DNA of 47,293 bases from a virus. Positions 1-47,293 of the stretch are shown piece after piece. The DNA lies in IMG/VR virus record IMGVR_UViG_3300046011_004234, positions 1 through 47,293 of that record; one strand, written 5' to 3'. The notes under the pieces were generated by a model that worked only from the letters and a program-made list of their open reading frames with translations, was not told the origin of the DNA and made no database searches. A program made the position numbers and the translations under genes. How positions within the stretch are numbered: the first letter of the stretch is position 1; each line of letters starts with the position of its first letter.

Positions 1-340
1 TGTTTGGAATGCTTCGTTATCTGCAAAAAGACAAGCTAAACAGGAAGCTGACGATAAAGAGGTTCGGGACTATAGGGCGCAATTAGAACGAGATGCTCAA
101 GCAAAAGCAACAGCAGATGCTCAAGCAAAGGCTGCAATAGAAAAACAACTTGCTGATAAATCGTATCTTTTAAATGTAGATACATCGGGAGTTCAAGGAG
201 ATATTCCAACTGCTGTTTGGAATGCTTCGTTATCTGCAAAAAGACAAGCTAAACAGGAAGCTGACGATAAAGAGGTTCGGGACTATAGGGCGCAATTAGA
301 ACGAGATGCTCAAGCAAAAGCAACAGCAGATGCTCAAGCA
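1..340 (+). repeat. Direct repeat, 127 bases, period 213, in frame
   Basis: Bases 1-127 and 214-340 are identical. The offset of 213 bases is 71 codons, so the partial gene reads through both copies in frame. The left copy is cut by the window edge and may be longer. Either it is a genuine tandem domain duplication or it reflects the end of an assembled contig. Confidence 0.9.
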
Positions 341-1078
341 GCATCTAATACCACTGGAACTACACCATCTGCCGACACGCTTGCTAATTTAGGTGGAACA
401 GGTACTGCTAAAGTTGCGGATACAGGGACGGTTATTGATAACACTAAACTTAATACGCAAGGTGGTGGAAGTGCATTGGCTACAGGCGATGCAAGCGCAT
501 TATCTACGGGCGATGTTAATAAAATTCCAACTACAAGTGGAAGTGCATTGGCTACAGGCGATGTTAATAAAATTGCAACAACAGGTGGAAGCGCATTATC
601 CACAGGTGATGTTAATAAAATGTCAACTTCCCCTGCTGCGACAAGTCCTCCCAGTACAATAAATACAGGAAGCATTCCTGCTCTTACTACGGCTGATTTA
701 ACTAATTGGTACAATACTCAACCAAAGGGGGTTACTTCAGATCAATTAACGGCTGCTTTAAAAACACAGCAAGATACATTAAACAAGTCCTATACCGATG
801 CCTTAGCTGGAAATCAAACCGCACTTACTTCTCAAAATGCTAACTTCTTAAAAGATTGGACTACTAGCGCAGATACGCTTAAAAATAGTATTCTTAGTGG
901 TGTTGATACCAAGAATCAAGCATTTGGCACACAAGCAACACAAGGTTTTATGGATGCCTTTAAGAATTTCCAAATACCCACTAACCAGCAAACTGGTGTT
1001 AACTTAGGTAATTATAATGATAATCGAAATGCCGCTGCCGACCAATGGTGGTCACAATATGTTACAGGACGGAGATAA
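2..1078 (+). CDS. Repeat-rich virion-associated protein, 5' end outside window (partial)
   Basis: The frame is open from base 2 to the TAA at 1076-1078, so the gene enters from the left edge. The first internal ATG at 476 lies inside repeats and is not a convincing start. The visible 358 residues have an Ala/Lys/Gln/Asp-rich helical part, in which 71 residues are duplicated in frame (period 213 bases). A Gly/Thr/Ala linker follows, with about three 16-residue units of the type SALxTGDVNKIxTTxG. The C-terminal domain of about 140 residues is rich in Asn, Gln and Thr. No catalytic motif is recognised. It lies immediately before other virion-like genes, and the composition (helical repeats plus low-complexity linker) suits an elongated structural or tail-associated protein. 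The function is inferred from context only. Confidence 0.7.
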   Translation, partial: VWNASLSAKRQAKQEADDKEVRDYRAQLERDAQAKATADAQAKAAIEKQLADKSYLLNVDTSGVQGDIPTAVWNASLSAKRQAKQEADDKEVRDYRAQLERDAQAKATADAQAASNTTGTTPSADTLANLGGTGTAKVADTGTVIDNTKLNTQGGGSALATGDASALSTGDVNKIPTTSGSALATGDVNKIATTGGSALSTGDVNKMSTSPAATSPPSTINTGSIPALTTADLTNWYNTQPKGVTSDQLTAALKTQQDTLNKSYTDALAGNQTALTSQNANFLKDWTTSADTLKNSILSGVDTKNQAFGTQATQGFMDAFKNFQIPTNQQTGVNLGNYNDNRNAAADQWWSQYVTGRR

Positions 1079-1082
1079 TTAA

Positions 1083-2822
1083 ATGGCAACTATAGAAGAA
1101 ATAGCAGCTGGTTTGCGGTCTGGAACACCTGTGCAAAAACCAACTACGGTAACGCAAACTTTTGATCCGAAATATATTAATACCTATGGGGATTTAATTA
1201 AAAATACTACTGATCCCAATTTGGTAAGTAAATTAACTACTTATGGGCAAGTTACTGACGCTTATGGGAATCCATTATTCGATCAGAATGTATTTTCGGC
1301 AGTTAACTCTCCAAATAAAAAGATAGCAGAACCTGCAAATAAAGCTATTCAAAGTACACTAGGTACTTGGGCAGATGAAGTGCTTCAAAAAGATACTCTT
1401 GATCCTATAACAGGTCAACCTATCAATTGGAATAATGTAGGTGGAACATCTGGTAAACAGTATCAAGCAGCTAAAACTGCATTGATAAACAATCCTGCAA
1501 ACAATGTGCGATGGACTAGTCAAAAAACACAAGCACAGACTATTGCGGATAAAGCTGTTGCTGATGCTAAAACCCAAGAAGACGCTAGGGTGGCAGCGGA
1601 TGCTAAAGCAACTGCTGATGCGGCAGCGGCAGCGGATGCGACAAAATTAGCTACTGAGCAAGATACTGCCAATCAATTAGCGCAACAAACTGCTAATGAT
1701 TTAAAATTAAAAAATGCCACCGCACCACTTGATACTAAAACATTAGGTGGCGGGTTTGATGCACTTGGTAATCCTATAAATAGTACAGTCACATCTGGTA
1801 TTACACAGGATATGATTGATAAGGGAATGCTTAATGTTGCTAAAGTAGGCGCTCCAACTACCATTGTTAATCCAAATTCAGCCGCTGATGTTACCAAGAT
1901 GGTGGACGCTGCCAAAGCATCTGAAGTCAATGTTACACCGGATTCAATGGTATCTAATCAGCTATCTGGATTACTTGCTAAAAACAATCCTTATATCCAA
2001 CAAGCTGTTAATGCGGCTAATCTACAGGCATCGCGTAGAGGTATGCTTAATACAGGCGCTGCTGCTGGATTTGCTCAAGACGCAGCGATTAAAGCCGCTT
2101 TACCGATTGCGCAACAAGACGCATTAACTAGACAAAAAGCCAATGAAGCCAATGCACAGGCTCAGAATCAATTACTTAATACTGGTCTTGGTCTTAAAGC
2201 CACCAGTATGGATAGGCAAGCTCAGAACGATATTCAAGTTCAGAATTGGAATGCGGCTAATAAAATTACAGTAGATAGTACGAATACAAAAGCAATTAAT
2301 GATGCTACCAATTTGTTTACCACAGCAATACTAAACGATTTGAATAATTTAGCCACATCTAATCGGGACTCTGGCGCTAGATTAAGAGAACTTATTAGTA
2401 AAGGGAACATTGAAATTGCAGGCAAGGTAACTCAATCTGTTATTGATAGCGTGGCAGCAGATACGAAATTTGAATCTGATAAAAAATTAGCTGTATTTAA
2501 TGAAACTCTAAAGCAACAAACCAATCAACTAACTGCTGAAAATCAAGTAATGGTTGATGCACTAAAAGGCGAGCGTGAAACTTCTAATGCCGTATTACAA
2601 GCACACGCAGTTATTGACGGACAACTGCTCGATGGTATTAGAGCCATTAACCTTACTCCAGATATGAATGAAAAAGCTAAGGCAGCTAATGCTAATGGAC
2701 TAACTATGATAGCAAATGCAATGAAGAAAAATATTACTGCTACAGCGGCAGCGCAATCACAACTAATTAATAGTGATGCAGGTAAAACTGCAACTTCCTT
2801 AGTTTCTCCGACAAACAAATAG
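1083..2822 (+). CDS. Putative virion protein (internal or tail-associated), Ala/Asn/Gln-rich, 579 aa
   Basis: The start has GGAG about nine bases upstream and lies 4 bases after the previous stop. The protein is almost entirely helical in character and rich in Ala, Asn, Gln, Thr and Asp, with few aromatics. Residues about 150-210 look like coiled coil. Around residues 315-350 is a segment with LQASRRGMLNTGAAAGFAQD followed by a run ending PIAQQDA; this pattern recurs in uncharacterised proteins of short-tailed phages next to tail or ejection genes. No enzymatic motif or membrane span is seen. It sits between two other late genes on the same strand and is probably co-transcribed with them. A role as tail, needle or internal virion protein is inferred. 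Confidence 0.65.
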   Translation: MATIEEIAAGLRSGTPVQKPTTVTQTFDPKYINTYGDLIKNTTDPNLVSKLTTYGQVTDAYGNPLFDQNVFSAVNSPNKKIAEPANKAIQSTLGTWADEVLQKDTLDPITGQPINWNNVGGTSGKQYQAAKTALINNPANNVRWTSQKTQAQTIADKAVADAKTQEDARVAADAKATADAAAAADATKLATEQDTANQLAQQTANDLKLKNATAPLDTKTLGGGFDALGNPINSTVTSGITQDMIDKGMLNVAKVGAPTTIVNPNSAADVTKMVDAAKASEVNVTPDSMVSNQLSGLLAKNNPYIQQAVNAANLQASRRGMLNTGAAAGFAQDAAIKAALPIAQQDALTRQKANEANAQAQNQLLNTGLGLKATSMDRQAQNDIQVQNWNAANKITVDSTNTKAINDATNLFTTAILNDLNNLATSNRDSGARLRELISKGNIEIAGKVTQSVIDSVAADTKFESDKKLAVFNETLKQQTNQLTAENQVMVDALKGERETSNAVLQAHAVIDGQLLDGIRAINLTPDMNEKAKAANANGLTMIANAMKKNITATAAAQSQLINSDAGKTATSLVSPTNK

Positions 2823-2830
2823 GTATCTTT

Positions 2831-3400
2831 ATGGCAGCTTCAGCAGATTTACAATTAGAACAAATGAAAGCAAACGCAGCGGCTCGACATGAGCAAAGTT
2901 TACTCGGAAGGTATGAGCAAGTTTCTCAGAATAAACCAGTGGGGATGTTATCTATGCCAAACACTGATTTACCTATGTTTACCGCATCTCAATTCGGTTC
3001 GTTTAAAACACCTCAACCTCAACAACCCGAAAGCGGTGGTATGAGTGTAATGTGTACTTTAATGCGCGAATACGGCTATCTTGAAGATGATGTATTTGAC
3101 GCTGATACTTTATTTGGGCATTTGATCGCAACTACTCATCCAGAAGTCCTTATCGGCTATCATGCGTGGGCAAAACCACTAACTGAATTCTTGCGTAACA
3201 ATGCGATTTATATCCCGTTATTTGCTTATATTGTTCAAGCATGGGCATATGAAATGGCAGAGCAATTTGGCATTGTAAAAAATCGCAGTACATTTAAACG
3301 ATTAGTTGGTAAAATAGTGATGAATGTAGGTAAGCCAATTTGTGGGTTTATTGGAACAGTAATTTCATCACAAGGAAACTATGAGTATCACCGGACTTAA
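2831..3400 (+). CDS. Conserved-type phage protein near tail genes, 189 aa
   Basis: The start is preceded by AGGT at suitable spacing. The first 60 residues are polar and helical. The second half is a compact domain beginning with MSVMCTLMREYGYLEDDVFD, then a stretch with GYHAWAKPLTEFLRNN, and a hydrophobic tail with several aromatics and Cys171. Small proteins of this pattern (Cys-x3-x-G-x-L, then GYxxWA) are common beside tail genes of podoviruses, but I know of no assigned function. The gene ends inside the next gene (20-base overlap), which suggests translational coupling to the cupin/oxygenase gene. Confidence 0.6.
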   Translation: MAASADLQLEQMKANAAARHEQSLLGRYEQVSQNKPVGMLSMPNTDLPMFTASQFGSFKTPQPQQPESGGMSVMCTLMREYGYLEDDVFDADTLFGHLIATTHPEVLIGYHAWAKPLTEFLRNNAIYIPLFAYIVQAWAYEMAEQFGIVKNRSTFKRLVGKIVMNVGKPICGFIGTVISSQGNYEYHRT

Positions 3401-4265
3401 CGTACAAGCACATCACTTTATTGGCGGAATCTATGCCAAAGAAGTGATTATTGATGATGGCTTTGAAGTTCAGCAACACGCTCATACCTTTGATCACATG
3501 AGTGTTCTTGTTGAAGGATGCGCTATAGTTTGGCAAGGTGATACTCAAGAAACCTATTTTGCCCCTGCTGTGATTGAAATTAAAGCCGGTATTGAGCATA
3601 GCGTTCAAGCGGTTAACGGTAGAGTGGTTTGGCTATGTATCCATGCTACAGCTACTTGTGATGCAGAAAATATAGATGACGTGCTTATCGGCAAACCCAA
3701 TATGGTCAATACCGGTATTCATGTTGATGTATCGGCTATCAATAAATTTATTTCTGATAATGATTATTTATGGAATAAATTTAAACAACGTACTGAATCG
3801 TCTAAATCACCACATAGGGAAGTAGATGATATCTGGGTTCGCTATAATGATATTAAAAATTATAATCCATCGAACCCTTTAGCATTTCATGATGAACACG
3901 ATAGCGTTTTCTATATTAACGATCAGAAATTTAAAGATGAAATTGCTAAGATTAGCCGTGCAATTTGTGAAAAACACAATATCCATAAAACAGAATTTGG
4001 TGGCATTTTAATTACTCGTATCCCTGCCGGTAAACAAGTTTATCGTCATAACGATGCGCATAGCTGGCACGCAGAATACTATAAAGATAAATATTTAATC
4101 TCTTTAGAATCCAATGATAAGCAATCTTTTAACTACGAAGGGCAATCTATTACTACTCCTGTGGGTGATATATTTAGTTTTAATAACCTTGTTGACCATT
4201 GGGTGTTAAATGATTCGGATTCACCACGGGTTAGTTTAATAATTTGTATGCGCCATAACGCATAA
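3381..4265 (+). CDS. Cupin domain fused to a 2-oxoglutarate/Fe(II) oxygenase-like domain
   Basis: This 294-residue protein starts within the previous gene, with AAGGA before the ATG. Residues 10-90 form a cupin-like barrel: His33-x-His35-x3-His39, then Gly46, and a distal His73 after a Gly-containing turn give a plausible metal site. Residues about 120-294 resemble aspartyl/asparaginyl-hydroxylase-type 2-oxoglutarate oxygenases: His223-x-Asp225, distal His273 and Arg283 match the HxD...H...R pattern that binds Fe(II) and 2-oxoglutarate. The likely reaction is hydroxylation of a protein or small-molecule target; the substrate is unknown. The gene lies between virion genes and tail-fibre genes, so modification of a virion or host protein is possible. 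Domain calls are by motif only. Confidence 0.75.
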   Translation: MSITGLNVQAHHFIGGIYAKEVIIDDGFEVQQHAHTFDHMSVLVEGCAIVWQGDTQETYFAPAVIEIKAGIEHSVQAVNGRVVWLCIHATATCDAENIDDVLIGKPNMVNTGIHVDVSAINKFISDNDYLWNKFKQRTESSKSPHREVDDIWVRYNDIKNYNPSNPLAFHDEHDSVFYINDQKFKDEIAKISRAICEKHNIHKTEFGGILITRIPAGKQVYRHNDAHSWHAEYYKDKYLISLESNDKQSFNYEGQSITTPVGDIFSFNNLVDHWVLNDSDSPRVSLIICMRHNA

Positions 4266-4279
4266 TTACGCTACACATA

Positions 4280-4294
4280 ACGTCGAGATGACGT
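4280..4294 (+). promoter_or_regulatory. Small hairpin in the leader of the tail-fibre gene
   Basis: ACGTC (4280-4284) and GACGT (4290-4294) flank a five-base loop just upstream of the AAGGA ribosome site of the fibre gene. A similar CGTC/GACG arrangement lies at about 29395-29405 before the virion gene at 29411. Either could tune translation or mark processed transcripts. It is too short for a terminator. Confidence 0.3.
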
Positions 4295-4305
4295 AAGGAC
4301 AAAAG

Positions 4306-5322
4306 ATGAGTACCTTTAACCCACCGGCTGATATTGCTCAGATTACTCTAGCAAAATCCTCAGACGTTAACGCTGTTAAGGCGGCTACCGCAATTGCATT
4401 TGGATTGCTTCCAAGTGAAACCAAACTTCAACGTGGTACAGTCAATTTCGCTGTAGACACCGGTACAGCGAATACCTATGTGGTAGCACTAGACAGTTCC
4501 ATAACAAGTTACACCGATGGTCTACAAGTCGTATTCAGACCTCTTAATGACAATACGGGCAGTGCCACTATCAATTTAAATAGTCTTGGCGCAAAGTCCA
4601 TTAGACTTACTGATAGTGAACCGATTCAAGCAGGGGATATTAGCGCTGGAGCGGTTATCGATGTTCGCTATAGTACGTCAACAGGGTTTTTCCATTTAAC
4701 GCCAAACTCAGCTATTTACGCTCACGATGCAGGGGTATCGGCAACAGCCGCAGCGGCAAGTGCATCGACGGCATCTACTCAAGCAAGTAACGCATCTACC
4801 TCAGCTAGTAATGCCGCAAGTAGCGCATCAACAGCAAGTACGTCGGCATCAAACGCATCGACTAGTGCATCAACAGCAACGACTCAAGCCGGTATTGCAA
4901 CAACACAAGCCGGTATTGCAACAACACAAGCAGAATTAGCAACAACACAGGCAAATAATGCTTTATCAAGCGCAAATACAGCAACAACACAGGCTGGAAT
5001 ATCGTCAACACAAGCGGCTGCTTCCGCATCGTCCGCTACTATTGCGTTAAACAGCGTATCTTCGGTTGCGACCTCTGCTACAACTGCGACAAATCAAGCG
5101 ACAATCGCAACTACTAAAGCCGTCGAATCCTCAAACAGTGCAACTAATTCTGCAAACAGCGCAGCTTCAACTGCAACATTGCTTGCGAATGCGGGGTCAA
5201 TGTTGGGAATAAACTTTGGAGCATTTACTATTTCGGGTGGAGAACTTACTGTGACGCATCTATCAACTTCCACACCGTCGCTATCAAACGGTGAATTAAT
5301 CTTAACTTACGAGACTTTATAA
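4306..5322 (+). CDS. Tail fibre or fibre-stalk protein with heptad repeats, 338 aa
   Basis: The start is preceded by AAGGAC. Residues 1-140 are a globular N-terminal domain that may attach to the virion. Residues about 145-290 are a long Ala/Ser/Thr/Gln/Asn repeat: first SAS/TAS-type units, then a 21-base (7-residue) tandem unit IATTQAG around 4890-4960. Such heptads form trimeric coiled-coil or fibrous stalks in phage fibres. The last 45 residues are a short beta-rich tip. The stop overlaps the next start (TAATG), so the two proteins are probably made and assembled together. The repeats could allow length variation by slippage. Receptor specificity cannot be read from the sequence. Confidence 0.8.
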   Translation: MSTFNPPADIAQITLAKSSDVNAVKAATAIAFGLLPSETKLQRGTVNFAVDTGTANTYVVALDSSITSYTDGLQVVFRPLNDNTGSATINLNSLGAKSIRLTDSEPIQAGDISAGAVIDVRYSTSTGFFHLTPNSAIYAHDAGVSATAAAASASTASTQASNASTSASNAASSASTASTSASNASTSASTATTQAGIATTQAGIATTQAELATTQANNALSSANTATTQAGISSTQAAASASSATIALNSVSSVATSATTATNQATIATTKAVESSNSATNSANSAASTATLLANAGSMLGINFGAFTISGGELTVTHLSTSTPSLSNGELILTYETL

Positions 5323-6782
5323 TGGCAACGACAAATCTAGGGCGAATAGGGTTAGTCTCTCGCGGCACATGGTCAGCAGGGACATATAAAAATTTAGACG
5401 TAGTGTCTTATAATAACTCACTTTATATCTGTAAAGTGACTACGACAACCGACGCTCCAACAGTAACGGCTAGTTGGGATTTATATGTAAGCGATAGCGG
5501 GGCTGCCGCAAGCGCAGCAGCAGCCGCAAGTAGTGCTACCGCAGCAGCGGCTAGTTATGATTCATTTGATGATCGATATTTAGGCGCAAAAACATCTGAT
5601 CCGACGGTTGATAATGACGGAAACGCATTGCTAACTGGCGCATTATATTGGAACAGCGCAACGGGCGTATTTAAAGTCTGGTCGGGTAGTGCATGGATAA
5701 CTAATATCACATCAAATCAGTTTGGTACAAACGTCGCCACATTCCTTCAAACGCCTTCTAGCGCAAACCTCGCTGCTGCATTAACAGATAAAACAGGTAC
5801 AGGGACAAACGTATTTGCATCAAACCCAACCTTCCCTGCGCAAATTAACCTTACTGCAAACAGTGGCTATAATATCTATGCTTCTGGAACAGCTGATAAT
5901 TATTTGGCTGGTGGTCTTAGTATTGGCACAGTAAACGTCACTGGATACTACGGTACTTTTAATGTCGGAGGCAGCGGCTCGCCAACTGGTGGATATTTAT
6001 CTGCTGTATCCGCTAGTCAATCAATACCTGCAACAACAACCGCAAGGTATGATTCTTTTACATCGTTTCCAACCATCCCCGCTGCTAGTTTTTCGCTAAC
6101 TGATATAAATCATTTTTTTGCTAATCCTTCGTCCTTTGGCGCAGGTGTTAGTGTTACAGCTCAATATGGTTTTAACGCACAACCTACACTCACAGGTGCA
6201 ACAAACAACTACGGATTTTATGGTGGTATAAACGCTGCCGCTGGTAAAGTCAGATATAATCTCTACATGGGAGGAACGGCTGATAATTATTTGGCTGGAA
6301 AGCTATCTGTAGGGACTACATCAACCGCGCAACCGTTAACTGTTTGTGGGGCTAACGGTAGCGGATTTACCGGCGAGCGTATTATTAATGGCAACTACGG
6401 CACTGGTATTGCCGGTGTTGAGTTTGTATCTGATGCAACTTACGCTAAAGCTGCTATTGGTTTACTGCGAAATAACGCTAATGGGGTAGGTAATTTAAAC
6501 TTTTATAATTCGACTAGCACTAGCGCGGCAGACTGGACGACAGCCGATTTAAAAATGACAATAGACTCAACTGGCAACGTAGGTATCGGCACAGCTTCAC
6601 CCGACGCATCCGCCATCCTTGACGTTCAAAGCACTACCAAAGGCGTGCGTATGCCTAACATGACAACCACGCAGAAAAATGCTATTGCGTCACCTGCGGC
6701 AGGTTTGATGGTTTTTGATACAAACTTAGCTAAACTCTGCGTCTACACAGGCGCAGCATGGCAAACAATCACTTCAATTTAA
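5322..6782 (+). CDS. Tail fibre / receptor-binding protein, 486 aa
   Basis: The gene begins at the TAATG overlap with the previous fibre gene. Residues 1-55 contain W17, Y22, Y30 and W53 in a pattern like small carbohydrate-binding or fibre-attachment modules. A short Ala/Ser linker follows. The middle is beta-rich with two copies of a motif GTADNYLAGxLSxGT (about residues 190 and 320), as in repeated beta-helix or carbohydrate-binding folds. The C-terminal 90 residues (IDSTGNVGIGTASP, then DVQSTTKGVRMPNMTT and GLMVFDT) match the sequence style of many phage fibre tips and surface proteins. The function as receptor-binding protein is inferred from this and from position. Confidence 0.8.
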   Translation: MATTNLGRIGLVSRGTWSAGTYKNLDVVSYNNSLYICKVTTTTDAPTVTASWDLYVSDSGAAASAAAAASSATAAAASYDSFDDRYLGAKTSDPTVDNDGNALLTGALYWNSATGVFKVWSGSAWITNITSNQFGTNVATFLQTPSSANLAAALTDKTGTGTNVFASNPTFPAQINLTANSGYNIYASGTADNYLAGGLSIGTVNVTGYYGTFNVGGSGSPTGGYLSAVSASQSIPATTTARYDSFTSFPTIPAASFSLTDINHFFANPSSFGAGVSVTAQYGFNAQPTLTGATNNYGFYGGINAAAGKVRYNLYMGGTADNYLAGKLSVGTTSTAQPLTVCGANGSGFTGERIINGNYGTGIAGVEFVSDATYAKAAIGLLRNNANGVGNLNFYNSTSTSAADWTTADLKMTIDSTGNVGIGTASPDASAILDVQSTTKGVRMPNMTTTQKNAIASPAAGLMVFDTNLAKLCVYTGAAWQTITSI

Positions 6783-6792
6783 GGAAACACTC

Positions 6793-7098
6793 ATGACAAC
6801 AACATACACATACGAACCAACTAACTTGCAACGCGACCAAAACGGTATTGCGAACCAAGTTCAATTTACTATCACAGCATCAAACGGCACAGACAGCGTA
6901 ACGGTTAACTCTATTACAGGTCTACCTGCACCTAAAGGCACAGTCATTGATTACGATAAACTATCAAAAGCAGACGTTATTGCATGGATTAAAAATCTAG
7001 TGGGTACACAGTCTGAAGCGTTAGCAGATTCGGAATTAGCGGCTCACATTGAAAACAAAAAAATTGTACTCTCTAACGGCACACCTTGGAGCAACTAA
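6793..7098 (+). CDS. Small tail-region protein of unknown function, 101 aa
   Basis: It lies ten bases after the fibre gene with AAGGA before the ATG. Residues 20-50 are beta-rich and the rest helical. The phrase PKGTVIDYDKLSKADVIAWI is of a type I associate with small phage proteins found just after fibre genes. No signal peptide or membrane span is present. It may be a fibre accessory or assembly protein, but that is only a guess from position. Confidence 0.55.
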   Translation: MTTTYTYEPTNLQRDQNGIANQVQFTITASNGTDSVTVNSITGLPAPKGTVIDYDKLSKADVIAWIKNLVGTQSEALADSELAAHIENKKIVLSNGTPWSN

Positions 7099-7099
7099 T

Positions 7100-7246
7100 A
7101 TGATTACTTGGAATTTATCTGAAGAAGTGGCAAACGCGATTTTAAACACACTGGGAAATCTACCCACGTCGTCAGGCGCATTTCCAATCCTTATGGATTT
7201 AAAACAGCAAACTGATAGTCAAACTGAAGAAAAAAAAGAGGATTAG
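7100..7246 (+). CDS. Small hypothetical protein, 48 aa
   Basis: The preferred start is the ATG at 7100, directly after the stop of the previous gene. An upstream in-frame start at 7049 would lie deep inside that gene. The N-terminal half is helical (MITWNLSEEVANAILNTLGN) and the C-terminus is Gln/Glu/Lys-rich. It matches the small amphipathic proteins often found before lysis genes in phages; the function is unknown. Confidence 0.55.
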   Translation: MITWNLSEEVANAILNTLGNLPTSSGAFPILMDLKQQTDSQTEEKKED

Positions 7247-7248
7247 TT

Positions 7249-7461
7249 ATGCCTGACGAAGCCTGCCGCCTTGCTAAAGTAGAGCAACGAATTGAAAACC
7301 TCGAAGAAATATTTGAAGATCGGGGTAAGAAGCTTGATGCCATAATTGCTACTCTTGAAGAAATGAAGAACGAGCAAACGCGCTATAAAGGTTTTATTGG
7401 AGGCATTGTATTCACTATTAGCGCATTGTTTTCGTTTATTGCTTGGTGGACGAGTAAATAA
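7249..7461 (+). CDS. Small membrane protein with N-terminal coiled coil (holin-associated type), 70 aa
   Basis: Residues 1-42 form a charged coiled coil (AKVEQRIENLEEIFEDRGKK). Residues 45-66 are a single hydrophobic span ending WWTSK. This coiled-coil-then-membrane layout resembles XhlA-type lysis accessory proteins. The gene is the first of three short membrane-protein genes immediately before the lysozyme gene, with a one-base overlap to the next. A role in lysis is inferred from topology and neighbours. Confidence 0.6.
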   Translation: MPDEACRLAKVEQRIENLEEIFEDRGKKLDAIIATLEEMKNEQTRYKGFIGGIVFTISALFSFIAWWTSK

Positions 7462-7739
7462 TGGAATTCCTACAGTTTGCAACGGACGTAGGCTTCCCAA
7501 TTGCCGCTGCTTGTGTAGGAATGTACTTTGTATTTCTGACGATTAAATTTTTGCTTGATAGCGTACTTGAAAAGATTAAAAGCCTTATCGGTATCATCAA
7601 GCAACTTGATAAACGTGTCACGGCTATGTCAGAGGATATTGTAAAAATAGATGTACTCATGACAGAAACGCTTGATATGCCAATTGAAAAAGAGAAGGTG
7701 GCGCGTTTTAATAACCCGCAAGAAAAGAGAATTGATTAA
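7461..7739 (+). CDS. Holin-like membrane protein, 92 aa
   Basis: The N-terminal segment, residues 8-34 (GFPIAAACVGMYFVFLTIKF), is one hydrophobic span. The rest is a helical, probably coiled-coil cytoplasmic part (residues 36-70) with a charged tail. Start and stop overlap both neighbours by one base. It shares the 'GFPI(I/A)A' span with the next protein, so the two look like tandem relatives. It is likely a holin or holin partner, inferred from membrane topology and its place before the lysozyme. Confidence 0.6.
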   Translation: MEFLQFATDVGFPIAAACVGMYFVFLTIKFLLDSVLEKIKSLIGIIKQLDKRVTAMSEDIVKIDVLMTETLDMPIEKEKVARFNNPQEKRID

Positions 7740-7981
7740 TGGATGTTGACGCATTAGCTAAATATATCAACCAGTATGGATTCCCTATTATTGCATCAAG
7801 TAGCATGGGGTATATCGTCTATTTCGTTTGGATATGGGTAACGACAATTGTTAAGCCAATCCTTACTGAAACAACAGACGCGCTGATTGAATTAATCGAC
7901 CAAATACGCCTGCTTGATAATGATATGATTCGCTTAACACAAAAATTAATTACGGTACTTTCTATGAGATCACGAAAATGA
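7739..7981 (+). CDS. Holin-like membrane protein, tandem relative of the preceding gene, 80 aa
   Basis: Residues 11-38 (YGFPIIASSSMGYIVYFVWI and following) form a hydrophobic span. Residues 40-80 are an amphipathic helix with a basic end (MRSRK). The pattern 'QYGFPI' at the start of the span is shared with the previous protein, suggesting duplication and divergence. The gene overlaps the lysozyme gene by four bases (ATGA), which couples its translation to that of the enzyme it would release. The holin role is inferred. Confidence 0.65.
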   Translation: MDVDALAKYINQYGFPIIASSSMGYIVYFVWIWVTTIVKPILTETTDALIELIDQIRLLDNDMIRLTQKLITVLSMRSRK

Positions 7982-8424
7982 AAACAGGCGAACGCGGTTT
8001 AAAATTGATTAAAGAATTTGAAGGTTGCAAGCTCAAAGCGTACCAATGCCCAGCTGGTGTTTGGACTATTGGCATTGGCTCAACGCGATATTCTGATGGT
8101 AGCGCGGTTAAACGAGGTCAGACTTTAGCAAATGAAGAAGCCGCGTTATTACTATTATCTAAAACATTAACGTCATATGAACACGCAGTAAATGCTATCA
8201 AGGTTGATTTAACTCAAAATGAATTTGATGCGCTGGTATCGCTTACTTACAATATTGGAGCAGGTAATTTAGCCAGCTCAACGCTTGTTAAAATGCTAAA
8301 AGCCGGTAATAGTAAAGCTGAGATTGCAAAGCAATTTTTACGATGGGATAAAGCAGGGGGTAAACCGCTTGCTGGTCTTACACGACGACGCAACGCTGAA
8401 GCAGAATTGTTTTTAAGCAAATAA
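7978..8424 (+). CDS. Endolysin, T4-type lysozyme (glycoside hydrolase family 24)
   Basis: The protein is 148 residues, a usual length for this family. The catalytic pattern E-x8-D/C-x5-T is visible as Glu15, Cys24 and Thr30 in the segment starting LIKEFEGCKLKAYQ. The usual GIGST turn follows, and 'FDALVSLTYNIGAGN' and 'GGKPLAGLTRRRNAEAELF' complete the family fold. It cleaves the MurNAc-GlcNAc bond of peptidoglycan. No signal peptide or signal-anchor is present, so release through the holin-like proteins just upstream is expected. The ATGA overlap with the preceding gene and the strong terminator 5 bases downstream mark the end of the late operon. Confidence 0.92.
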   Translation: MKTGERGLKLIKEFEGCKLKAYQCPAGVWTIGIGSTRYSDGSAVKRGQTLANEEAALLLLSKTLTSYEHAVNAIKVDLTQNEFDALVSLTYNIGAGNLASSTLVKMLKAGNSKAEIAKQFLRWDKAGGKPLAGLTRRRNAEAELFLSK

Positions 8425-8428
8425 TTAA

Positions 8429-8451
8429 AAAGCCGCTTACTCAGCGGCTTT
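8429..8451. terminator. Bidirectional terminator between convergent operons
   Basis: AAAGCCGCT (8429-8437) pairs perfectly with AGCGGCTTT (8443-8451) around a five-base loop, with T-rich DNA on the right and A-rich DNA on the left. It can therefore stop transcripts from both sides. It lies between the lysozyme gene and the end of the leftward early operon, and overlaps the last codons of the gene at 8441-8587. Confidence 0.85.
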
Positions 8452-8587
8452 CTTCTAATTTCAATTGGTTCTTGGTTAACCACCTATAATACGCTTGTTC
8501 TGGTGACTTACCCGTACAAGTTACCGTATCTTCCCACTCGGTATAACATACCCAAAATAGTCCTACTTTTTTTAGTTTAGGTTTCAT
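8441..8587 (-). CDS. Small hypothetical protein, last gene of the early operon, 48 aa
   Basis: Reading leftward from the ATG at 8587 gives MKPKLKKVGLFWVCYTEWED, then a Cys/Thr segment and EQAYYRWLTKNQ, ending at TGA 8441-8443. The start overlaps the end of the previous gene by 11 bases. The pattern of aromatic residues, two Cys (14 and 24) and a basic N-terminus looks like a real short protein. The reading frame runs into the terminator stem. The function is unknown. Confidence 0.6.
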   Translation of the reverse strand: MKPKLKKVGLFWVCYTEWEDTVTCTGKSPEQAYYRWLTKNQLKLEESR

Positions 8588-8846
8588 TTACGTTATCTCG
8601 ACAATCCGCATCACACCATCTACGCCCATGACCAATATAGTCACCGCACGTCCAGCATAAGCCTGTAGGGTTGCTGGTATCAATAGCCGATGCTTTTGAT
8701 CTTATAATAGTGATTGCCTTGTCACGCATCATTTCTTCATGTTGCGTTGCAAGGTCGGTATTTCCTTCTTCTGTAGCCATCTTAATTTGTCTTGGTAAAT
8801 TCCATAAGTTTATGGGCGGTAGTGTCAAATCAGACCATGTAATCAT
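8577..8846 (-). CDS. Zinc-ribbon protein, 89 aa
   Basis: The C-terminal 30 residues have Cys64-x2-Cys67-x10-Cys78-x3-Cys82, a four-cysteine pattern expected to bind zinc (CWTCGDYIGHGRRWCDADC). The N-terminal half is helical and acidic/basic. Proteins of this size and pattern in phage early operons are often small nucleic-acid-binding or host-takeover factors, but no specific partner can be named. It lies two bases after the preceding gene. Confidence 0.7.
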   Translation of the reverse strand: MITWSDLTLPPINLWNLPRQIKMATEEGNTDLATQHEEMMRDKAITIIRSKASAIDTSNPTGLCWTCGDYIGHGRRWCDADCRDNVNET

Positions 8847-8848
8847 GG

Positions 8849-9397
8849 TCAGTTCAGTTTAACATCTTCTTTTAAAATCTCTTTCCAGCGCTGTAGCGTA
8901 AGAATAACCTCATCAATATCTTGGTCAAGTGTCTTGACTGATTTACCGGCTCGAAGTAATTTCTTGATAGCGTGTTGTTGCTCTGGTGCTACGATATTAT
9001 AAATTCTAAAGATGCGATAAGGGTCTATTTTATGACCTTTATAGCTGAATTGATAGTGAGAATCGGCTTTTTGTTTATCTTCTTTTCTCAGCTCAATTTG
9101 GCGCAGTGCTTCATCGTGTCGGTTAAACTCGGCAGGAATATCCGTTTCTATTTTTACTTGCATTTCAGTTTCTTTTTGATGCTTATCTGCCGGATCGTAA
9201 TTTTTCAAACGATAGAAACTGTCTTTACCATTAGGCTCTTTAATGAGTATATTATTGGCAACCATTTCGTGCATAGCTGCGAACACATCGGGTCGTTTAA
9301 TAAACGGCTGAGTCACCATTGCACGATCATGAATTTCAGTCACTGTCCAAAATTCGTTATAGCGCATAATTTCAAAAATAACTTTTTCTAATGACAT
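8849..9397 (-). CDS. Putative winged-helix protein with a C-terminal DUF3310-like helical region, 182 aa
   Basis: I prefer the ATG at 9397 (GGGA upstream) over an in-frame ATG at 9412 that has no ribosome site. Residues 1-70 (SLEKVIFEIMRYNEFWTVTE, then a second helix, then NNILIKEPNG-type wing) look like a winged helix. The C-terminal part (IDPYRIFRIYNIVAPEQQHA, later LDQDIDEVILTLQRWKEIL) resembles the helical nucleotide-kinase-like DUF3310 region of phage proteins, though weakly. It overlaps the upstream gene by ten bases. A regulatory DNA-binding role is inferred. Confidence 0.55.
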   Translation of the reverse strand: MSLEKVIFEIMRYNEFWTVTEIHDRAMVTQPFIKRPDVFAAMHEMVANNILIKEPNGKDSFYRLKNYDPADKHQKETEMQVKIETDIPAEFNRHDEALRQIELRKEDKQKADSHYQFSYKGHKIDPYRIFRIYNIVAPEQQHAIKKLLRAGKSVKTLDQDIDEVILTLQRWKEILKEDVKLN

Positions 9398-9636
9398 AGT
9401 GTTAATTCCCATTGCTTTGGTACAAGTAAGTGCCTTGTTATAAAATCACGGTAAAGAGCAAAATCAAGTTGCCGTGATTCAAGTTTTACTTTTTGTGTTA
9501 ATCGCTGTCTAAGTGCGGCTTTTGATCGATGACAGGCTTTACAGTCTGATGATAATCGCCTTGTGCTTTTTATGTAATACGCATCAACAGGTAGGTTCTT
9601 GCGACAATAACAACATTCTTTTAGTTGCTCAGTCAT
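9388..9636 (-). CDS. Small zinc-ribbon (endonuclease VII / HNH-like) protein, 82 aa
   Basis: The start at 9636 overlaps the end of thyX by eight bases; a longer frame to 9753 lies wholly within thyX and is rejected. Residues 8-36 carry Cys8-x2-Cys11 and Cys31-x2-Cys34 with the spacing seen in the zinc-binding N-terminus of phage recombination endonuclease VII-like and HNH proteins (KECCYCRKNLPVDAYYIKST). The expected downstream catalytic residues are not evident, so it may only bind DNA. Confidence 0.6.
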   Translation of the reverse strand: MTEQLKECCYCRKNLPVDAYYIKSTRRLSSDCKACHRSKAALRQRLTQKVKLESRQLDFALYRDFITRHLLVPKQWELTLCH

Positions 9637-10210
9637 TAGGCAATTCCTTGAAGATATTTGGTGCAATTCCATGTAGCTGGCGGTTAATCTCATGTGCCAC
9701 TGCGCGTATCTCCCACTGCACTTCTTTACCGCTACGCAGTTTAATAAAGTCATACCACGCTTGGAAGTTACCTACTACCAGTAATTCTGTGCCTATCCCT
9801 TGTGGTAGAACAAATCTCGCATCTTCTTTTTTAATTCCCAGTTCAATTAAATGGTCGTATAGACTAACCGCAGTATCAACGTAAACTCTTACTGTTTTAC
9901 CATATTTATCATCTATAGTATCTGGAATAATCATTGTCATGTGTTCTTCATTGCAATACCTCTGACTACGTTGCAGGAAATCTAAATGCTTACTGCGAAC
10001 AAACTGGTGACTACAGATACGGCTAATGTCTTCAACTGAAAATGTCGCATGAGCAAAGCGTAGTGTAGATAGATGTCCTTTAGTCACGCAGTGTTCTGCC
10101 CGTTTGATGCACTGCTCTGGTGATGAGTCTGTCTTACCGTAGCATATTCCTGCCAGTAATCCGATATGTTCTTCGGGGTTAGATGTGCTTTGCACTAGGG
10201 TGACTTTCAT
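9629..10210 (-). CDS. thyX: Flavin-dependent thymidylate synthase ThyX
   Basis: The enzyme makes dTMP from dUMP using FAD, NADPH and methylenetetrahydrofolate. Its 193 residues are somewhat shorter than usual (about 220-250). The signature RHR-x7-S appears as Arg72-Ser73-Lys74-x7-Ser82 within FVRSKHLDFLQRSQRY, so the second and third motif residues differ from the consensus. The C-terminal half retains ARFVLPQG (131-138), the Asn148 region and the EVQWEIRAVA helix, all typical. It lies in an operon with dut, consistent with a phage dTTP supply route. Both ends overlap neighbours by 4-8 bases. Confidence 0.9.
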   Translation of the reverse strand: MKVTLVQSTSNPEEHIGLLAGICYGKTDSSPEQCIKRAEHCVTKGHLSTLRFAHATFSVEDISRICSHQFVRSKHLDFLQRSQRYCNEEHMTMIIPDTIDDKYGKTVRVYVDTAVSLYDHLIELGIKKEDARFVLPQGIGTELLVVGNFQAWYDFIKLRSGKEVQWEIRAVAHEINRQLHGIAPNIFKELPND

Positions 10211-10443
10211 TTCGTATCCTCAGTTGTTTTTACCGTCATTTCTGCAACTTTTTCTGCAATATACGCATCCCATATTTCCCCAAGTTCTTTTTGTATCTTT
10301 TCAAATTCGGGTTCTATGCGCTTATACCTTTCAATCAATTCGTCTGGTACTTCTATTTCATCACCATCTCTCCCATAACCATTATTGCCAATTAACAAAT
10401 ACATAAAATCATGTCTTTCCTCAAACCCTATTGGTATTTTCAT
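10207..10443 (-). CDS. Small acidic hypothetical protein, 78 aa
   Basis: The start at 10443 has GGAGAGAAGAA directly upstream and shares ATGA with the end of the preceding gene. A longer frame to 10488 would overlap that gene without need. The sequence is MKIPIGFEERHDFMYLLIGN, a Gly/Asp turn, then a charged helix (ELIERYKRIEPEFEKIQKEL) probably forming a coiled coil. No known family is recognised. Confidence 0.6.
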   Translation of the reverse strand: MKIPIGFEERHDFMYLLIGNNGYGRDGDEIEVPDELIERYKRIEPEFEKIQKELGEIWDAYIAEKVAEMTVKTTEDTK

Positions 10444-10652
10444 TTCTTCTCTCCGCTGAGTTGATAAGGGTGGCAGGTTAAGTTCCATTTTGAGCTAGTC
10501 AACTGCATAGATTTCAAAACAAAGTCTTGTCTTGTTGCCGCTGATTCACATGATACTTTGTCTGCAAATGTGGCTGTTGACTGTGTAGTATGGATGCTTG
10601 ATGACCACGATGTAATCGTACTAATTAGTATATAGGCTGTTGTTGCAATCAT
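10440..10652 (-). CDS. Small secreted or membrane-anchored protein, 70 aa
   Basis: The ATG at 10652 follows GGAGAAACAAA and overlaps the preceding stop as ATGA. Residues 1-16 (MIATTAYILISTITSW) are hydrophobic and look like a signal peptide or anchor. Two Cys (about 33 and 57) and many Ser/Thr follow. A second gene of this style is at 14149-14406. The function is unknown; a periplasmic role is inferred from the leader. Confidence 0.55.
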   Translation of the reverse strand: MIATTAYILISTITSWSSSIHTTQSTATFADKVSCESAATRQDFVLKSMQLTSSKWNLTCHPYQLSGEKK

Positions 10653-11077
10653 TTTGTTTCTCCGATGTGGCGGTATTTGCAGCAAGCATGAAATTGTAAA
10701 TGGCTTTTTGATGTAACCCATTGTTCACCATCAGCACCAAATATTTCAAACTCCATCCAAGGATCAATCCTTCTTGCTGCAACTTCAGCATATTTAGCCA
10801 GTATTTCAGCATGTGGATGTGGTGTGATGACGGGTTCTGGTCTGTTATAGTATTCTTTATAAACACCAAATGTAACCCCATTTTTATCAACCCAAAATGT
10901 GTTTAGTACGGCTTGAACCGCATTTTCAGGCGCGTCATTCCAATTTGGTTCAACAAACGGTGTTGCAGTTTGTCTTTTGTTCCAATCGTGAAACTCCTCA
11001 TATAAATCTTTACTTGTTGATTGGTTACTAGCAATGCCAACCAATTCCGCAATTTGTTCGTTTGTTAATAAGCTCAT
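10649..11077 (-). CDS. Hypothetical protein, 142 aa
   Basis: The N-terminal part is helical and polar. The middle has Pro/Trp-rich FVEPNWNDAPENAVQAV. The C-terminal 35 residues (WMEFEIFGADGEQW, then HACCKYRHIGETK) resemble a short 'W...KYR' domain found at the end of many uncharacterised phage proteins. The start overlaps the upstream 39-residue gene by four bases (ATGA). I cannot assign a function. Confidence 0.6.
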   Translation of the reverse strand: MSLLTNEQIAELVGIASNQSTSKDLYEEFHDWNKRQTATPFVEPNWNDAPENAVQAVLNTFWVDKNGVTFGVYKEYYNRPEPVITPHPHAEILAKYAEVAARRIDPWMEFEIFGADGEQWVTSKSHLQFHACCKYRHIGETK

Positions 11078-11193
11078 TTTTTACCTTCTTTTATTTTTAA
11101 AGTATGCAATTCACCAATTCTAGCGGCATTGATTAACCATGCTAATTGGCGCAATATTCCTTGTTGTTCTTTTACATATTGCTCAGGTGTCAT
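11074..11193 (-). CDS. Microprotein between dut and its neighbour, 39 aa
   Basis: Leftward from ATG 11193 the frame reads [20 protein letters not shown], then [19 protein letters not shown] and TGA at 11074-11076. It overlaps both neighbours by exactly four bases (ATGA at each end), the same coupling seen throughout the operon. This supports it as a gene despite its size. It is an amphipathic helix with a basic tail. The function is unknown. Confidence 0.65.
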
Positions 11194-11630
11194 TTCCCTG
11201 TACTCCCAAAGCCGCCTGCGCCACGCTCAGTCACCGTGCTGAATTCCTCTACCTCTACAAACTCTGCTCGCACAATAGGAATAAACTTCATTTGAGCAAT
11301 GCGGTCTTGCGGATTAATCTTGTACACACCAGTGCCTGTATTCTTTACTGACACTTTAAGTTCTCCCGTAAAATCACTGTCGATTAAGCCAACACTATTG
11401 CCGAGTTTGATACCATGATTATGCCCAAGACCACTACGTGGCAGGATAACCGCTGCCACATTATCGTCATTGATGTTGATGGCAATTCCTGTAGGAATCA
11501 ATGCTGTTTCGCCTAAGTCCAGCTTGATTGCTTTAGTGATGTTGGCGCGTAAATCCACAGCCGCTGCACCTGCTGTTTCGTAAGCAGGCAGTATTACTTT
11601 TGGGTCTAACTTCTTAATTTCAATTTTCAT
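11190..11630 (-). CDS. dut: dUTP diphosphatase (dUTPase)
   Basis: Homotrimeric dUTPase that converts dUTP to dUMP and pyrophosphate. This prevents uracil incorporation and feeds ThyX with dUMP. At 146 residues it has the normal length. The five family motifs are present in order: [43 protein letters not shown] and the C-terminal [10 protein letters not shown] that closes over the active site. It overlaps neighbours by four bases on both sides. Confidence 0.95.
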
Positions 11631-11887
11631 TTTGTTTCCTTCAATGCAACGCTTTGCAATAAGCTATTATTGTGTTTGTGCGGATTTGTGTATTCAGCTC
11701 CGCTGTATTTACTCGCTGTTAAAAAATCGGTTTCGATTGGCTTATCAAGCACGATGCTTTCCAAATCACTCCCAAGTGTTATAAGCTCGTCGTGCAGATA
11801 ATCTGGCATAAACTTTTCAATCATAAAGGCGTAAGCCTCCAATGCTGACAGCAGTTTTATGGTGCGGAGTGCTTGTTCTTTATTCAT
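11627..11887 (-). CDS. Small hypothetical protein, 86 aa
   Basis: The start is preceded by a weak ribosome site inside the end of the upstream gene (8-base overlap), and the stop overlaps dut by four bases. Residues 1-55 are helical ([20 protein letters not shown]) and the tail is Asn/His/Ser-rich. No motif is recognised. Position suggests co-translation with dut. Confidence 0.55.
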
Positions 11888-12236
11888 TTTCTACTCCAAT
11901 ACCGTGTGCTTTTTCTATTGCTCTGACAAACTTAAAATATGGATTATTATCAATGTAACCGTACTCGTTTAAAAAGCCGTAGACAGAACCATCATCATCT
12001 TTAATATGGTCAAGCGTAAATCCTGCATTGTATCCAATGTTAAAAATTTCATCATCACTCAAAGGCTCTTGCTCATTTTGTTTATTGTCGTACATCGCCA
12101 TCATTGCATTAGCAAACCAACCAAACATGGTTTCTTTATCAACATTGCAATTAGGATGTGTCTTAAAAAAGAAATCTGTCCATTCTCTTGCATCTGTACT
12201 GCTGTGAATGCTCATATTGTATAAATCATTTACCAT
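11880..12236 (-). CDS. Hypothetical early phage protein, 118 aa
   Basis: The ATG at 12236 has AGGAG at good spacing. The segment DAREWTDFFFKTHPNCNVDK followed by MFGWFANAMMAMYD is of a kind that recurs in small early proteins of tailed phages of Pseudomonadota. I know of no assigned role. It is acidic, with Trp, Phe and one Cys. It overlaps the preceding 53-residue gene by seven bases. Confidence 0.65.
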   Translation of the reverse strand: MVNDLYNMSIHSSTDAREWTDFFFKTHPNCNVDKETMFGWFANAMMAMYDNKQNEQEPLSDDEIFNIGYNAGFTLDHIKDDDGSVYGFLNEYGYIDNNPYFKFVRAIEKAHGIGVENE

Positions 12237-12391
12237 CTTATTACTCCTATTCTCTTTAGTGCCGCACGGACTTTATCAGGGCGTTCGTTTCTAAATATAT
12301 GCGTCATAGTCATATCTCTAGTAAACATCGCGTATTTAAAACTGCGCCATTTCGCATCGCATCGATTGAATCCTCTTTGTCTTACTCTCAT
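12230..12391 (-). CDS. Basic microprotein, 53 aa
   Basis: From ATG 12391 (AGAGGATGAG upstream) the frame reads MRVRQRGFNRCDAKWRSFKY, then a Met/Thr segment and HIFRNERPDKVRAALKRIG, ending at TAA 12230-12232. It is strongly basic (many Arg/Lys), which suggests nucleic-acid binding. Its stop lies inside the start of the next gene, a typical coupling here. The family is unknown. Confidence 0.6.
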   Translation of the reverse strand: MRVRQRGFNRCDAKWRSFKYAMFTRDMTMTHIFRNERPDKVRAALKRIGVIRW

Positions 12392-12394
12392 AAC

Positions 12395-12550
12395 TCATCC
12401 TCTATCTTTAGGTAGCATTTGTCGTGCTTTATCGTAAATTTGTTTAGCTTCCTCTATGGACTCACCAGCTTGCCACGAATCCAAGACTTCTTCAAAAATA
12501 TTCACCAACTCGTCGATATATTTGCCATATAAATATGATTCAAGACTCAT
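12395..12550 (-). CDS. Acidic microprotein, 51 aa
   Basis: The frame from ATG 12550 is MSLESYLYGKYIDELVNIFE followed by EVLDSWQAGESIEEAKQIYD and a short basic end, stopping at TGA 12395-12397. It is a predicted all-helical, acidic protein. It fits exactly between its two neighbours with gaps of three bases. The function is unknown. Confidence 0.6.
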   Translation of the reverse strand: MSLESYLYGKYIDELVNIFEEVLDSWQAGESIEEAKQIYDKARQMLPKDRG

Positions 12551-12553
12551 AAA

Positions 12554-13156
12554 TCACCCACACTTACTATCACCACAATTAGTACACGTCATGCACCCGT
12601 CCATCAGTATCAGAGCTTTGACATTGCATTTGGTGCAGAGTTGCATCTCAACACCTTTGGCTTCTTCTTTCTTAGCTTCTAAGTACGCTTGTTGATGCTC
12701 ATCCACCTCAACTTTAATAACACCTGTTTCTATTAAATGCTGTTCAATTACGCTACCAATCTCAGCCACTAGCGATGGCATATACACACCACCTTTTTTG
12801 TAATAACCACCTTTAGGATCAAAGACATTCTTGAGTTCTTCTACAAGGAAAGTAGAGTCACCACCTTTGCGCCACACAGCAGATACTAAGCGCGTCAGTG
12901 CAAGTACCCACTGGAAATGCTCCATGTTCTTACTGTTAATAAACATCTCGTAGGGATGACGCTCGTCACCATTCAGCACCATATCGTTAATTGTGATATA
13001 CAGAGCGTGTTCGCTTTGTGGCGTTTTTACTTTGTACGTTGTACCTGTCAAATGCGGTGGGCGAGGAAAATTCTCGTGTATCATCTCAAACACTACTTTT
13101 TCTTCTGTCTTATCAACTACTTTGTAGCCTACAATTTTATGTTCAATTTTATTCAT
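12554..13156 (-). CDS. NrdJb-like TSCPD-domain protein (class II ribonucleotide reductase C-terminal part)
   Basis: The 200 residues resemble the C-terminal subunit or domain of B12-dependent ribonucleotide reductases. There is a beta-rich start, a central TSCPD-like domain (residues about 35-140, with MEHFQWVLALTRLVSAVWRK and YYKKGGVYMPSLVAEIGSVI), and a cysteine-rich end, Cys174-x2-Cys177 and CMTCTNCGDSKCG. In NrdJ enzymes the C-terminal cysteines relay electrons to the active site. No catalytic NrdJa gene is seen nearby, so it may work with a host enzyme or have another redox or zinc role. It lies in the nucleotide-metabolism operon with dut and thyX. Confidence 0.75.
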   Translation of the reverse strand: MNKIEHKIVGYKVVDKTEEKVVFEMIHENFPRPPHLTGTTYKVKTPQSEHALYITINDMVLNGDERHPYEMFINSKNMEHFQWVLALTRLVSAVWRKGGDSTFLVEELKNVFDPKGGYYKKGGVYMPSLVAEIGSVIEQHLIETGVIKVEVDEHQQAYLEAKKEEAKGVEMQLCTKCNVKALILMDGCMTCTNCGDSKCG

Positions 13157-13289
13157 CTATTAAATCCTCAAGCACTTCCCCAATACAATCTAGCAGTACG
13201 CTAAGTCCTAGTAACAACTCACTTGCTAAGTACAACAAACAGCAAATAAGGAATACAGGGAACTTCAATATGTTTATCAATGTGTTCAT
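13149..13289 (-). CDS. Single-span membrane microprotein, 46 aa
   Basis: From ATG 13289 (ATGA overlap with the preceding stop) the frame reads MNTLINILKFPVFLICCLLY and continues LASELLLGLSVLLDCIGEVL to TAA at 13149-13151. Residues 5-38 are hydrophobic with three Cys, and the end is acidic. It overlaps the NrdJb-like gene by eight bases. It is one of several membrane microproteins in the operon; the role is unknown. Confidence 0.6.
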   Translation of the reverse strand: MNTLINILKFPVFLICCLLYLASELLLGLSVLLDCIGEVLEDLIDE

Positions 13290-13444
13290 CTTTGATGCCT
13301 TATGTCATTAAATATAGCGCGTCTTGCTTTGCATCTATCACACTCCCGATAACCAAGTGATTGGTAAACTCGCCAATAGTCATGTTTGCAATTGGTAGCG
13401 TCTGGTAACGCTCGTATTGGTTCTACCTTCTGAACTTTGTCCAT
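13286..13444 (-). CDS. Small zinc-ribbon-like protein, 52 aa
   Basis: The ATG at 13444 has GAGGATACT upstream; a longer frame to 13498 would need a TTG start. Residues 19-37 contain Cys19-Lys-His21 and Cys35-x2-Cys38 (YRECDRCKARR), a plausible zinc site, followed by a basic end. It overlaps the 29-residue gene at 13423-13512 in a different frame. Confidence 0.55.
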   Translation of the reverse strand: MDKVQKVEPIRALPDATNCKHDYWRVYQSLGYRECDRCKARRAIFNDIRHQR

Positions 13445-13512
13445 AGTATCCTCATCGTCAAAGTTAACATCCCAACATATAAAACAAGTGATATCCAATC
13501 ATGTAATGCCAT
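13423..13512 (-). CDS. Membrane microprotein overlapping two neighbours, 29 aa
   Basis: AAAAGGAGATGACG precedes the ATG at 13512, an excellent ribosome site. The frame reads MALHDWISLVLYVGMLTLTM then RILWTKFRR and TAG at 13423-13425. It is one hydrophobic span with a basic C-terminus. It overlaps the upstream 30-residue gene by 14 bases and the downstream zinc-ribbon gene by 22 bases, each in another frame. Translation is supported by the ribosome site; the function is unknown. Confidence 0.5.
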   Translation of the reverse strand: MALHDWISLVLYVGMLTLTMRILWTKFRR

Positions 13513-13591
13513 CGTCATCTCCTTTTCCATACTCAACCATAAAACACACTACGGTAAACAATATGACTGCCCAATATATTAATTCGCCCAT
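13499..13591 (-). CDS. Membrane microprotein, 30 aa
   Basis: GAGGAAGAAGAACA precedes the ATG at 13591. The frame reads MGELIYWAVILFTVVCFMVE followed by YGKGDDDGIT and TGA at 13499-13501. Residues 3-19 form a hydrophobic span and the tail is acidic. It overlaps the coiled-coil gene upstream by 13 bases and the 29-residue gene downstream by 14. Confidence 0.5.
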   Translation of the reverse strand: MGELIYWAVILFTVVCFMVEYGKGDDDGIT

Positions 13592-13728
13592 TGTTCTTCT
13601 TCCTCTAATGCTCTGAGCATCAACTTCAACTGCTCAATTTCTTTGAGGAGTTGAAGTTTAATTTTTCTTAGTTCTTTTTTGTTTTTTTGAGCCGTTTTAA
13701 GGCGACTTATACATTCGTCTTTGGTCAT
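13579..13728 (-). CDS. Coiled-coil microprotein, 49 aa
   Basis: From ATG 13728, overlapping the previous stop as ATGA, the frame reads MTKDECISRLKTAQKNKKEL and continues with a heptad-like helix (LKEIEQLKLMLRALEEEEQW) to TAA at 13579-13581. It is basic at the start and acidic at the end and is probably all helix. It could mediate oligomerisation; the function is unknown. Confidence 0.6.
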   Translation of the reverse strand: MTKDECISRLKTAQKNKKELRKIKLQLLKEIEQLKLMLRALEEEEQWAN

Positions 13729-13928
13729 TTTGACACCATATTCCCTTGTATATCCCTGCTCATTTCATATACACCATACAGTTTACCTTCACGGAGGATG
13801 AACTCTCCGATATTGGTTTTAATAACAACGTGACGGTTTTTGTTGTCTACATAATTAGTCGCTTGGCATATAATTAAACACACAGCAAATAACCCTGCTA
13901 CTAGCCAACCTTTATATTCTTTATTCAT
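13725..13928 (-). CDS. Membrane-anchored small protein, 67 aa
   Basis: The ATG at 13928 is preferred over an upstream GTG. Residues 6-23 (KGWLVAGLFAVCLIICQA) form an N-terminal signal-anchor. A beta-rich domain follows (VVIKTNIGEFILREGKLYGV). It is probably anchored in the inner membrane with the C-terminus outside. The role is unknown. Confidence 0.55.
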   Translation of the reverse strand: MNKEYKGWLVAGLFAVCLIICQATNYVDNKNRHVVIKTNIGEFILREGKLYGVYEMSRDIQGNMVSK

Positions 13929-13933
13929 ATTGA

Positions 13934-14152
13934 TCACCACCGTTTTTTATGTCGTCCACGGGGGGCTAAGTAAACTCCCACTAATGAAAATGCTTTTTCT
14001 AAATCTGTTAATGCCCATAAAAATGACGGTCTACCTTCTTTGCTAACGGTAACACCTACAGGCGAAGCATCGAGGTTGATCAATTTACTTCTAAGTGTGC
14101 TTTGTGTCATTCCTGTCTTTTCTCGGAACTGCTTAATCGTCATTGAACTCAT
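13934..14152 (-). CDS. Small helix-turn-helix protein, 72 aa
   Basis: Residues 4-45 (MTIKQFREKTGMTQSTLRSK, then a wing-like SPVGVTVSKEGRP) look like a MerR/excisionase-like or plasmid-type helix-turn-helix. The C-terminus is basic (APRGRHKKRW), as in DNA-binding proteins. The start overlaps the preceding stop as ATGA; a second ATG nine bases on is possible. It is likely a transcriptional regulator of phage or host genes. Targets cannot be read from the sequence. Confidence 0.6.
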   Translation of the reverse strand: MSSMTIKQFREKTGMTQSTLRSKLINLDASPVGVTVSKEGRPSFLWALTDLEKAFSLVGVYLAPRGRHKKRW

Positions 14153-14406
14153 TGTACTGTACCCGTTGATAAGTCATTGCACACCGCCATAATCACCCGT
14201 GCAGGGCGTTTTGACATTTGGTAAGCACCAACAGCAAGATTCCATTCTTCACGTCCATTGGTGCAAGCTGTCATTGATTCATAAGGAATTACGCTTGTGG
14301 TGTAGACAATGGTTTCTTTGGTAGTGCTATGACCTTTTTTGTCAATGTTTGTTTCTGTTGTTAGAAACGAGAGAGTTAATGTTAATGCCGCTGCGGTAAT
14401 ACTCAT
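14149..14406 (-). CDS. Small exported protein with two cysteines, 85 aa
   Basis: Residues 1-17 (MSITAAALTLTLSFLTT) are a signal-peptide-like leader, though without a basic N-terminus. The mature part has two Cys (48 and 76) that could form a disulfide in the periplasm, with KRPARVIMAVCNDL near the end. Both ends overlap neighbours by four bases. The general style matches 10440-10652. A superinfection or envelope role is a guess. Confidence 0.5.
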   Translation of the reverse strand: MSITAAALTLTLSFLTTETNIDKKGHSTTKETIVYTTSVIPYESMTACTNGREEWNLAVGAYQMSKRPARVIMAVCNDLSTGTVQ

Positions 14407-14570
14407 TTTTTATTCTCCAATACTGCGTTTTTAAGCGCTCTACGCAGACGGGTGATTTCGTCTAATGCGCTGAAGTGCAAATACGCCATCGTCATAAACA
14501 AACCTATCATTAAGACATAAGCAATGCTGCTTTTATCTAAATAGTCTAAACCTTCAATTATTGCGCCCAT
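14403..14570 (-). CDS. Membrane microprotein, 55 aa
   Basis: From ATG 14570 the frame reads MGAIIEGLDYLDKSSIAYVL, then MIGLFMTMAYLHFSALDEIT and a basic helix (RLRRALKNAVLENKK) to TGA 14403-14405. A single span lies at residues 15-32. The stop overlaps the next start as ATGA, as is usual in this operon. The function is unknown. Confidence 0.6.
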   Translation of the reverse strand: MGAIIEGLDYLDKSSIAYVLMIGLFMTMAYLHFSALDEITRLRRALKNAVLENKK

Positions 14571-14588
14571 TGTCTGTGTCCTCAGCTA

Positions 14589-14855
14589 TTACGCTTCTAG
14601 TGTTGCTGAATTAGTATTAAGTTCTTCACGAACACCATCGAGCATTTCAACGCAATCATTGATTTGCTTGTTAATTTCTTTAATAAATATTTCCCTATCT
14701 TCTAGTTTGTCAGTGCTACCGACTAAATACCCTACTGCCTGTACAAGCTCAAAGGTTAAATCGCTGAAGGCTTCTTGCTGGTTATCATGTTCCAACGCAG
14801 TTGTTAGTAATTTTAAAATAACATCATGGTGGTTAAACTTTTTTTGGTTCGACAT
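14589..14855 (-). CDS. Acidic helical hypothetical protein, 88 aa
   Basis: Strong ribosome site AGGAGATAGAT before ATG 14855. The protein is acidic and probably all helix (DVILKLLTTALEHDNQQEAF, later KEINKQINDCVEMLDGVREE). It overlaps the end of the first gene of the operon by 23 bases in a different frame. No family is recognised. Confidence 0.6.
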   Translation of the reverse strand: MSNQKKFNHHDVILKLLTTALEHDNQQEAFSDLTFELVQAVGYLVGSTDKLEDREIFIKEINKQINDCVEMLDGVREELNTNSATLEA

Positions 14856-15012
14856 ATCTATCTCCTAGCATTTTGCGTAATTGTTTTTCAGTATCTATTG
14901 CTCTTTGTTTATTGAAAGTATCCCATTGAGAGTGCGTCCAATACTTGCGCTCATCTTCTTCTTCCTCAACATACCAATATGCGTCAGAAGTGTTATCTTC
15001 AAATACTCGCAT
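14833..15012 (-). CDS. First gene of the early operon, small hypothetical protein, 59 aa
   Basis: The ATG at 15012 has AGAGGT upstream. The sequence starts MRVFEDNTSDAYWYVEEEED and continues with ERKYWTHSQWDTFNKQRAID and a basic end, stopping at TAA 14833-14835. It is rich in acidic and aromatic residues (three Trp, three Tyr). It lies just downstream of two candidate promoters (15165-15192 and about 15030-15056). The function is unknown. Confidence 0.55.
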   Translation of the reverse strand: MRVFEDNTSDAYWYVEEEEDERKYWTHSQWDTFNKQRAIDTEKQLRKMLGDRYVEPKKV

Positions 15013-15102
15013 TTATATAACCTCTTGATTGTGTTATACTCAATTTGCATTCCACTCCAACTGTTTGAAATGCGTTCATGTGTTAGACTCCTCGACTCTA
15101 TT

Positions 15103-15143
15103 CCTACTGCCTGTTTATTCCTTTGGGGCAGTAGGATTTTTTT
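15103..15143 (+). terminator. Orphan rightward rho-independent terminator
   Basis: CCTACTGCC (15103-15111) pairs perfectly with GGCAGTAGG (15127-15135), followed by A and seven T on the + strand. No + strand gene precedes it, because both flanking operons run leftward. It may end a short RNA, or block rightward read-through. Confidence 0.65.
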
Positions 15144-15164
15144 GTTTCGAGAAACCGTGAAGCT

Positions 15165-15192
15165 ATTTTATTGATTTTATCCCCTCAGTCAA
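15165..15192 (-). promoter_or_regulatory. Candidate promoter of the leftward early operon
   Basis: On the - strand TTGACT (15187-15192) and TAAAAT (15165-15170) are spaced by 16 bases, a good sigma70 match. Transcription would start near 15157 and run into the gene at 15012. The -35 box is part of the repeated 21-bp motif (site A), so that motif could be an operator for this promoter. A weaker second promoter may lie closer (TTGGAG, 16 bases, TATAAC, about 15030-15056). Confidence 0.5.
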
Positions 15193-15207
15193 CCTTAACT
15201 TAACTTA
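15187..15207. promoter_or_regulatory. 21-bp repeated motif, site A
   Basis: The + strand reads AGTCAACCTTAACTTAAC and then TTA. It differs from site C (22851-22871) at two of 21 positions. The core TTAA-C-TTAA is a dyad, as expected for a dimeric regulator. Confidence 0.55.
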
Positions 15208-17445
15208 TTTTAATGCACGAAGTAAGTCAGATTGCACAATATCTTTATCTTTCAATACGTTAATGATTCGCTCGTCAATGCAGCCTTTGCAGATTAAGTG
15301 GATAATCCTTACCGCCATAGTCTGTCCTTGCCGGTACAATCGAGCATTAAACTGCTGGTAATATTCCAAACTCCAGCTCAGTGAAAACCACACAATCATG
15401 CTACCACCGTGTTGGATATTAAGACCGTGACCGGCAGAATTATGTGATATGAATACCTCCCCATTATTATTTCGTACAAGAAATCTATTTCTTGTACCGC
15501 AATCCACTAAATCAAATACTTCCGAGAACGTCGGTTTTTCGGATACTTTGAATTTAAATAATTGGTCACAGCATCCTCTGGAGTCATTCCTAAATTTAAA
15601 CGAGGGGTTATCGCTCCTCTGCTTATGTTCACAACCCTGCAAAATTCTGACAAGTGCATTTGTTTGCCTTTGTAAACTAAAACCCTGTTGTTTATTTTGT
15701 TTGCTTGTTGTTCCATATTTGTTGCCCATCGGCAATTGTCTTTGGAATAACCTTTTGAATTGTCTATCCGATCTAAAGTTAGATTGTCTGAATATGTTTC
15801 TTTCATATCTGAATAAAAATTCTTGAAGTCTAACCATTCTTTCGCAACGCCCTTGCCTTTTCCACCATATAGAATATAGCTTCGATCGTATTCTTTCGTT
15901 GCTCGACTTATCATCCCCTTCCAAATACTCCAAATTCTTGTATTTGTCATTAAATGAAAGTTTTCTTTTACGCATTTTGAACAATGTTTTCTGTTCTCTT
16001 TGTTCGCTCTTAAAACATTTTGTTTTAATATTGTGTGTATTTCCCCGCAATGGCAACATTGAGCTAAGGTAAGCGTCAGTTCCGCTGTAGCTGTAATTCG
16101 CTTTTCTTCTAGTATGGATATTATTTTGTACATTTTTTGCTTCCACCCATTTGTCATCGATAAGTATTTTATGATTCTCGGTCATGGTTATCCCCATCAC
16201 ATCAATCACTTCTTTTACACCAGAAAAATGACACCCGCTATGGCTTACAAATTCAATACCATCAAAAACACGTTCGTCTTTTTTCACATCGACAATCTTA
16301 GTCCATCCTCTATGTTCAGTCAACACTTCAGTCGATGGATGTAAACAAGCCGGATGAGCAAATAGAAGGGGTATTTCGCCATTGTTCCATTCATCAATAG
16401 TGCTTTGATGCTTATCGAGAACTCGTGCATTAGGAAAGCGTTTAAGCAATCGCTCAATATCGCTTTTGAAGTTATAGGCAACAAGGATATTCTCCCCATC
16501 GTTCTGCTCAATAATGTCTGCAAGCGCATCAAGTTTTGCATCATGGACTATTTCATAGTTTTTAAACTCATCGACGTACACAGCACCAGCGCAATACTGC
16601 AATAACTTATTGGCAAGTGTCGCTGCGCTCAATGCTTCAACTTCAGACTCCTCAAACTTCAAATAAAGTTTTTCTTCAAGAAGTTTATAATTGTTCATTA
16701 CTGTAGGTGCTAATTCAATTTCTTCATATAATTCAATGTAGTCTGGCATTTCAAGATAATCACTCGTTTCCATTGATATCGTAAATGGCGCTATCAATGC
16801 TTCAATTTTCTTTTGTGAATCTTTGCGAGGGGTATATTTGTAACCGCTGTAATCCTGTTCAAAGAATCGGCTTTTATACATAGTCATGGTTCGCCCAAGT
16901 GCTTTACCGTTATCTACTAAATAGCATTGCGACCACAAGTCAAGCAAACCATTTGGCGAAGGTGTTCCTGTAAGAAGGGTAATGTAGTGAACATACGGCA
17001 ATGCTTTGCGTAGTGCTTTGACACGTTTGCTTTTATCGCTTTTAAAACTACTGGATTCGTCAATAACCACCATTTGAAATGGGAACTTATCCCTATAGTG
17101 ATTTACTAACCAGACCACGTTTTCTCGATTAATAACATAAACGTCAGCGTCATGGTGGAGGGCAGCTAGGCGCTTTTGCTCTGTACCTGTGCAGATTTTG
17201 AATTTTAAATCTTTGAGATGCTCCCATTCCTTTGCTTCTTGCGCCCAGACGCTATTAGCTACTCTCAGTGGCGCAATAACAAGCGCTTTGGTAATCACAC
17301 AAGCATCAATCAAATCGTTGATTGTAGTGAGCGTAGAGGCTGTTTTCCCCATCCCCATTTTAAGCGCACAAAGTGTTCGCTCTTGTTCAATTTGAAACGC
17401 GGAGGTTCTGACTTGGTAATGACGGAGTTCTGCTCTAGTGCGCAT
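15205..17445 (-). CDS. SNF2/DEAD-like helicase interrupted by an in-frame intein
   Basis: The preferred start is ATG 17445 (GGAAGG upstream, 11-base overlap with the VRR-NUC gene), giving 746 residues; an upstream start at 17517 is unlikely. Helicase motifs: I KMGMGKT (29-35), II IDESSS (128-133), III LLTGTPSPNG (157-166), and after the intein V SAGHGLNIQ (670-678) and VI QFNARLYRQGQ (698-708). The intein lies between Ala366 and Ser670 (Cys367-Asn669); splicing would restore PASAGHGLN. Without it the helicase is about 443 residues, usual for phage SNF2 proteins beside VRR-NUC and polymerase genes. It probably unwinds or remodels DNA in replication. Splicing must occur for motifs V and VI to join the rest. 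Confidence 0.9.
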   Translation of the reverse strand: MRTRAELRHYQVRTSAFQIEQERTLCALKMGMGKTASTLTTINDLIDACVITKALVIAPLRVANSVWAQEAKEWEHLKDLKFKICTGTEQKRLAALHHDADVYVINRENVVWLVNHYRDKFPFQMVVIDESSSFKSDKSKRVKALRKALPYVHYITLLTGTPSPNGLLDLWSQCYLVDNGKALGRTMTMYKSRFFEQDYSGYKYTPRKDSQKKIEALIAPFTISMETSDYLEMPDYIELYEEIELAPTVMNNYKLLEEKLYLKFEESEVEALSAATLANKLLQYCAGAVYVDEFKNYEIVHDAKLDALADIIEQNDGENILVAYNFKSDIERLLKRFPNARVLDKHQSTIDEWNNGEIPLLFAHPACLHPSTEVLTEHRGWTKIVDVKKDERVFDGIEFVSHSGCHFSGVKEVIDVMGITMTENHKILIDDKWVEAKNVQNNIHTRRKANYSYSGTDAYLSSMLPLRGNTHNIKTKCFKSEQREQKTLFKMRKRKLSFNDKYKNLEYLEGDDKSSNERIRSKLYSIWWKRQGRCERMVRLQEFLFRYERNIFRQSNFRSDRQFKRLFQRQLPMGNKYGTTSKQNKQQGFSLQRQTNALVRILQGCEHKQRSDNPSFKFRNDSRGCCDQLFKFKVSEKPTFSEVFDLVDCGTRNRFLVRNNNGEVFISHNSAGHGLNIQHGGSMIVWFSLSWSLEYYQQFNARLYRQGQTMAVRIIHLICKGCIDERIINVLKDKDIVQSDLLRALK
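15439..16347 (-). other. Intein within the helicase gene (303 residues)
   Basis: The N-terminal splice block is CLHPSTEVLTEHRGWTKIVD with the nucleophile Cys1. Block B is MGITMTENHKIL with the TxxH pattern. The C-terminal blocks are EVFDLVDCGTRNRFLV and the terminal GEVFISHN, followed by Ser as first extein residue. These meet the requirements for splicing. The penultimate His and final Asn are present. The roughly 190 residues between blocks B and F show no endonuclease motif in this frame; they are Lys/Arg/Gln/Phe-rich and are the out-of-frame reading of a nested endonuclease gene (15507-16133). Confidence 0.88.
15507..16133 (-). CDS. Homing-endonuclease-like gene nested out of frame in the intein
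   Basis: This frame differs from the helicase/intein frame. I prefer ATG 16133 (GGAAG at good spacing; 208 aa) over ATG 16157 (216 aa, no ribosome site); a TGA lies eight codons further up. The protein has a zinc-ribbon-like pair CCHC and CSKC (near residues 26-29 and 51-54), then RIWSIWKGMISRATKEYDRS, YGGKGKGVAKEWLDF, and the signature LTLDRIDNSKGYSKDNCRWA of a widespread phage and bacterial homing-endonuclease-type family. A C-terminal helix-turn-helix (KQMHLSEFCRVVNISRGAIT) follows. It would cut intein-free alleles and promote intein spread. Its ends overlap the splice-domain coding at both sides. Separate translation is inferred. Confidence 0.82.
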   Translation of the reverse strand: MYKIISILEEKRITATAELTLTLAQCCHCGEIHTILKQNVLRANKENRKHCSKCVKENFHLMTNTRIWSIWKGMISRATKEYDRSYILYGGKGKGVAKEWLDFKNFYSDMKETYSDNLTLDRIDNSKGYSKDNCRWATNMEQQANKINNRVLVYKGKQMHLSEFCRVVNISRGAITPRLNLGMTPEDAVTNYLNSKYPKNRRSRKYLI

Positions 17446-17734
17446 AATCGCCTTCCACTGGTAATCGATAAAGCAATAAAGTATCAACGCTTTCTTTTGA
17501 GTCAATGACATAGACATGGACGCCTAATTCACGTCGCCTTTGATGATCTCGTTCTTGCGCTTCAGTAGGTTTCTTTTTAGGCGCTTTGCATTCAACAAAG
17601 AACATCGGCTGAAATGGTAAAGTAATTAAACGGTCTGGAACGGATCGACGATTAGGTGATGTGAATTTTTCACACGTTCCACCAACCTTTTTGACTTGAT
17701 CGCACAAGTATTTTTCAATTTCTTTTTCAAGCAT
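17435..17734 (-). CDS. VRR-NUC domain nuclease
   Basis: The 99 residues form a small PD-(D/E)xK nuclease of the VRR-NUC family. The catalytic pattern is seen as RRSVPDRL (Asp34 in the first motif), then FFVECKAPKK (Glu48, Lys50) and the helix TEAQERDHQRRRELG. Stand-alone VRR-NUC proteins accompany SNF2 helicases in many phages and are thought to cut DNA structures or act in replication and repair. It overlaps the polymerase gene by eight bases and the helicase gene by 11, so all three are likely co-translated. Confidence 0.88.
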   Translation of the reverse strand: MLEKEIEKYLCDQVKKVGGTCEKFTSPNRRSVPDRLITLPFQPMFFVECKAPKKKPTEAQERDHQRRRELGVHVYVIDSKESVDTLLLYRLPVEGDYAH

Positions 17735-19625
17735 TGTAACCGACTCCTTTTAACACTTCGTTTGCTTTAGTGTAGTAATAATAAAAATCAATATCCTCTG
17801 GAAAAGCATTTGGCAAATTCATCAATGGACGGCAAGCTTGTGACATAGGGACTTTGTTTCCATTCTTTGCATAAACAAGTGAGGTATCAGCAAGACCTAA
17901 ATCGCAACTGTGATAGAAACGAACGGCTTTACCAAGATACTCACCTCTAAATAATGCGCCACCTGTCACTCTACGAACTGTCACAAACTTTCTAACGTCA
18001 TCACAATCGGTAATTGTCTTTTCAATTGGCGTTCCGTTAGCGATAAATTCAGCGACTGCTTCATAGATGATTAAGCCATCGGGATTTTTGCTCAGTGACG
18101 CTTCACCAAAACACCCTTTACATTTAGTTTTACCGTCGAGCTTCACAGCAATATAGTTATTTACGTCACGCGATGCAATTTCGCGGTATTTAGTTTCTTC
18201 CAATGTGTAGCTGGTTTGAATCTCCCAATTGAATAGAATTTCTTGAAGCATGGGCATTTGACTTTCGTGGTAATACGTCACAATCCCATCGGTGTTTGCA
18301 CTGACTACGCGAATACCATTTAGTTCAAGTTCTTCAATTAACATGAGTAGGGATAACTGACCAGTGATAGTGGTTTGCAAAAGTAACTGTGGTGAGTATA
18401 AGCTACTGTATTTGCTGCCAAATTTTCCAAAACTCCCGTTTAATTGAATTTTTTTACCATCTGCTTCAACGGTAAATTTCTTTTTTTCAGCTTTCAGTAT
18501 TTCTATTTCTTTCTTCAATGAATCTATGCCATTTTTAAATTCCTTTTCCAAATAGCCAATTCGATGTTCTATCTCTTGAGCTTTCTTTTTGGCAAGTAAT
18601 CTTTCGCGCACAATGTTTCGATATAAATTTAAAAATGGTTGACCCATAGATTCTGGGAATAATTTTTGTTGTAAAATGATGCTCGGATAGTAGCTCCCAA
18701 CATCAAAATCCGACAAGTAATAAGCATCAGCAGGTTTAATGTGCTGCGCAGTTTCGCGTGAATGAAGTCCGCCAATACCCATTTGATATGATGCACCACC
18801 AATTTTGATAGGTTGAGTTAGCCATTTAGGTAATTCAACACTGCCATTATCTTTTAGCGTAAAAGTTTCATAAATTAATTGGTCAAAAATATCGCAAAGT
18901 TCTTGTGTTTTAAATTGGATAATTTCAGGATTGCGATAACTAAATGTGTAATTATTATCTAATTTTGTTGGGCGGTAATTTTCCCCCGTCAATGCCGACA
19001 GTTCTGATTTAATAATCGCTTCAGCAATCTGCGCATCGGACTTTGAATTAAGGTTGATGCCGTATTGCTGTGTCATCTCTTTGCGCAAGTCTATCTGCCC
19101 TTTGAGCTTGTCAAACAGTTCACCGGTCACTTGCGTATCGTTTCTGCAATACTTGCGCATCAAACTACGCTCAGTATCTTTTATTAACTCGTTAGGATCA
19201 ATTGGTAAGTCTTGCATTTTCTGGGTGTGAATACGCCCACCGTAAATTTTAAGCGATGCCTGTCCAATGGGGATTTCGATAATGTCGATATGTTTATCGT
19301 AAGTAGGGACTTGGAGGTTATGCTCTTTGAGTATCTGCCAAGTAACGCGCTGATCTGTGATTATTTTTGTGGAAAGTTTGTGTAACTTTGAGCAATCCCA
19401 TGCGTCCAATGCGCCATGTATAACAGGTATATCGTAGTTTAACCCATTGAATGAAACGGTTTCATGATTAAGAAATAGACGCTGTATCTTTTTGGCTTGC
19501 TGCTCATTTAACTTTGCATCTTCGCCAAACAATTCTATTTCAAGCGATGCACCTGTTTTATGATTAACGGCTAAAAATAGCCAATAGTTTTTATAACACT
19601 CAGTGTCAATAATGTAAGTATTCAT
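17727..19625 (-). CDS. Family B DNA polymerase with 3'-5' exonuclease
   Basis: The 632 residues have the exonuclease motifs DTE (Asp7, Glu9), NGLNYD (60-65) and YCRND (159-163), then polymerase motif A DVGSYYPS (308-315), motif B KIQLNGSFG (392-400) and motif C NTDG (444-447). In motif C the usual first Asp is Asn444, leaving Asp446 with Asp308 as metal ligands, as in related phage enzymes. Between motifs A and B (about 350-385) is a charged coiled-coil segment (HRIGYLEKEFKNGIDSLKKE). I do not expect it in most relatives, so it may be an inserted clamp or partner-binding element. It replicates the phage genome. The gene follows a terminator with only about 25 bases between. Confidence 0.88.
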   Translation of the reverse strand: MNTYIIDTECYKNYWLFLAVNHKTGASLEIELFGEDAKLNEQQAKKIQRLFLNHETVSFNGLNYDIPVIHGALDAWDCSKLHKLSTKIITDQRVTWQILKEHNLQVPTYDKHIDIIEIPIGQASLKIYGGRIHTQKMQDLPIDPNELIKDTERSLMRKYCRNDTQVTGELFDKLKGQIDLRKEMTQQYGINLNSKSDAQIAEAIIKSELSALTGENYRPTKLDNNYTFSYRNPEIIQFKTQELCDIFDQLIYETFTLKDNGSVELPKWLTQPIKIGGASYQMGIGGLHSRETAQHIKPADAYYLSDFDVGSYYPSIILQQKLFPESMGQPFLNLYRNIVRERLLAKKKAQEIEHRIGYLEKEFKNGIDSLKKEIEILKAEKKKFTVEADGKKIQLNGSFGKFGSKYSSLYSPQLLLQTTITGQLSLLMLIEELELNGIRVVSANTDGIVTYYHESQMPMLQEILFNWEIQTSYTLEETKYREIASRDVNNYIAVKLDGKTKCKGCFGEASLSKNPDGLIIYEAVAEFIANGTPIEKTITDCDDVRKFVTVRRVTGGALFRGEYLGKAVRFYHSCDLGLADTSLVYAKNGNKVPMSQACRPLMNLPNAFPEDIDFYYYYTKANEVLKGVGYNA

Positions 19626-19647
19626 AGGGGTGTCCTATTTGTGAATA

Positions 19648-19684
19648 TAAAAAAACCGACAATCTGGAGTAACAAATTGTCGGT
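19648..19684 (-). terminator. Leftward rho-independent terminator before the polymerase gene
   Basis: ACCGACAAT (19655-19663) and ATTGTCGGT (19676-19684) form a perfect 9-bp stem. On the - strand it is followed by seven T. It would end the long RNA region upstream and limit read-through into the polymerase gene, which starts at 19625. This could work as an attenuator. Confidence 0.85.
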
Positions 19685-20330
19685 GAGGTCTTTAGGTGGA
19701 GCTTGAGGTTTTAGTAAATACACTTACTTATTAAAAACCCAATTGGGCGACACGCATATTGGCGTATGCGTGTCTAGGATTTAATGCAACACACTATACA
19801 CTCGAAATATAATGTGCTTAAAACATTCAACAAAAGCCAATAGCTAAATAATCAGTTTAACTATCACTAAAAGCACTGTTTACTGCCCCACTACAATCAG
19901 TTCTAATCTCCCCTATGTAGTTAGTGAATTACCGTCACCGATAATCTCAACCCGAATCGAGCGCGTAGCTAGTGCGCTTTACCGATATTAAAGGCTGCAA
20001 GGTTGCGAATTGCGGTACGCTACAAGCAATGCTTTTAGTGATAGTTGCCGGTGCTGATATCCGGCTTAGTGTTATTCGGTGGTGTACTTTCAACCACTCC
20101 CAAGTTTCCTATTTGCACCGACGTGCCATTACCGCTGCGTATCAGCCTACGCATTAACTATCAAGTCATAACAGGTGAGGACTTACACCATAGAGCGTTA
20201 ACATCATCACGTTAATGATCGCGACCACCTTAGAGCCAGTCTGTTATGACTTCATAGTGCCGTCTTTCCGGCTGTCAATTAACTTTTACGATGTTAATCC
20301 AATCGTCTTTTCACCACACTGAGGACACAG
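19649..20330 (-). ncRNA. Candidate large structured non-coding RNA (about 650 bases)
   Basis: No convincing gene occupies the roughly 700 bases between the DUF2815 and polymerase genes, yet the segment is full of perfect inverted repeats. These include a 15-bp long-range helix (19861-19875 with 20030-20044), a 10-bp helix (20165-20174 with 20241-20250), a 10-bp hairpin with six-base loop (19749-19774), and shorter hairpins at about 20135-20152, 20052-20073, 19966-19980 and 20259-20272. It ends at the leftward terminator 19648-19684. Phages are known to carry large RNAs of this size (for example GOLLD and ROOL), but I cannot match this one to a known class by eye. Strand is inferred from the terminator and the flanking operon. 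Confidence 0.6.
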
Positions 20331-20335
20331 AGTAT

Positions 20336-20860
20336 TTAAAAATCATCTTCTTCTGATTCGTCATCAAATAAATCAGCGCTTGCAACTTTAGCATCAGAGA
20401 AGGTTTCGCCATCTCTCTTGAATTGAACACCAAGGAGATTACATAGAATTTGTTTACCGCCTTTTTTATGATCTGAATACCAGAAGTCAAAAATAGCATT
20501 GACGTAACATCCAGCATAAACTTTGTCATCTTCTTCGGTAATGGGCGAACGGTCTTTATCGAATACTGGAATGCGTTTGTTCGATGAGCCTTTAAGCGCC
20601 ATCATACCTTCATAGCCATCAACGTCTTTGGTATCGCCATCTTGAAAACAAGTTAGTTTAAGACCTTTAGGCGCACCGTCTTTAAATGTTTGCGCAATGA
20701 ATTTATCAATTGCCGCTTGAGTAATTTTATGATTCTTGCTGTCTTTTTCCATTAGGACGGTAGCTTCGAATTTTGTTTCCTCTCCTTCAAATACTGCTTT
20801 TCTGAAAAGAGATGGGAATGATAAACGAACGTCGCCTAATTTAATTAATGTTTCTGACAT
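20336..20860 (-). CDS. DUF2815 family single-strand DNA-binding protein
   Basis: The 174 residues start with MSETLIKLGDVRLSFPSLF, the usual opening of this family, and contain KRIPVFDKDRSPIT and VNAIFDFWYSD. The C-terminus is highly acidic and ends in Phe (DLFDDESEEDDF), the feature by which phage single-strand binding proteins contact polymerase and helicase. It probably coats single-stranded DNA in replication or recombination. It lies with polymerase, VRR-NUC, helicase and DUF2800 genes as usual for this module. Confidence 0.85.
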   Translation of the reverse strand: MSETLIKLGDVRLSFPSLFRKAVFEGEETKFEATVLMEKDSKNHKITQAAIDKFIAQTFKDGAPKGLKLTCFQDGDTKDVDGYEGMMALKGSSNKRIPVFDKDRSPITEEDDKVYAGCYVNAIFDFWYSDHKKGGKQILCNLLGVQFKRDGETFSDAKVASADLFDDESEEDDF

Positions 20861-20902
20861 TTTAGCCTTCTTGCTTATAGCGTTATGGTTTTGGGATTAG
20901 GT

Positions 20903-20949
20903 GAGGATGGGTTATTGATAAATCGCCAATTAAGTGATTTCCCATCCTC
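20903..20949. repeat. Inverted repeat upstream of the DUF2815 gene
   Basis: GAGGATGGG (20903-20911) and CCCATCCTC (20941-20949) are perfect 9-base inverted repeats around a 29-base loop, in the leader of the DUF2815 gene. A short T run follows on the + strand only. It could be a leader structure or operator; no gene fits in the 147-base gap. Confidence 0.5.
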
Positions 20950-20975
20950 GTTTTAACTTAACCGGAGAGATAAGT

Positions 20976-20996
20976 TGAGTTAAGTTTAGATTGATT
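20976..20996. promoter_or_regulatory. 21-bp repeated motif, site B
   Basis: On the - strand this reads AATCAATCTAAACTTAAC and then TCA, matching site C (22851-22871) at 19 of 21 positions. An inverted partial copy, AACTTAAC (20955-20962), faces it, so the site is a larger dyad with GTTAAGTT (20979-20986). It lies upstream of the DUF2815 gene in a short intergenic region. Confidence 0.55.
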
Positions 20997-21007
20997 TATT
21001 ACTTGTG

Positions 21008-22153
21008 TCAATCGTCAAATTCAGAAAAATCATTTGCAGAAACTGACAACGATTTTCTTGGATCACTTTCTGGCACAACGGTTGGTTTGCCCGATTTTTT
21101 AACTATCAGATTTTCAAAGTCTTTTATGGTTTTCTTGCCTACTAACTTTTCGAATTTAGCCACAGAAATAAAATTCATTTCGTAAAGTTCCTCGTCTGTA
21201 TGGTCAATTCGTAACGCACTTTCTGCCTCATCAATATTTGCCCAATCGCGTGAACTGCGACCTTCGACAAGTTTGTAGCCGGTAAACCCATCGCCACATT
21301 CTAAGCGCTCTCTGACGTGTTCTTCAATGGCACTCAGCCATGATTTAATCAGTGTTGCGCTACTCAGTGCAAGGTTAAGCTCTGCGTCGGATAACCGGTT
21401 TACACTGGGTAGCTCGTCGAAAAAACCAAACTCGTTTTGAATGGCATTTTCTGTGTAGCGCATAAGCTCTGGGCATCGTGCTTTGTGCTTACACCATTGA
21501 CATTGCTTCTCACCAGCAGTCAGTGGGGCGTTTTCCTGCATAGCCAATTCTGCTCGCTCTTTTACCCACTCACCAAATGCTAGTAACTCATCGATACTTA
21601 TTGTCAATTCATCAATATGGTCTAGTCGCGGTTGGTAGATAATCATTGTGATGGTCTTGATATCTTCGAGCATACCAAACTCGCTATAGACTCCTAGCGC
21701 GTAGATTTTGGTTTGCGTAGTATCAGCATAAACTTTCACGCCTTTACCGTACTTCAAGTCGATAATCGTTACGTTATCGTCATTTAGAATGATGCAATCG
21801 GCTGTACCAAACCCGTCCTGCGCGTACTCGCTGTAGTCGAGTTTTTGCTCATAGATTTTATGACCTTTGTGTTCTGCAATGAAATCCATGTAATCATTTA
21901 CATGGTGGCACATGGCTTTATCTACTGTTATCCAGTTTGTTTCGGGTAATTGCTTACCTTCAAAATCAAACGGATTGAGATCACCTTTCAAGCATATCTC
22001 TGCAAGCTCATGCGCTGCCGTGCCTTCGTCTGCAAATGCGCTACGGGATTCCTTATAAGGCTTTTGCGCTGCGACGCTACCGGAGCAATATAGCCAAGTG
22101 GCACTTCCACTTGCGCTCAGTAAAGAGTGTTTAGGTGCTTCTTCATTAGACAT
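21008..22153 (-). CDS. DUF2800 family, Cas4/PD-(D/E)xK-type nuclease
   Basis: The start at 22153 (GGAGAGCTTCA upstream) gives 381 residues; a longer frame is unlikely. The nuclease core shows EGTAAHE (Glu43-Glu49), GFGTADCI (Asp119) and IIDLKYGKG (Asp132, Lys134), the pattern of RecB/Cas4-like exonucleases. Cys23 and the cluster Cys218-x2-Cys221-x5-Cys227 could hold an iron-sulfur cluster as in Cas4 and AddB proteins. It probably trims DNA ends in replication-linked recombination with the DUF2815 protein. It overlaps the upstream gene by eight bases. Confidence 0.85.
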   Translation of the reverse strand: MSNEEAPKHSLLSASGSATWLYCSGSVAAQKPYKESRSAFADEGTAAHELAEICLKGDLNPFDFEGKQLPETNWITVDKAMCHHVNDYMDFIAEHKGHKIYEQKLDYSEYAQDGFGTADCIILNDDNVTIIDLKYGKGVKVYADTTQTKIYALGVYSEFGMLEDIKTITMIIYQPRLDHIDELTISIDELLAFGEWVKERAELAMQENAPLTAGEKQCQWCKHKARCPELMRYTENAIQNEFGFFDELPSVNRLSDAELNLALSSATLIKSWLSAIEEHVRERLECGDGFTGYKLVEGRSSRDWANIDEAESALRIDHTDEELYEMNFISVAKFEKLVGKKTIKDFENLIVKKSGKPTVVPESDPRKSLSVSANDFSEFDD

Positions 22154-22820
22154 TGAAGCTCTCCAAGAAGTTATAAAATTCAGCATAGTGTTTAGGCGCA
22201 AGCGTCATTGTGCTGGATGCACCCAGTTCAGTTAACTTATCTATAATGCTATCTTTAGGAACAGCGTTGCGTTGACGCAGTTCAAGCGCCATTTCTTTTA
22301 ATAGTTTTGATGTTATGAGAAGTTCAGGTTCTTTTACTTCTTCAACAGGTTCTTCAGCGAGTTCTTCCACTTCTACTTCTACAGGCTTTTCTTTTTTCTT
22401 TACTACTTTAGGTTTTACTTGTTCGGTTACTTGTTCAATGGCTGTTTTCTTAGTGCTAGATAATCCTGCTCTGCCTTCATCTCTATCTACTTTCATCGCT
22501 TTGTTCATTGCTTCGTGGTGCTGTATGTCAGTGATGATTTCAACAGTTTCTTTGTTATCTTCAATAATTGCAGGTGCTAACGTTTCATCAAGCGTTTTGA
22601 CAACATCCTCAAGTCTGAATTTGAACGCAGTTGATTGCTTAGTTAGCGTTTCATGAATACCGTTACTGATACCTGCTTTGATAATTTCATCCGTTTGCAC
22701 TAAGCGCTCTGCCACTTCATGCAATAACTCATAGCTAAACTGAGTGTTTGTGCCATGTATTAATGAGAGTGAAATGAATTCACCAAGTTGGGTGTTTGTG
22801 AGTATTGTTAAATCATTCAT
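22146..22820 (-). CDS. Hypothetical protein, first gene of the replication operon, 224 aa
   Basis: The ATG at 22820 with GAGGAAAAACACA is chosen over an upstream frame to 22856, because the longer form would run into the divergent promoter region. Residues 1-120 are helical, and 128-180 are a Lys/Val/Glu-rich low-complexity linker. The C-terminal 50 residues form a helical domain (LLKEMALELRQRNAVPKDSI). No family is recognised. The linker and small C-terminal domain suggest a partner-binding role within the replication module. Confidence 0.65.
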   Translation of the reverse strand: MNDLTILTNTQLGEFISLSLIHGTNTQFSYELLHEVAERLVQTDEIIKAGISNGIHETLTKQSTAFKFRLEDVVKTLDETLAPAIIEDNKETVEIITDIQHHEAMNKAMKVDRDEGRAGLSSTKKTAIEQVTEQVKPKVVKKKEKPVEVEVEELAEEPVEEVKEPELLITSKLLKEMALELRQRNAVPKDSIIDKLTELGASSTMTLAPKHYAEFYNFLESFNV

Positions 22821-22850
22821 TGTGTTTTTCCTCTGTTGTTGTAAAATGAG

Positions 22851-22871
22851 AGTCAATCTTAACTTAACTCA
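22851..22871. promoter_or_regulatory. 21-bp repeated motif, site C (divergent promoter region)
   Basis: AGTCAATCTTAACTTAAC and then TCA lies in the 64-base gap between the leftward replication operon and the rightward Cro-like gene, 13 bases before that gene's ATG. The placement fits an operator that controls both directions. Confidence 0.6.
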
Positions 22872-22884
22872 CAAAGAGATGCAA

Positions 22885-23103
22885 ATGGAAAATGAAGAAT
22901 TTTATGACGGTGTGACCGTTGATGATGTGGTGCAGTGGTTTGGTGGTGAGCAGGTTGTGTTAGCAAAGAAGTTAGGCGTCACTAAAGCAGCGGTGTCGTA
23001 TTGGGTAACTGAAGGAAAGATACCGGCAAACAGGGCGATACAGGTTGAGCAATTAACCGATGGGGCAATTAAGGCAGTTGATTTACCAATAATTAAAAGA
23101 TAA
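22885..23103 (+). CDS. Cro-like (YdaS-type) DNA-binding regulator, 72 aa
   Basis: The ATG at 22885 is favoured by AGAG about eight bases upstream; an ATG at 22879 is possible. Residues 15-60 (VVQWFGGEQVVLAKKLGVTK then AAVSYWVTEGKIPANRA) are a classic Cro/YdaS helix-turn-helix ending in the 'QVEQLTDGAIKAVDL' helix. It starts the operon with the primase-helicase and faces a divergent operon, the place of a Cro repressor in temperate phages. It may bind the 21-bp motif just upstream. No CI-type partner is seen in the window. Confidence 0.85.
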   Translation: MENEEFYDGVTVDDVVQWFGGEQVVLAKKLGVTKAAVSYWVTEGKIPANRAIQVEQLTDGAIKAVDLPIIKR

Positions 23104-23115
23104 CGAGGATTGTTT

Positions 23116-25626
23116 ATGGTGGCGTCTACTAAAACGTACCGCATAAGTCGCGGGGATAAGAACAGCGCTGTCTGTCGCAATAAAGAGGTGACATGGGAGC
23201 GAATTTGCACGGTACTTGGTAAGCACAAAGTCGCAAAGACCAAAGAGCAGGAAGGCTGGTTCTGTGGCGGTGGGTTCAGTGGTGGTTATCGCAACACAGA
23301 GAACCTGCTTGGGCGTTCGCTTTTGACCATTGACGTTGATGAATGCGCAATGAGCAAAGGCGAGATTGAGTTCGAGCTGGAGATGACCGGCTTTGCGCTG
23401 GTTGCGTACTCAACATGGCGTAGTACAGATAACGCTAATCGCTTTCGTATAGTGCTACCACTGTCACGGGAGGTCAGCGCGGAGGAGTACGTTGCCGTGA
23501 TGCACTGGTTCGCGTCGGAGTTTAGCAGTTTTATTATTGATGACAGTGCTTTTAAGCCTGCTCAGTTTATGTATATGCCAAGTGTTAGCGCTGGTTCGAT
23601 TGAGTCGGCTTTCGTGATGGTGATGGAGGGCAGTGAGGTTGATGTGGAGGTAGCGCTTGCCTTTCCTGTTGAAAAGCTGGTGCAGGGAACTGTCAAGGAA
23701 TACTTGACAACTGAATTCGATGTGGATGATACGGATGATGACGCGGATGATATGCAGGGACTCTCGCTTGCACTCGCGCATGAACCAATTGATGTCAGTG
23801 ATGCACTGGTTGAAGCCAATCTCGATGCACTGGTTGAAGCGGCAGGTGATTACTCGACGTGGATTACCGTCGGGCAGGCATTGCATCATCAATATAGAGG
23901 ATCGGATGAAGGGAAGTTGCTTTGGCTTCACTGGTCTGCTAACTCGGATAAGTTTAACGCGGCAGATATTGACCGCAAATGGCAATCATTTAAGACGGAA
24001 AAGAAAGTACGCCCGTTGACGTTTGCCACAGTGATTAAGATGGTCAAGGACAGTGGGGTAAGTGTTGGGGAGATTGTCGAGAAGCAGGTGAAAGAAATCT
24101 TTGTCACTGGGTCGGAAGGTCTGTCGGTTGATAATGACCGTGCGTATGAGGATGTGCGCAATAAGTTGCGTAAATTACCACTCAGCGCTGTGACATTAAC
24201 CAAGCGTCAGCAAATCGCACAGGACATTTACGACCGCTGGGGTAAAGGTGAGGGGATGACGAAGTCAGCCATTGTTCGTGAGCTTTGCCCACCGAAGAAG
24301 GGCGGACTGGTTGTTGAGGAGATGCCGTCGTGGTTGAACAACTGGGTTTATGTACAACGACCAATGGAGTTTCATAACTTAAAGCACGGCTACTCTATCA
24401 AGCGCGAAGCATTCAACGCGGAGTTTGATCGCATGGATGAATGCGTCGCAGCGGAAAGATCAGCATCGTCGATGGCGCTCGTTGATTGGAAAATGGATAC
24501 AGTCATCGATACCATGTACTGGGCGAGTAAGAATGATGGGATTTTCGTTAATGATAACGATGGACTGCGGTATGTAAACTCGTATAAGAAGCGCGGTGTG
24601 TTGCCATGTGAAGTGATGGACGACGATGGGTTGCGTGTTGTGGATATGATGCTCAAGCACTTGGAATTTACGCTGGTTGAACCTAAAGAAAGGGCGATAC
24701 TGCTGGACTGGATGTGCCATGTTGTGCAAAACATTGGTAGCAAGGTGAACTGGGCAGTGCTTTTGCAGGGTACGCAAGGTGGCGGTAAAACATACTTTAC
24801 TCGCATTTTGCAGGGAATACTTGGGTCGAATGCCACGCAACTTGATCCTAAACAGTTCACGAAAGGGACGTTTTCGGGATGGGCGTATGGTTCAGTGTTG
24901 AATATTGTTGAGGAGATAAGACTATCTGGTGATAACCGCTGGTCGATTATCGATACTATGAAGCCATACATTACAAACGAAACGATACAAATTGAAGAAA
25001 AGTTTTCTAACTCTCGGACTGTTCCGAATTTCACGTCGTATTTTCTTTTGACTAATTACCAAGATGCTTTGCCGATTACCAATGGTGATAGACGTTATTG
25101 CGTTTTGTATAGTCGCTGTCAGTCGGAGGAACATTTGTTTGCACTGCTTGGTGGTGAGCAGGAAACCAACCGGTATTTTGAGAAACTGTTTTCAGAAACT
25201 GATCGACGGATGGATGCACTTTGCCACTACTTTATGAATCGGGTGATAAGCGCGGATTTTTCAGCGAAAGGGCGAGCGCCTAAAACCTTGTCGCGTGAAA
25301 AGATGATCGGCTATTCTGTGTCGCATGAATTTGAAGAAGTAAAAGATTTGATTGCACATTACCACTGCGAAGTCATTAACGAAAACATAGTCGATATTAC
25401 ATTGCTGGGGAAACTTAATTTTGAGGAGTTTGAACCTTCAGTTTTAAAGCTCCCGAAAACGTCAGCGCTGACTCGGATACTTTTACAGATTGGCTACGAG
25501 AAAGTTCACAAGAGAATCGATGTACCGACAAGCGATGGAGGGCGGAAAAAACACACGATTTGGCGTAGAAGCACGTTTGACGAGAATGAAGCAATCAAGA
25601 AAGTTAAGGAGTATTACAAGATTTAA
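23116..25626 (+). CDS. Primase-helicase: AEP-like primase, PriCT-2 and VirE/DUF5906 superfamily 3 helicase
   Basis: The ATG at 23116 has GAGG upstream; a TTG six bases earlier is possible. The 836 residues divide into a primase-like N-terminal domain with TIDVDE (Asp73, Asp75) and RSTDNANRFRIVLPLSR; a PriCT-2 region at about 230-300 (LVEAAGDYSTWITVGQALHH); and a C-terminal VirE/DUF5906 ATPase with Walker A GTQGGGKT (552-559), a downstream LNIVEEIRLSG Walker-B-like segment and TSYFLLTNYQDALPI sensor region. It would prime and unwind the genome at the origin. It follows the Cro-like gene by 12 bases and is followed by a terminator and the candidate origin. Confidence 0.88.
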   Translation: MVASTKTYRISRGDKNSAVCRNKEVTWERICTVLGKHKVAKTKEQEGWFCGGGFSGGYRNTENLLGRSLLTIDVDECAMSKGEIEFELEMTGFALVAYSTWRSTDNANRFRIVLPLSREVSAEEYVAVMHWFASEFSSFIIDDSAFKPAQFMYMPSVSAGSIESAFVMVMEGSEVDVEVALAFPVEKLVQGTVKEYLTTEFDVDDTDDDADDMQGLSLALAHEPIDVSDALVEANLDALVEAAGDYSTWITVGQALHHQYRGSDEGKLLWLHWSANSDKFNAADIDRKWQSFKTEKKVRPLTFATVIKMVKDSGVSVGEIVEKQVKEIFVTGSEGLSVDNDRAYEDVRNKLRKLPLSAVTLTKRQQIAQDIYDRWGKGEGMTKSAIVRELCPPKKGGLVVEEMPSWLNNWVYVQRPMEFHNLKHGYSIKREAFNAEFDRMDECVAAERSASSMALVDWKMDTVIDTMYWASKNDGIFVNDNDGLRYVNSYKKRGVLPCEVMDDDGLRVVDMMLKHLEFTLVEPKERAILLDWMCHVVQNIGSKVNWAVLLQGTQGGGKTYFTRILQGILGSNATQLDPKQFTKGTFSGWAYGSVLNIVEEIRLSGDNRWSIIDTMKPYITNETIQIEEKFSNSRTVPNFTSYFLLTNYQDALPITNGDRRYCVLYSRCQSEEHLFALLGGEQETNRYFEKLFSETDRRMDALCHYFMNRVISADFSAKGRAPKTLSREKMIGYSVSHEFEEVKDLIAHYHCEVINENIVDITLLGKLNFEEFEPSVLKLPKTSALTRILLQIGYEKVHKRIDVPTSDGGRKKHTIWRRSTFDENEAIKKVKEYYKI

Positions 25627-25900
25627 GATTTTAAACAGTGTCGCAGACATAAAAAGCAAAATTTTGTCTGCGACAAACTAACTATGTATTTGCTACATAG
25701 TTTTAAACTCACTATGTAGCACCCTCTAACCCTTATATTATCTACCTTTTCTACTCTCTGCGACATAGTAGACATAGTTTTGTATAATAATTGGTTAAGA
25801 GAAATAATTAATAAATTGGCTAAAAAATGAATTGATTTATAAAAAATATATAAATAGAAAAAACTATGTCCAGTGTGTCGCTTTGTCGCAGACAAAAAAG
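25627..25900. other. Candidate replication origin: iterated motifs and AT-rich segment
   Basis: The segment after the primase gene holds no gene. It has repeated TGTCGCAGACA/TGTCTGCGACA (about 25639, 25665 and, in + orientation, 25884) and related CTGCGACATAG (about 25758). ACTATGT or ACATAGT occurs at least five times (25681, 25694, 25711, 25762-25777, 25863). Between the two groups, 25777-25862 is almost pure A/T, like a DNA-unwinding element. Iterons plus an AT-rich block beside a primase-helicase gene suggest an origin. This is inference. Confidence 0.45.
25639..25675 (+). terminator. Long hairpin after the primase gene (terminator or origin element)
   Basis: TGTCGCAGAC (25639-25648) and GTCTGCGACA (25666-25675) form a perfect 10-bp stem. 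A second hairpin ACTATGTA/TACATAGT (25681-25701) is followed by TTTT and could end the primase transcript. The first stem lacks a T run; its sequence recurs in the candidate origin. Confidence 0.5.
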
Positions 25901-25917
25901 CCGGCAGTTAACCGGCT
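25894..25917 (-). terminator. Terminator of the second leftward small-gene operon
   Basis: On the - strand AGCCGG-TTAACTG-loop-CCGGCT (25900-25917) is followed by a run of T (25894-25899 read as A on the + strand). It lies seven bases after the stop of the gene at 25924 and ends that operon. Confidence 0.8.
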
Positions 25918-25923
25918 AATATT

Positions 25924-26331
25924 TTATTCTGATTCTAGTCCGTGGTTTTTCGGATCATATTGCCTATGTCCAGCACGACCACCACAGCCTTCACATTGAA
26001 CAAAAACATCTAACACTCTACCATCTTCATCAACGTATGTTTTTGCACCGTCCATTGGATTGAGTGGCGCTGTCATATCGCAACCACAATCTAAACATTT
26101 GTCATACGGCAGTGAGCGGTATTTTTTGAATTCCATCATCGTCCGAATTGCTAAACTCACAAAAGCCGATTTTGATTTGAGTCCAGCGCTTTCAAGAAAA
26201 TCAATTAAATCTCCCTGTATTGATAATTGATAATGTCTGGATTTTTTACGCGGATCAATTTTAGGTCTACCGCGTGAAACTTTTAAGGCTTTAGGAACTT
26301 TTACTTTCATTGCCTTTTTAGCGAACAGCAT
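25924..26331 (-). CDS. DNA-binding protein with RHH-like domain and zinc ribbon, 135 aa
   Basis: The start at 26331 has GGGGAGATTAAAA; a longer frame to 26379 would overlap the upstream gene. Residues 1-40 are very basic with an AT-hook-like GRPKIDPRKK. Residues 32-70 (YQLSIQGDLIDFLESAGLKS then AFVSLAIRTMMEF) resemble a ribbon-helix-helix. The C-terminal part has Cys80-x2-Cys83-x-Cys85 and Cys112-x2-Cys115, a zinc-ribbon pattern. A transcription-regulator role is inferred. It is the last gene of its operon, followed by a terminator. Confidence 0.7.
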   Translation of the reverse strand: MLFAKKAMKVKVPKALKVSRGRPKIDPRKKSRHYQLSIQGDLIDFLESAGLKSKSAFVSLAIRTMMEFKKYRSLPYDKCLDCGCDMTAPLNPMDGAKTYVDEDGRVLDVFVQCEGCGGRAGHRQYDPKNHGLESE

Positions 26332-26476
26332 TTTTAATCTCCCCGTATTCTGCTTCGAGTGATTTCCACGCAGTAACATATTCTTTGTATGCTTGGAACA
26401 AGTGAACGTCCTCCATGTGAAGCATTTGAATATATTCAGCGCTTAGTGATTCAATGTATTGTTTAAAGGTCATCAT
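26318..26476 (-). CDS. Small helical protein, 52 aa
   Basis: ATG 26476 (GGAG seven bases upstream; a second ATG follows at once) starts MMTFKQYIESLSAEYIQMLH, then MEDVHLFQAYKEYVTAWKSL and an acidic-basic end, stopping at TAA 26318-26320. It overlaps the RHH/zinc gene by 14 bases. It is all helical with many aromatics. The function is unknown. Confidence 0.6.
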   Translation of the reverse strand: MMTFKQYIESLSAEYIQMLHMEDVHLFQAYKEYVTAWKSLEAEYGEIKNAVR

Positions 26477-26478
26477 GG

Positions 26479-26721
26479 TTATTCTCCAGTGTAAATATAA
26501 ATGCGTTGTTTGTCGTTATAAATTGGCAACCCCTTGCGGTCATAATGGCGCACAATTTTAAAACCTATCTTTTTACCATCTACCGTAAAGTAGTCTGTTT
26601 TTGAACCGTGTACTTTATTCCATTCGCCAATCGATAAAGTCATCCGGTAGCGCAAGTTAGGAAAACAGGTGCGGCATTTAGCTGAAAATTCGTTATTAGT
26701 ATCAAGTTTGAATGATGACAT
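26479..26721 (-). CDS. Small beta-rich hypothetical protein, 80 aa
   Basis: The 80 residues include Cys16-x2-Cys19 (SAKCRTCFPNLRYRM) and a beta-rich basic part (FTVDGKKIGFKIVRHYDRKG). The charge and the two Cys suggest a nucleic-acid-binding or metal-binding fold, but nothing specific. It lies two bases upstream of the next gene. No family is recognised. Confidence 0.55.
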   Translation of the reverse strand: MSSFKLDTNNEFSAKCRTCFPNLRYRMTLSIGEWNKVHGSKTDYFTVDGKKIGFKIVRHYDRKGLPIYNDKQRIYIYTGE

Positions 26722-26724
26722 GGC

Positions 26725-26820
26725 TTATTCTCCCCAAATGATAATTAGTTCAGCTACAAAAATTACAGTGAAAATTGTTGTCAAAATTGATCCAACTACC
26801 ACGTCGTAAAATGTATTCAT
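26725..26820 (-). CDS. Membrane microprotein, 31 aa
   Basis: CCGGAGATATAAC precedes ATG 26820. The frame reads MNTFYDVVVGSILTTIFTVI then FVAELIIIWGE and TAA at 26725-26727. It is essentially one membrane span. The strong ribosome site supports translation. The function is unknown. Confidence 0.55.
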   Translation of the reverse strand: MNTFYDVVVGSILTTIFTVIFVAELIIIWGE

Positions 26821-26865
26821 GTTATATCTCCGGTTTAAGTTAATTAGTGCAATAGCGCACTGCAT

Positions 26866-26887
26866 AACGGCTTATCTTTAAGCCGTT
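26866..26887. other. Perfect hairpin between small genes
   Basis: AACGGCTTA (26866-26874) and TAAGCCGTT (26879-26887) pair perfectly around a four-base loop, without a T run. It sits between the genes at 26898 and 26820. It may be an RNA-stability or processing element in the operon's mRNA. Confidence 0.5.
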
Positions 26888-26897
26888 ACACGCTGAA

Positions 26898-27059
26898 CTA
26901 TTCCCAGTCGCTGTAATCCTCCATGATATCCACTACACGCCCGCTAACGTCGATTAAAGCACCATTTTCATCAAGTATTTGCGTGTGTACCATATCGCCT
27001 ATATCTTTTCGTGTTGTCATTGGAATAACGGTGTCGTTATCGAGTAACAAGGTAATCAT
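26898..27059 (-). CDS. Small acidic protein, 53 aa
   Basis: CCGGAGATATAGAA precedes ATG 27059. The frame reads MITLLLDNDTVIPMTTRKDI then GDMVHTQILDENGALIDVSG and an acidic end with Trp, stopping at TAG 26898-26900. It looks like a small beta-sheet domain with an acidic tail, a form seen in phage inhibitors of host DNA-binding proteins. That function is only suggested by charge. Confidence 0.6.
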   Translation of the reverse strand: MITLLLDNDTVIPMTTRKDIGDMVHTQILDENGALIDVSGRVVDIMEDYSDWE

Positions 27060-27073
27060 TTCTATATCTCCGG

Positions 27074-27316
27074 TTAAATGTAATCTAGTTCTTTGGCTAT
27101 GCGTTTGAGCGCTGTTTCAATGTGATTATCATCAAGATACTGATAAAGAAAATCAGTAGCGGTAAAGTGTAGTTTTGCCGCTTTAAACAATCCCCATATG
27201 AAAAATTTTTCTTTGTTTTTGCCTAAATCATTTGCTTTGAATGCCAGCATTTGATCGCGTGGCAATGCTTTGATAGCATCCTTCATCATGTTGTAATGCG
27301 CCTGTTTCATTTTCAT
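27074..27316 (-). CDS. Small helical hypothetical protein, 80 aa
   Basis: GGGAGATTAGAAGC precedes ATG 27316, which overlaps the upstream stop as ATGA. The protein is basic and helical (HYNMMKDAIKALPRDQMLAF; later FTATDFLYQYLDDNHIETAL). It may contain a small helix-turn-helix-like fold, but no family is recognised. Confidence 0.6.
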   Translation of the reverse strand: MKMKQAHYNMMKDAIKALPRDQMLAFKANDLGKNKEKFFIWGLFKAAKLHFTATDFLYQYLDDNHIETALKRIAKELDYI

Positions 27317-27543
27317 GCTTCTAATCTCCCTGCTTTGTAATCGCGAATAAACTTTTTAGCAATGTCTTTTGATTTAGTTAACACCACTAAACCGCACGGA
27401 AAGCAAACAGACATGATAGACTCTCCGTTATAAACAGCTCCGCAGATATATTCACCTTTGTAAAATACGCTCCAGCTTGAATGAATTAGGTTTGTTTGGC
27501 GACGTGCATCAAGTGTAGACTGATAAGTTTTATTGAGTTTCAT
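27313..27543 (-). CDS. Small hypothetical protein with three cysteines, 76 aa
   Basis: The gene follows GGAG-like sequence and is coupled to the next by ATGA. The N-terminal half is polar. The centre is beta-rich with Cys34, Cys47 and Cys50 (SVFYKGEYICGAVYNGESIM then VCFPCGLVVLTKS). The C-terminus is basic. The Cys pair CFPC might bind metal or form a disulfide. Unassigned. Confidence 0.55.
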   Translation of the reverse strand: MKLNKTYQSTLDARRQTNLIHSSWSVFYKGEYICGAVYNGESIMSVCFPCGLVVLTKSKDIAKKFIRDYKAGRLEA

Positions 27544-27557
27544 TTTATACTCTCCGA

Positions 27558-28163
27558 TTATTTTGCGATTTCATTAATAAATACAACATCATTATGCGAA
27601 TAGCACAAACGGCAATCATTGCATTTTTGACTGCAATTGATATCGACGTTAGCTGATAAATCACTTTTTTTATGTGCAGTGAAAACTTTATCGTATCCAG
27701 CAGGCAGGCGATCCACTTTATTAAGTTTAGTGCTAGAGTGAATTAATATCACGTTAGCTGGTTTGCTAACCATTGATAGCACTGCTTTTATTAAATCTTT
27801 GCGTTTAGTCCAAAAGCCGAACGTGGTTTCTGGGTTTTTACGCGCAAGATTAAAATAGTTAAGTACATGAATTTCATTATGTACTTCGCCAAAACTGTCA
27901 AAACGAGCAATAGCAAAATTTAAACGCGGTAATTCGGTATCGAGCAAAATGCGTTTGTAGAGATCGGCATTGCGCTCTAATGCGTTTATTAATTTTGGAT
28001 AACGCTTTTCAGTGTTAATTGAATAACATCTAGTGCAAACTACTGTTTTGTCGTTTGATCCATTCATTTTAAGACAAAATGGATTTGAGCTTGCTGGGGT
28101 ATTGAAAGACGGGATGTTCTCCATTTTAGCGCTCCCCATTGTCATGTGAAGTTTGAAAGTCAT
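27558..28163 (-). CDS. GP88-family phage protein, 201 aa
   Basis: The sequence matches the pattern of the 'Gene product 88' phage family: GSAKMENIPSFNTPASSNPF, then VVCTRCYSINTEKRYPK, NADLYKRI, FDSFGEVHNEIHVLNYFNLA and a terminal cysteine cluster CSQKCNDCRLCYSHNDVVF. The many conserved Cys (Cys-x2-Cys early and Cys-x3-Cys-x2-Cys-x2-Cys late) suggest bound metal or an iron-sulfur centre. The biochemical function is not known. It is the first gene of the leftward operon, with its own promoter upstream. Confidence 0.75.
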   Translation of the reverse strand: MTFKLHMTMGSAKMENIPSFNTPASSNPFCLKMNGSNDKTVVCTRCYSINTEKRYPKLINALERNADLYKRILLDTELPRLNFAIARFDSFGEVHNEIHVLNYFNLARKNPETTFGFWTKRKDLIKAVLSMVSKPANVILIHSSTKLNKVDRLPAGYDKVFTAHKKSDLSANVDINCSQKCNDCRLCYSHNDVVFINEIAK

Positions 28164-28213
28164 TTTTTATTCTCCGGTTTAGTTTGTTTTTTGTTTCACC
28201 CCGAGGGGATTAC

Positions 28214-28242
28214 AGAATATTCGATGTAAAATAATTAATCAA
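28214..28242 (-). promoter_or_regulatory. Promoter of the second leftward operon
   Basis: On the - strand TTGATT (28237-28242) and TATTCT (28214-28219) are spaced by 17 bases, giving a sigma70-type promoter about 45 bases before the GP88 gene. A 10-base palindrome CCCCGAGGGG (28199-28208) overlaps the likely transcription start and leader. Confidence 0.6.
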
Positions 28243-28280
28243 CAATATTATTTTAGTTAATTAGTTTTAATAATATTGTT
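28241..28280. promoter_or_regulatory. AT-rich dyad next to the leftward promoter
   Basis: AACAATATTATT (28241-28252) and AATAATATTGTT (28269-28280) are perfect 12-base inverted repeats. The first overlaps the -35 box of the promoter at 28214-28242. They are therefore likely operators for a dimeric regulator. Confidence 0.55.
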
Positions 28281-28335
28281 TAGCGTAAAATTATTGAGCT
28301 GTTTGGCTATGTGTTTGATTTAATTGAAGAAAACG

Positions 28336-28360
28336 GGATAATAGCGATTCGCTATTATCC
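28336..28360. promoter_or_regulatory. 12-bp perfect palindrome upstream of the Rha-like gene
   Basis: GGATAATAGCGA and TCGCTATTATCC flank a single central T. In RNA it could fold as a hairpin; as DNA it is a strong dyad. The remaining 160 bases to the Rha-like gene (28361-28520) hold no convincing gene; short inverted repeats such as AGGTA...TACCT suggest a structured leader. Confidence 0.5.
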
Positions 28361-28520
28361 TTTCAGCTCCTCCGCAATCATTGCCGGCAGGCTTCAAGCA
28401 AAGCATCCTCTGCGGCACAAATCAGCAGGCACAAAAAACCTTAAAGGTATTGCCTGGTGATAATTACCTGCTAAAATTCAATTGCCATCGTGGCTTTTAT
28501 TTAACTTATGAGGTTTCAAA

Positions 28521-29168
28521 ATGGATATTATCCAAATCAAAAAAGAATTGCGCATTGACTCCCGCCTACTTGCTGGTCAATTAGACCATCGTCATCGAAC
28601 CATATTTGCATCAATAACAAAGTACGAAAAAGAATTAGCCTCACTTTCACTGATGCGATTTGAAACGGAGGCAGTGAAAGTAGAAGGCGAACGCGGTTAT
28701 AAAATTCAAAAGTTTGCCCTACTCACAGAGGATCAATGCTATTTCGTCTTAACCTTAATGCGAAATAATCCGAACGTCGTAGCGTTGAAGTTAAAACTGG
28801 TTAAAGCCTTCCGAGATGCTAGAAAGCAAATCGCCAATCGAGATATGGCGCGGCTACAAGGTAAGCAGGTGCGCAGAGATGAAACAGACGCAATCAAGGA
28901 ACTGGTAGAATACGCGACGGCTAACGGTTCTAAGAACGCCCAGTTCTTTTATCCTAATATCACTATCATGACAAACAAAGTCATTGGTATAGATAAAGGT
29001 CAACGTGACACGCTTGATACACGCCAATTATGTGTTCTACAAATGATCGAAACGGCTATTCGTATCGCTATTGGTGACGGCTTGCGGGAACAACTCCCCT
29101 ATGATGACATTTACCTGCTATGCAAAGACAGAGTAAGCGAACTGCAACCGCTCCTCAAACTAAACTAG
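28521..29168 (+). CDS. Rha-like phage regulatory protein, 215 aa
   Basis: AGGTTTCAAA precedes the ATG. Residues 8-100 carry the Rha-type DNA-binding domain: RLLAGQLDHRHRTIFASI, the YEKELASL helix, then KFALLTEDQCYFVLTLMRNN and ALKLKLVKAFRDARKQ. Residues 120-215 contain DAIKELVEYATANGSKNAQF, found in related phage proteins after the Rha or Ant domain. Rha-like proteins act as regulators or antirepressors in temperate and related phages. It stands alone on the + strand, with its own leader, between two leftward units. Its likely role is switching gene expression. Confidence 0.8.
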   Translation: MDIIQIKKELRIDSRLLAGQLDHRHRTIFASITKYEKELASLSLMRFETEAVKVEGERGYKIQKFALLTEDQCYFVLTLMRNNPNVVALKLKLVKAFRDARKQIANRDMARLQGKQVRRDETDAIKELVEYATANGSKNAQFFYPNITIMTNKVIGIDKGQRDTLDTRQLCVLQMIETAIRIAIGDGLREQLPYDDIYLLCKDRVSELQPLLKLN

Positions 29169-29173
29169 TAAGC

Positions 29174-29208
29174 ACAAAAAAGCCTGTAGGTTTAAATTCC
29201 TACAGGCT
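29174..29208 (-). terminator. Terminator of the 17-residue minigene
   Basis: AGCCTGTAGG (29181-29190) and CCTACAGGCT (29199-29208) form a perfect 10-bp stem with an 8-base loop. On the - strand six T follow. It ends the leftward minigene and may also help stop rightward transcripts from the Rha-like gene. Confidence 0.85.
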
Positions 29209-29251
29209 CATCTAACTTAAAACAAATAAAACGTTTTACCTGCTAATTACC

Positions 29252-29305
29252 TTAGCATTTTTTACCGCCACCACCTTTACCGCCTTTGCCTTTTTTCATA
29301 GCCAT
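29252..29305 (-). CDS. Gly/Lys-rich 17-residue peptide with very strong ribosome site
   Basis: From ATG 29305 the frame encodes MAMKKGKGGKGGGGKKC and TAA at 29252-29254. Upstream lies AAGGAGGTGATC (29309-29320 as complement), which matches the 3' end of 16S rRNA over 12 bases, much more than normal genes here. A perfect -10 box (TATAAT, 29338-29343) precedes it and a strong terminator follows, so the unit is complete within about 190 bases. The peptide is basic and flexible with a C-terminal Cys. Function unknown; nucleic-acid binding, ribosome titration or virion binding are possible. Confidence 0.7.
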   Translation of the reverse strand: MAMKKGKGGKGGGGKKC

Positions 29306-29337
29306 GTTGATCACCTCCTTTTTTCTGACATGGTTCT

Positions 29338-29368
29338 ATTATAGTATTGATATGATACAATCGCGCAA
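29338..29368 (-). promoter_or_regulatory. Promoter of the 17-residue minigene
   Basis: On the - strand TATAAT (29338-29343) is a perfect -10 box, with TTGCGC (29363-29368) 19 bases upstream as a weak -35. On the + strand the same interval holds an extended -10 TGATACAAT (29352-29360), which could serve the virion operon at 29411. The gap 29306-29410 is therefore a divergent promoter region. Confidence 0.5.
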
Positions 29369-29410
29369 AATCTTTACACTTCATTTTTACTCCATCGTCG
29401 TGAGGACGTT

Positions 29411-30400
29411 ATGACAATCAAACAAATAAACTTTGTGGCGGGAGAATCATTTTCTCGTCGGCAAATGGATCAAATGGGATTGCCGATTGGCAACCCACAT
29501 CTCCCTCCTTTCAAACAAAAGGAAATGCCTTTCTTCATCGCTCCAGCAGTCACAGCAGCAAGCGTAGCAATCGGCACAGCGGCAACAGTTGGATCAATGG
29601 CGGCAATTGGCACAGCGGTTTTAGCAACAGTGGGCGCAATCGGTACAATAGCGGCAGTAGCAGGAACAGCAATGAGCGTCGTCGGCATGGTAACAGGCGA
29701 TAAAGGCTTAATGAAAATCGGTGCAATTGTAGGGTTAGCTGGTGGCGTGGCTTCGCTTGCATCCGGTGCTGTGGCTTCGCTTGCTGCCGGTGGGGAGTTT
29801 GCTATGGGAACGGCAGGTATCCAATCAGCTAATGCAGCTAATGCAGCAAGCGCAGCTGCTCAAACTTCAGTAGCATTAGGGCAAGCAGGCACAGCGGCAA
29901 GTAACTTAGCGGCAGTTACTCCCCAAGGATTAGCCAACGCAGCGCCTTTAACCAATCAAACTACAATGGGGCTAAGTGGTGCGGCATCCAATAGCCTATC
30001 GGCAGTCACTCCGCAATCGATAACTATGGCAGGGCAAGGTGGTACAGGATTGATGGGACAAGTAGGAAGTGGCTTAAATGCAGCAGGCGGCAATGCTTTA
30101 AATGCAATCGGTGCAAGCTCGGCAAGCAATTTAGCAGGCACGGCAGCGACATCTAGTGGCGGATTTATAGATAAGCTGCTAGGTAGCATGACTGAAAAAG
30201 ATTATGTAATTGCTGGATGGGGCGCACTCCAAGGTGGGTCGGCAATGATGGATAAAAACTTAGCAAGCGCCAACGCTCAAAGGGAATATGAATACAAACA
30301 AGCGCAACGCAATCAGCGTACTGCTAATCTAAACAGTGTGCCGACTCTACGCAATACACTTGATGCTAATGCCGGCTTAAATGCTAACGCAGGACTATAG
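29411..30400 (+). CDS. Ala/Gly-rich virion (ejection-type) protein, 329 aa
   Basis: Residues 1-40 are polar. Residues 42-130 are extremely rich in Ala/Gly/Val with glycine-zipper-like repeats (AVTAASVAIGTAATVGSMAA and VGLAGGVASLASGAVASLAA), suggesting a membrane-inserting part. Residues 130-260 are Ala/Asn/Gly/Gln-rich. The C-terminus has YEYKQAQRNQRTANLNSV. In Bcep22-like and related podoviruses, proteins of this kind precede the lytic transglycosylase and the giant protein, and are thought to be injected to form a channel. The ejection role is inferred from composition and order. Confidence 0.7.
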   Translation: MTIKQINFVAGESFSRRQMDQMGLPIGNPHLPPFKQKEMPFFIAPAVTAASVAIGTAATVGSMAAIGTAVLATVGAIGTIAAVAGTAMSVVGMVTGDKGLMKIGAIVGLAGGVASLASGAVASLAAGGEFAMGTAGIQSANAANAASAAAQTSVALGQAGTAASNLAAVTPQGLANAAPLTNQTTMGLSGAASNSLSAVTPQSITMAGQGGTGLMGQVGSGLNAAGGNALNAIGASSASNLAGTAATSSGGFIDKLLGSMTEKDYVIAGWGALQGGSAMMDKNLASANAQREYEYKQAQRNQRTANLNSVPTLRNTLDANAGLNANAGL

Positions 30401-30403
30401 ACA

Positions 30404-30988
30404 ATGAAAAATAAAACAGATACTCCAGCAGGCAAAAGCTCAACAGGCGGCATGACTAATCAAATGCTGATAGATATACAGCATAATATCGAATCAAAAG
30501 TATCACCAGAGAATAAGCAGCGCTACAACAAAACGGTTCTAGCTGCTGAAACTCTAATGTTTGATCCTAAAACCCACCAAAATATGGAACTAGTCAAGAA
30601 TCCAGACAGCCAACAGAACCTAGTTGAAACGGTCAGTAAAGGCGTCAGCGGTTTAATGTGGTTACTCTATCAGCAATCAAAGAAAAGCCTACCGGCAGAA
30701 GTGCTAGTTTTTGCAGGAACGACAACTATCTGCAAGGTGCTAGACTTTGCCGAACGCGGTTTAAAGCTACCAGTCACTCCGGAAATCATCTCACAGACAA
30801 CCAAGCGCACTACCGATAAGCTATTTGAGCAAATGGGCATCACGCCCGAACAGCTCAAAGCGGCAATTGCTCAAGGTAAACAAGAAATTGAGGATTACCA
30901 AACGCATCAAGAGTATGTTGGCAATAAGATGCAGGCAGTGAAGTCTAAAAGCACAGCGCCTAATAAACCAGTCAAGAGAGGTAAATAG
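30404..30988 (+). CDS. Putative virion protein between ejection genes, 194 aa
   Basis: The start is three bases after the previous stop. The N-terminus is polar. Residues 55-135 are helical with a hydrophobic stretch (VSKGVSGLMWLLYQQSKK and PAEVLVFAGTTTICKVLDFA) that could contact membrane. The C-terminal 60 residues are helical and basic (GKQEIEDYQTHQEYVGNKMQ). It lies in an operon of injected-type proteins. No family is recognised; an internal virion role is inferred. Confidence 0.6.
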   Translation: MKNKTDTPAGKSSTGGMTNQMLIDIQHNIESKVSPENKQRYNKTVLAAETLMFDPKTHQNMELVKNPDSQQNLVETVSKGVSGLMWLLYQQSKKSLPAEVLVFAGTTTICKVLDFAERGLKLPVTPEIISQTTKRTTDKLFEQMGITPEQLKAAIAQGKQEIEDYQTHQEYVGNKMQAVKSKSTAPNKPVKRGK

Positions 30989-30990
30989 TC

Positions 30991-32382
30991 ATGGCTTATG
31001 GAATGTTAACCAGTTTCGCCTTAGGCGCTGCGCAAGGTCTAGGCACGGCAATGATAAATAAATACAGCAAGGATCAAGATGCTGAGATTAAAGCCAAAGC
31101 GGATGCAGAGCGTGAAGCACGAATTGAAGAAGCGGCTATAAGACTGGAAGGTAGAAAGAATTTACGATCTGATTATGAATATGATCGTAAATCAGCAGAC
31201 GAAACCATTACAAAAGGCGAAGAACGTCAAGCCAAAGCGGATGAAGAAGTCCGTAAACAAAGAATGGTAAATGATCCCTATACCTTGCAAGGTCAAAAAA
31301 CCGTAGCTGAAATTGAAACTATCAAGAAGCAAGGGATGTTAGCCGAATCAAACCTAGCAGAAAAAGAAATAAAAGGTAAGCAAGACGAATTGATACTAGA
31401 TATGCAACGGCAGCTAGTTAATGAAACCGATCCAACTAAACGCTCTGAAATTGCTACTAAAATAGGGCAAATGAGCGGTAAAACAGGGGATGAAAATAAA
31501 ACCTTGTCAAAAGTGGTAACGCCAGATGGTAAATCTTTCTTTGAAATTACTGGTGTACTTAATACGCGAACAGGTCAAGAGAAATGGGCAGAAAATACAA
31601 CGCCTATCAACCCTAAAGAAGTTGAAACTAAGGCTATTGCCTATGCTAATTTGCAAGCAGGTACGAACTTAAAGAATCTAGGTGAAGCCGACGCGCTAAA
31701 ATCTAAAGGTTGGGGCGATACTCAAGATACCAACGCTAAAACAGCGCAATCGTTCACCAATGCTTATAATGAATTCAAAGTAAATGGCGGTAAGATTGTA
31801 GAACAAGATAAACCAAACTATAGTCCTGCACCATTTAAAGCGGATGATCCTGCTAAACAAAAAGAATACGACATTATCTTTGGTGGCGTAGTTAAGCAAC
31901 ATGAATCGGGCAGTAAAGGTGTTAATGCTCAAAATCCAACGTCAAGCGCTGGAGGTACATGGCAATTAACTAACTCAACGGCAGAATTCTATGGTGCTAA
32001 AAAAGACGCTAACGGTAAAATATCCAATGCTGAAAAAGATAGAGTTGCTCCGAAATTTTATGCGGATGTTTACAAGACAACCAACGGTGACCCAGCGGCT
32101 ATGATTGCAGCGGGATTTGGTCAAAACGATATTAAATCGGCTGTCAAAGATGCTGAGAAAAAAGGCACAAAATGGTGGGTAGAAACTGATAGCATTACAC
32201 CTAAAGATATGAACGAAAGTTATATTCGTGCTAGAGAATCAGTTGCACTACTTCGAGCAAACGGCATTGAACCCGACGCAAGGTTATTAGATTTTGTAGA
32301 TAACTATAAAGCGACTAAAATTGCATCAACAGCACCAGATAAAACTGGATTTACATTAAGAGCAGTGCGCCCAGCGCTTTAA
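30991..32382 (+). CDS. Virion protein with lytic transglycosylase-like domain, 463 aa
   Basis: Residues 1-25 are Ala/Gly-rich, and 25-160 form a long charged coiled coil. The region 295-420 looks like a soluble lytic transglycosylase/lysozyme fold: KQHESGSKGV with catalytic Glu310, then SSAGGTWQLTNSTAEFYG in place of the usual GxxGLMQ, and DPAAMIAAGFGQNDIKSAVK in place of AYNAG. The enzyme would open a small hole in peptidoglycan during DNA entry. It stands directly before the giant polyvalent gene, as in related phages. The C-terminal 40 residues are unassigned. Confidence 0.75.
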   Translation: MAYGMLTSFALGAAQGLGTAMINKYSKDQDAEIKAKADAEREARIEEAAIRLEGRKNLRSDYEYDRKSADETITKGEERQAKADEEVRKQRMVNDPYTLQGQKTVAEIETIKKQGMLAESNLAEKEIKGKQDELILDMQRQLVNETDPTKRSEIATKIGQMSGKTGDENKTLSKVVTPDGKSFFEITGVLNTRTGQEKWAENTTPINPKEVETKAIAYANLQAGTNLKNLGEADALKSKGWGDTQDTNAKTAQSFTNAYNEFKVNGGKIVEQDKPNYSPAPFKADDPAKQKEYDIIFGGVVKQHESGSKGVNAQNPTSSAGGTWQLTNSTAEFYGAKKDANGKISNAEKDRVAPKFYADVYKTTNGDPAAMIAAGFGQNDIKSAVKDAEKKGTKWWVETDSITPKDMNESYIRARESVALLRANGIEPDARLLDFVDNYKATKIASTAPDKTGFTLRAVRPAL

Positions 32383-32394
32383 GGAATTAAACAA

Positions 32395-35300
32395 ATGGCT
32401 ATATTTACTTTTGCAGCACCAGACGGAAAAGAATACGATATTGAAGCGCCAGAAGGCGCAACCCAAGAAGAAGCGCTAGATTACTTAATTTCTAATTGGG
32501 ACTCGTTAAAAGACTCTCCAATATCAGCCGACACTGCGAAAGTAAATGAACCTGTAGCAGAACAGCCAGAAGGCGACAAATCTATGGCAGGTAAAGCCTT
32601 AGATTGGATGATGAAACCCGAACCTCAAAAACCAGTAGACACTTCAATCGATGATCAAAACTTATCGACAACTGAAGAAGCCTATCAACGTGCTAAGAAA
32701 TTTGCTGCTGAACTTTACAATTCACCTATTGAAACCTACAGAAAATCCGCAGAGGATTTATCTTTATCAATGGGGAAAGGGTTAATAAGTATTCCAGAAT
32801 TTATAACAGGTGTTGCTGATATAGCCAGTGGGGGTAAAGTAGGTAAAGCCTTAGAAGATAATGGCGTTAACTTCCAAGAAGCAAAAGACTGGTTAACTTC
32901 TCGCCAAACTTCAGAAGAACAAGCGGCTGCAAAAGAACGTGAAAGCGAACCTACATTTGGTGGAACAGTTGAATCAATGGTAACGCACCCATTGTCAACT
33001 ATTAACGCGGCTGTTGAATCACTTCCAGCGTCATATGTTGGTGGGAGAATTGGTGGAGCGGCACAAGGTATCAAAGCATTAGGTAAAGCCAGCGGAATGC
33101 TTGGAGCAGGAGCAGGTGAATTTATTGTTGGATCGGGGCAAGCAGAAGAAGGTATTCGTCAACAAACACCAGACGGCTTAACCACACCAGCTCAATCAGC
33201 CTCAGCGGTAGGCGCTGGTGCAGCCGATGCGTTCTTAGCTGGTATTGGTAGCGTAGCCGCTAAGAAATTAGGTATATCAGATATTGATACCTTATCAGCA
33301 GGAACAGGTGAAGCATCGAAAACTATTAGTAATCTGTATAAACAAGTATTGTTAACAATGGGTATTGAAGGGGCTGAAGAAGTATCTCAATCGGCTGCTG
33401 AAAAGGTTATTGAAAACTATGCGTTAGATAAACCAAGTTTATTTGAAGGTGTACCAAACGCTGCGGCAATAGGCTTGGTTACAGGTGCTACAATGGGCGG
33501 TGGTCATGCTTTAATAAGCACTGTAGACCAAACTGCTCAGACATTAACCGGTGATGAAATATTGCGTCAAAAAGAAATCGATAGAGCCAAAGGCATGACA
33601 GAAGATGAGCGCAATGCTTATTTTGCTGCGTCTGGTGGTAAACCACAACAAGCGCCTATTGATACTACTCAAGCGGAAACTCAAGCGGAAACTCAAGCGG
33701 AAACTCAAGCGGAAACTCAAGCGGAAACTCAAACAGAAGCACCAGTTAGTGATACCCTAAGAGCCTATACGGATATTTTTAGAGATGAGAATTTAAACCC
33801 TACTCCACCTGCCCAAACGGTAGATACCACAGCGCCTATTGTGGACAATGAAACTATCACAACAGAACTGGATAAAACGACAACACCGCAAGAAGCTATC
33901 GACACGTTCACCAATATTGTTGAAGCTAATAATTTCGGGCATGACACCACTCGCGCTCAAGCGCAAAATGAAGCAGACATTCAAGCGGCAACACCTGTAG
34001 TTGAACCACCGGTAATTGAGCCTCCCGCTCCTAAACCAGATAAGTTAGATGCTACACAAGAAAGTTTAGATTTTATTGGTCAAGCAGTAGAACAAGGTGG
34101 CGCAGAGCTTAAAGGCGGAATGCTATATCTTCCAACAGGTGAGAAATATTCGCTCAATAAGGCGCAAAGGGATCATTACACTAATTTGGTTACACCGATT
34201 GAGCAAGCGCCAGAAATGCCAACAGCAGAAATGCCAACCGTAATTAATTTAAAAGACATTACAAAAGGCGATTATGTAGGTGAGAAAAATACTAAAGATG
34301 CGTTTAATTCAGTAGAAGCAGGTGACGTATTAGTTGCTTACGATGGTTACAGAATTCCAATTAAATCTGTTGAAAAAGATGAAGATGGTAACGTGATTAA
34401 CTTGATACCGTATGTCGAAGCGGGTGTTAATGGGGCGGAAACATTATCGCATTATGATTTTATGGATTTAATGTATCCTGCTCCATTTTATGAAAAAAAG
34501 GCAAGCGGATGGGGAAGCATCGAGAAAAATACATTCGTTGACCCTAATCCGGTTTCAAATGCGCCAATTAATTATGAGGAAACTCAAAATAAACGGAATG
34601 AATTTTCAGGTAATAACCCAAGTATTTTTGCTAAGTATGTAATTAATAACGATATTAAAAAAGCACTTGGGGAAATTGAAAACAATACTATTAGCAAAGA
34701 CGACGCTATGTCTATTTACAATAGCGCCAAGTCTACCGGTCTACTCACTTCAGACACAGTAAAAGAGTTATCTAAGGTATTAATCCCCACAGCAGATTAT
34801 GAAACAAGAAATTCGGATCGTGTTGCACGAATTAATCAAGCATCTACGCCAGAAGAAATACAATCAATTTATGCTGAAGAAACATCAGATAACGAGCGCC
34901 ATTTTGAAGGAACTCGTAAAGCTGAGATTGCTGTAAAAGATAAGTTAAATAACTTAGAAAGAGAATCGGCTAATAAAAAAGAAGATGAAGCGTATGCTGC
35001 GGGTGAATGGGTTTTTCATTTCCCAACCAATTCACTAAGTGATGCAAATCAAATGGCAAAATCTATGGAAAAGATAGAGCCTAAAAATGAATATAGGGTT
35101 GTACCTTGGCAAAATGATAGCTACTTAGTACAAAAAAGAAAGATTGAAGCAACACCAACAGCAGAAATGCCAGTAACCACTTATTACAATGAACCTAATG
35201 GTAAATATTATGGTGATGTAAAAGAAGTTACTAAAATAATGCCGCAAGAATTAAAACCACTTAATCAAACTGAAATTAATTGGGCTATCAGTTCTCAAAA

Positions 35301-38300
35301 GGCAAGCGGTAAATCTGAAGAAGAATGGGCAAAAAGTGTTGATTTGAGCGAACCCATTAAGGCTACTATTTATAGCGATGGTGAAATAAAAATTCAAGAT
35401 GGTCATCATCGATACTTGGCTGCAAAGATTTTAAATAAACCTTTGAATGTTGAATTGAAATCGATTAATGCCAAAAATCAAATATTAAATGATGCGATTA
35501 ATCGAATTAACAAAGATGTTTCGCAAGCAACACCTGTAGCAGAAACACCAACAGCAGAAATGCCTGCTTACCAAAACATGACATTGGATGAATACAAAGC
35601 ATCTCATCCAAAACCCTATCGCGTGGGCAATCAAATTTTAAAAACTGATATTACTAAAATGTCAGATGCGGACGTACTGCAACAATTCAATCATGAAGAT
35701 TTGAAAACACTTGCGACAATTGCAGGTGCATCAACAAGCGGTACAAAAACTGATTTGCTCAATAAGGTAAGAACCATTCAGCAAAATAGAGAAATGCTGA
35801 AAGATAAAACTTCTGAGGAATTACAAGGACTTAGCGTTAAGCAACTACGCGAAATGGCTCAACCACTAGGCGTAAATAAATCTTACATTAACAAGCCACA
35901 GTTAATTGAGCAGATTTTAAAATGGCGTGAAAACAGCATTACCGGATCGCAAAATAAAGTAGCGGAATTTAATCAAGCCAGTGATGTGGTTAAAAGTGTC
36001 CAAGCAGGCAATGAAGATATTAGTAAACTAAATATCAAACGGTTTGCAGACTATTTGCTTCCACACGTTACAGCAAAATCGCATCCAGACTTATACCCAA
36101 AAGTTATTGATGCTGTTGCTGAAAGCGAATTTACAGCACCATTTAATCAGACTTCTTATAAAGTAGAATCATATCGTAACGCATCAACTCGTGCTACTAA
36201 TCCAGATGAAGCAAAGAAAAATAAGGACATAGCGGATGCGTTAGAGCAAAAGTATCAGAATACTAATTTCACCACACCTAAGTCAGTTGCACCTAAAGTA
36301 GAAACAAAACTTGAAAGCAAATTGCTTAATGGTGAAATATCTCAAAATGAATACGGCACTGCAAATGGCTTAACTGAGGAAGAAATTTTAGATAGACGTT
36401 TATTTGACAAAGTATCTGTCCCAAAAACAACTTATCAATTGTTAATTGAGGATATGCAGGACGTTGTAGAGAAAAAACTAACTAATTTAAAACGACCTAG
36501 CAATGGAGCGGCAAGTGTACAAAAACTTTACACTGAAGCAAAATCTAAACATGAAAGAACTTTAGATTTGCTGAATCGTTTTTCTAAAAGTTTTGAACAT
36601 CCTTTCAGAAACAATCTATATGACAAATTACCAGATTACCTTAAAACAAGGTTTTTAAATAAATTTGATAAGATTACAACAGGGGAAAAAGCAAAAGAAG
36701 AATTCTTTAAAGCAAGGACTCGTGCGGAAAATGAGGATTTAATATCTTACGTTAAATCTAAACAACCGCCTGCTACAGTTCAGCCTATTGCCAAAAAGAA
36801 ACCTGCTGCCAATAACCTACGGGCAGTAACTGGTTTAGAACCTATTGAAACTACTATCGGTAAACTTGGCGGTATTAATCGGGAAGATGCAAATAGGGCG
36901 GGTTTTTCTGATTTCAAAGGTTGGTACTTTACTAAAACAAGTTCCGAAGGTTTTGATGGAATGGCGTTACAATTAAACGGCAAAGGTTATGACGTTGATG
37001 GGGAAAACGATTTAATTGCTAAATTAAGTCAATCATTAAATGCAAAGCTATTTGGTATGGGGCAACAAGTCTATACGTTTCAAGGACTTGAACATCAATT
37101 GGCGCTTGAACAAGCCGAAGAATACAAAGCCTTTGAAGCAGAGCAAAAAGAACTTGCTAAAGAGTTATCGAAAGTAGCATCTGGCAATCCAGATATAATT
37201 GAAGAAATCAAAGCGGCAGAAACTCCCGAAGATTTTGACCAACTACTTACTAACATTGTCACGCTATCTGAAGATGAAGCAGATGACTTTTGGAATTCCA
37301 TTGGAGAAGAAAATGCTGACCAAACAACAAAAGATGCAAGTATTGCAACTATTAAAGAAAACGCTCCCGAAATCCTCGACACCTACACCGAGCAAGAAGT
37401 AAGACAACGCGAAGAAGCGCAAAAGTTAACGGATAAAGAGCAAGCGGCTAAAGACGTAAAAGCAGAAGAAAAACGCAAAGCTGATTTAGAATTTAATACG
37501 GTATTTGATGAAGCTCTTGGCGTAGGCATGACTACTTCGGGGGATTTATTTGCACCGGAGCGTAAAGCTAAAACTAAACCCAGTGGCAATACTATCTTTA
37601 CTGATGATGCCGCTGAAAAAGCTCGTGCCATTTTAAAAAGCAAATTAGGTCAATTAAATAGCGGACTTGATCCAGAATTAATAAACGCAGGTATTACCCT
37701 AGCTGGTTATCACATTGAAAAAGGGGCAAGAACCTTTTCGGCTTATGCTAAAGCAATGATTGATGATATGGGAACAGGCGTTAAACCCTATCTGAAATCT
37801 TGGTATCTTGCAGTTAAATTTGATCCTCGTGCATCTGGCTTTGAAAATATGGATGATGCGAGCAGCGTCGATAAAGCCGACATTGAAACTATTACAGCTC
37901 AACCAACAAAGGAAATTGAAAATGTACCAAGTACCGACAAGCGTGTGGAACGATATATCTCAAACGCAAACGCTATTGACGAAAGAGATGGACAGCCTGT
38001 TTACGATGAAGCAGACACCGATGCTCGAATTTTTGGACAAACAAGCGAACCAGTGGGTAGCAGAGGGAATATCGCCAACAGTGACAGTGGCGATTCAATA
38101 TCTACTGCCCTTACTGGTGGAGAACAAAGCGATAACGAACTATATATTGGAAACGAAACAGGACAACCTACGACCAGCTCTGCCAGAAATCTTGACAATA
38201 GACGAAGCGGTAACGATAGCCTCAAAGGAATGGATGTTAGACGAGAAGGAAGCAATCCAATTAAGCAACTGCCTTCAAAAGCAATTAAAGGCGCTACACC

Positions 38301-41300
38301 TCAACGTGTAGAAATTAAAACAGCGGATATCGGTAATATCAAACAAGAAATGCCTTTCTTAGATGACGGGCAAGTCAGCGATGTTGCATTTGCTGAAAAA
38401 CGATTTGAGAAAGAAAAAGGCGTTTTATTTACCAATGGTACAGGCACAGGTAAAACATTTACCGGTCTGGGTATCATGCGTCGTTTTGTGGATCAAGGTA
38501 AAGACAATATTATTGTTATTGCGCCATCCCAAAACATTTTAGACTCTTGGATTAAAGCCGCTAAGAAATTCTTTAAAATTGATATTACTTTACTTAAAGA
38601 TAAACGTGATGCAGGTAGTGGTGTTGTTGGTGCGACTTATGCAAATTTTGGTGATAATGATGTTTTAGCGGATCGCGATTGGGATTTAATTATTACCGAT
38701 GAAGCGCAGTATTTAATGCAAAATGAACAAGGCGATGTGACTAATGCGCTAAATCAATTACGCGCATTAACTCATCATAATCTTGGATTTTCATTCTGGT
38801 TCAATAGCAAAAACAGAGAGTTAATTACTGAACTAGAAAAAGTCAAAGCGCCAGAATATCTTGATAAATTCACAGTATGGGATTTTAAATCACAAACACC
38901 TAAATTCAAAGATGTGTCACCCTATAGTGCAGAAGTCAAAATTGCGTATCAAGATGAGATTGATAATCGCAAACAATACAAAGACGATAAGTATTCTGAA
39001 TATGATAAAAAACGCACCCAAGCAAAACTTGATTGGGACAAAATGGAAGATAATACAAAAGTAGTTTTATTATCGGCAACGCCTTTTGCACATGAATCCA
39101 ATATCGATTATGCAGAAGGTTATTTGTTTACTTACGGGGATCAAGAAGCAAATGGCTATAACTCTGGTGGCGCTAAAGAGAAATACTTTATGCAACATCT
39201 TGGCTATAGAATGCGTTACAACAAATTGACGCAACCCGATGCAAAAGTTGATCGTAGTAATATGCAACGTCAATTCAATGAAACACTTAAAAAGTCTGGC
39301 GCGGTATCTGCCAGAACGCTTAACGTAGATTATGATTATGATCGTCGCTTTATTTTAACTGAATCAGCAGTTGGTCAACGTATCGATGAAGCACTCCAAT
39401 GGCTTTCTGATAATAATGCGCGTGATTTAGCGGATATTTTAAACAAACGCTTTGGCGGTCTTGAGCGTAGATTTTTACTAGAAGCAATTAAGGCAAAAGA
39501 AGTTGTACCAATTATTCGTGATTATTTAGCAGCCGGTAAAAAAGTCATTGTATTTCATGATTACAAAGTTGGTGGTGTTAAAAATCCATTTGGCGCACAA
39601 GGCATGGATTATACTGAAGATGCAGTGCAACAACAATATCGTAAATTCCAAGAAAAGTTTCCCGACCTAACCAGTGGAGAAGCGCTTGCCGGTAGTATGG
39701 TTACGCCAATCGAGAGATTTAAAAAAGAATTTGGCGATGACGTGATGATATACAACGGGGATAGTAAAACTCGTATTGCGGACGTTGCTAAATTTAATGA
39801 TGATAATTCTGGTAAAAACTTAATGCTCTTGCAATCAGCATCAGCAAAAGAAGGTGTATCGTTCCATGACACCACCGGTAACCATCAACGTGTGCTTATT
39901 AACATTGGTCTGCCGACTGCGCCAACTACAGCTATTCAGCAAGAAGGACGTATCTTCCGAGTAGGTCAAAAGTCAGATGCTATTTTCAGATATATAAATA
40001 CCGGAACAAACTGGGAGCGTTGGGCATTTGCAAGCACTATTGCTGGACGTGCAAGCGCGGCTGAAAACTTAGCACTTGGAGAGTTTGCTCGCGGACTTCG
40101 TGATGCGTTTATCGATGCGTTTGAATTAAGTGGTAGTTACCCAGTAGGACATGAAGGTGAAGGCAAAGGCGGAAAAGAGAAAGATAGAGCCGCTGCCAGA
40201 GCTGTCACTGAAATGGATAAGGCACGTTCTTACTACTACGCACAGCAACAGAAAAATGCGCGTACAAAGTCTGCTGAAGGCACAGATTATTTTGCAACGC
40301 CCGAACCTGTTGGTTTAGTTATGACACGCCTTGCTGATGCCAAAGAAGGTGAAAAAATGCTAGAGCCAAGTGCAGGTCACGGTGCTATTGCAAGATGGTT
40401 TAGACCGGATGCAGAAAGAACTGCAATTGAGCCAAGTGCTGAACTCAATTCACGCCTTGCGCTGGTATTCCAAGATGGTGATATCAAACGTCAAAAGTTT
40501 GAAGATTTAAACATCATCAATAAATACGATGCGATTGTAATGAATCCTCCGTTTGGTACTGCCGGTAAAACGGCAATCGACCATGTTGTAAAAGCATTTA
40601 GCCATTTGCGCGAAGGTGGTCGTATTGTCGCATTGATACCAGAGGGGCAAGCAATCAAACGCCTTGATGAATTTCTTTATGGTAATGATGCAAAAGGAAA
40701 ACAAATTAATCCTGATGCGCATTTAATCATGAGTATCAATTTACCAGATGTTACTTTCAAACGTGCAGGAACAGGTGTTAGAACTCGCATCGTGGTAATT
40801 GAAAAATCATCAACAGGTAATGTTCCTCAGCAACGTTATTTAGATTTAAGCGATATTGATAACATTGAAGATTTGTTTACTCGCATGGATAACATTGAAG
40901 TTATGCCAAGAATGGTAACAAACGAACAGCCATTTGGCGCTGATGTTGATACGACGTTAACTGAGCAAGCTAAAAAGGGCAAATCACCAAAACCAAAACG
41001 GGATACATCAGTTACTGACCCAGATGCGATTATTGATTACATTACCAAAAGAGGTAAGGCTATCAGAATCAAATTGCGTAGTGATTTGACGCATGACCAA
41101 GCTCGTGAAATTGATAAATACTCATGGTCGTTCACAAACCCTGCTAATGGGGAAAAGGGATTTGCCATTCATGAACAATATTGGAATGACTTACCACCTG
41201 TTGCTGGTAAAGAAGTTACGACTGTTACACCGATTCAAGACACTAAAGGTAAGGAAACTTTTGATTTACAACCTAAATTATCAAGTGAAGTTCTTGAAAA

Positions 41301-44300
41301 AATATTAGGCGATATGGCTAGACAGCGCTCTGGAATAAGAAGTCAAGTTAATAATAAAATGACATTTGATATTATTGCTGATGGTGTTCATGTTTCTACA
41401 ATTGAAACTCGTCCCAGTGAAGCAAATGATGTTATTCCACAAATACTTGAAAATTATAAAGCGGCATTAGATAGAGAAGGTAAATCACTCCCTTCAAATA
41501 TTTATGATATGTCGCGTAATCAATTTGTAATTGCACAAAGATTTGGAAAGATAATTCAAGATTTTGAAATTACAGGTGCAGATATTGCTAATCAAACCGG
41601 TGGTGTTAAGTTAAATCAAGACGGTACTTTTGCTTACGATTACGATGCTTTATATGATCGAATTCAAAGTCAACAAAATGAATCTCCAAAATTACTTGAA
41701 AGTCTTTCTAATTTACCGCCTAGATACGAAAGTAATGTGCCAGAGCAAGTTAAAATTAATGCTCGTCAAAAGTTAATTAGATTAGAAAAGCAACTTGAAG
41801 CAGGTAAAATAACTGATGCAGGCTACCGTTTAGGTGTACAAAAAGTAATTGACGGTCTTGAAATGCAACGTAGCGCAAGAGATGTTCGTCAAATTGAAGC
41901 AGGTCGTAGACGCGGTGCTAATTGGATTATTGCTAAATTGCGTAAAGGTGTTGCCGACGGAACTATTCCAAAAGAAGAAGCGGATTTGACACAATGGTTA
42001 CTTGAAAACAATCCTCAGTTTGCAAACGAACTTGGTATTGGTACATCTGGTAAAATTGAAGGTCGCGCTGCTGGGACTTACAATCCTGTTTCAAAAGTTA
42101 TTACGCTATTTACCAACAAAAATTTAAGCGGTACAGTGGCTACACATGAAATTCTACATCATACTGAAACGATGATGCCGGAATCTGTTCAAGACGGAGT
42201 TATTAAAGCATGGAAAAAAGAACTTGATAGAACTTTGAAAAATACAAAAGATGCGAATGTAGTTAGAGCCATTAATAATATGCTTCGTGCATCAACAGGC
42301 GATCCAGAAGCTAATAAACAAATGGAAAAAGATTTTTCTAACAATGTTTTAAATTATAATGAGCATTATCAATTACTTAGCCCATCGGAGTTTTGGGCGG
42401 TAAACGGTTCAAGAATTCTGCAAAAGCAATTTGAAGCAAAAGATTCTTGGGTTAGCCGTGCAGGACAATGGCTCAACAAGTTTGTTCAAAAAGTTAAATC
42501 GATATTAGGTTTAAAATCCGATAACGCTGTATTAAAAGCGCTTTCTGAAATTGCTAAAAGTAATGGAGATATTGTAAATACCCCTATGGTTTTTGAAAAC
42601 GCAGGTAAAGGAGGTCTACTTGCTGACATTGCTCAAAACGAAGAAAACCTTTTCAATTTACCTGCTGAAACCAAGTTCCAATTTATGCGCAAATGGATTC
42701 AAGATGATTTATTGAGAATACGCATTACCATGGATAAAATTAGAGAACAAGGTGGGAAAGTCGATGAAAGCAATGACGTGGTACTTGCTATGGAAGCGGC
42801 TGGTAACATCGCAGCGAACCAATTGGAAAGTCTTAAAGAGCGTTTTATTCAACCGCTAATTGATAGAATGGCGAAAATGAATGTAAACAAAGATGAAATC
42901 GGTCTACTTCTTTATGCTAAAGGCGCTCCTAGTCGTAATGCTTACATCCAATCTATCAATCCTACATTTCGTAAATTAGGCGAAGGCGGTAGTGGTATGA
43001 CTGATGCAGAGTCAGCGGCTATTATTGAAAGATATAAAGAAACAATGGGTGATAAATACCCAGAGTTTGAAAAGTTAGTTGATGATTGGCAAAACATTCA
43101 AAACATAGTTAAACGAATCTTAGTGCAATCGGGTGACATTTCACCAGAGCAAGCAGAGGAATGGGATAATGCGTCAGATTATCATGTTCCAATGAAGGGT
43201 TTTGAAGAAGTCGATGAAGTTACTGGTAAAGCAACTAAAAAATCTAGTCGTGGAAATATCGGACAAGGTTTTTCTATATCAGGTAAATTCGATAGAAAAA
43301 TGCTAGGTCGCCAATCTCGTGCTAGTCAAATTGTTGAAAACATTGTTATGAATTTAGAAAGAGCGGTCATTCGTTCTTCTAAAATGTATGTACAATCCAC
43401 ATTATACAAGTTAATTGAAGATAATCCCGATGCTAAGTTATGGGAAACTGAAGTTACTCCAATGAAACCTATTATGGGTAAAGCCAAAGCGCAATACGTC
43501 ATGTATTTCCATGGTAGCGAAATTGGACAACGTGATACGTTACGAGATGCGCGTCGCTACGTTGAAGCTGAAACAGCGCGAACAGGTCAATCTAAACGTG
43601 AATATGAAATTATTAAAGTAGGCGGTGAACCTCAAGTTACTTTGATGAAAAAACCTTATGACCAAAACGAAGAAATATCGTATTGGCGCAATGGTAAACA
43701 AGTTCGTATTACAGTTAACGATCCAGAATTTGTACAAGCGTTTAATAGACTAGGTGACGAGAACATTTACTCCATGTTTAAGTTTATGGCTGCTTTCGGT
43801 AGATTTTTGCGCCATGCTTTCACAATTTGGAATCCTGTATTCATTATTAACAATGGGATATGGGTTGATCCGGCAGTTGGGTTATACACCAATACAGCTA
43901 GAAAAGGATTTAAATATGCAGGTACTGTTTTATTAAAAACGCCAATGTCGGCAATACAAATTGGTAAATACATTGCAAAAGGGTCAACAGATAATGCGGA
44001 ATGGAATCGAGTAATTAAATCTTATCTTGATAACGGTGGTAAATCGGGAACAGCCTTTATCTCAAGTATTGAAAAAAAGGCAGATGAGCTTAATTTGGCT
44101 GTTTTAAAATCAAAAATGATGGATACCAAGTTTTATGAGTATCCGCTTGATAAATTAAAATTAGCAATAGTTGATAATAAATTAGCTAACTTATTATCGT
44201 ATCTAGGCGATGTCGCTGAAACAGCAACTCGTTTATCTACATTTAAAGTCGCTGTTGATAACGGTATGACACCACAGGAAGCGGCTAAACTTTCACGAAA

Positions 44301-45435
44301 TGTAACCATTAACTTTAATCGACGCGGTATTGCTGGTAGAGAACTCGGTGCAACCTATTTATTCTTTAATGCGGCTATTCAAGGTACTGAAAATTTGATT
44401 GATGCTACGATTCGAGGAGAGCATAAAGTACAAGCTACTGCGATACTTTCATCTTATGTAATGCTTGGATATTTACTAGCGCTACTTGGTGGAGATGATG
44501 GGGATGATGAGTTAATTCCCGAAGAAGAAAAAACTAGATACGTTGGTATTAAATTAGATGAGGAAACTGGACTTCGAGTAAATGCTAAACTTGCTTACGG
44601 TCTATCATTCTTTAAAGATTTTGGTACAGCGATCGCTAGACTTCAATTAGGTGGTGATCCAGAAAAAGTAATTAATAAATTAACTGCTTCTTTCTTTACT
44701 AATTTCTCTTATTTTAATCCAATGGCATCGGGGGAATGGGATAATAAAGACTTAGCGGCAAGTTTTATACCTACGATTTTAAAACCGTTTTATTCTATTA
44801 CCAGTAATAGAAATCAATGGGGTAAACCTATTTACCCAGAAGATGTTTACAATACCACTATCCCAGATAGCGAAAAAGAATGGTCTACAACAAGAGGTAC
44901 GATGTATTCCGACTTTGCTAAATGGATGAACAAAGTGACAGGTGGAACAAAAGTGGAATCTGGCTTTGTGGATGTATCGCCCGAAACAATGAAGTATTTG
45001 ACAAATTCACTTGGTGGATCAGCGGCAACCCAGTTATATAAGTTTGTAAACTCTATTTATACTTCTTCAATAAATACTGACGAAATGAATGTGAGTAATT
45101 TACCTATCGTATCTGGCTTTGTTAAAGAAAACACTATTGACTCTTATCGTCGTGTTTATAACTCACAACGCAAAGAAGCAAAAGATATTTACGATAAGTT
45201 TAAAAAATATGAAAAATTAGGCGATGATGAAGCTACTGATAAATTTACCAGTAAACATCAACCTACGCTCGACTTCTACGATGAAACTAAATCAATTATC
45301 AAAGAGGTAAAAGATTTGCGAGATAAGCAAGATGAAGCGCGAGTTGAAGGCGATAAAGCATTAGTCAAAGAGCTTGAAGCCGAAGAAAAACAACTATTGA
45401 TTGAATACAGTTACCAGTATAATCAACGTCAGTAG
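32395..45435 (+). CDS. Giant polyvalent protein (4346 aa): ParB-like, SAP, helicase, methyltransferase and HExxH peptidase domains
   Basis: Visible order: N-terminal 'FAAPDGKEYDIEAPEGAT' segment (1-40); Gly/Ala-rich, membrane-like part (120-380); TQAE tandem repeat (425-450); 'PTAEMP' linkers; ParB-like IQDGHHRYLAAK (about 1000-1011); two SAP-like DNA-binding motifs (about 1103-1125, 1146-1175); a segment LNSGLDPELINAGITLAGYH typical of DarB-like proteins (about 1749); SNF2-type helicase with GTGTGKT (2015-2021), DEAQ (2102-2105), LLSATP and QQEGRIFRVGQ; adenine-methyltransferase-like domain with LEPSAGHG (2656-2663) and NPPF (2717-2720); HEILHH metallopeptidase motif (3251-3256); an LPD38-like region around FLRHAFTIWNPVFIINN (about 3805); and a C-terminal hydrophobic segment (4017-4040). 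Such proteins (P1 DarB, the roughly 4600-residue Bcep22 protein) are packaged and injected to protect phage DNA. Probably intact: one frame, no stop. Confidence 0.9.
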   Translation: MAIFTFAAPDGKEYDIEAPEGATQEEALDYLISNWDSLKDSPISADTAKVNEPVAEQPEGDKSMAGKALDWMMKPEPQKPVDTSIDDQNLSTTEEAYQRAKKFAAELYNSPIETYRKSAEDLSLSMGKGLISIPEFITGVADIASGGKVGKALEDNGVNFQEAKDWLTSRQTSEEQAAAKERESEPTFGGTVESMVTHPLSTINAAVESLPASYVGGRIGGAAQGIKALGKASGMLGAGAGEFIVGSGQAEEGIRQQTPDGLTTPAQSASAVGAGAADAFLAGIGSVAAKKLGISDIDTLSAGTGEASKTISNLYKQVLLTMGIEGAEEVSQSAAEKVIENYALDKPSLFEGVPNAAAIGLVTGATMGGGHALISTVDQTAQTLTGDEILRQKEIDRAKGMTEDERNAYFAASGGKPQQAPIDTTQAETQAETQAETQAETQAETQTEAPVSDTLRAYTDIFRDENLNPTPPAQTVDTTAPIVDNETITTELDKTTTPQEAIDTFTNIVEANNFGHDTTRAQAQNEADIQAATPVVEPPVIEPPAPKPDKLDATQESLDFIGQAVEQGGAELKGGMLYLPTGEKYSLNKAQRDHYTNLVTPIEQAPEMPTAEMPTVINLKDITKGDYVGEKNTKDAFNSVEAGDVLVAYDGYRIPIKSVEKDEDGNVINLIPYVEAGVNGAETLSHYDFMDLMYPAPFYEKKASGWGSIEKNTFVDPNPVSNAPINYEETQNKRNEFSGNNPSIFAKYVINNDIKKALGEIENNTISKDDAMSIYNSAKSTGLLTSDTVKELSKVLIPTADYETRNSDRVARINQASTPEEIQSIYAEETSDNERHFEGTRKAEIAVKDKLNNLERESANKKEDEAYAAGEWVFHFPTNSLSDANQMAKSMEKIEPKNEYRVVPWQNDSYLVQKRKIEATPTAEMPVTTYYNEPNGKYYGDVKEVTKIMPQELKPLNQTEINWAISSQKASGKSEEEWAKSVDLSEPIKATIYSDGEIKIQDGHHRYLAAKILNKPLNVELKSINAKNQILNDAINRINKDVSQATPVAETPTAEMPAYQNMTLDEYKASHPKPYRVGNQILKTDITKMSDADVLQQFNHEDLKTLATIAGASTSGTKTDLLNKVRTIQQNREMLKDKTSEELQGLSVKQLREMAQPLGVNKSYINKPQLIEQILKWRENSITGSQNKVAEFNQASDVVKSVQAGNEDISKLNIKRFADYLLPHVTAKSHPDLYPKVIDAVAESEFTAPFNQTSYKVESYRNASTRATNPDEAKKNKDIADALEQKYQNTNFTTPKSVAPKVETKLESKLLNGEISQNEYGTANGLTEEEILDRRLFDKVSVPKTTYQLLIEDMQDVVEKKLTNLKRPSNGAASVQKLYTEAKSKHERTLDLLNRFSKSFEHPFRNNLYDKLPDYLKTRFLNKFDKITTGEKAKEEFFKARTRAENEDLISYVKSKQPPATVQPIAKKKPAANNLRAVTGLEPIETTIGKLGGINREDANRAGFSDFKGWYFTKTSSEGFDGMALQLNGKGYDVDGENDLIAKLSQSLNAKLFGMGQQVYTFQGLEHQLALEQAEEYKAFEAEQKELAKELSKVASGNPDIIEEIKAAETPEDFDQLLTNIVTLSEDEADDFWNSIGEENADQTTKDASIATIKENAPEILDTYTEQEVRQREEAQKLTDKEQAAKDVKAEEKRKADLEFNTVFDEALGVGMTTSGDLFAPERKAKTKPSGNTIFTDDAAEKARAILKSKLGQLNSGLDPELINAGITLAGYHIEKGARTFSAYAKAMIDDMGTGVKPYLKSWYLAVKFDPRASGFENMDDASSVDKADIETITAQPTKEIENVPSTDKRVERYISNANAIDERDGQPVYDEADTDARIFGQTSEPVGSRGNIANSDSGDSISTALTGGEQSDNELYIGNETGQPTTSSARNLDNRRSGNDSLKGMDVRREGSNPIKQLPSKAIKGATPQRVEIKTADIGNIKQEMPFLDDGQVSDVAFAEKRFEKEKGVLFTNGTGTGKTFTGLGIMRRFVDQGKDNIIVIAPSQNILDSWIKAAKKFFKIDITLLKDKRDAGSGVVGATYANFGDNDVLADRDWDLIITDEAQYLMQNEQGDVTNALNQLRALTHHNLGFSFWFNSKNRELITELEKVKAPEYLDKFTVWDFKSQTPKFKDVSPYSAEVKIAYQDEIDNRKQYKDDKYSEYDKKRTQAKLDWDKMEDNTKVVLLSATPFAHESNIDYAEGYLFTYGDQEANGYNSGGAKEKYFMQHLGYRMRYNKLTQPDAKVDRSNMQRQFNETLKKSGAVSARTLNVDYDYDRRFILTESAVGQRIDEALQWLSDNNARDLADILNKRFGGLERRFLLEAIKAKEVVPIIRDYLAAGKKVIVFHDYKVGGVKNPFGAQGMDYTEDAVQQQYRKFQEKFPDLTSGEALAGSMVTPIERFKKEFGDDVMIYNGDSKTRIADVAKFNDDNSGKNLMLLQSASAKEGVSFHDTTGNHQRVLINIGLPTAPTTAIQQEGRIFRVGQKSDAIFRYINTGTNWERWAFASTIAGRASAAENLALGEFARGLRDAFIDAFELSGSYPVGHEGEGKGGKEKDRAAARAVTEMDKARSYYYAQQQKNARTKSAEGTDYFATPEPVGLVMTRLADAKEGEKMLEPSAGHGAIARWFRPDAERTAIEPSAELNSRLALVFQDGDIKRQKFEDLNIINKYDAIVMNPPFGTAGKTAIDHVVKAFSHLREGGRIVALIPEGQAIKRLDEFLYGNDAKGKQINPDAHLIMSINLPDVTFKRAGTGVRTRIVVIEKSSTGNVPQQRYLDLSDIDNIEDLFTRMDNIEVMPRMVTNEQPFGADVDTTLTEQAKKGKSPKPKRDTSVTDPDAIIDYITKRGKAIRIKLRSDLTHDQAREIDKYSWSFTNPANGEKGFAIHEQYWNDLPPVAGKEVTTVTPIQDTKGKETFDLQPKLSSEVLEKILGDMARQRSGIRSQVNNKMTFDIIADGVHVSTIETRPSEANDVIPQILENYKAALDREGKSLPSNIYDMSRNQFVIAQRFGKIIQDFEITGADIANQTGGVKLNQDGTFAYDYDALYDRIQSQQNESPKLLESLSNLPPRYESNVPEQVKINARQKLIRLEKQLEAGKITDAGYRLGVQKVIDGLEMQRSARDVRQIEAGRRRGANWIIAKLRKGVADGTIPKEEADLTQWLLENNPQFANELGIGTSGKIEGRAAGTYNPVSKVITLFTNKNLSGTVATHEILHHTETMMPESVQDGVIKAWKKELDRTLKNTKDANVVRAINNMLRASTGDPEANKQMEKDFSNNVLNYNEHYQLLSPSEFWAVNGSRILQKQFEAKDSWVSRAGQWLNKFVQKVKSILGLKSDNAVLKALSEIAKSNGDIVNTPMVFENAGKGGLLADIAQNEENLFNLPAETKFQFMRKWIQDDLLRIRITMDKIREQGGKVDESNDVVLAMEAAGNIAANQLESLKERFIQPLIDRMAKMNVNKDEIGLLLYAKGAPSRNAYIQSINPTFRKLGEGGSGMTDAESAAIIERYKETMGDKYPEFEKLVDDWQNIQNIVKRILVQSGDISPEQAEEWDNASDYHVPMKGFEEVDEVTGKATKKSSRGNIGQGFSISGKFDRKMLGRQSRASQIVENIVMNLERAVIRSSKMYVQSTLYKLIEDNPDAKLWETEVTPMKPIMGKAKAQYVMYFHGSEIGQRDTLRDARRYVEAETARTGQSKREYEIIKVGGEPQVTLMKKPYDQNEEISYWRNGKQVRITVNDPEFVQAFNRLGDENIYSMFKFMAAFGRFLRHAFTIWNPVFIINNGIWVDPAVGLYTNTARKGFKYAGTVLLKTPMSAIQIGKYIAKGSTDNAEWNRVIKSYLDNGGKSGTAFISSIEKKADELNLAVLKSKMMDTKFYEYPLDKLKLAIVDNKLANLLSYLGDVAETATRLSTFKVAVDNGMTPQEAAKLSRNVTINFNRRGIAGRELGATYLFFNAAIQGTENLIDATIRGEHKVQATAILSSYVMLGYLLALLGGDDGDDELIPEEEKTRYVGIKLDEETGLRVNAKLAYGLSFFKDFGTAIARLQLGGDPEKVINKLTASFFTNFSYFNPMASGEWDNKDLAASFIPTILKPFYSITSNRNQWGKPIYPEDVYNTTIPDSEKEWSTTRGTMYSDFAKWMNKVTGGTKVESGFVDVSPETMKYLTNSLGGSAATQLYKFVNSIYTSSINTDEMNVSNLPIVSGFVKENTIDSYRRVYNSQRKEAKDIYDKFKKYEKLGDDEATDKFTSKHQPTLDFYDETKSIIKEVKDLRDKQDEARVEGDKALVKELEAEEKQLLIEYSYQYNQRQ
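33667..33738 (+). repeat. 12-base tandem repeat (TQAE) in the giant gene
   Basis: ACTCAAGCGGAA occurs five times exactly (33667-33726), followed by one degenerate copy to 33738. Each unit encodes Thr-Gln-Ala-Glu, so changes in copy number keep the frame. It lies in the linker between the membrane-like part and the first enzyme-like domains. Confidence 0.9.
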
Positions 45436-45444
45436 TAATCACTT

Positions 45445-45465
45445 GGCGCTACATACCGTAGCGCC
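45445..45465 (+). terminator. Hairpin after the giant gene (weak terminator or attenuator)
   Basis: GGCGCTAC (45445-45452) and GTAGCGCC (45458-45465) pair perfectly around a five-base loop, followed by CTTTA rather than a full T run. It could reduce transcription into the terminase genes or stabilise the 3' end of a processed message. Confidence 0.55.
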
Positions 45466-45483
45466 CTTTAACTAGGAAAGAAG

Positions 45484-45807
45484 ATGGAAGAATTAGCAGT
45501 TACAATTACACGCGATGCCCAAGGTCAATACACTGTTGAAACTGAAAACCAACAGGAGCAAATGGCTGAAGGCGGTGAAGGCGCAATGGAAGGTATGGAA
45601 GAAGGTATGGGCGCAGGTGTGCAAAAAGCGCGTGACCTTAACGATGCTTTGAAAATTGCCAAAGGTCTTTTAGAAGGTGGGGAATCAACAAGTGCTGAGT
45701 CATTATTTACTAAAGGCTTTGGCGGTGAAGAAGGCGGTATGGGTATGGGCGGTGCGCCAGCACAAGCCGCGCCTATGGGTAAACCAACTAGACCTGCGAT
45801 GATGTAA
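45484..45807 (+). CDS. Gly/Met/Glu-rich small protein before the terminase genes, 107 aa
   Basis: AGGAAAGAAG precedes the ATG. The sequence is low-complexity: an N-terminal beta strand (ELAVTITRDAQGQYTVE), then acidic Gly/Met/Glu-rich repeats (GAMEGMEEGMGAGV), a short helix (DLNDALKIAKGLLEGG), and a Gly/Met/Ala/Pro tail. It is one base from the terminase small-subunit gene. It may be a virion or assembly accessory; no family is recognised. Confidence 0.6.
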   Translation: MEELAVTITRDAQGQYTVETENQQEQMAEGGEGAMEGMEEGMGAGVQKARDLNDALKIAKGLLEGGESTSAESLFTKGFGGEEGGMGMGGAPAQAAPMGKPTRPAMM

Positions 45808-45808
45808 T

Positions 45809-46285
45809 ATGGATTTTGAAGCTCTAAGCAAGCTCACTTCCAAGCAACGTGCTTTCTTGACCCATTACTTAGGTAATGGGCAGGACGGTACTAAGGCGGC
45901 TATTGCAGCGGGATATTCAGATAAGGCGGCAAGTAAACAAGCCTATACCCTTCTGAATAATCCTAATGTGCAAGCAGCGTGGAAAGAAATGGGAGAAGTG
46001 ACTTCCAGTCATCATGCGATTGTGACCGAGATTCGAGAACAGTACGCGGCTAATATTGCATCTATTTTTGAGATACAGGAATTTTGGACTAAACTCGTCC
46101 GCAGTAACAAAGATGAAAATGGTGATTATATTAAGTTAGATGCGCGTATTCGAGCCAGTGAATTGCTTGCTAAGAATATGGGTATGTTCGTTGATAAGAT
46201 TGAACACAGCGGTAAGGATGGTGCAGATTTACCATGTATTACCTTAAACTTCATTAAATCCGATACGACAATAAACAATGGCTGA
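45809..46285 (+). CDS. terS: Terminase small subunit (Terminase_2 type)
   Basis: The N-terminal helix-turn-helix is of the classic form: LTSKQRAFLTHYLGNGQDGT then KAAIAAGYSDKAASKQAYTL and NNPNVQAAW. It recognises the packaging site on phage DNA. The rest is a helical oligomerisation part (YAANIASIFEIQEFW) and a short tail. At 158 residues it has the usual length. It overlaps the large-subunit gene by eight bases, so the two are translationally coupled. Confidence 0.92.
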   Translation: MDFEALSKLTSKQRAFLTHYLGNGQDGTKAAIAAGYSDKAASKQAYTLLNNPNVQAAWKEMGEVTSSHHAIVTEIREQYAANIASIFEIQEFWTKLVRSNKDENGDYIKLDARIRASELLAKNMGMFVDKIEHSGKDGADLPCITLNFIKSDTTINNG

Positions 46286-47293
46286 AAACCTAGATGTACA
46301 TTTCCCAGAGAAACTCCAATTCTTGTTTGCTCCGAAACGTTATAAAGTAGCACACGGAGGAAGGGGCAGCGGGAAAAGTTATAACTTTGCACAAGCACTG
46401 ATTCTTTTAGCGGCTCAAAAACCCATGCGCGTATTATGCACACGGGAGATTCAAAAAAGTATTAAGCAATCGGTGCATTTGCTTTTATCCGATCAAATTC
46501 AACGACTTGGACTTGGGGCATTCTTTACTGTCCTTGAAACAGAGATTCGTGGGATGAATGGATCGCTGTTTATGTTTGCCGGTTTAGCGCAACATACAGT
46601 TGAATCTATCAAGTCTATTGAAGGCTGTGATATTGTATGGGTAGAGGAAGCGCAAACGGTAAGTAAGAAAAGTTGGGATATTCTTATTCCTACTATTCGT
46701 AAAGATGATTCTGAGATTTGGGTGAGTTTCAATCCAGACTTAGATACGGATGATACTTATACACGATTTGTACTTAATCCTGCTCCGAGTGCAACTGTTG
46801 TTGAAATGAACTTTGGTGATAATCCTTATTTTCCTAAAGAGCTTGAAGCAGAGCGTCTACATTGCATGACAACCAATCCAGAGGACTATGATAACATTTG
46901 GCTTGGTAAATGCCGTAGTGCTGTAACAGGTGCTATTTATGCGAATGAAGTTAACGCTGCAACGATGCACGGCAGAATTTGTAATGTTCCTTATGATCCA
47001 TTACTTAAAGTTCATGCTATTTGGGATTTGGGTTGGAACGACTCGATGTCAATTCTTTTAGTACAAAAAGTCCGAAGTGAGATTCGGATTATTGAAAGTA
47101 TTGAGGATGACCACAAGACCTTAGATTATTATGCTGGACTATTGAATAGTAAGAAGTATAATTGGGGGTATGATTACCTGCCACATGACGGGCGCACTAA
47201 AGATTTTAAAACCGGTAAAAGTACAGAAGAACTTTTAAAGGCATTTGGACGTAAAGTAAAGATCACGCCTAATATGCCGATTGAATCGGGTCC
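46278..47293 (+). CDS. terL: Terminase large subunit, PBSX-like (3' end outside window, partial)
   Basis: Starting from ATG 46278 the frame stays open to the window end. The ATPase domain shows Walker A GGRGSGKS (27-34) and Walker B DIVWVEEA (118-125, catalytic Glu). The C-terminal nuclease begins with HAIWDLGWNDSMSILL (Asp near residue 251), then YDYLPHDGRTKDFK. It drives DNA into the prohead and cuts it. The PBSX-like organisation (HFPEKLQFLF opening, RGSGKS) fits pac- or cos-type packaging; which cannot be decided here. At least 80 more residues are expected beyond the window. Confidence 0.92.
   Translation, partial: MAENLDVHFPEKLQFLFAPKRYKVAHGGRGSGKSYNFAQALILLAAQKPMRVLCTREIQKSIKQSVHLLLSDQIQRLGLGAFFTVLETEIRGMNGSLFMFAGLAQHTVESIKSIEGCDIVWVEEAQTVSKKSWDILIPTIRKDDSEIWVSFNPDLDTDDTYTRFVLNPAPSATVVEMNFGDNPYFPKELEAERLHCMTTNPEDYDNIWLGKCRSAVTGAIYANEVNAATMHGRICNVPYDPLLKVHAIWDLGWNDSMSILLVQKVRSEIRIIESIEDDHKTLDYYAGLLNSKKYNWGYDYLPHDGRTKDFKTGKSTEELLKAFGRKVKITPNMPIESG

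Follow-up and report, generated by a model that had tools for sequence, protein, structure and literature searches.

Organization of the Locus

The stretch of viral DNA analyzed here, referred to as the window, comprises the 47,293 bases of IMG/VR record IMGVR_UViG_3300046011_004234. On its minus strand, a phage helicase gene carries an intein, within which an HNH homing endonuclease gene is nested in a different reading frame. The features of this locus are as follows.

15205-17517, minus strand: open reading frame (ORF) of an SNF2/DEAD-type phage helicase, the host of the intein; 770 aa, uninterrupted (phrog_62 profile match)
15439-16347, minus strand: intein of 303 codons, from Cys391 to Asn693 and followed by Ser, with LLFAHPA before it and SAGHGLN after it, at helicase motif V
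16120-16347, minus strand: N-terminal splice region with blocks A and B (58-67% identity among divergent helicases that are themselves 30-39% identical; Foldseek matches are inteins)
15520-16119, minus strand: overprinted linker, i.e., the HNH gene read in the intein frame, predicted to be disordered (pLDDT mostly <45)
15439-15519, minus strand: C-terminal splice region with blocks F and G (VFDLVDCGTRNRF...FISHN), from an 11-lineage alignment
16140-16144, minus strand: Shine-Dalgarno (SD)-like GGAAG, 6 nt upstream of the nested ATG (anti-SD energy comparison)
15507-16133, minus strand: nested HNH homing endonuclease gene in the +1 frame of the intein, 208 aa (conserved ATG, phrog profiles, AlphaFold)

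The true start of the helicase may be Met25 (17445) rather than the start of the ORF. In several relatives (L012 at 3083-3809, L017, L021, L030-L032, and L035), a DNA methyltransferase gene is inserted at nucleotide ~82 of the helicase ORF, which suggests the downstream Met25 as the start. The identity of this insertion was read in L012 and L017; it had been considered as a possible intein and was rejected as such, being a methyltransferase gene. Elsewhere, the window contains a 4346-aa ORF matching DarB-like antirestriction and giant phage proteins (32395-45435, plus strand) and a primase-like protein (23110-25626, plus strand), with nearby replication genes (helicase, polymerase, SSB, and DUF2800) on the minus strand.

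With regard to the intein, the expected criteria are satisfied in the window: a nucleophile at position 1, TxxH in block B, a terminal HN, and S/T/C at +1. Across the 11-lineage alignment, C1, T56xxH59, and H302 N303 are invariant, as are many other splice-block residues, and the +1 residue is S or C in the lineages aligned. The AlphaFold model of the intein is of low confidence (mean pLDDT 44), with a weakly predicted splice domain and a disordered linker; likeness to a HINT-type splice domain comes from Foldseek searches with this model, which returned mostly inteins with weak E-values. The lone sequence match to a solved intein, itself weak, was obtained with the A5 profile (NEQ068, E = 0.0035), and a Pfam search of the window intein gave no match reaching the threshold. 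Its identity as an intein is supported by the motifs, the weak structural matches, and this single weak sequence match, while splicing remains inferred.

The nested product matches the HNH family profiles phrog_3377 (5e-43) and phrog_374 (6e-41), and its AlphaFold model is folded (mean pLDDT 84). A Foldseek search with this model yielded nothing useful, and no solved relative of the HNH protein was found by sequence. The first histidine of the classical motif is replaced in the window, where the sequence reads DRID, so that catalytic competence is only assumed from the family.

An earlier note on this DNA had placed an intein with a nested out-of-frame HNH gene at 15439-16347, and this assignment proved exact to the base, with the intein frame open throughout the HNH gene. 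It had also stated that both ends of the HNH gene overlap splice-domain codons; indeed, the start lies within W-x-E-A-x-x-V of the N-terminal splice domain, and the stop (15507-15509) within VFDLVDC of block F. Among the two ATGs that it had offered as starts, the second (16133) is conserved, but the first (16157) is not a conserved start.

Conservation of the Nested Reading Frame

The same nested relation is present in about 30 divergent helicase inteins. A nested start codon is located at +214 nt from Cys1 in all 30 helicase lineages (27 ATG, two GTG, and one TTG). For the 27 lineages with an ATG start, predicted pairing with the anti-SD averages -7.1 kcal/mol at the nested starts versus -2.3 kcal/mol at the background, defined as other out-of-frame ATGs in the same genes (P = 6e-13). 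Every HNH relative at the level of 42-57% identity (L089-L096) is likewise nested in a helicase intein, out of frame and with the same phase. In every helicase case, the HNH gene occupies the +1 frame and not the intein frame, and the defining criterion of a canonical intein is therefore unmet. A search for homologs sharing the frame relationship, proposed in the earlier note as a check, revealed that it is shared exactly. The search yielded no homolog with this endonuclease fused in frame, so that the refuting condition named in the note was not fulfilled.

Chance is excluded as the origin of the open intein frame because synonymous shuffling of the window HNH gene predicts 16.8 stops in the intein phase, whereas none is observed; the third frame has 27. 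Each of the 11 core lineages is likewise free of intein-frame stops, compared with 6-17 in shuffled sequences (P ≤ 0.0006 each). For all complete lineages, the shuffled range is 4-17 and the observed number again zero, and host-frame stops are absent from all 43 nested loci tabulated. By comparison, 38 free-standing HNH relatives collected from genomes contain 4-39 stops in the intein phase, and not one of the 38 lies within a larger ORF.

An ordinary in-frame HNH intein masked by sequencing or assembly indels would give the same picture if two frameshifts of opposite sign were present, and broken copies do occur at single loci, such as L191, where a frameshift disrupts both frames, and the degenerate L199. 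However, recurrence refutes this explanation: about 30 helicase lineages, found in different metagenomes, show the same phase; in addition, the architecture is present in cultured phages, both HNH ends overlap splice codons, and stops are avoided in the intein frame. At least seven other viral contigs with 97-100% amino acid identity to the helicase have the same arrangement, and the window thus does not reflect a local sequencing error. Masking by indels can be set aside with near certainty, and recurrence together with the splice-codon overlap bears out the previous argument that a simple pair of frameshifts cannot account for the arrangement.

Programmed ribosomal frameshifting, which would produce a fusion of the N-terminal intein half (IntN) to HNH rather than a separate protein, is a further alternative, given that phages use frameshifting and that the overlap would permit it. 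Against such a fusion, in L090 and L096 the open HNH frame extends only 9 nt upstream of the ATG, the position of the start codon is fixed in all lineages, and the SD is stronger than the background, although no systematic search for slippery sites was carried out. The conservation of the start codon and SD disfavors the fusion, which is considered very unlikely, and internal initiation of a free HNH protein is preferred.

Selection on the Two Frames

Substitutions were compared in three close pairs (452 substitutions in total). HNH-silent changes reached 2.3-fold of the expectation and HNH-replacing changes 0.63-fold, corresponding to a dN/dS of about 0.28. Within each HNH class, silent and replacement changes in the intein frame were equally tolerated in these close helicase pairs. 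Identity of the linker-frame amino acids in distant pairs is only slightly above simulation, providing no clear constraint. Changes that replace linker residues are less frequent in the polymerase pairs, an observation confounded by codon-position effects. Across 11 lineages, the HNH protein has 46 invariant columns. The HNH-biased substitution pattern indicates selection on the HNH protein, with the intein frame mainly having to stay open; the comparison of constraint in the two frames that had been suggested beforehand thus uncovers purifying selection on HNH and a linker that is open yet nearly unconstrained.

Mobility and Loss

Near-identical hosts include both occupied and empty alleles, thereby satisfying the criterion for a mobile intein. 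Helicase alleles lacking the intein were identified at 94-97% DNA identity (L010, L011, and L018) and at 89% (L015), with CATCCTCAA joined directly to TCAGCCGGT at the site. The codon at -1 encodes Ala in 8/8 occupied alleles (CCGGCT, Pro-Ala) and Gln in 12/12 empty alleles (Pro-Gln), a split that is, as judged from these sequences, a co-conversion mark of homing. Moreover, identity between helicases is 57-68% in the splice blocks but only 24-40% in the host proteins, and in a different phage (L162) DNA similarity to the window is confined to the intein plus a few dozen nucleotides on its flanks.

Loss of HNH after invasion is indicated by mini-inteins that keep the splice blocks without HNH (L189, L192, and L194) and by an internal deletion of HNH in L174. 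Such losses are what might be expected of a decaying intein, in which HNH no longer functions and its frame has stayed open merely as a result of selection on the helicase. This possibility is improbable when set against the dN/dS of HNH in close pairs and its invariant columns, the near-identical window-type HNH in several contigs, and the co-conversion marks, and maintenance of HNH as a selected protein is the favored interpretation. As a separate observation, L189, L192, L194, and L211 are mini-inteins derived from or related to nested forms and represent candidates for natural small splicing elements.

Recurrence in Other Inteins and Phages

The nested architecture is also found at three sites in DNA polymerase A inteins of cultured phages and, with an unrelated DUF559-type (Vsr-like) nuclease nested in +1 phase, in a helicase intein at the Walker B site.

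DNA polymerase A intein, nested HNH, +1 phase: APSE-1 and Caulobacter RW
DNA polymerase A intein, nested HNH, +1 phase: Gardnerella AB1 and Streptococcus Javan104
DNA polymerase A intein, nested HNH, +2 phase: Sodalis SO-1, Salmonella VT223, Ent1, E. coli Pubbukkers, and Pseudomonas MR14
Second intein of the same helicase in close relatives of the window phage, at the Walker B site (between VVVDE and C), out-of-frame DUF559/Vsr-like nuclease: L029 3382-4398; also L030-L036 and L213-L221

Phages carrying the polymerase inteins include Salmonella Jerseyvirus, Dhillonvirus, SO-1, and APSE-1. Matches to at least 80% of the SO-1 HNH occur in 173 phage records, of which only some had the frame checked. 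The Walker B intein with nested DUF559 is carried by relatives of the window phage, Vibrio CP-T1, 159E43-1b, 1.194.O, and Pseudomonas MR14. In L220 (1951-5097), a single helicase ORF contains two inteins, with nested out-of-frame DUF559 and HNH, respectively. The use of two nuclease superfamilies implies that the architecture arose at least twice, and the opposite phase suggests a third origin.

GenBank entries for the DNA polymerases of APSE-1 (P45/P46, L206), SO-1 (gp38/gp39, L203), and Ent1 (gp37) have the same architecture. The APSE-1 P46 and SO-1 gp39 records annotate HNH inside the polymerase gene without recognizing the architecture, and only splicing domains are labeled in the Ent1 intein record. 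In the SO-1 record, the nested HNH is attributed to a type I self-splicing intron. An RNA-level element of this kind, a group I intron with an HNH ORF inside it, would be in line with the annotation of gp38/gp39 and with the frequent presence of HNH genes in group I introns. However, the host frame is open throughout, splice-block residues are conserved, and an Rfam search for intron RNA found none in L002, L012, L029, L089, L203, L206, or the window. The annotation is thus unsupported by Rfam, and the group I intron was rejected, with hardly any probability left to it; a protein-level intein is retained as the explanation.

Relation to Known Systems

In canonical mobile inteins, such as PI-SceI and the Synechocystis GyrB HNH intein, the homing endonuclease is encoded in frame, between blocks B and F. 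The window intein resembles them in its splice blocks, its insertion at conserved catalytic motifs, its empty and occupied alleles, and the location of the endonuclease between blocks B and F. It differs in that the endonuclease belongs to another frame and another polypeptide, which would be free without splicing and separately expressible, expression being inferred. Split inteins of the gp41-1 type, as Dassa reportedly described in 2009, lie in fractured genes and are accompanied by a free-standing Vsr-like endonuclease. A separately translated endonuclease between intein halves is common to both arrangements, but the criterion of a split intein in a fractured gene is unmet in the window, where host gene and intein remain one continuous 770-aa ORF. 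The nearest PDB entry to the Walker B intein with nested DUF559 is gp41-1, through which a link between this intein and the split inteins of fractured genes can be inferred.

Out-of-frame HNH insertions in phage methylases, namely the ShiLan domain and the Pacc40 insertion, have been reported by Arsenault, Gosselin, and Gogarten (2025, PMC11855218), who found no splice domain and concluded that the insertion is not removed from the methylase. The ShiLan HNH has a GTG start without an SD, and leaderless initiation in mycobacteria was proposed (PMC11855218). As in ShiLan, the HNH of the window is out of frame and lies in a mobile insertion across which the host phage gene stays open, whereas ShiLan has neither intein splice blocks nor an SD and the window intein has all splice blocks and an SD. 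Consequently, the statement in the earlier note that the architecture was not known to be described holds only in part: out-of-frame HNH without an intein has been published (PMC11855218), and the HNH genes of APSE-1 P46 and SO-1 gp39 have been annotated, although the intein architecture went unrecognized there. For overlapping frames in actinobacteriophages, PMC11855218 cites Gosselin et al. (2025, bioRxiv, 10.1101/2025.01.02.630785) and Gorbalenya (1998). As far as their titles and topics indicate, these concern actinobacteriophage inteins of non-canonical architecture and "Non-canonical inteins", respectively; they may overlap with the present finding, and priority is not claimed.

Proposed Mechanism and Implications

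Most probably, the locus is a mobile intein with a linker that doubles, in its +1 frame, as a distinct gene for the homing endonuclease, translated from an internal start. Translation beginning at the helicase start would continue through the intein, rendering the HNH region as a disordered linker of about 200 residues, and the two splice halves would fold together, allowing self-excision of the intein and release of an intact helicase. Other ribosomes would use the conserved SD and ATG located within the N-terminal splice region to begin synthesis of a free HNH endonuclease. This enzyme would cut intein-less helicase alleles of co-infecting phages, and repair would copy the intein and a few flanking bases into the cut allele. 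The sequences themselves show how the locus is built and conserved, how selection acts on its two frames, that empty alleles exist, and that a co-conversion mark is present; that the intein splices, and that HNH is translated and cleaves its target, is inferred. A dual-coded, separately translated endonuclease in a spliceable intein, as read in the earlier note, gains support from the shared frames and from selection, with splicing and expression inferred; the sequence comparisons indicate that the scope was understated, the architecture being recurrent, with two nuclease families and two phases.

Whether inteins with overprinted endonucleases constitute a widespread, mostly unrecognized class of mobile elements, with several origins (HNH in two phases and DUF559/Vsr-like) and forming a missing link to the split inteins of fractured genes, is at present evenly balanced. 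In such elements, the two activities of a mobile intein would be divided between two overlapping genes, an extensive form of dual coding where the main demand on one frame is that it remain open. The architecture would also explain phage inteins that seemingly lack an endonuclease (e.g., Ent1). Because phages of Salmonella, E. coli, Vibrio, Caulobacter, and Pseudomonas that carry it are in culture, its splicing, nested translation, and homing are directly testable. If this view is correct, a concrete route to split inteins is suggested, in which one stop and re-initiation within the linker would turn an overprinted intein into a split intein.
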